NCBI GenBank assembly: GCA_030727625.1
Contig: JANRBI010000099.1
Span: 1 to 33,148, forward strand
Source of the DNA: Salibacteraceae bacterium
GTDB lineage: Bacteria > Bacteroidota > Bacteroidia > Flavobacteriales_G > Salibacteraceae
Length of the DNA stretch: 33,148 nt
Direction of reading: 5' to 3'
Made by a program: the position numbers and the translations under genes. This document shows positions 1-33,148 of the stretch, in pieces (position 1 is the first letter of the stretch; each line of letters begins with the position of its first letter). The notes below the pieces were generated by a model, which did not search any database, had not been told where the DNA came from, and worked only from the letters and a program-made list of their open reading frames with translations.

Positions 1-14
1 TGAAAATGAGGGCG

Positions 15-22
15 CAAAGGTA
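15..22 (-). promoter_or_regulatory. Bacteroidetes-type -7 promoter motif (TACCTTTG on minus strand) for a leftward gene outside the window
   Basis: caaaggta on + reads TACCTTTG on -, matching TAnnTTTG; no clear -33 TTG seen. Confidence 0.45.
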
Positions 23-146
23 AACTTTGAATAAGATTAGAAACCGAGATAATGGCTTAAATGGACAAATGGCGAAATAGCCTTATGAAAAGAGGTTTTT
101 GGTGGTTGGTCAAAGTCTTTAAGCCGAAAGCTCGCTACGAAGCGAT

Positions 147-292
147 GCGGCCAAGACAGTAGCGGATATCCTTTTGGAGAAAAGCCTTAGCGCAGTTGGG
201 TTTAAGAAAGCGACCGAAGGAAGCTCTTTTTAAACCCAATACGAAGCTTGGCTTTTTGAAAAAAGATAGCAGCGCATGGCTTGAATTGCCGC
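147..292. repeat. Nested palindromic intergenic element, candidate dispersed structured repeat
   Basis: Terminal arms GCGGC/CAAG (147-155) and CTTG..GCCGC (280-292); inner stems AAAAGCC (180-186)/GGCTTTT (250-256) and TTGGGTTTAA (196-205)/TTAAACCCAA (230-239); imperfect direct repeat GACAGTAGCGGAT (155-) / GATAGCAGCGCAT (265-). Confidence 0.6.
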
Positions 293-294
293 TC

Positions 295-331
295 AAAAAA
301 AAGCCCTTCACCAACATTTGGCAAAGGGCTT
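295..331 (-). terminator. Rho-independent terminator downstream of the M42 peptidase gene
   Basis: Minus strand AAGCCCTT tGCCAAatgTTGGtg AAGGGCTT followed by a T-run (A-run on +). Confidence 0.8.
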
Positions 332-356
332 CGGAATTAATTATTGACTTCGATAT

Positions 357-1478
357 CTATTTCAAATATCTGAAATCGTGGTTATTATCGATTTTTTGAA
401 GTGCGTTGAAAATCAAGCGAATTACGTTTTCTACGTCTTCGCGGTGCACCATTTCTACCGTTGTGTGCATGTAGCGAAGTGGCAAACTGATCAATGCGCT
501 TGCTACACCGCCCGCTCCGAAGGCAAAGGCATCGGTATCGGTTCCTGTAGAGCGGCTTGCGGCCATGCGCTGGAACGGAATATTGTTGTCTTTTGCTGCG
601 CCAATCACCAGTTTTAGCAAGTTGTTTTGCACGGCAGGTCCGTAGCTCAATACAGGTCCATCGCCCGATTTAAAATCGCCTTGTTCTAGCTTTTTGATCA
701 TTGGCGTGTTGGTGTCGTGACACACATCGGTAACGATAGCCACGTTTGGTTTCAAGCGCTCAACAATCATTTCAGCACCACGCAAACCAATTTCTTCTTG
801 CACCGAATTCACGATGTAAAGTCCGAAAGGAAGTTCGGTTTTGCTTTCTTTCAACAAACGCGCAACTTCGGCAATCATGAAGCCACCCATTCTGTTGTCC
901 AAAGCGCGACCAACAAAATGATCTTTGTTCAGGATCATGAATTCGTCAGGATAAGTGATCACACAACCTACGTGCACTCCCATTTCTTCAACCGCGGCTT
1001 TTGAACGAGCTCCACAATCCAAGAAAATGTTGTCCACTTTAGGCGTTTCTTCTTTGCCATTGTGGCGCGTGTGGATTGCTGGCCAACCAAAAACTGCTGG
1101 CACGGTGCCATTGTCGGTATGAATCAAAACACGCTTTGATGGTGCAATTTGATGATCTGAACCACCATTGCGCTTCACGTAAATAAAGCCGTCATCGCTG
1201 ATGTAATGCACAAACCAAGAAATTTCGTCAGCATGTGCTTCAATCACCACTTTGTACTCGGCTTTAGGATTAACCACGCCCACTACGGTGCCATAAGTAT
1301 CAACAATGTATTCATCGATGTATGGCTTCAAGTATTCTAACCAGATTTTTTGTCCTTCGCTTTCAAAACCGGTTGGTGAAGCATTGTTCAAGTACTTTTC
1401 AAGAAACTTGATTGATTTGTCGGTAAGCACTTTTTTAGGCGTTGCTTCGGCCTTTTTGGTTTTATCTGTTTTCGCCAT
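357..1478 (-). CDS. M42 family metallopeptidase (glutamyl aminopeptidase/endoglucanase-like)
   Basis: ORF 357..1520; internal Met at 1478 (MAKTDKTKK) is the likelier start; M42-like motifs EAHADEI, FLDCGARS, GRALDNRMGG, VQEEIGLRGA, TDTDAFAFGAGG. Confidence 0.88.
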   Translation of the reverse strand: MAKTDKTKKAEATPKKVLTDKSIKFLEKYLNNASPTGFESEGQKIWLEYLKPYIDEYIVDTYGTVVGVVNPKAEYKVVIEAHADEISWFVHYISDDGFIYVKRNGGSDHQIAPSKRVLIHTDNGTVPAVFGWPAIHTRHNGKEETPKVDNIFLDCGARSKAAVEEMGVHVGCVITYPDEFMILNKDHFVGRALDNRMGGFMIAEVARLLKESKTELPFGLYIVNSVQEEIGLRGAEMIVERLKPNVAIVTDVCHDTNTPMIKKLEQGDFKSGDGPVLSYGPAVQNNLLKLVIGAAKDNNIPFQRMAASRSTGTDTDAFAFGAGGVASALISLPLRYMHTTVEMVHREDVENVIRLIFNALQKIDNNHDFRYLK

Positions 1479-1699
1479 TTCGAATGTTGTTTTGTAATAA
1501 GAATCCGAATGTAAAAACATTGTTTAAGCTGCACGAAACATTATCACTTTTTTGTCATTGAGAGGCGAAAACAATAGTTGAAAAAGTAAATAATGCAAAT
1601 TGGCTGGCTTAGAAAGCCAGAATGATGAAACCAAAACTTAGCACAGTAAAAACATAAAATTTGGTGCGTTGTTACCTTAAACATTACACATTTGCACAC

Positions 1700-1882
1700 A
1701 TGTTTACCACAGGACGCATCATATTCGCATCGCTATTTGCAGCGGTTTTTATTGGCTACTTAATTTGGGCTTATGCCAAAGATGCTAAACTGCAAAAGCG
1801 CTACTACAAGGGCACGGGCTACATTCTATTGATCTTGATCGGAATTTGGTTTGCCTTTTATGCCTTTGTAAGATTGACCTAG
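1700..1882 (+). CDS. Small membrane protein of unknown function
   Basis: Internal ATG at 1700 (MFTTGRIIFASLFAAVFIGYLIWAYAKDAKLQKRYYKGTGY...); two hydrophobic segments. Confidence 0.65.
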   Translation: MFTTGRIIFASLFAAVFIGYLIWAYAKDAKLQKRYYKGTGYILLILIGIWFAFYAFVRLT

Positions 1883-1932
1883 TTTATTTCTGTTGCTAGA
1901 ACCGCACACATTTTTTTGCGTATCATAGCGCA

Positions 1933-3372
1933 ATGAAAGTTACACACCGCTTTCTTTTTATTGCCTTTTTCACGATTGCTTTAAGTTCAGGTTGCTCTAA
2001 CAATGCAGAGAAGCAAGAATCTGCAGTAGCAATTGACACATTGCCTGCACGCGACTTACCCGAAATTTTAGCAGACAAAAAGCTAGTAGCGCTTACAGAG
2101 TTTAGCAGCTACAACTACTTCATTTACAAAGGCGTGCCCATGGGATTCGATTATGAATTATTGGAGCGCTTTGCCAAGCATTTGGGTGTGGAATTGAGCG
2201 TGGTTGTAGTAAATGACATGGACAATATCATGGACAGGTTAAGAGCGCAAGAAGGTGATTTGATTGCAGCAAATTTTACCATTACGAAAGAGCGTGCTGA
2301 AGCCATTTCGTTTTCAAAATCGGTGATGGAAACGCGGCAGGTTTTGGTTCAGCGATTACCAGAAAAGCACTGGACGCTTAGCGCGAAAGAGCTTGACAAA
2401 GCGCTAATCAGAAAGCCAAGTCAACTCATTGGCAAAACGATACACACCAGAAAAGGGAGTTCTTTTTATGCTCGACTCATGCACTTGATGGAAGAAGTGG
2501 GCGACTCCATTCATATAAAATTGGAAGCCGATTTAGGCACAGAACAGCTTATTGAAAAAGTAGCCACAGGCGAATTTGATTATACGGTAATGGATGAAAA
2601 CATTGCGCTGCTGAACAAAAGCTACTACCCAAATATTGACATAAAAACGGCCTTGAGTTTGACGCAGCGCATAGCTTGGGCCACAAGGCTTAGATCGCCT
2701 ATGCTGCTAGACACGCTAAACGCTTGGCTTACTCAGTTTAAAAAAACAGAAGAGTTTGCCGTGATTTATATGAAGTATTTCAAAGCACGTACCCAACACA
2801 AAGCGCGCGTACTGAGTGAATACAGCTCGTTGGGTGGCGATAAGATTTCACCTTTTGATGATTTGATTAAAGAAGAAAGCAAGCGCCTTGATTGGGATTG
2901 GAAACTATTGGCTGCAGTGATTTACGAAGAATCAAAATTTGTAGCTGATGCCGAATCTTGGACTGGCGCAGGCGGATTGATGCAATTGATTCCAGAAACT
3001 GCCGAGCGTTTTGGCGCAGATAGCATTGCAGATCCGGTTCAAAATATTCATGCTGGTGTAGGATTTTTGAAAACGCTAGAAGAATATTGGTCAGAAGAAA
3101 TTCCTGATAGTAATGAACGTGTGCCATTTGTTTTGGCATCATACAACGTTGGCCTTGGCCACATGCTTGACGCAGTTAGGCTTACTGAAAAATATGGTTC
3201 TAACAAATTTGATTGGAACGAAGTGCAAGTGTATTTGGCCCTAAAAGCTGATCCTGAATATTACAAAGATGAAGTGGTAAAACATGGCTATTGCCGCGGT
3301 GCCGAGCCTGTAGTCTATGTGAAGGATATTCTCACCCTTTGGAGTCATTACCAAAATACGGGTAGCAATTGA
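1933..3372 (+). CDS. MltF-like lipoprotein: family 3 solute-binding domain plus SLT lytic transglycosylase domain
   Basis: Lipobox SSGC; SBP3-like MGFDYELLERFAKHLGVEL; SLT motifs AAVIYEESKFVADAESWTGAGGLMQLIPETAERFG. Confidence 0.88.
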   Translation: MKVTHRFLFIAFFTIALSSGCSNNAEKQESAVAIDTLPARDLPEILADKKLVALTEFSSYNYFIYKGVPMGFDYELLERFAKHLGVELSVVVVNDMDNIMDRLRAQEGDLIAANFTITKERAEAISFSKSVMETRQVLVQRLPEKHWTLSAKELDKALIRKPSQLIGKTIHTRKGSSFYARLMHLMEEVGDSIHIKLEADLGTEQLIEKVATGEFDYTVMDENIALLNKSYYPNIDIKTALSLTQRIAWATRLRSPMLLDTLNAWLTQFKKTEEFAVIYMKYFKARTQHKARVLSEYSSLGGDKISPFDDLIKEESKRLDWDWKLLAAVIYEESKFVADAESWTGAGGLMQLIPETAERFGADSIADPVQNIHAGVGFLKTLEEYWSEEIPDSNERVPFVLASYNVGLGHMLDAVRLTEKYGSNKFDWNEVQVYLALKADPEYYKDEVVKHGYCRGAEPVVYVKDILTLWSHYQNTGSN

Positions 3373-3375
3373 CGG

Positions 3376-4152
3376 CTACTTTTTCTTTTTCTTTTTGCCA
3401 TTACTCATCCATGATGGCATTTCGCCCTCTTTCAATTCCAGCTTTTCTTTTTTATCCTTTGCTTCGCCCGGAAAAAAGTATCTGAAATCAATTGTCAAAT
3501 AATTTCCAGAAAGATCTATCGTAGCAAAAGGACTTGAAACAGCACTTACCGCTTGAGATAATTCTGCTCTATAAATCGATTGAAATGGTCTGTGATAAGA
3601 GCCTCCTAAATAAAAAGATCCTTTTTCTTTTGTTCTGAATTCCCAACCAATATTGGTAATTAATCCAGCATTGATCCATCGCCTTCTATTGCCGAAAAAT
3701 TCGAAATTATCATCATTGGTATTGTATACATTGCTCGGAAACATATCGAACGACAAACCGAAACCTGCGTCCATAAATATTTGATCGTCAAGCTTTACAT
3801 ACACAAGACCCATCAACGGAATTTCGTAACCGGTTATACTTAGTGATACCGTATCTCTGAGTTGTGTAGCGCCATTTGAAGCGTATGCTGAATAATTTCT
3901 ATGCACATAACTTATTCCGGTTTCTATTGAAAGCCAGTTTTTAAAATCGTGACGCACTACCCCACCAAAAGAATAACCCAGTTTTTGATCTACCGAATAC
4001 GTAGCATCATCAACTACCGTTTCTGAAGATCCAGCTCTGAAAAGGTTACTAGGAATTATTGGTTTGAATTGTACACCGAAGTAGGTCAATCCTTCTTGGG
4101 CGCTGGCAAAGCCCATGCAAAAAATGAAGAATGCTACTAGGATTGATTTCAT
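3376..4152 (-). CDS. Outer membrane beta-barrel protein, PorT-like fold
   Basis: Signal peptide; alternating beta-strand pattern; GYSFGGVVRHDF, GLSFDMFPSN. Confidence 0.65.
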   Translation of the reverse strand: MKSILVAFFIFCMGFASAQEGLTYFGVQFKPIIPSNLFRAGSSETVVDDATYSVDQKLGYSFGGVVRHDFKNWLSIETGISYVHRNYSAYASNGATQLRDTVSLSITGYEIPLMGLVYVKLDDQIFMDAGFGLSFDMFPSNVYNTNDDNFEFFGNRRRWINAGLITNIGWEFRTKEKGSFYLGGSYHRPFQSIYRAELSQAVSAVSSPFATIDLSGNYLTIDFRYFFPGEAKDKKEKLELKEGEMPSWMSNGKKKKKK

Positions 4153-4226
4153 AAGTTCAAATTTGACAAAATGAATTGAATAAGAAAAAGTAATTGAGAA
4201 TGCGGTTATTCTCTCCAGTGTTTTGG

Positions 4227-4574
4227 CTACGAAACGATTGCGCCAATAATCGCTAAAAGCAAAATGCTCACCGAAACTATGATTATCAACCAGCGCACTG
4301 GTGCAGAAGCAATAAACTTGTCTCGACCTTTGCCCATGGCGAGATAATTGAGTCGATCTACTTGCTTTTCGTGTCGTTTAGAAACACCGAAATAATGTGG
4401 TTTCTTTTCGTGTTCTTCGTCTATCTGAGCTTCAAACTCAATATCAGCATCAACCAATAATTCGGTAAAATATTCAGCCTGTTCTTTTTTGTAAAAGCGA
4501 TAAACGGCTTTTTGAATATTGGTTGGATGATTGAGCTTGTTGGTAAAATTGAACTGTTCTTCTAAATCTATCAT
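4227..4574 (-). CDS. Uncharacterised protein with C-terminal transmembrane segment
   Basis: 115 aa; TM WLIIIVSVSILLLAIIGAIV; ATGA overlap with upstream M23 peptidase gene. Confidence 0.7.
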   Translation of the reverse strand: MIDLEEQFNFTNKLNHPTNIQKAVYRFYKKEQAEYFTELLVDADIEFEAQIDEEHEKKPHYFGVSKRHEKQVDRLNYLAMGKGRDKFIASAPVRWLIIIVSVSILLLAIIGAIVS

Positions 4575-5698
4575 ATCACACGAATTCGTTGTCCAATAAT
4601 CAAATACTCGTTTCGTCTAATGCCATTTAACTCGGCCAACTTGTAGGTAGTGGTGCCATACATTTTGGCTATTTCATAAAGCGTATCACCTTTTCTCACA
4701 ATATGAATCATGAGTCCTTTCGGATAAGCCAAATAGCCGTTTGTAGTGCGCTTCAGCATCAAGGTGTCATTCACCAAAGCTTTCTCTTTAAAAGAGATAA
4801 AACTCAAAGGATTGATTGGTTTTCCTTTAAATCTAACCTCAAAATGTAGGTGACTTCCGGTGCTATGTCCAGAGCTTCCGCCCAAACCAATGACTTGGCC
4901 GCTTGTAACGGCATCGCCTTCTTTCACCTTAAATCGGTGCAAATGCGCATAAGTAGTTTCTAGGCCATTATAATGACGCACCACCACTACTCTACCAAAA
5001 CCACCGTAAGTTCTAGCTACACGAACCACACCCGGGAAAATCGTTTTCACTGGATCCCAAACTTCTAAATCCACATCAATTCCATTGTGGTTTCTGCCAT
5101 CGCGCCAGCCAAATTTAGATGTGATAACGTTGTCAACTGGCAACGAAAACTCACCCAGCAAATCATTTCCAACAAGCAGAAGTGAAAGTGAAGTATCTTC
5201 TTTACCCAAATTCACATCATAAGGATTTGGGTTAGAATTGACCCACTCAGGGTAAAAATGCCGACAAGGAATAGACTCTAGCGAATCTGTAACAAACAAA
5301 TCTTTAGGAACCACCATTGGAATTTCTTCGGGGCGATTCATAATGAAGATGTTGATCTGATTTATTAGAGCGTAAGGAATTTCGTCTGATTCGAATAATG
5401 AATCTATGTATAAAGTAAGCTCTTCATCTGTTTTATTTTTCAGAGACAAATAGAGATTGAGGTAATTACACAACTCATTTGCACCTTGGTGCTGCATGAT
5501 CGAATCTCGAAGCGCGGCAATTTGTTGATCAGAAAGACCATCAACAGCATCAAACAAAAGCTCTTCACCGTATAGCACAACAGCCTGAACAGTATCGCGG
5601 GTAGTATTTGAAGTGCCCTCAGAACCCTCTTTCCCGCCACCAGCCATGGCCCAGCTCATAGCCGTAATGAGTATTATTAGGATTAGAAGTCGCTTCAT
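4571..5698 (-). CDS. M23 family metallopeptidase with C-terminal LysM domain
   Basis: M23 motifs HNGIDVD, HLHFEVRFKGKPINP; LysM HIVRKGDTLYEIAKMYGTTTYKLAELNG. Confidence 0.9.
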   Translation of the reverse strand: MKRLLILIILITAMSWAMAGGGKEGSEGTSNTTRDTVQAVVLYGEELLFDAVDGLSDQQIAALRDSIMQHQGANELCNYLNLYLSLKNKTDEELTLYIDSLFESDEIPYALINQINIFIMNRPEEIPMVVPKDLFVTDSLESIPCRHFYPEWVNSNPNPYDVNLGKEDTSLSLLLVGNDLLGEFSLPVDNVITSKFGWRDGRNHNGIDVDLEVWDPVKTIFPGVVRVARTYGGFGRVVVVRHYNGLETTYAHLHRFKVKEGDAVTSGQVIGLGGSSGHSTGSHLHFEVRFKGKPINPLSFISFKEKALVNDTLMLKRTTNGYLAYPKGLMIHIVRKGDTLYEIAKMYGTTTYKLAELNGIRRNEYLIIGQRIRVI

Positions 5699-5740
5699 TT
5701 TTTGGTAAAGAAGTCCGAAAATAAAGAAAACACAAGTCGG

Positions 5741-5944
5741 TTAGTAATTTGCCGTTTTAGGTTTTCGACCAAAAGATGACCTTTGCGGCTCAAATCCTAG
5801 TTGAAACATGTATTTCTTTTTCGGTGCAATTGTTCTAACAGCATCATTAATAAGCGCATACACAGCAAAAAGCCAAGGGTTTTTCTTTTGGAGAACGCTT
5901 GTATTGAGTTGTTTAGGTTTCGGTGGAATTGTCATAATGATCAT
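5741..5944 (-). CDS. Possible short hypothetical protein
   Basis: 67 aa ORF in a gap between divergent genes; no recognisable domain. Confidence 0.25.
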   Translation of the reverse strand: MIIMTIPPKPKQLNTSVLQKKNPWLFAVYALINDAVRTIAPKKKYMFQLGFEPQRSSFGRKPKTANY

Positions 5945-6005
5945 GACACTCTTCCTCTAAAGTGCAACAGAGAGCTTAATGAGGCGAATATTGACATGAA
6001 ACAAT

Positions 6006-6013
6006 ACTTTTGC
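6006..6013 (+). promoter_or_regulatory. Bacteroidetes-type -7 motif TACTTTTG upstream of efp
   Basis: TAnnTTTG match 19 nt before the ATG at 6033. Confidence 0.5.
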
Positions 6014-6032
6014 CGCGCAATTTTCAGAAAAT

Positions 6033-6605
6033 ATGGCATCATCATCTACAGCAGACTTTAAAAACGGAATGACATTGGCGTTCAATCATGATCTTTTCGT
6101 GATTACCGAATTTCTTCACGTTAAACCAGGAAAAGGTTCGGCATTTGTTCGCACCAAACTAAAGAGCATTACCACAGGCAAAGTTCTTGACCACACTTTC
6201 CCTTCAGGAACTAAGGTAGAAGAAGTAAGAATTGAGCGCAGACAGTATCAGTTTCTTTATCGTGACGAGCAAGGATATCATTTCATGAACATGGAAAGCT
6301 ATGAGCAGATCTTCTTGCAAAAAGATTTGATCAATGGATGGCCATTTTTGAAAGATGGTCAAGAATGTGAAATCGTTTTTCACTCAGAAGAAGAGCGTCC
6401 ATTATTTTGCGATTTACCAGCACGTGTTGAGTTGCAAGTTACCTACACTGAACCAGGCTTGAAAGGCGATACTGCAACTAATGCCATGAAGCCAGCAACG
6501 CTAGAAACTGGAGCTGAAATTCGCGTTCCATTGTTCATCAACGAAGGCGACAGAATTAAGGTTGACACTCGTGATGGTTCTTATTCAGAGCGTGTAAAAG
6601 CTTAA
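6033..6605 (+). CDS. efp: Elongation factor P
   Basis: [37 protein letters not shown]-terminal [20 protein letters not shown]. Confidence 0.97.
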
Positions 6606-7522
6606 TGAAACTTCCTCGAATTTATTCGCTGCAAGAAATCGCAGCTTTGCTTTCGGTTGACTTTGTTGGTAATCCTGATCTTGAAATTTCGGGCATCAAT
6701 GAAATTCATATGGTTGAAAAAGGCGACATCGCTTTTGTAGACCATCCAAAATATTATGAGAAAACACTGGCCTCTGAAGCCAGTGTTATTCTCATTAACA
6801 AAGCGGTAGAATGCCCGCCAAACAAAGGATTAATCGTTCACGAAAAACCTTTTGAAGCATTCAATTTTCTCACTCAATATTTCAAACCTTTTGTTGTCTC
6901 TGGTCAAATGCAAAGCGAGACTGCACGCATTGGTAATGGCACTCGCATTCTACCAAATGTGTTTGTTGGTGATCAAGTAACCATTGGCAAAAACTGTTTG
7001 ATTCACCCTGGTGTGGTGCTTTACAATGGCGTAAAAATTGGCGATAATGTGATCATTCATGCCAACACAACCATTGGCAGCGATGCTTTTTACTACAAGC
7101 GCGGAGATGGTTTGCATCAAAAATTCAATACTGTTGGAACCGTAACTATTGAAGATGAAGTGGAAATTGGCGCTGGATGTACCATTGATGCTGGCTCAAC
7201 TGGCGAAACGGTGATAGGCTTAGGAACCAAAATTGACAATCAAGTGCATGTTGGCCATGACACTAAGATTGGTTCAAAATGCATTGTTGCAGCCCAGGTA
7301 GGCATTGCAGGTTGCGTAACTATAAAAGACGGAGCCATTATTTGGGGTCAAGTAGGCATTACAGCAAACGTTACTATTGGTAAAGGTGCCGAAGTCTATG
7401 CTCAAAGTGGAGTAATGCGAAATGTAAACGATAAACAAAAAGTTTTTGGTAGTCCTGCTATGGATTCTCGCTCTAAAATGCGCGAATTAGCAACAATCTC
7501 TAAACTTGGATTGTCGAAGTAA
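6605..7522 (+). CDS. lpxD: UDP-3-O-(3-hydroxyacyl)glucosamine N-acyltransferase (LpxD-type left-handed beta-helix protein)
   Basis: LpxD N-domain (ISGINEIHMVEKGDIAFVDHPKY); hexapeptide repeats; HANTTIGSDAFYYKR; overlaps efp stop. Confidence 0.8.
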   Translation: MKLPRIYSLQEIAALLSVDFVGNPDLEISGINEIHMVEKGDIAFVDHPKYYEKTLASEASVILINKAVECPPNKGLIVHEKPFEAFNFLTQYFKPFVVSGQMQSETARIGNGTRILPNVFVGDQVTIGKNCLIHPGVVLYNGVKIGDNVIIHANTTIGSDAFYYKRGDGLHQKFNTVGTVTIEDEVEIGAGCTIDAGSTGETVIGLGTKIDNQVHVGHDTKIGSKCIVAAQVGIAGCVTIKDGAIIWGQVGITANVTIGKGAEVYAQSGVMRNVNDKQKVFGSPAMDSRSKMRELATISKLGLSK

Positions 7523-7559
7523 TCCTAAAAACTCTATTTTGGGATTCAATTAATGGTAA

Positions 7560-8792
7560 ATGTCATCGATTAAAACAAGTCAATCCAGATCTAAAGTCAG
7601 TGAATTCAAGCTTAATACGCTTTTAGAAATCACCAACGCCATTAATAACAACTTACCCGAAGAGCAGCTCTTTGTTCTTTTTCAATACATCCTTGAGCAT
7701 CAATTAAACATTGGCCGTGCAGTTGGTTATTTACTAAGAGAAGAGTCTTGGAGCAGCATTTTACAATATGGTGCTACCGAAGAAGAAATGTTGATCAATG
7801 TAGAAGAAGATCTGGCTTACATAAAAGATATCACCGTTTTGGAAATGCTTGGCGAAAGCTCGCACGCCACCAACTTTGATGTTGTAATTCCAGTTTTTCA
7901 TCAATCTCAAATTATTGCCTATATATTACTGGGTGACCTAGATGAGCAAGAATTAAAAGCTTCGCCCATTATTAAGCACTTACCATTCATTCAAACCTTA
8001 GCAAACATTACAGCTGTTGCAGTTGAAAACAAACGCTTGATGCGCGAAAGTTTGGCGCAAGAGCGATTGAAGCAAGAACTGGCAACCGCCAGTGAAATGC
8101 AATCTATGCTGTTGCCGCGCACTCTGCCAAATGATAAAGATTTTCAAATTGCGGCATATTATCGCCCTCACCAAGAAGTGGGTGGCGATTTTTATGATGT
8201 TCAGCTGATTAATGAAGATGAATTAGTGATTTGCTTGGCTGATGTGTCTGGTAAAGGAATTTCAGCAGCTATTTTGATGGCTAATTTCCAAGCAAATCTT
8301 CGAGCTCAAATTGCAGTAGAAAGTGATTTAGAAATAATCATCAACAACCTAAATCAGAGCGTTTGGAGAAATGCTTCAGGCGAGCGATTTATTACTGCTT
8401 TATTAGCCAAATACAACAGAAAAACAGGCGTGCTTGAATACATAAACTGTGCTCATCCCGCTCCAATTATTATGATTGAAGACGAAATTTCTCGCCTCGA
8501 TGTGGGTTGTGTTGGTCTTGGGATGTTTGATGAGTTGCCTTTCGTTAAAATAGGTCGAACTACATTATCAAAAGACACCATGCTCGTATCTTATACTGAT
8601 GGTGTAAACGAACTAGAATCAATGGACGGAACCCCATTTGAAGATGAAATGGTGATAGACATTATTGCAGCACAGCAATATAATAGCATGAATGACTTTA
8701 ATATGCTACTCATGAATGCGCTTAATCAGCATAAAGGCAATCTAGATTATCATGACGATATTGCGATTGTTAGTTGCAAATTTTTCAGATAA
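7560..8792 (+). CDS. GAF domain plus SpoIIE-type PP2C serine phosphatase
   Basis: SpoIIE motifs ASEMQSMLLPRTLP, YYRPHQEVGGDFYDV, LADVSGKGISAAILMA, VSYTDGVNELES, DDIAIVSCKF. Confidence 0.88.
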   Translation: MSSIKTSQSRSKVSEFKLNTLLEITNAINNNLPEEQLFVLFQYILEHQLNIGRAVGYLLREESWSSILQYGATEEEMLINVEEDLAYIKDITVLEMLGESSHATNFDVVIPVFHQSQIIAYILLGDLDEQELKASPIIKHLPFIQTLANITAVAVENKRLMRESLAQERLKQELATASEMQSMLLPRTLPNDKDFQIAAYYRPHQEVGGDFYDVQLINEDELVICLADVSGKGISAAILMANFQANLRAQIAVESDLEIIINNLNQSVWRNASGERFITALLAKYNRKTGVLEYINCAHPAPIIMIEDEISRLDVGCVGLGMFDELPFVKIGRTTLSKDTMLVSYTDGVNELESMDGTPFEDEMVIDIIAAQQYNSMNDFNMLLMNALNQHKGNLDYHDDIAIVSCKFFR

Positions 8793-8794
8793 GT

Positions 8795-10231
8795 TTAGTA
8801 AGAAATTTCTTGATCGGTTTTCTTCTTATGGTAAAGCTCAATTGCTACCAAAATCCCCAAGAATCCCCAGAATGGAATATTCGCCTTGTCTAAATCAAGG
8901 TAATTATTGAGTACTCCGTGCACCAAATAGGTTATCATTCCCAAAAACACACTCATTAAAATGAGTCGCATTTCTCTGCTTTCTAGCTGATAGTAAAGAA
9001 TAGTAAACTTATAAACCGCCACGCCAATTACAATCAATAAAGTGAGTAAACCAAGTACGCCCATTTCAGCTAGCGGACCAAAATATTCGCTGTGAGCGTT
9101 TCCTAAATCACCAAAATTGGTACTAATAATAGTAAGCTGAGACGAGTGCTGGTAAGGCGCGTAGTAGAATTTATACGTTCCCGGACCAAAGCCAAAAACG
9201 GGTTCTTCTTCAAACATTCTTAAGGCTGCACTCCAACGATTGATACGTTCCAAATTACTTGCATCCGTTGCAACGTTTGAGATAGAACTAACATGCTCGG
9301 CCAAATCATCACTACTATCTTGTCGGTTTTTTTCCAACTTCATTATGATTTGGTCTTGGAATGAAAGTCCAACACCGATGCCTCCAATGAGTACCAGAGC
9401 AATAATCCACCAGCGAACGCGCGCTATCATCACAATAAACACCACCAACACACCCGCAAGACTTACCCAAGCTGCTCTGGTGTATGATAAAATAATGGCC
9501 AGCGTAAGAATGGTCATAATTACACCGATTACAATTTTGGTGGTTACGGTTAAATTCTTACTCCACAAATAAGCCCAAGTTAATGGGTAAAACATGGCCA
9601 GAATAGCACCATAACTTGTGTGGTCTTTAAAGAAAGGCTGCATAACCCAGTGCGCTGGTTTTTCTGCAAAGCCATGCGTAGCGTGCACAATGATGGTATA
9701 AACACCAACAATTGTGAGCGATATAGTGAACATCCACAAGAATTTACGAATGTTATTATGATCTCTAAAAATTTGAGTAGCCAAGAAATAAAACCCAACT
9801 ACGTACCAAAGTTTAGACAAGAAAAACTTGAACGAAACCATTGGTTCTTTGCTCGTAATCGAAGAAATTAGAATCCAACTTAAGTACACAAAAACTGCTA
9901 TTGTGAGTGGATGTCGCATGACGCGCTTATCGAAGTGGCCATCGTAAAAAACGCGGAAAAGAAAAACGAGCATTAACCCAAAAATCAATGGCTCTGTGGG
10001 CAATGCCAACCCAAAACCACCGCCAATGTCTTCCACATTTACTGAAAGTGGTGTAAGAATGGTAATGATCAGAAATAACCAATCGAGCTTAAAAAGAGCG
10101 ATGCCAATCACGGTCAGTGCAATTGGAACCAATAGAAACCAGAATTGCTCAAGCGCAATAAATACTCCGGTAAGCGCAATAAAAATTCCGCCTATTACAT
10201 AGAGCCAACGCAGTTTTTGAGCTTCGGTCAA
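8795..10231 (-). CDS. O-antigen ligase family protein (WaaL/Wzy_C-like polytopic membrane protein)
   Basis: Multiple TM segments; SYTRAAWVSLAGV; FGFGPGTYKFYY ... GNAHSEYFGPLAEMGVLGL. Confidence 0.87.
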   Translation of the reverse strand: MTEAQKLRWLYVIGGIFIALTGVFIALEQFWFLLVPIALTVIGIALFKLDWLFLIITILTPLSVNVEDIGGGFGLALPTEPLIFGLMLVFLFRVFYDGHFDKRVMRHPLTIAVFVYLSWILISSITSKEPMVSFKFFLSKLWYVVGFYFLATQIFRDHNNIRKFLWMFTISLTIVGVYTIIVHATHGFAEKPAHWVMQPFFKDHTSYGAILAMFYPLTWAYLWSKNLTVTTKIVIGVIMTILTLAIILSYTRAAWVSLAGVLVVFIVMIARVRWWIIALVLIGGIGVGLSFQDQIIMKLEKNRQDSSDDLAEHVSSISNVATDASNLERINRWSAALRMFEEEPVFGFGPGTYKFYYAPYQHSSQLTIISTNFGDLGNAHSEYFGPLAEMGVLGLLTLLIVIGVAVYKFTILYYQLESREMRLILMSVFLGMITYLVHGVLNNYLDLDKANIPFWGFLGILVAIELYHKKKTDQEISY

Positions 10232-10244
10232 ACCAATGGTAGGA

Positions 10245-11261
10245 TTATTCAGACTTGCTGAATTTCTTGAAATTTTCGATTCCGATGATGGTCAATACAC
10301 CTAAAAGGAAGGTTGAAAAAGTGCTTACTACCACAATCAACCAACGAATTGGATATGCTTTCTTTTCGGATGCGTAAGCCTTGTTAACTACAAACTTTGT
10401 AGTAAGTGTGGCAGTTGCATCCGCTTTAGTCTCTTCGTATTTAGCTCTCAATAAAGCCAAATGTTCACGCTCAAACTCTAGGTTTTCTGTCAATGACAAG
10501 TACGCAGAACCGTATTCTGCAAAAATATCAAGCTTAGCTTCCAATTCTTTCACAGAGCTCTTGTTGCCTTTGGCTAATGCATCGTAATATGCTTTTGTAA
10601 GCTGCTCAATTTCCACTTCAAAATCGTGCAATCCTTTTTTTCTAATGGCAGTAAGCGAATCTTCCATGGTGCGCATGTAAGCTTGCATTTTTTGATACTC
10701 CATTTCAATGATTTTCAAACCAACTGACGCACGTTCATGTTGCATTCTGGTTCGTACAGAATCTAATCTGTCTGCAATATCATTGGCAATCAAAGCCGCT
10801 GTTTCAGGATCGTGATCCATTACATCAATGCGCACTGAGTTGAATTCTGTACGCTTAAATGTCACATTATCTTGATACTGCTTTACCGTTTGTGTGAGCG
10901 CATACTGATCATCTTTGCTGATATCGTAATGCTCCATCAGGTTATACTTTTCACGGATATAACCACTGATATCATCTGAATTCAAAATTTGAAGCAATTG
11001 TTCTGCTTCTTCTTCCTCACCAAAGGCGTTGATATCTTGCTTGGCAGAAAAGTCTTCTGTCATCAATGATTTGGAAATGGAATTGGTTGCCGCAGGAAAT
11101 AAAATTACGGTAGACAGGTATTTTTCTTGAATCATCAACGAAACCACTGCCGAAATCAGCGCAGCTAGCAGCGAGATGATTATCAAAGGTTTTCGATAAG
11201 AGTATAGGAAGAAAATCAGATTGGTAGAATCGAAATTCTTTTGGTAGTCCTTGTCGTTCAT
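10245..11261 (-). CDS. Wzz-family chain length determinant-like protein
   Basis: N- and C-terminal TM segments flanking coiled coil; KYLSTVILFPA; no tyrosine kinase domain. Confidence 0.78.
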   Translation of the reverse strand: MNDKDYQKNFDSTNLIFFLYSYRKPLIIISLLAALISAVVSLMIQEKYLSTVILFPAATNSISKSLMTEDFSAKQDINAFGEEEEAEQLLQILNSDDISGYIREKYNLMEHYDISKDDQYALTQTVKQYQDNVTFKRTEFNSVRIDVMDHDPETAALIANDIADRLDSVRTRMQHERASVGLKIIEMEYQKMQAYMRTMEDSLTAIRKKGLHDFEVEIEQLTKAYYDALAKGNKSSVKELEAKLDIFAEYGSAYLSLTENLEFEREHLALLRAKYEETKADATATLTTKFVVNKAYASEKKAYPIRWLIVVVSTFSTFLLGVLTIIGIENFKKFSKSE

Positions 11262-11300
11262 GAGAAGTAGATAGTAAGGTTGCTATTTCTAAAAGCCGCG

Positions 11301-11308
11301 CAAATGTA
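11301..11308 (-). promoter_or_regulatory. Bacteroidetes-type -7 motif TACATTTG upstream of the Wzz-like gene
   Basis: caaatgta on +; minus TAnnTTTG match. Confidence 0.45.
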
Positions 11309-11350
11309 TGGATTAACACTTTGACGATTGCCCAACGAAAAGCAAGTAAT

Positions 11351-12790
11351 TTATTGTGTGTTTTTTGACTTTAATGTTTCCATTAATTGTTGGAAATCAA
11401 AAGCTATGATGCTAAAAACAACCGCTGAAAACACTACCGTAATTGCGAAAGCCATAATACCTTTTAGCCCAGAAAACAGAACCATTGTGGCGATTCCAGC
11501 AGTTGCACACCACACCAAAATTGCTTTTGAAATCCACGAAAGTGAAAGTGTTGAATACCTTTTTTGACAAAAAATAATTTGCGAAAGCGCCATAAATCCT
11601 AAACTGACAAAACTTGCCATTGCGGCACCTTGCGCACCAAGTTTGGGAATATAAATCCAGTTTAAAACCACATTCAAAATCACGGTAGCAAAGGCAATCC
11701 AGTTGAGAGTGGTCATTTTTTCTGAAGCCGTGATTAGCGTTCCATAAACGTAGCTTACCGCCATCCAAACAAACGAGCCCATTAGCCATTTTAGCGAAAG
11801 AGATGCCTCTAGCGCATGTTCCACATAAAGGAGTTTCATAAACCAATCGCCATAAAAAAGAATTAAAATCAATGCAATTCCTGCAGGAATGATAAGTAAT
11901 CGCGCTGCTTGATCTACCAATGATTTAATCGAATCAAAATCGTCTACAAACAACTTGGCAAACATGGGAAGCAACAAACCAGCATACAAAAACGCAAAGT
12001 TGTTTCCCGCATCTAAAATCCTGAATGCCTGTGCGTAAATTCCGGCTTCTAACAAACCATTTGGCGAAAGCCTTTCGATCATAATTCCGTCCAGTTTATG
12101 ATAGGCTGTCATCAATAAAATCAACAACGCAAATGGCCAGGTTTTGCGCACCATGGAGCGCGCTTCTTTCACTGAAAAATTAAACTTGAAAAATCGACTT
12201 CCTGAGGGCAAAAGTCCTAAGGCAAAAAGAATGGCTATGATATAAGATGCCGTTTGAAACAAGACAAAGGTTTCGATCTTAAAATCTTCCGTTCCAAAAA
12301 TCAGCAGATAGCCAACGCCCAAGGTTAGAATTAATCGATCAGCAATGCTGAGAATGCTATCGCGCACAAAAAGCTGTAAGCCAGCCAAATTTGCCCTAAG
12401 CAGCAATAAATAGGTCGACAATATTTGGTTGACCATGATCCAACCGATGAAAAACCAATACTCTGCTTCAAAACCGATAATGAGCGCAGCGATGATGGTT
12501 ACGATCATATAAACACCACTCATTACCAACTTTAGCGGAAGCAGCGTGGTCATGTTTTGCATCCCGATTTCGGCATGCTGCGCCACTTTGATTTTTTGGT
12601 AATTATTCATACCCAAATCAAGCAACACATTAAATAGAAACGTGAAGTTAAACATGGCATAATACAAGCCATATCGCTCGGCTCCTACTGCATTTTGCAC
12701 CCCAACTTCTACCCCAAAAAGATAGATGGGTTTTATCAGCAGATTGAGCGCCAAAAGAATGACAAGATTGACCGAAAACTTCTTATTCAT
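11351..12790 (-). CDS. Polysaccharide flippase (MATE/MOP superfamily, Wzx-like)
   Basis: ~12 hydrophobic segments, Wzx-like N-terminus and C-terminal WIYIPKLGAQGAAMASFVS. Confidence 0.83.
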   Translation of the reverse strand: MNKKFSVNLVILLALNLLIKPIYLFGVEVGVQNAVGAERYGLYYAMFNFTFLFNVLLDLGMNNYQKIKVAQHAEIGMQNMTTLLPLKLVMSGVYMIVTIIAALIIGFEAEYWFFIGWIMVNQILSTYLLLLRANLAGLQLFVRDSILSIADRLILTLGVGYLLIFGTEDFKIETFVLFQTASYIIAILFALGLLPSGSRFFKFNFSVKEARSMVRKTWPFALLILLMTAYHKLDGIMIERLSPNGLLEAGIYAQAFRILDAGNNFAFLYAGLLLPMFAKLFVDDFDSIKSLVDQAARLLIIPAGIALILILFYGDWFMKLLYVEHALEASLSLKWLMGSFVWMAVSYVYGTLITASEKMTTLNWIAFATVILNVVLNWIYIPKLGAQGAAMASFVSLGFMALSQIIFCQKRYSTLSLSWISKAILVWCATAGIATMVLFSGLKGIMAFAITVVFSAVVFSIIAFDFQQLMETLKSKNTQ

Positions 12791-12879
12791 AGTTGCTTTA
12801 GCTGCTGCGAATTACGCGCATTCAGCTTAATGATTATACATTGTAATCAATTATCGACCAGTATGAGCATATTTGCGCC

Positions 12880-14007
12880 ATGCACATTGTTGTAAATACG
12901 CGCATGCTCATTCCGGGCAAACTAGACGGAATTGGCTGGTTTGCGCATGAAGTTTTGCAACGCATCACGCAAGAAATGCCTGATGTGCAGTTCACTTTTT
13001 TGTTTGATCGGCCATTTGACCCACAGTTTATTTATGGCCCGAATGTGAAAGGAAAAGTATTGTTTCCTCCAGCAAGGCATCCGCTGCTCTATCGTTGGTA
13101 TTTTGGTGTAAGTGTTCCGCTTGCGCTCAAAAGTTTAAAACCAGATTTATTCTTTTCACCCGATGGTTTTTTGAGCATCAATAGTTCGGTGAAGCAAATA
13201 CCCGTGATTCACGACATCAATTTTGAACATCGGCCACAAGATTTGCCAAAAGCCTACCGCAATTATTACCGAAGCTTTTTCAAGCGATTTGCGCTAAAAG
13301 CAGAAGAAATAATCACCGTTTCAGAATACAGCGCTAATGATATCGCGTCATTTTATAAGGTAGATCGAAGCAAAATTCATGTTGCATATAATGGTGCCAA
13401 CGAAGCTTACATGCCGATTGATACGGCAGAAAAAACTGAAATCAGACAGGAGATAAGCAATGGCCATGACTACTTTGTTTTCGTTGGAAATTTCTCTTAT
13501 CGAAAAAACATTCACGGCATTGTAAAAGCATTTGATGCTTACAAGAAGAAAGGCGGTTCAGCTAAATTGGTTTTGGTAGGAAATCCGCTTTGGCGCTACA
13601 AAGAGATGATTGAGGCACTTGAGTCCACCGAATTTGAAAAGGAGATCGTATTTGCCGGACATTTAGCATTAAGCAAGCTTGTAAAAGTGGTAGCTGCAGC
13701 CAATGCGCTGGTTTTCCCTTCTTATTTCGAAGGATTTGGAATTCCTATTGTGGAAGCTTTTAGAAGTGGTATTCCAGTAATTACCGCCAATACCACTTCA
13801 CTACCAGAAGTGGCAGGAGATGCTGCATTTATTGCGGACCCAGATGATTTTGAAAAAATTTCCAATTATTTTTTCGAAATAGAAAACAATGAAAATCAAA
13901 GATTTAAATTAATCCAAAACGGATTTGAACGGGCAGAATTGTTTCAGTGGCAAAACACTGCGAACAAAGTAAAATCGGTACTGTTAAATAGCCTGAACAA
14001 CTTGTAA
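12880..14007 (+). CDS. Glycosyltransferase family 4 protein
   Basis: GT-B motifs VFVGNFSYRKNIHGIVKAF, VFPSYFEGFGIPIVEAFRSGIPVITANTTSLPEVAGDAA. Confidence 0.93.
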   Translation: MHIVVNTRMLIPGKLDGIGWFAHEVLQRITQEMPDVQFTFLFDRPFDPQFIYGPNVKGKVLFPPARHPLLYRWYFGVSVPLALKSLKPDLFFSPDGFLSINSSVKQIPVIHDINFEHRPQDLPKAYRNYYRSFFKRFALKAEEIITVSEYSANDIASFYKVDRSKIHVAYNGANEAYMPIDTAEKTEIRQEISNGHDYFVFVGNFSYRKNIHGIVKAFDAYKKKGGSAKLVLVGNPLWRYKEMIEALESTEFEKEIVFAGHLALSKLVKVVAAANALVFPSYFEGFGIPIVEAFRSGIPVITANTTSLPEVAGDAAFIADPDDFEKISNYFFEIENNENQRFKLIQNGFERAELFQWQNTANKVKSVLLNSLNNL

Positions 14008-14037
14008 TAAAGGTTTGAACAAAATCCAAATTACAAG
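14001..14037 (+). terminator. Possible terminator-like stem-loop at the end of the glycosyltransferase gene
   Basis: CTTGTAAT (14001-14008) / ATTACAAG (14030-14037), followed by GGTTTTT; overlaps the stop codon. Confidence 0.45.
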
Positions 14038-14060
14038 GTTTTTCATAGTGGTGGTTGATA

Positions 14061-14098
14061 GTATGTGCCCGATACGTTTATACGTTGAGGGCACATAC
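14061..14098. repeat. 10-bp perfect inverted repeat in a convergent intergenic gap
   Basis: GTATGTGCCC (14061-14070) / GGGCACATAC (14089-14098); loop contains direct repeat ATACGTT-T-ATACGTT. Confidence 0.7.
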
Positions 14099-14120
14099 GC
14101 TTTCTGGGGGTTTGGTTTTG

Positions 14121-14705
14121 CTACCTCCATTCAGTAAAATGTTCCACATCCGTTCTATTTGTCGGCAACGACTTCTCACCCGTAAATCGACCAACAAAAA
14201 ACCAGCCCATGTGTCTGTCTTCGCCAGTCAAGTTGAGCATATTGCGAATTTCATTTGAGTTTGTAGATGCGCCCGTACTCCAATAGCAGCCCAAATTTAG
14301 CGCGGAAGCATGAATATGAATATTCTGAACTGCACAAGCCACAGCCCATTCTTCTTCAAAAATCGGTACTCGTTTCTGTACATCGCGCTTCATTATGATC
14401 GCTATGATCGCAGCGGTTTTCGATGCCTTTTCTCTCATTTTTTCAGCTTTCGCCAAATTTTCTTCATTTTCACCTTTTTGCTTTAGCAGCAATTCCACTT
14501 GCAAATCCACCAACGCTTTTAAGCTGTTTTCTGTGAACACAGCAAAGCGCCAAGGCTGCGTATTCTTGTGAGAAGGAGCCCATTTCGCCACCTCAAGCAA
14601 TGCTGAAATTTCTTCTTTTGATACAACGCCTTGCTCATACATTTTTGGATATATAGACCGTCTCCCTTGAATTGTCATATACGAAACTGTTAATTTAACA
14701 TTCAT
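14121..14705 (-). CDS. Nitroreductase family protein
   Basis: RRSIYPKMYEQGVVSKEEISALLEVAKWAPSHKNTQPWRFAVF; LNLGCYWSTGA. Confidence 0.9.
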   Translation of the reverse strand: MNVKLTVSYMTIQGRRSIYPKMYEQGVVSKEEISALLEVAKWAPSHKNTQPWRFAVFTENSLKALVDLQVELLLKQKGENEENLAKAEKMREKASKTAAIIAIIMKRDVQKRVPIFEEEWAVACAVQNIHIHASALNLGCYWSTGASTNSNEIRNMLNLTGEDRHMGWFFVGRFTGEKSLPTNRTDVEHFTEWR

Positions 14706-14799
14706 AAATAAAGTGGTTTCAAATTATTAATCTTACTATTGCAGTCGGTTAACGCCAAAGAAATTCTTTAGCAACTAAAGTTAAGATTTGGGGTGCTTC

Positions 14800-14849
14800 A
14801 CCGGAGAGGGCTTGCTCGGATTGAGGAACGTTTCTCTCCGGTTTTTTTT
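14800..14849 (+). terminator. Terminator-like hairpin immediately before the tauE-like start codon (candidate attenuator)
   Basis: ACCGGAGAG (14800-14808) / CTCTCCGGT (14834-14842) followed by seven T, then ATG at 14850. Confidence 0.65.
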
Positions 14850-15611
14850 ATGGATTATTTTATCGTCATATTAGTAGCATTTGGAGCATCAATGCTCACA
14901 TTTTTCTCTGGTTTTGGCTTGGGAACGATGCTTACTCCCGTATTCCTTTTCTTTTTTCCACCCGAAATTGCTGTAGCAACTACCGCTGTAGTTCATTTCT
15001 TAAACAACCTTTTCAAGTTGGTTTTAGTTGGCAAACATGCAGTAAAAAATGTCATCATCAAATTTGGCTTGCCAGCCATTATCGGTGCATTTGCCGGAGC
15101 GGCATTACTCGGCTGGTTAAGTGATTTTGATCAAACAATTTCATTCCTATCCTTCCAAACCAGCGCACTCAATTTAATCTTGGGTTTACTGATTTTCATA
15201 TTTGCAATTATTGAACTTGTTCCTACACTAGAAAATGCTCAACTACCCACAAGTTGGATGTTTGGCGGAGGTGTTTTAAGTGGTTTTTTTGGCGGACTAA
15301 GCGGACATCAAGGTGCACTGCGCAGTGCGTTCTTAGTGAGATTTGGACTAAAGAAAGAGCAATTCATTGCCTCCGGAATTGTAATCGCCTGCTTGGTAGA
15401 TACTATCAGAATCGGAACTTACGCCTTCACATTTGAAGCGAGTCATTTTTCAAACAACATTCCTTACATTATATCGGCAACTCTTGCCGCTTTTGGTGGA
15501 GCCATCATCGGTAAACGACTGCTTCAAAAGGTGACAATCAATATTCTTCAAAAATTTGTCGGCATACTCATGCTAATTATCGCGGTTCTATTAATTTTGG
15601 GAATCATCTAA
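14850..15611 (+). CDS. TauE/SafE family sulfite/organosulfonate exporter-like permease
   Basis: GFGLGTMLTPVFLFFFPPEIAVATTAVVHFLNNLFKL; GGLSGHQGALRSAFLVRFGL; start at ATG 14850 (MDYFIVILVAFGAS) preferred over 14793. Confidence 0.88.
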   Translation: MDYFIVILVAFGASMLTFFSGFGLGTMLTPVFLFFFPPEIAVATTAVVHFLNNLFKLVLVGKHAVKNVIIKFGLPAIIGAFAGAALLGWLSDFDQTISFLSFQTSALNLILGLLIFIFAIIELVPTLENAQLPTSWMFGGGVLSGFFGGLSGHQGALRSAFLVRFGLKKEQFIASGIVIACLVDTIRIGTYAFTFEASHFSNNIPYIISATLAAFGGAIIGKRLLQKVTINILQKFVGILMLIIAVLLILGII

Positions 15612-15653
15612 TCGCCACTAAACTATTTCTGTTTCAAAACTGTTACTTGTCTT

Positions 15654-15779
15654 ATGAAGCCTGGCGAATATATTGTACTTGGTTTTTTGATCCTGATGCT
15701 CACTGCGTTTTTCTCGGTGTATATATGGTTTCAAATCAAGCGCATGAAAAAGCAAAAGGCTAAAAAAGAACAAGCATAA
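15654..15779 (+). CDS. Small single-TM protein (41 aa), absent from the supplied ORF track
   Basis: Manual translation MKPGEYIVLGFLILMLTAFFSVYIWFQIKRMKKQKAKKEQA*; hydrophobic segment then Lys-rich tail. Confidence 0.6.
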   Translation: MKPGEYIVLGFLILMLTAFFSVYIWFQIKRMKKQKAKKEQA

Positions 15780-15814
15780 ATGCAGTTTTAATCACGTTTA
15801 AAGTAAGCGAAAAC

Positions 15815-16525
15815 ATGCAAGACATCAATCTTTTAGAAGCATTAGAAAAAGCTCAACTTGAGCACAATCAAGGCCTGGTATTATCAGCAGCAGAATATAT
15901 TCTGAACCATGACGCTGAGACCGAACAAAACATCGAATCTCGAATAGTTGGCAAATCGAAAAACGATCAGTTGCACTCACCGTTGCACAAACTTGACGCA
16001 ACAAAAATGTTTGACGAAGCCAGCATTGAAAAGCTTTGCACACAGTATAGACTGCGTTTTTTAGATAGTAAATTATTTAAAGATCAAGTGCCTGCAGATG
16101 CAATCAGAGAGGTAAAAAGAATTGAATCAAGCACGGGTTATGTGTTTAAGAAATTCAGCATTATCGCTCCTGAAGAGCGATTTAATCTAGTGGACAGCAC
16201 AAAAGATCCGATCTTAATGGCCGTGCTGCCAAATGGAAAGTACTACTTCATTTTTCAATGGGGAAATGATATGGAATGGTACCAACGCATTCTAAAATAT
16301 CCGTTCCGTCACATGGGCACATTAGCCACTACCTCATTACTGATCGGTTTGTTGGTTACAATGATTGTACCTTCACAATTCGGAGATTGGCAAAGTGAAT
16401 TCTTTTTCAGATTCTTCATGTTTACCATGACTTCGTGCCTATTGATGACGCTTGCGATCATTACAGGAATAATGTATTCAAAGGACTTTAGCGAAAATGT
16501 TTGGAATAGTAAGTTTATCAAATAA
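15815..16525 (+). CDS. Uncharacterised protein with two C-terminal TM segments
   Basis: 236 aa; TMs around HMGTLATTSLLIGLLVTMIVP and FRFFMFTMTSCLLMTLAIITGIMY. Confidence 0.75.
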   Translation: MQDINLLEALEKAQLEHNQGLVLSAAEYILNHDAETEQNIESRIVGKSKNDQLHSPLHKLDATKMFDEASIEKLCTQYRLRFLDSKLFKDQVPADAIREVKRIESSTGYVFKKFSIIAPEERFNLVDSTKDPILMAVLPNGKYYFIFQWGNDMEWYQRILKYPFRHMGTLATTSLLIGLLVTMIVPSQFGDWQSEFFFRFFMFTMTSCLLMTLAIITGIMYSKDFSENVWNSKFIK

Positions 16526-16871
16526 CATCAAACTAGGCGTTATTGGCCTGGCCTTCATATCATTTACATCATGCAAATCCTCATCTGATAAAGGTGGGGA
16601 TTGTTTTTACAATTATGTTGATACTCATGCCAAGGTTATCGAGATGAAACCCGCTGCTGATGGAACCATTCAGGTAATTTTAGACTTTGACGCCAGCAGT
16701 CTTGCCCTCGAAGATCAAGACCTAGGTAAGTTGAAAGACATGAAAGTAGATCATGATTTTTTGGTGAGAAACAACATTGAAATTGGCAATAAATACTCCG
16801 TTACCGTAAGTGAAATCACCAAAGGCGATTGCACACCAATGTTTGTGAGTTTCAACCATTCTTTCGAATAG
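16497..16871 (+). CDS. Small putative lipoprotein of unknown function
   Basis: Signal KLGVIGLAFISFTSC|KSSS lipobox-like; 29-nt overlap with preceding CDS. Confidence 0.7.
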   Translation: MFGIVSLSNNIKLGVIGLAFISFTSCKSSSDKGGDCFYNYVDTHAKVIEMKPAADGTIQVILDFDASSLALEDQDLGKLKDMKVDHDFLVRNNIEIGNKYSVTVSEITKGDCTPMFVSFNHSFE

Positions 16872-16901
16872 CATTCGCAATATTCTTTTCTTTGGCTTTG
16901 C

Positions 16902-17888
16902 ATGGACAATAATCAACTTAAGCAAGGTATTCTCGAAGGCAATATTCGTGCGCTTTCTAAAGCCATTACCTTGGTTGAAAGCACCAAGCCCGAACATCGC
17001 AGACAAGCCATTTCGCTTATAAATGAGCTATACGATCATCGAAAATCAAGCATTCGCCTTGGCATTACTGGAATTCCAGGTGTGGGCAAAAGCTCTTTCA
17101 TTGAGCGATTAGGACTCGATATTATCGGTCAAGGTTTGAAATTGGCTGTATTGGCCATTGATCCAAGCAGCACAAAAACAGGCGGTAGTATTTTAGGCGA
17201 CAAAACGCGCATGGAAGAATTGAGCCGTGCTCCTGAAGCTTTCATTAGACCTTCACCATCAAGTGGAACACTTGGCGGAGTTGCTGCCAGAACGCGAGAA
17301 TCTATGCTGCTATGCGAAGCAGCTGGTTTTGATGTCATTATTATCGAAACCGTTGGCGTAGGGCAAAGCGAAACAGAAGTCATTAACTTAAGCGATATTT
17401 TTATCATGCTTGCAATGCCTGGCACGGGTGACGAATTGCAAGGAATAAAGCGCGGAATAATGGAAGCCGCAGACCTGATCGTGATCAATAAAGCCGATGG
17501 CGAAAATATGAATGCCGCCAAACGAGCGAAAAAACAGCTTGAAATTGCGCTACACCTCTTCCCTGCTTCTGACAAAGGAATTGTGCCCAAAGTAAAACTG
17601 GCTTCTGCACTGAATAATATTGGTGTGAATGATGTTTGGAAATCACTTCAAAACACCCACAAAGAGTTGACTGAAAACGGTTGGCTAGAAAACGCTCGCA
17701 AAGCACAGCAAGCTAAAGCTTTTCAAAAACTAACTGAAATAAGCATTTACGAGCAAGTGATGCAACAGCTTGGCCGAGAAATGGGTCTTGAAAAAATCAA
17801 AGCTGATATTTTGAGAGGCAACATAAATGAATACGCTGCCTCCATTGAAATCATGAACGATTTGAAAAAGCTTCTAACCAAGCTTTGA
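16902..17888 (+). CDS. meaB: Methylmalonyl-CoA mutase-associated GTPase MeaB (ArgK family)
   Basis: GITGIPGVGKSSFIERLG, AIDPSSTKTGGSILGDKTRMEELSR, PSPSSGTLGGVAART, VETVGVGQSE-like, VINKADGEN. Confidence 0.95.
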   Translation: MDNNQLKQGILEGNIRALSKAITLVESTKPEHRRQAISLINELYDHRKSSIRLGITGIPGVGKSSFIERLGLDIIGQGLKLAVLAIDPSSTKTGGSILGDKTRMEELSRAPEAFIRPSPSSGTLGGVAARTRESMLLCEAAGFDVIIIETVGVGQSETEVINLSDIFIMLAMPGTGDELQGIKRGIMEAADLIVINKADGENMNAAKRAKKQLEIALHLFPASDKGIVPKVKLASALNNIGVNDVWKSLQNTHKELTENGWLENARKAQQAKAFQKLTEISIYEQVMQQLGREMGLEKIKADILRGNINEYAASIEIMNDLKKLLTKL

Positions 17889-17898
17889 TACAAGGAAT

Positions 17899-18432
17899 TT
17901 ACTCTACTTTTTTACGGTATTCTGATTTCAAAGCATCAATAGCGATGTCACTTGGCATGCGATCAAGCTTACCGATGGTTTCTAGAATCGCTGCCGAAAA
18001 AGTTAAGCTATCTGCATCTTTATCTACACGCTCTGCAGCTACTTTCAAAATATTCATCGTTTCATCTTTAGCATGTTTTACCATGTTCCAAGCTTGCGTA
18101 GAAATGTAAAGTTGCTGGGTAAGATTATGATCGAATTCTTCACGCACTATTTTGAAAATCTCTGCCTGCAAAAACCTTGCGCTCATCCCTGGTTTATTTA
18201 TTCTAAAAACAAGGCGCTCAGGATGAATTCTTTCTAAAAACAAGATCAATCGCTCATAAGCCTGCACTTGCATTGGCAGATAGTTACGTTCCTTTTTCAT
18301 TTTCCACTCTTGCTCTGTAGCTTTTTGTTGGTGATCAAAATATTGCTTCAACACTACATAAACCACAGCAATTACACCTGCTGCTGGAATCAAATAAAGA
18401 ATAATATCGAGAAGTTTTCCAAGGATTTCCAT
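17899..18432 (-). CDS. Uncharacterised membrane-anchored protein
   Basis: 177 aa; N-terminal TM YLIPAAGVIAVVYVVL followed by a soluble helical region. Confidence 0.75.
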   Translation of the reverse strand: MEILGKLLDIILYLIPAAGVIAVVYVVLKQYFDHQQKATEQEWKMKKERNYLPMQVQAYERLILFLERIHPERLVFRINKPGMSARFLQAEIFKIVREEFDHNLTQQLYISTQAWNMVKHAKDETMNILKVAAERVDKDADSLTFSAAILETIGKLDRMPSDIAIDALKSEYRKKVE

Positions 18433-18492
18433 AGCACAAATAACGTAAATCTGAAGTGTATTTTATGGCTGATTTTACGCGTTTCAATTTTT

Positions 18493-18500
18493 TAGCTTTG
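18493..18500 (+). promoter_or_regulatory. Bacteroidetes-type -7 motif TAGCTTTG upstream of the aminotransferase
   Basis: TAnnTTTG match 18 nt before ATG 18519; supports the shorter start. Confidence 0.5.
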
Positions 18501-18518
18501 CCACTTATTTCAAAACAC

Positions 18519-19712
18519 ATGTCTATACTTTCAAATCGTATTGAACAGCTCTCAGAATCAGAGACCATTGCTATGTCGCAACGCAGCCGCAACCTTAAAG
18601 CGCAAGGCATAGATGTGATTAACTTGAGCTTGGGCGAACCTGACTTCAATACCCCTGACTTCATCAAAAAAGCAGCAAAAGCGGCCATTGATAATAATGT
18701 AAGCCACTATCCTCCTGTACCAGGATTTGCAGAATTGCGCGAGGCAATTGCTCTAAAACTGAAGCGAGACAATAACTTAACCTACAATGCGAATCAAATA
18801 GTTGTATCAACAGGCGCCAAACAGAGCTTGATGAATACGGTTCTTTGCTTGGTAAATGAAGGTGACGAAGTAGTTATTGCTGCGCCCTATTGGGTTAGCT
18901 ATCGCGAAATGGTAAAATATGCTGGTGGCGAAGTAGTTGAAATTTCTACGGAAGTGGAATCAGGTTTCAAAATCACGCCTGCACAATTAGATGCGGCCAT
19001 TACACCAAAAACCAAGCTGTTCATGTTTTCTTCACCTTCAAACCCAACAGGTGGAGGTTACAGCAAAGATGAGCTTATTGCCTTGGGAGAAGTATTTAAA
19101 AAGTACCCGCACGTATTCATCATTTCTGATGAAATTTATGAGCACATCAGGTATGAAGGCGAGCATTTTAGCCTAGCTGAAGTAGACGAATTATACGACC
19201 GAGTTATCACTGTAAACGGTGTGTCAAAGGCATTTGCTATGACAGGTTGGAGAATCGGATACATTGCCGCTTCAGAAACCATCGCTAAGGCTTGTACAAA
19301 AATGCAAGGTCAGTTTACAAGTGGCGCTTCGGGCATTAGTCAAATGGCAGCAAAAGCTGCTATGGAAGCCAATCCAAGTGAAATTAAATACATGGTTGAT
19401 GCCTTTAAAAAGCGCAGAGAGATCATGGTTAACGGCATGAAAAGCATTCCTGGTTTTGTGTGCAACAATCCTGAAGGTGCATTTTATGTTTTCCCAAGAG
19501 TAGCTGAGTTGTTTGGCAAAAAACACGCGGATGGTGTCATTACTAACGCATCTGACCTGAGCATGTATTTATTGGATAAAGCGCATGTTGCTACTGTGCC
19601 AGGTTCAGCATTTGGCGCTGACGATTATATCAGACTTTCATATGCAGCTTCTGAAGAAGACTTAAATAAGGCTATCGAAAGAATAAAAACTGCAGTTGAA
19701 AATTTAAGCTAA
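18519..19712 (+). CDS. Pyridoxal phosphate-dependent class I aminotransferase (aspartate aminotransferase-like)
   Basis: LSLGEPDFNTPDFIKKAA, SSPSNPTGGGYSKDEL, ISDEIYEHIRYEG, NGVSKAFAMTGWRIGYIA; ATG 18519 (MSILSNRIEQLSES). Confidence 0.95.
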   Translation: MSILSNRIEQLSESETIAMSQRSRNLKAQGIDVINLSLGEPDFNTPDFIKKAAKAAIDNNVSHYPPVPGFAELREAIALKLKRDNNLTYNANQIVVSTGAKQSLMNTVLCLVNEGDEVVIAAPYWVSYREMVKYAGGEVVEISTEVESGFKITPAQLDAAITPKTKLFMFSSPSNPTGGGYSKDELIALGEVFKKYPHVFIISDEIYEHIRYEGEHFSLAEVDELYDRVITVNGVSKAFAMTGWRIGYIAASETIAKACTKMQGQFTSGASGISQMAAKAAMEANPSEIKYMVDAFKKRREIMVNGMKSIPGFVCNNPEGAFYVFPRVAELFGKKHADGVITNASDLSMYLLDKAHVATVPGSAFGADDYIRLSYAASEEDLNKAIERIKTAVENLS

Positions 19713-20719
19713 TGAACAACGCTGCAATTTCAAGCGCATTCGAGCGATTTAAACACCAAACCATTTTGGTAATTGGCGATATCATTGTTGACGCTTATTG
19801 TCGTGGAAGTGTTACCAGAGTTTCGCCCGAAGCACCGGTTCCTATTCTTGATATTAAAAGTCGTGAATACAGACTTGGTGGCGCTGCAAACGTTGCACTA
19901 AACATACACGGCATGGGCGCTAAGCCAGTGCTTTGTTCTATTGTTGGCAAAGATCATGGAGCTAAGCAAGTGCAAGAATTGATGCATGCACAAGGGCTTT
20001 CTACCGATGGGGTTTTTAAAAGTGAAGAACGCATTACTAGCGTAAAAACGCGCTTAATGAGTGGTCATCATCAGCTGTTGAGAATGGATGAAGAACAAAC
20101 CGATTTCATTTCTGAAACAGATAGAGACACCTTGATGGCTTTCATTTTGACGTTTATCGCAAATGAAAACCCAGACGCCATCATTTTTGAAGATTATGAC
20201 AAAGGCACCATTGATCAAAATTTGATCGAAGCGGTGATGAGCGTTGCCCAAAAGGTGAATATTCCGGTAACGGTTGATCCGAAAAAACGCAACTTTTTTC
20301 ATTACCAAGGCGCTACGTTGTTCAAGCCAAACATGCGCGAATTGGTTGAAGGCTTGAATCTTCCAAACCTCAAAAGCAGAGAAAAAGACCTTCATTTCGC
20401 TTTCGCAAAATTGACTGAAAGAATGCCCGTTGAAATGGCGTTTTTCACCCTTTCGGCCGATGGTGTTTTTATTACCAACGGACAAGAAAGCACGCATCAC
20501 ACAGCTCACAAACGAAATATAGCTGATGTTTCTGGCGCGGGCGATACCGTAATTAGTGTAGCCACCTGCGCACTTGCAGCAGGATTGGGAATGGATGAAA
20601 TAAGCTACTTATCAAATCTTGCTGGTGGCTATGTATGTCAGTTTTCAGGAGTGGTAGCTATTAGCGCAAGTGAACTAAGAACTGAATTCGAAAAAACAAC
20701 TTCGAACCGTGGATATTAA
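19712..20719 (+). CDS. PfkB-family kinase, D-glycero-beta-D-manno-heptose-7-phosphate kinase-like (HldE kinase domain only)
   Basis: GDIIVDAYCRGSVTRVSPEAPVPILDIKSREYRLGGAANVALNI; ADVSGAGDTVISVATCALAAG; no C-terminal nucleotidyltransferase domain. Confidence 0.85.
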   Translation: MNNAAISSAFERFKHQTILVIGDIIVDAYCRGSVTRVSPEAPVPILDIKSREYRLGGAANVALNIHGMGAKPVLCSIVGKDHGAKQVQELMHAQGLSTDGVFKSEERITSVKTRLMSGHHQLLRMDEEQTDFISETDRDTLMAFILTFIANENPDAIIFEDYDKGTIDQNLIEAVMSVAQKVNIPVTVDPKKRNFFHYQGATLFKPNMRELVEGLNLPNLKSREKDLHFAFAKLTERMPVEMAFFTLSADGVFITNGQESTHHTAHKRNIADVSGAGDTVISVATCALAAGLGMDEISYLSNLAGGYVCQFSGVVAISASELRTEFEKTTSNRGY

Positions 20720-22538
20720 AGGCCTCAGAGAACGAATAAACCTGTTTATCTACAACAGTAAAATCACCAATTTGAAGCGATTCAAGGTGGTTTCCATTTT
20801 GGTAAGCTTAATCTCGATTGGTTGCTTACTAACATTACACGGCTTCAATTTTGACGCTGAAACCAATAGAATGCTGCAGGCAGTGGTAGAGTTTTCTTTT
20901 GGATTTTATGTCCTTCACTACTTCGTAAAAATATTCTACGATTTCTCTCCTGTTCAATTCGTGAAAACGAACTGGTTTGAAGGATCGATGGTTTTTATTC
21001 TTCTGGTGGAAGGGATTTCAGTGAATTTCTTTGACACATTATTACTGCAAACACTATTCGAAAACCTAGGAATGGCAAGCGCTGGTGCCCTTTCTGTGGT
21101 TTTCCTTCAATTCTATCTTTTCATTGTAGTCTTCTTTGAACTAAGTGACAACACCAATCTTATTTCAAACATAAAGCTGCACCCATCTACCATTTTCATC
21201 TCTTCGTTTTTGGTAATTATCGGGCTGGGTACTGCCCTACTCATGATGCCTGCAATGACCACTGTTGAAGGTTCTATGCGCTTTATCGATGCACTATTCA
21301 CTTCTGTGAGCGCTACTTGTGTTACCGGATTAGCAGCAGTTGATACCGCCAATTTCTTCACTTATAAAGGTCAGTTCGTGATCATGCTTCTAATGAAGCT
21401 CGGTGGACTGAATATTGTCTCTTTCGCATACTTAGCTGCTTTTCTAAACCGGGTAGGTTTTGGTGTGAAACAAGACGAAATCATTGAAGATTTCATTACG
21501 AAAGACGCCTTTTACAATGCAAAGGGAATGCTAATTAAAGTATTCTCAATCAGTTTGTTTATCGAATTAGTTGGTGGTCTATTAATCTACTTACTTATCA
21601 CACCCGAAATGCCTTTCGAAACCGAAGGTGATAAAATATTCTTTGGGATATTTCATTCAATATCCGCATTTAACAATGGTGGATTCTCAACGGTGGTTGA
21701 TGGTATGTATGCCGAATTTTTAAGGCATTCATATTTAATGCACTGTGTGGTTGCATTGCTTATTTTACTTGGAGCTTTTGGCTTTACGGTAATGTTCGAT
21801 TTGTTTTCGCCATCGCTCATGCGCGAGCGCTTGAGACATCCATGGAAACAGCCCCAGGTGAGCACACGCCTTGCAGTTCGCACTCACATACTCTTGATTA
21901 TTATTGGAGCTGGTCTCTACCTACTAGCAGAATGGGACACAACCCTGGTCGGGCAAAATTTTGTGGAGAAAAATATTACCGCATTGTTCCAATCCATTTC
22001 TGCCCGTTCGGCAGGTTTAAACACAGCCGATGTTCATTCAATGAGCACGGCAACCATCATGATGCTAGTGATTTTAATGTTTATTGGAGGAAACACGTTC
22101 AGTACAGCCGGTGGTATCAAAACGTCAACGTTCGCGCTTATTTGTATTAATGCATACTCAATCATCCGAGGAAAGAAAAATGTAGAAGTAATGGGGCGAA
22201 CCATTACCCCAGACATCATGCTAAAGGCACTCACAGTGCTCGTAACCTTTGGCGGTGGCATGATCATTTGCACTTATTTATTGTGCCTTACAGAACCTCA
22301 TATTCTAGCAACTGAAGGCCGCAACTTCATGGATTTACTTTTTGAAGAAGTATCTGCCTTCAGCACATGCGGTTTAAGTACAGGCATTACAAGCATGTTA
22401 AGTGACAGCGGCAAAACAATACTCATATTCTCGATGTTCATAGGTAGGTTAGGAACGTTGTCCATCATTTTCGCTTTCGCGAAGAAGATTTTAACAACCA
22501 ACTACACATATCCAACAGAACATATAATGGTAGGTTAA
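20709..22538 (+). CDS. trkH: TrkH-family potassium uptake channel
   Basis: GTG start; SVSATCVTGLAAVDTANFFTYKGQFVIMLLMKLGGLN; SISARSAGLNTAD; GGNTFSTAGGIKTSTFA; SAFSTCGLSTGIT. Confidence 0.9.
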   Translation: MDIKGLRERINLFIYNSKITNLKRFKVVSILVSLISIGCLLTLHGFNFDAETNRMLQAVVEFSFGFYVLHYFVKIFYDFSPVQFVKTNWFEGSMVFILLVEGISVNFFDTLLLQTLFENLGMASAGALSVVFLQFYLFIVVFFELSDNTNLISNIKLHPSTIFISSFLVIIGLGTALLMMPAMTTVEGSMRFIDALFTSVSATCVTGLAAVDTANFFTYKGQFVIMLLMKLGGLNIVSFAYLAAFLNRVGFGVKQDEIIEDFITKDAFYNAKGMLIKVFSISLFIELVGGLLIYLLITPEMPFETEGDKIFFGIFHSISAFNNGGFSTVVDGMYAEFLRHSYLMHCVVALLILLGAFGFTVMFDLFSPSLMRERLRHPWKQPQVSTRLAVRTHILLIIIGAGLYLLAEWDTTLVGQNFVEKNITALFQSISARSAGLNTADVHSMSTATIMMLVILMFIGGNTFSTAGGIKTSTFALICINAYSIIRGKKNVEVMGRTITPDIMLKALTVLVTFGGGMIICTYLLCLTEPHILATEGRNFMDLLFEEVSAFSTCGLSTGITSMLSDSGKTILIFSMFIGRLGTLSIIFAFAKKILTTNYTYPTEHIMVG

Positions 22539-23275
22539 TGGCAGAAAACGCAGCAGAAAAAGTAAAGCCTTATTCAGAAGAAGGCAGTAAGAAAGAGCAA
22601 GTAGCTCAGATGTTTAACAACATTTCGGGAAACTATGATATGTTGAACCATTTGCTCAGCCTTAATATCGATAAGCTTTGGCGCAAAAAAGCGGTGAAGT
22701 TGGTAAGTAAGTATCAGCCAAAAACCATCCTTGACGTAGCTACTGGCACAGGCGATTTTGCCGTGGAGCTTTCGGCTTTAAAGCCAAATGAAATAAAAGG
22801 TATTGATATTTCATCAGGAATGCTTTCTGTGGGTCAAGCAAAAATGAAGCGTAAAAAGCTAAACCAACTCATTGATTTACAACTTGGTGATGCCGAAAAC
22901 ATACAATTTGAAGACGACTATTTCGAAACCGTAACAGTGGCTTTTGGTGTTCGAAATTTTGAAAACCTGAGCGCTGGATTAAGAGATATAAGACGCGTAT
23001 TGAAACCTGGCTATCCTCTGGCAGTACTAGAATTTTCGAAGCCTCGCATGTTTCCGATGAAGCAGCTTTACAACTTCTATTTCAAGTATATCTTGCCAAC
23101 CATTGGCAATACTATTTCAAAAGATGGAAGAGCTTACACCTATTTACCAGAATCGGTAAAGGCGTTTCCTGAAGGGAAAGATTTCATCGCTTTTCTAGAA
23201 GAAGTGGGCTACAAAAACATTTCTGAATACCGCCTCACATTCGGTATTGCAACTATTTATTTGGCTGAGAAATAA
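22538..23275 (+). CDS. ubiE: Demethylmenaquinone methyltransferase
   Basis: VAQMFNNISGNYDMLNHLLSLNIDKLWRKK; LDVATGTGDFAVEL; FGVRNFENLSAGLRDIRRVLKPG. Confidence 0.96.
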   Translation: MAENAAEKVKPYSEEGSKKEQVAQMFNNISGNYDMLNHLLSLNIDKLWRKKAVKLVSKYQPKTILDVATGTGDFAVELSALKPNEIKGIDISSGMLSVGQAKMKRKKLNQLIDLQLGDAENIQFEDDYFETVTVAFGVRNFENLSAGLRDIRRVLKPGYPLAVLEFSKPRMFPMKQLYNFYFKYILPTIGNTISKDGRAYTYLPESVKAFPEGKDFIAFLEEVGYKNISEYRLTFGIATIYLAEK

Positions 23276-23308
23276 AGTAGCCTAAACTTGCGTTGATTTG
23301 CTTCAACA

Positions 23309-24028
23309 ATGCTGATGAAGAAATACATAGCGCTGATTGTGCTTTGCACGTTTGTTTTTGCTGGCTTTAGCCAAAGAGACATTCCAGATAACCTCCCAAA
23401 TTTTGATAAGAAATTACTGCACTTTGGGTTTTCTCTTGGTGGTGGATCAAATGGTTTCGCCCTCAAACCTGACTTAACTAAGTCAGATTCATTGATAAAA
23501 CTAGAAGTTTTATCTCAACCTGGATTTAATGTGAATGTAGTTTCTGAACTGCATCTTGGGCCATACATGGGCTTGCGGTTTACTCCGGGTATTGCTTTTA
23601 GTTCACGTATTTTGAGATACACTTTTTACGAAGGAAACAGAGTTGCTAATAAAGTAATAGACCGAACGGTAGAATCCACATACCTCGATTTTCCTTTAAT
23701 CTTCAAATACCGATCAAAAAGGGTTAACAACTTCGCATCTTATGTTTTGGTTGGTGGTAGGTATAGCATCGACTTAGCGTCACAAGAAGGCGTGAATAAT
23801 CAAGTAGATGACAAAGGCGAATTCATCGTAAAACTGGGACGAAACAATTACAACCTCGAAACAGGCGCTGGTTTCGATTTCTTTTTAGAATACTTCAAAT
23901 TCTCAACCGAATTCAAGTTTTGTTATGGTTTGAACAATGTCTTAATTCAAGACAATACCATCTATTCAAGACCAATTACAGGTCTAAACTCTAAGATATT
24001 TATGATAGCCATCAATTTTGAAGGCTAG
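23309..24028 (+). CDS. porT: Type IX secretion-associated outer membrane protein PorT
   Basis: Signal peptide; FGFSLGGGSNGFALKPDL; LGPYMGLRFTPGIAFSSRILRY; TYLDFPLIFKYRSKRVNNFASYVLVGGRYSIDLAS; location after ubiE. Confidence 0.88.
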   Translation: MLMKKYIALIVLCTFVFAGFSQRDIPDNLPNFDKKLLHFGFSLGGGSNGFALKPDLTKSDSLIKLEVLSQPGFNVNVVSELHLGPYMGLRFTPGIAFSSRILRYTFYEGNRVANKVIDRTVESTYLDFPLIFKYRSKRVNNFASYVLVGGRYSIDLASQEGVNNQVDDKGEFIVKLGRNNYNLETGAGFDFFLEYFKFSTEFKFCYGLNNVLIQDNTIYSRPITGLNSKIFMIAINFEG

Positions 24029-24777
24029 CTAAACCATTCATATAATATAATGGAGGCTGAAATGGCGGCATTTAAAGATTCTGCCTTTCCACTGCCCGTA
24101 ATGGTGATTTTATGACTGCAAAGGCTTTGTACGTTTTCACTAATTCCGTGAGATTCGCTTCCGATAACTACACATCCTTTCGAATTTTCCTTCACCAAGG
24201 TTTCTTTCAAGCTATCACCACCAAGCACGGCTGCATATACAGGGAAATCAAGTTTCCATGGAGCAAATTCCTGTAAAAAGATTCGCAAATCAGTGTAATG
24301 AACATTCACTCTAAAGAAACTACCCATTGTAGATTGAATCACTTTATTGTTAAATACATCTACCGTGTCTTCACTTGCTACAATATCCGTAATTCCAAAC
24401 CATTCACACGATCTTATTATCGTACCCAAGTTTCCTGGATCACGCAAACCATCAAGCATCAAAAAGCGTTTTTGCTTTAACTCATCAATAGAAAATGAAC
24501 CTTTTTCATATTCGATGATAGCCAAAAGTGGACTAGCCGAATTCATGGCCGTAATGCGCTCCATGTCCTTTTTACTGATTTCCACTTTTTCGCACTCAAG
24601 CGAAACAAACATGGACAAGTAACTTGAGTCTGTTGTGAAAATTTTGGTCACCTTTGCGCCTGAATGTGCAGCCTCAGAGAGGAGCTTCACTCCTTCTACT
24701 ATATACAGATGGTGAGCTTCGCGTCCTTTTTTACGATGAAGCGAAGTCACAAATTTTATTTCATTCTTCGAAATCAA
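24025..24777 (-). CDS. SpoU/TrmH family RNA methyltransferase
   Basis: LDGLRDPGNLGTIIRSCEWFGI; QSTMGSFFRVNVH; VVIGSESHGIS; SLNAAISASIILYEW. Confidence 0.93.
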   Translation of the reverse strand: MISKNEIKFVTSLHRKKGREAHHLYIVEGVKLLSEAAHSGAKVTKIFTTDSSYLSMFVSLECEKVEISKKDMERITAMNSASPLLAIIEYEKGSFSIDELKQKRFLMLDGLRDPGNLGTIIRSCEWFGITDIVASEDTVDVFNNKVIQSTMGSFFRVNVHYTDLRIFLQEFAPWKLDFPVYAAVLGGDSLKETLVKENSKGCVVIGSESHGISENVQSLCSHKITITGSGKAESLNAAISASIILYEWFS

Positions 24778-24800
24778 AATCTTGGCAATATTCTAAGCAT

Positions 24801-24819
24801 TAGCTTTGGGCCAAAGATA
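24801..24819. promoter_or_regulatory. Face-to-face TAnnTTTG motifs for spoU (-) and the bamA-like gene (+)
   Basis: + TAGCTTTG 24801-24808; - TATCTTTG 24819-24812. Confidence 0.5.
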
Positions 24820-24828
24820 ACGCCCACA

Positions 24829-27294
24829 TTGAGCACTCTGCGATCATTCATAATTATCTTCTCGGCTTTCATTTTATTACTCTCGGCTTGTAAAACTACC
24901 CGTCACGTAAATGATGGTGAATTTTTGGTGGTAAAAAACAAAATTGTAATCAATGATTCAAGTAAAGTAAAATCCGAACTAAAAAAAGACGAATTCGAAC
25001 CTGTGGTAAAGCAGAAGCCAAATAGAAAGTTGCTTGGTGTTTTAGCATTTCATCTCACCATTTGGAATTTTGCCGAAACACATAAAAAGGAGAAAAAATT
25101 AAATGACTATTTAAGAAACACTGTTGGTGAAGCGCCTGTAATTTTTCAACCAGTGTTGCTCAAGCAAAGCACCAAGCAAATGGAGCTGCTGCTCAAAAAC
25201 AATGGCTATTTCGATGGAATTGTAAGTGCAGACACACACGCACGAAAAAGGGTGATTTTTAAGTCTCTAAAACTGAAAAAAAAGGTAAAAATCACCTATA
25301 ATATTGAAACAGGCCCTGCTTACAGGCTGCGTCAAATCAATTATTCTTTGGAAGATTTATCACTGCAAAAAATACTCGACAAGGAAGAAAATGAATTGAG
25401 AAAACCTGTTTTCAAACCTGGAGATCGTTTTCAGGTAGATCTTTTTGACGAAGAAAGATCTCGCGTGACAGACATTATGAAAAACCTAGGCTATTTCACC
25501 TTTGATCAAATTCATGTACTGTTTGATATCGACACTAACTTAACAGGAAATTACTATAGTGTCTCCATCCGTTATCGGAACCTGAGAAATCAAACCACAA
25601 TTGATGGTCAAGATACATTGGTGCTATCCAACCATAAAAAGTACCGCATCAATCAGGTAATCATAAACGAAAATTTTAGTGGTGCAGACAAGTATCAAGT
25701 GGGTTTTGATACCATTACACAACGCAACTACATTTATCTTTTTAAAAGCAAACCCACAGTGCGCCCTACTCGCTTATCGCGAAATATTTTTGTAGACAAG
25801 GGAGACTATTTTTCCAAAAGCAAAACGAACTACACCTACGAGAGAATAAGCTCATTGGGTACATTTAAGTTTATCGATCTGCGCTATGAATCAACGCAAT
25901 CTGATGGTGAAGATGGATTGCTAGATTTGAGAATCAATCTTACAGAAGCACCAAAACAAGCGCTTACGCTAGAAGGTGTGGGCACAAACAGATCTGGAAA
26001 CCTTGGAGTTTCGACCAGCTTGAATTATAAAAACCGAAATATTTTTCACGGTGCCGAGCAATTTGATTTGAAGATTTATGGTGGTGTTGAAGCTCAGCGA
26101 ACAAACAGCAACATCAGCAATGAAAATGTAGATTTCATTACTCGAAACACACCATTCAACACATACGAGGTTGGGGTTCAAGGAATTTTGACCATTCCAG
26201 ATTTTCTCTTCAGACCACGAAAAAAAGATTTGCCTTGGTTTAAAGAACCAAAAACAAACATTAGTGCTTCCGCAGACAGACAAGTAAGACCTCAATATGA
26301 TCGCACACTATTCAACCTTGCTTATCAAATAAACATGCGCATCAGACCCAAAGACCAACTGATTTTTGCGCCAATTGATTTAAGTGTGATTGAACTTCAA
26401 AAAGACCCAGATTTTGAAGCACAGCTCTTGCGGACGCAAAATTCATTGTTGATCAATTCTTACAATAACCACATCATTCCTGCTGGCAGAATTTCTTACA
26501 GTTACACCACTCAAGATTTCACAGACAACGAAAAAAACTACCATCTCTACAAGATCAATTTTGAGTCTGCTGGAAATTTAGCGAGAGGTGCAGCATCGCT
26601 ATTTAACATGACTTATGATAAGGATAGAGATAGCTATATCATAGACAGTATTGCATTTTCTCAATACATAAAACTTGATGCTGACTATACCCAATATTAC
26701 ATTCTTAATTCAGAGAGCAAATCTGTTTATCGCGGTATTGCAGGAATTGGAATACCATTAAAAAACTTGAACACCTTACCATTCGAACGCAGCTTCTTTG
26801 CAGGTGGAGCAAACGACATGCGCGCATGGCAAGCTCGTGGTTTAGGACCAGGATCGCTGGCAGACACGGCCACTTATGGCATTGATCAGGTAGGTGAGTT
26901 AAAATTAGAAGTTAACCTTGAATATCGATTCAAAATAATCAAACAACTTGAAGGTGCTCTCTTTGCTGACATTGGTAATATTTGGCTATTAAATTACGAC
27001 CCACAAAGACCTGGAGCTGAGTTTCAGTTTCAATCATTTTACAAAGAATTAGCCATTGGTCCTGGTGCTGGAGTTCGCTTTGATTTCGGCTTTTTTGTTT
27101 TCAGATTAGATGGCGGTCTTCAGGTAAGAGATCCAAGTTTGCCCGAAGGAGAAAAATGGATTTTTGAACCAAAATCTTTGACAAATCGATATAGAACTGA
27201 AGCAAATACTTCTCGGGTTGCCAATGGTTTAACACTTATGCCCAGTTGGAAACCAGAATTCACCTTCAATCTTGGGATTGGATATCCATTTTAG
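24829..27294 (+). CDS. BamA/TamA family outer membrane protein, putative lipoprotein
   Basis: Track ORF 24664..27294 starts inside spoU; in-frame TTG at 24829 gives lipoprotein signal (M)STLRSFIIIFSAFILLLSAC|KTTRHVNDGEF; POTRA-like region; C-terminal barrel FFAGGANDMRAWQARGLGPGSL ... IGPGAGVRFDFGFFVFRLDGG. Confidence 0.85.
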   Translation: MSTLRSFIIIFSAFILLLSACKTTRHVNDGEFLVVKNKIVINDSSKVKSELKKDEFEPVVKQKPNRKLLGVLAFHLTIWNFAETHKKEKKLNDYLRNTVGEAPVIFQPVLLKQSTKQMELLLKNNGYFDGIVSADTHARKRVIFKSLKLKKKVKITYNIETGPAYRLRQINYSLEDLSLQKILDKEENELRKPVFKPGDRFQVDLFDEERSRVTDIMKNLGYFTFDQIHVLFDIDTNLTGNYYSVSIRYRNLRNQTTIDGQDTLVLSNHKKYRINQVIINENFSGADKYQVGFDTITQRNYIYLFKSKPTVRPTRLSRNIFVDKGDYFSKSKTNYTYERISSLGTFKFIDLRYESTQSDGEDGLLDLRINLTEAPKQALTLEGVGTNRSGNLGVSTSLNYKNRNIFHGAEQFDLKIYGGVEAQRTNSNISNENVDFITRNTPFNTYEVGVQGILTIPDFLFRPRKKDLPWFKEPKTNISASADRQVRPQYDRTLFNLAYQINMRIRPKDQLIFAPIDLSVIELQKDPDFEAQLLRTQNSLLINSYNNHIIPAGRISYSYTTQDFTDNEKNYHLYKINFESAGNLARGAASLFNMTYDKDRDSYIIDSIAFSQYIKLDADYTQYYILNSESKSVYRGIAGIGIPLKNLNTLPFERSFFAGGANDMRAWQARGLGPGSLADTATYGIDQVGELKLEVNLEYRFKIIKQLEGALFADIGNIWLLNYDPQRPGAEFQFQSFYKELAIGPGAGVRFDFGFFVFRLDGGLQVRDPSLPEGEKWIFEPKSLTNRYRTEANTSRVANGLTLMPSWKPEFTFNLGIGYPF

Positions 27295-27322
27295 AAAAGC
27301 TCTGTTCTGAAATAAATTGATA

Positions 27323-27330
27323 TAGCTTTG
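27323..27330 (+). promoter_or_regulatory. Bacteroidetes-type -7 motif TAGCTTTG upstream of accD
   Basis: TAnnTTTG match 25 nt before ATG 27356. Confidence 0.5.
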
Positions 27331-27355
27331 CAGGCTGAACCAAAATGGGACAAGT

Positions 27356-28201
27356 ATGGGTTGGTTTAAAAGAATGACCGAGGGTATTAGAACCCCAACC
27401 AAAGAAAAGAAAGAGACTCCGGAAGGACTTTGGTATAAATGCCGCGATTGCAACCATGTTGTAAGTTCTGAAGAACATGCTAGTTCTTTGTGGACTTGCG
27501 AGAAGTGTGGCTATCACGAACGCATCAACTCGTTGAAGTATTTTCAAGTTTTGTTTGATAATAATCGCTACACAGAGTTGAATCCCTATATTATTTCTGG
27601 CGATCCATTAAACTTTGAAGACACCAAAAAGTATGGTGATAGATTGGCGTCAACGATAAAGAAAACTGGATTACATGACGCTGTAAGAACAGGGTACGGA
27701 GCTATTAATCGCAAAAAAGTGGTGATTGCTTGTATGGATTTCGCCTTTATTGGTGGAAGTATGGGTTCGGTAGTTGGCGAAAAAATAGCGAGAGCTATAG
27801 ATTACTCTATCGAGCACAATATGCCATTCATTATGATCAGTAAAAGTGGTGGAGCAAGAATGATGGAAGCAGCTTTTTCATTAATGCAAATGGCAAAAAC
27901 AAGTGCGAAACTTCACTTATTGGCCGAGAAAAAAATTCCGTACATAAGCTTGCTTACCGACCCAACCACTGGTGGTGTAACAGCTTCATTTGCCATGTTG
28001 GGTGATTTTAATATTGCAGAACCAGGAGCTTTAATCGGTTTCGCTGGGCCACGTGTAGTAAAGGAAACAATTGGCAAAGATTTGCCGGATGGCTTTCAAA
28101 CAGCGGAGTTTGTGCTTGAGCACGGCTTCTTAGATTTCATTGTTGAGCGTAAAAATCTGAAGGATAAAATCCATCAAATTATTTCTCTCATTAAAAATTA
28201 A
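27356..28201 (+). CDS. accD: Acetyl-CoA carboxylase carboxyltransferase subunit beta
   Basis: C4 zinc finger CRDCNHVV...[59 protein letters not shown]. Confidence 0.97.
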
Positions 28202-28210
28202 AATAAGTAA

Positions 28211-28240
28211 TTGGATGGCAGAGGTAAATCACTATCTTTG
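28211..28240 (+). promoter_or_regulatory. Full Bacteroidetes-type promoter upstream of rpsO (TTG-N19-TATCTTTG)
   Basis: TTG 28211-28213, 19-nt spacer, TATCTTTG 28233-28240. Confidence 0.7.
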
Positions 28241-28269
28241 CCGCCCTTAATAAGTAAGATAGCGTAAGC

Positions 28270-28539
28270 ATGTATTTGACTAGCGAAAAAAAACAAGAGA
28301 TATTCAAGACTCACGGCAAATCAGGAAGTGATTCTGGAACGGCTGAAGGGCAAATTGCACTTTTCACATTTAGAATTGCTCATTTAACTGGGCATTTGAA
28401 AGAAAACCGCAAAGACTTCAACACACAACAGGCACTTATCAAATTAGTAGGAAAAAGAAGATCACTTCTAGACTACTTGAAGAATAAGGACATTGAGCGA
28501 TACAGAAGTATCATTAAAGAGCTCAACTTAAGAAAGTAA
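28270..28539 (+). CDS. rpsO: 30S ribosomal protein S15
   Basis: GSDSGTAEGQIALFTFRIAHLTGHLKENRKDFNTQQALIKLVGKRRSLLDYLKNKDIERYRSII. Confidence 0.98.
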   Translation: MYLTSEKKQEIFKTHGKSGSDSGTAEGQIALFTFRIAHLTGHLKENRKDFNTQQALIKLVGKRRSLLDYLKNKDIERYRSIIKELNLRK

Positions 28540-28559
28540 TTTAATCTATTCAGATAAGG

Positions 28560-28588
28560 AAAAGGCAATTATAACAATTGCCTTTTTT
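28560..28588 (+). terminator. Rho-independent terminator between rpsO and pnp
   Basis: AAAAGGCAATT ataac AATTGCCTTTT, T-run. Confidence 0.85.
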
Positions 28589-28612
28589 CGTATCTGAACT
28601 TATCGTTTATAT

Positions 28613-30751
28613 ATGTTAATTGGACAAAGACAAACAGTTCCTTCGTTAAACGGAGAAGAGATCATCATCGAGACTGGCAAACTAGCCAAACAAGCCGATG
28701 GATCTGTGGTAGTAAGACATGGAAACACCATGATTTTAGCTGCTGTTGTAGCAAATAAAGATGCCAAAGAAGGTATCGACTTTTTGCCACTAACGGTTGA
28801 GTATCGCGAAAAATATTCAGCTACAGGTAAATTCCCTGGTGGTTATTTTAAGCGTGAAGCAAGACCTACTGACAATGAAATTTTAACTGCAAGACTCATC
28901 GATAGAGCGCTTCGTCCGCTTTTCCCAGATGATTTTCATGCTGACACTCAGATGGTAGTTAATCTGATATCATCGGATAAAGACACCCAACCTGATGCTT
29001 TAGCTTGCTTAGCTGCCTCTGCTGCGTTGGCTGTTTCAAACATCCCTTTCAATGGCCCAACCTCTGAAGTAAGAGTTGGCCGCATCAATGGTAAATTCGT
29101 CATCAATCCTAAGCTTAGCCAAATGGCTGATTGCGATATGGATATCATGGTTGCTGCTACTGCAGAAAACATCATGATGGTAGAAGGTGAAATGGCTGAA
29201 GTGAGCGAAAAAGAAATGCTTGACGCTATCAAATTTGCTCACGAAGAAATTAAATTACAGTGCCAAGCACAGCTCGATCTTGCTGCTCAAGTAGAAAAAG
29301 CAGGTGTAAAGAGAACATACGAGCATGAGCAAAACGATGCTGACTTAAAGAAATCTATCATGGATTTCTGCTACGACAAATGCTACCATGTTGCTATAGC
29401 AGCAATGCCAAAGCACGATCGTAGTGACGCATTCAAAGCCGTGAAAAATGAATATATCGGAACATTATCTGAAGAAGAAGCTGCTGAAAAAGGTGGTTTG
29501 ATCGGAAGGTATTTTCACGATGTAGAAAAAGAAGCGATGCGAAACATGATCTTGAATGATTCGCAACGTTTGGACGGAAGAAAATTAGATGAAATTAGAC
29601 CTATTTGGTCTGAAGTGGATTACTTACCAGGTACTCACGGATCTGCTGTTTTCACTAGAGGTGAAACACAATCTTTGACCACAGTAACACTTGGGACAAA
29701 ATTGGATCAACAAACGGTTGATGGAGCTTTTATCACAGGATCTGAGAAATTCATGCTTCACTACAATTTCCCTCCATACTCTACTGGCGAAGCTCGTCCA
29801 ATCAGAGGCGTTTCAAGAAGAGAAATTGGTCACGGAAACCTAGCTTTAAGAGCTCTTAAAGGAATGATTCCAACGGGCGAAGACAATCCTTACACTGTTC
29901 GCGTGGTATCTGAGATTTTAGAATCTAACGGTTCTTCATCTATGGCTACTGTTTGTGCTGGAACCTTAGCACTTATGGATGCCGGTATCAAAATCAAGAA
30001 ACCAGTAAGCGGCATCGCTATGGGCTTGATCATGGGCAAAGACGGTAAATTCAGCATTCTTTCTGACATCCTTGGAGATGAAGATCACTTAGGTGATATG
30101 GACTTCAAAGTAACAGGAACTGCTGACGGTATTACTGCTTGTCAAATGGACATTAAAGTAGATGGTCTTTCTTACGAAATCATGGAAAAAGCTTTGGATC
30201 AAGCTAAAGCTGGTCGTCATCATATTTTGGGCGAAATGCTTAAAACAATGAGCGAACCAAGAGCTGACTTCAAGCCACATGTTCCACGTATCGAAACCAT
30301 CGTAATCGATAAAGACCAAATTGGTGCTATCATAGGCCCAGGTGGAAAAATCATTCAAGAAATACAAGCTAAGACATTAACCACTATATCAATCACTGAA
30401 GTAGATAACAAGGGTATAGTTGAAATTGCTTGCGACAATCTTGAAGGAATGGAAAAAGCAAAAGCTTGGATCAACGGAATTGTTGCCAAGCCTGAAATAG
30501 GAACTGAGTATACTGGTCGTGTTAAAAACGTAGTAGCTTTTGGTGCTTTCGTTGAAATACTTCCTGGTAAAGAAGGTTTACTGCATATCTCTGAAATTGA
30601 TTGGAAGAGAATTGAAAATGTAGAAGATGTTCTTAAAACAGGCGATCAAGTAAAAGTGAAATTGGTTGAAATTGATGCTAAATCAGGTAAGTTAAGGCTT
30701 TCTAGAAAAGTATTAATGCCAAAGCCTGAGCAGAAGCCTGCGGCTCAATAA
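28613..30751 (+). CDS. pnp: Polyribonucleotide nucleotidyltransferase (PNPase)
   Basis: [70 protein letters not shown]-terminal S1 [29 protein letters not shown]. Confidence 0.98.
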
Positions 30752-30775
30752 CCTCAGACAAAAAAGGCTTTCAAC

Positions 30776-30811
30776 AAGGCGCTATTCACAAGTTGAGTAG
30801 CGCCTTTTTTT
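30776..30811 (+). terminator. Rho-independent terminator downstream of pnp
   Basis: AAGGCGCTA (30776-30784) / TAGCGCCTT (30798-30806), T-run. Confidence 0.88.
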
Positions 30812-30858
30812 ATTCACCCAATTCTTAACGTTACTTAGTGAAGTCAAAAACCTTCGCT

Positions 30859-31728
30859 ATGAGACAGTTAAAGATTCAACAACAAATTACCAATCGAGAA
30901 ACCGCCTCACTCGATAAATACCTCACCGAAATTGGACGTGAAGTATTGATTACCGCAGAACAAGAGGTTGAACTAGCTCAAAGAATAAAGCTTGGCGACC
31001 AACATGCACTTACAAAATTGGTGCAGGCAAATCTTCGATTTGTAGTTTCTGTATCAAAGCAATATCAAAACCAAGGGCTTAGCTTACCAGATTTGATCAA
31101 TGAAGGAAACTTGGGCTTAATAAAAGCTGCACAGCGATTTGACGAAACCCGAGGATTCAAGTTTATATCCTATGCCGTTTGGTGGATTAGACAAAGTATT
31201 CTTCAAGCATTGGCAGATCAAGCACGTATCGTAAGACTACCACTTAACAAGATTGGAAACATCAATAAAATTAACCGCGCTGTCGCAAAGCTAGAGCAAG
31301 AATCTGAGCGTGAGCCTACCGTAAACGAACTATCGATTGAACTTGAACTTCCTGAAAAGGAAATAAAGCAGAATATTAAAAATAGCCGCCATCACATCTC
31401 AATGGATGCACCATTGCTCGGGGATGATTCGGAAGAACGGAATATGTATGACCTGCTTGAAGGTGAGCATCATACACAACCTGAGGTTAATCTTTTAAAT
31501 GAATCTTTACGAAAAGAAATAGAGCGTTCACTGGCCACGCTGTCGAGCAGAGAAGCTGATGTAATCAAACTCTACTATGGTTTGACGGGTAAACATCCTA
31601 TGACGCTAGAAGAAATAGGCGAAGAATATGACTTGACACGAGAACGAGTAAGGCAAATAAAAGAAAAGGGAATTCGAAGATTACGTCATACAAGCCGAAG
31701 TAAATTATTACAAGATTATTTAGGCTAG
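30859..31728 (+). CDS. rpoD: RNA polymerase primary sigma factor RpoD/SigA
   Basis: ATG at 30859 ([22 protein letters not shown]); [68 protein letters not shown]. Confidence 0.96.
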
Positions 31729-31750
31729 ACTCATTAGCATTTATCAGAGG

Positions 31751-31779
31751 CCTTTTCTAATGTGGAAGGGCTTTTTTTG
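31751..31779 (+). terminator. Probable terminator downstream of rpoD
   Basis: GCCTTTTC taatgtg GAAGGGC stem (one bulge, one G-U) followed by TTTTTTT. Confidence 0.6.
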
Positions 31780-31887
31780 TTTGTCAAAAGCAATGAAAAA
31801 AGGTGCGCATTGCATTATTTTCGCTGCGCCATTTGTAGTGATTCGTTGCTTTGGCTATTTGCTAAGAACCCAATTAAAAAACACAGA

Positions 31888-33148
31888 TTGAGCCCCAAAA
31901 TTTCTCGAATAATCTGCATACTGACACTTTTGCTTTGCGCTATTGCAACGCAGTCATCTTACGGACAAACTTATACTTTAAGCCAAAAAGATAGCTTGCT
32001 TCATTTAATCGAAGAAGCGGATGAAGCGGAGCAATTTCAGCTACAAGTTCAATTTTACGAAGTAATAAGCAATGACTTTCCAGAAATAGGTTTGAAATTT
32101 CTAGAAAGACTTCATGATTATGCTCTTGCTACTGATACAGTGAATATTTTGTGGTACAAAATAGTGCTAGCCAAGAGCCTTGAACGATCAAAAGATCTCG
32201 AAACTTGTATACGAATCTGTACAGAAGTAAAAAATGATCTAAATGCTAGACCCGTACAAAAATTCAAGGCCAATATCCTGCTAAGATCTTGCTACTCTGA
32301 CTTAGGAGCTTTGGATAAGGCAATGGAAGCCGATAGAGAGATTGATTGGAGTCTGGCAAATGACAACTGGGAGAAAAATGTTCCCGAATTCTTTGATTCG
32401 ATGATGTATTTCAAGTTTGGAGAATTTGACATAGCAATTTCCTTGATAAAAGAAAGTATACGAAAACTCGATTCAACAGATTTTGACTACTGGAAGATGA
32501 GCTTGCGAAACTCACTTGGTGTATATTTTGAACATAGCAACCAGCTTGACAGTGCCTTCTCTTACTATGATCAAGCACTAGCAATGCTTAAAAAGAATTA
32601 TGAAATCGGTGTAGATTTTAGTCCAACAGAATATAGGTTTATTGAAGGTCTTTTTATTGGAAACAAAGGTCAAATACTGATGAATTTAGGGAAATATGAA
32701 GAAGCTATTGTTTTACTTAGTCAAGATTTCGAATCCAGCTCTGTTATAACTACACACAACACTTACAAAGAAAACCAGCTGCTAAGTGCATTGAAATTAA
32801 CAGAGTGCTACGTACAGACCGATCAGTTTACAAAAGCAAAATCCATGCTTCTTAAAATTCATGCTTTAGAATCACCACTGTTTCTTAAGCATTATGAAAT
32901 GGATATAGCCCGACTCAATTACCTTTATGAAGAAGCAAAAGGAGATAGTCTCAAAGCGTTTGTATATTTTAAAAGATATATAACTATAAAAGACTCGATT
33001 TCAGCAACTAATGATCGGGATAAAACATTAAAAAGTAGTATCATTTATCAAGCTGGAGTAGACGAGAAAATGCTGGAAAACCAACTCCTTCACTTATCAA
33101 ACCTCGAACAAGAAAATCAAACTCAGAAAAGGGTTCTTTGGATTCTCA
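31888..33148 (+). CDS. TPR-repeat protein truncated by the window edge; possibly the sensory part of a histidine kinase or HTH regulator
   Basis: Manual translation from TTG 31888: signal peptide (M)SPKISRIICILTLLLCAIATQSSYGQ, then TPR-like helices (ALDKAMEADREID, SLGVYFEHSNQLDSAFSYYDQALAML, GNKGQILMNLGKYEEAIVLL), ending in a coiled coil (LENQLLHLSNLEQENQTQKRVLWIL) at the edge; no stop before 33148. Confidence 0.75.
   Translation, partial: MSPKISRIICILTLLLCAIATQSSYGQTYTLSQKDSLLHLIEEADEAEQFQLQVQFYEVISNDFPEIGLKFLERLHDYALATDTVNILWYKIVLAKSLERSKDLETCIRICTEVKNDLNARPVQKFKANILLRSCYSDLGALDKAMEADREIDWSLANDNWEKNVPEFFDSMMYFKFGEFDIAISLIKESIRKLDSTDFDYWKMSLRNSLGVYFEHSNQLDSAFSYYDQALAMLKKNYEIGVDFSPTEYRFIEGLFIGNKGQILMNLGKYEEAIVLLSQDFESSSVITTHNTYKENQLLSALKLTECYVQTDQFTKAKSMLLKIHALESPLFLKHYEMDIARLNYLYEEAKGDSLKAFVYFKRYITIKDSISATNDRDKTLKSSIIYQAGVDEKMLENQLLHLSNLEQENQTQKRVLWIL

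Follow-up and report, generated by a model that had tools for sequence, protein, structure and literature searches.

The window, which is the whole 33,148-nucleotide stretch of contig JANRBI010000099.1 (assembly GCA_030727625.1, a Salibacteraceae bacterium) that was analyzed, carries near its left end a nested palindrome whose right neighbor is the gene for an M42 peptidase. The palindrome corresponds to the repeat family Flavo-1 (Rfam RF01705), and its parts, named after the helices P1 to P3 of that family, are laid out as follows.

132..145, plus strand: small hairpin TCGCTACGAAGCGA immediately outside P1; a similar CTNCGAAGCGAT precedes P1 in at least two other copies, L035 and L036
147..292, plus strand: whole element, long-form Flavo-1 from P1 to P1' (RF01705 match at 145–290; P1 from relatives)
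147..151, plus strand: 5' strand of P1, GCGGC, outer helix outside the Rfam model, pairing with 288–292
153..170, plus strand: 5' arm of P2, AAG A CA GTA GC GGA TATC (anchored alignment of 146 elements; Rfam alignment)
172..264, plus strand: extended apex of nested stems (RNA and DNA folds; sister copies of the same genome)
209..225, plus strand: conserved apical hairpin of the long form, AGCGACCGAAGGAAGCT (11 distinct occurrences among the loci compared)
265..282, plus strand: 3' arm of P2, GATA GCA GC GCA TG G CTT; every pair formed, both GNA/GNA loops retained
283..287, plus strand: junction GAATT, where many relatives have a third hairpin (GACCC..GGG)
288..292, plus strand: 3' strand of P1, GCCGC, pairing with 147–151
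293..302, plus strand: 3' tail TCAAAAAAAA, corresponding to the conserved CCAAA tail (tail counts among relatives)
300..332, minus strand: intrinsic-terminator-like hairpin of the M42 gene, adjoining the element
357..1520, minus strand: M42 peptidase gene (PF05343, E 1.4e-73)

The earlier note described a nested palindromic element at 147–292, and every arm that it named is present: GCGGC 147–151 with GCCGC 288–292, CAAG 152–155 with CTTG 280–283, AAAAGCC 180–186 with GGCTTTT 250–256, and TTGGGTTTAA 196–205 with TTAAACCCAA 230–239. Its limits coincide exactly with the outer helix P1 as defined from relatives. Folded as plus-strand RNA, positions 130–310 reach −62.4 kcal/mol (z −3.76), while the minus strand folds more weakly (z −2.28); 147–300 folded as DNA gives z −3.47, and 0 of 200 shuffles equaled either the plus-strand RNA fold or the DNA fold. 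The two flanking motifs, GACAGTAGCGGATATCCTTTT at 155–175 and AAAAGATAGCAGCGCATGGC at 261–280, are also in place, though they are not the direct repeats they were taken for but the opposing strands of a single irregular helix, in which the GNA pieces common to both face each other as 3x3 internal loops (GTA/GCA at 159–161/274–276 and GGA/GCA at 164–166/269–271), with all core pairs formed. The open reading frames that overlap the element, 135–317 on the minus strand and 196–399 on the plus strand, do look like artefacts, as had been suspected, since neither has a Pfam match at E≤0.1. The 3' tail and the T-run of the M42 terminator overlap, and on the other side of the element a CTACGAAGCGAT motif lies directly 5' of P1 here (132–145) and in several other copies of the same genome (L035, L036), so that it is perhaps part of the unit.

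With cmscan at permissive thresholds, window positions 145–290 align to the whole of RF01705 with 37.9 bits (E 1.6e-6). This is below the curated gathering cut-off of 42 bits, a shortfall that goes with an apex of ~85 nt compared with 15 nt in the Rfam model, and the long apex is also why the covariance model R1, built in this analysis, misses the window copy. Two sister copies in the same genome, C221 (57.3 bits) and C189 (57.0 bits), exceed the cut-off. On its sequence and pairing, the palindrome belongs to the Flavo-1 family as one of its long forms, and the similar blocks that the earlier note mentioned from other Flavobacteriia are the same family. Rfam types the entry as "Gene; sRNA," a review counts it with the more abundant sRNA families of bacteria (PMC9029176), and the literature that we found since 2010 gives no function for it.

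The arms of 146 elements were anchored without an aligner, the elements being chosen by model score, a choice that favors intact copies. The two 3x3 loops are almost invariant as GNA/GNA (in the first loop of form 1, G.A in 66/68 and A.G in 68/68), with random middle bases; in form 2 each arm is one base shorter and G-R-C faces A-Y-A. The flanks outside the Rfam model hold the 5-bp outer helix P1 and the tail CCAAA, and many copies add a third hairpin, P3, which makes a three-way junction; the element ends show TAGCC/GCGTGA and CCAAA. When P1 was examined in elements not selected by fit, a perfect downstream complement to the 5-mer was present in 37 of 44 B-type elements, compared with 4.4% when another element's P1 was swapped in and a mean of 3.2/44 in shuffled flanks, and among 40 related elements there are 11 different P1 sequences, every one complementary. 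Once apex and P3 are trimmed from an alignment of 26 sequences, pairing holds in 99.0% of cells, double changes occur at 12 of 16 pairs and in 57 cells (12.1 in shuffles), and slid registers pair only to 28–40%. Because these 26 sequences were kept on P1 fit, P1 itself is better supported by the swap control. Wobbles in the core pairs comprise 17 G.U and 1 A.C, and one further position of form 2 has 29 G-T, 18 G-C, 11 A-T, and 0 A-C, both counts ignoring the relatedness of the sequences; this excess argues that the modeled strand is the strand under pairing selection. It does not separate RNA from DNA, as G.U is tolerated in RNA, and less so in DNA.

In the long form the apex carries the consensus AGCGAC-N(3-5)-RGAAGCT, which the window copy has as its apical hairpin, and which occurs at 11 distinct places among the loci compared (6 in the window's own genome and 5 in Flavobacterium relatives), all within Flavo-1 arms, some of which were judged by eye. 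Other apices also occur. Hairpins of the form CTGAG..TCGAAG (common CTTCGACAAGCTCAG type), some nested, stand in the apices of elements of one complete relative, G180 (for example L176, L169, and L167), and in a minimal form, seen at L179, L180, and the serC–serA spacer of G433 (L258), CTACC.TGTAG replaces the usual apex.

The earlier note had proposed a dispersed element or a structured RNA, to be checked by BLASTN and a covariance model against the host and related genomes, with a single copy lacking covariation as the outcome that would speak against it. The search returned both further copies and the strong covariation described above. The window's own genome (82% complete) has at least 11 copies, namely seven Rfam matches, the window copy, and three more long forms; long forms, recognized by eye from their arms, lie at C121, C223, C176, and C221, short forms at C189, C275:4578, C142, C180, and C299, and BLASTN finds a close composite copy at C275:5473–5791. 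G180 has 30 copies, and 82 of 296 genomes of the class have Flavo-1. Within the genus, two different models pick out the identical 4 of 13 genomes, and in the M42 gene tree the carriers and one non-carrier form a clade. Copies inside one genome mostly have only the element in common, with abrupt ends, although in G140, G064, and a few more the copies have a longer unit in common. Two exact duplications in tandem, 224 and 321 bp long, contain one Flavo-1 copy each (L197 in G140:C9 and L198 in G316:C11). Among 2.9 million viral contigs, just 21 stretches were found, many of them close to contig ends, and a plasmid search with the window element gave no match.

Orthologous spacers show the element both filled and empty. 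In Flavobacterium relatives (a genus assigned by name only for the folE–cysS loci, and the same genus being our assumption for G180), the serC–serA spacer has the element in some species, lacks it in others, and has it reversed in G420, and the folE–cysS spacer likewise has it in some species only. The spacer between M42 and yidC is 115–183 bp and without the element in 11 of 12 sisters of the window's genome, the twelfth having another neighbor. No pair of filled and empty sites close enough to show the exact junction was found: G014 and G020 share copy L046, and at L056 the element is absent from G020 in a region too diverged to read the junction. In a comparison of flanks, no offset had a convincing excess of equal sequences of the kind left by target-site duplication.

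The window element is antisense to M42, with the M42 terminator on one side of it and, on the other, probably the promoter side of the next gene. That gene, beyond the contig end, is probably yidC, judging from gene order in the sisters and similarity of the promoter. Across the 146 elements, with a simple ORF caller, the orientation classes are −− 41, ++ 32, +− 30, and −+ 26, the rest having a neighbor missing; the bias in G180 alone (−− 15 versus ++ 4) is gone in the larger set. The structure is alike in all classes, with 95–98% Watson–Crick pairs and 94–100% of GNA positions, and as a cis-acting RNA would be expected to decay where only its complement is transcribed, this disfavors a cis-acting reading. 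In the published transcriptome of F. psychrophilum, Flavo-1 matches fall sense or antisense alike, and many fall outside transcribed regions.

That the copies fold strongly and strand-specifically, whichever way they face relative to genes, points to DNA mobility and not to gene control. At a rough probability of 55%, we favor the interpretation that the element is mobile but non-autonomous, that it has been dispersed in trans, and that selection has acted on it as one folded single strand, possibly of single-stranded DNA. This draws on family membership, strand-specific pairing, the P1, P3, tail, and apical motifs, dispersion with abrupt ends, patchiness, empty sister sites, and orientation indifference. 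The folded strand would consist of P1, the irregular hairpin P2 with its pair of GNA/GNA loops, optionally P3, and the CCAAA tail, and it is this strand that would transpose; single-stranded DNA exposed during replication or transcription may be cut and moved by a putative nuclease or transposase. The window copy, between the M42 terminator and the yidC promoter suggested by the sisters, would then be a neutral or mildly insulating passenger.

The strongest of the alternatives, though clearly less probable than mobility, is that after spreading as a repeat the element took on a host function in place, direction-independent, in mRNA or DNA, such as transcript punctuation or 3'-end protection of the kind proposed for REPs. 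Placement between stop and start codons is tight, and B-type copies often have convergent neighbors (15 of the 43 for which both neighbors were called). The folE–cysS copies look vertically kept in three Flavobacterium species, with an unchanged core in diverged flanks, which suggests either function in place or gene conversion. In G180:C1, near 6.1 kb and 3.149 Mb (L172 and L173), two identical copies lie ~100 nt behind the 5S rRNA of two rrn operons, a position that such a function would also suit. Against this, the element is absent from the same spacers in many relatives, and it has no preferred orientation, yet the loops are conserved on one strand only.

Somewhat less probable again is the structured small RNA implied by the Rfam typing, with each copy transcribed as a trans-acting RNA. 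The covariation, the conserved loops and apical hairpin, and the G.U preference are all marks of a functional RNA, but there are up to 30 copies per genome, many of them in spacers with 0–20 bp to the next gene that leave no room for a promoter of their own, and the transcriptome matches outside transcribed regions and without orientation preference also speak against it. A sigma-70 scan, whose coverage does not extend to Bacteroidota promoters, found no promoter-like site upstream of the window element.

That Flavo-1 is, strictly speaking, a REP of a RAYT (TnpA_REP) system is improbable. It is dispersed, intergenic, and a single-strand hairpin, and subclass 2.6 RAYTs of Bacteroidetes are reported to have "atypical secondary structures" on their flanks, with copies elsewhere in the genome (PMC6006769). 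However, the Flavo-1-rich genomes G213, G168, G043, and G141 have no Y1 gene, only two of the 61 Y1 stretches scanned contain a Flavo-1 copy (one ~4 kb from the gene), an Rfam search of 20 of the 61 found none, and the ~17 with YIH.NP-type motifs have none adjoining. In G014 and G020, the Y1 transposase gene (185–191 aa; L061 in G014:C19 and L062 in G020:C3) instead has tandem and inverted AGCCCC..GGGGCGACA repeats on its flanks, its own REP-like system. An association with RAYT/Y1 genes was not seen, Y1 transposases do not track the family, and among the Y1/RAYT genes tested no mobilizing enzyme for Flavo-1 was found. Least probable of all is cis regulation of the adjacent gene by a 5'-UTR element, for although some 5' regions in F. 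psychrophilum coincide with Flavo-1 matches, orientation is neutral rather than constant, the neighboring genes are unrelated, and the window copy is antisense to M42, so that our best reading is that Flavo-1 is not a cis-regulatory RNA.

Returning to mobility, a more specific and quite tentative version is that Flavo-1 is a widespread Bacteroidota mobile family whose folded single-stranded DNA is recognized, through the three-way junction, the stacked GNA/GNA loops, the CCAAA tail, and in long forms the apical hairpin, by a nuclease or transposase other than Y1/RAYT. The mobility reading changes which tests on Flavo-1 make sense, and P1, the tail, and the apical hairpin complete the unit, which at full length could serve for an improved Rfam model and as a pull-down bait.

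In comparison with Flavo-1 as described (Weinberg et al. 2010, PMC2864571), the window copy has the same arms, GNA/GNA loops, and pairing register. P1, the optional P3, the CCAAA tail, and the apical hairpin within the long apex are, as read from sequence, beyond the Rfam model. The earlier note's likening of the element to REPs or MITEs holds for its dispersal, though it is typical of neither. Like the GTAG/CGTC REPs and their RAYTs (PMC3733652, PMC6006769), Flavo-1 is dispersed, intergenic, structured, and acts as a folded strand, and like the CGTC REPs it is without a dedicated transposase, but at 61 to about 150 nt it is too long for a REP (20–40 bp), and it has neither a GTAG or CGTC end tag nor a RAYT neighbor. 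Like MITEs, it is short, non-autonomous, dispersed, and patchy. An unsystematic look through the loci compared showed no autonomous copy. Unlike MITEs, it has no target-site duplication that we could find, and its ends pair only through the 5-bp helix P1 within a multi-helix fold.
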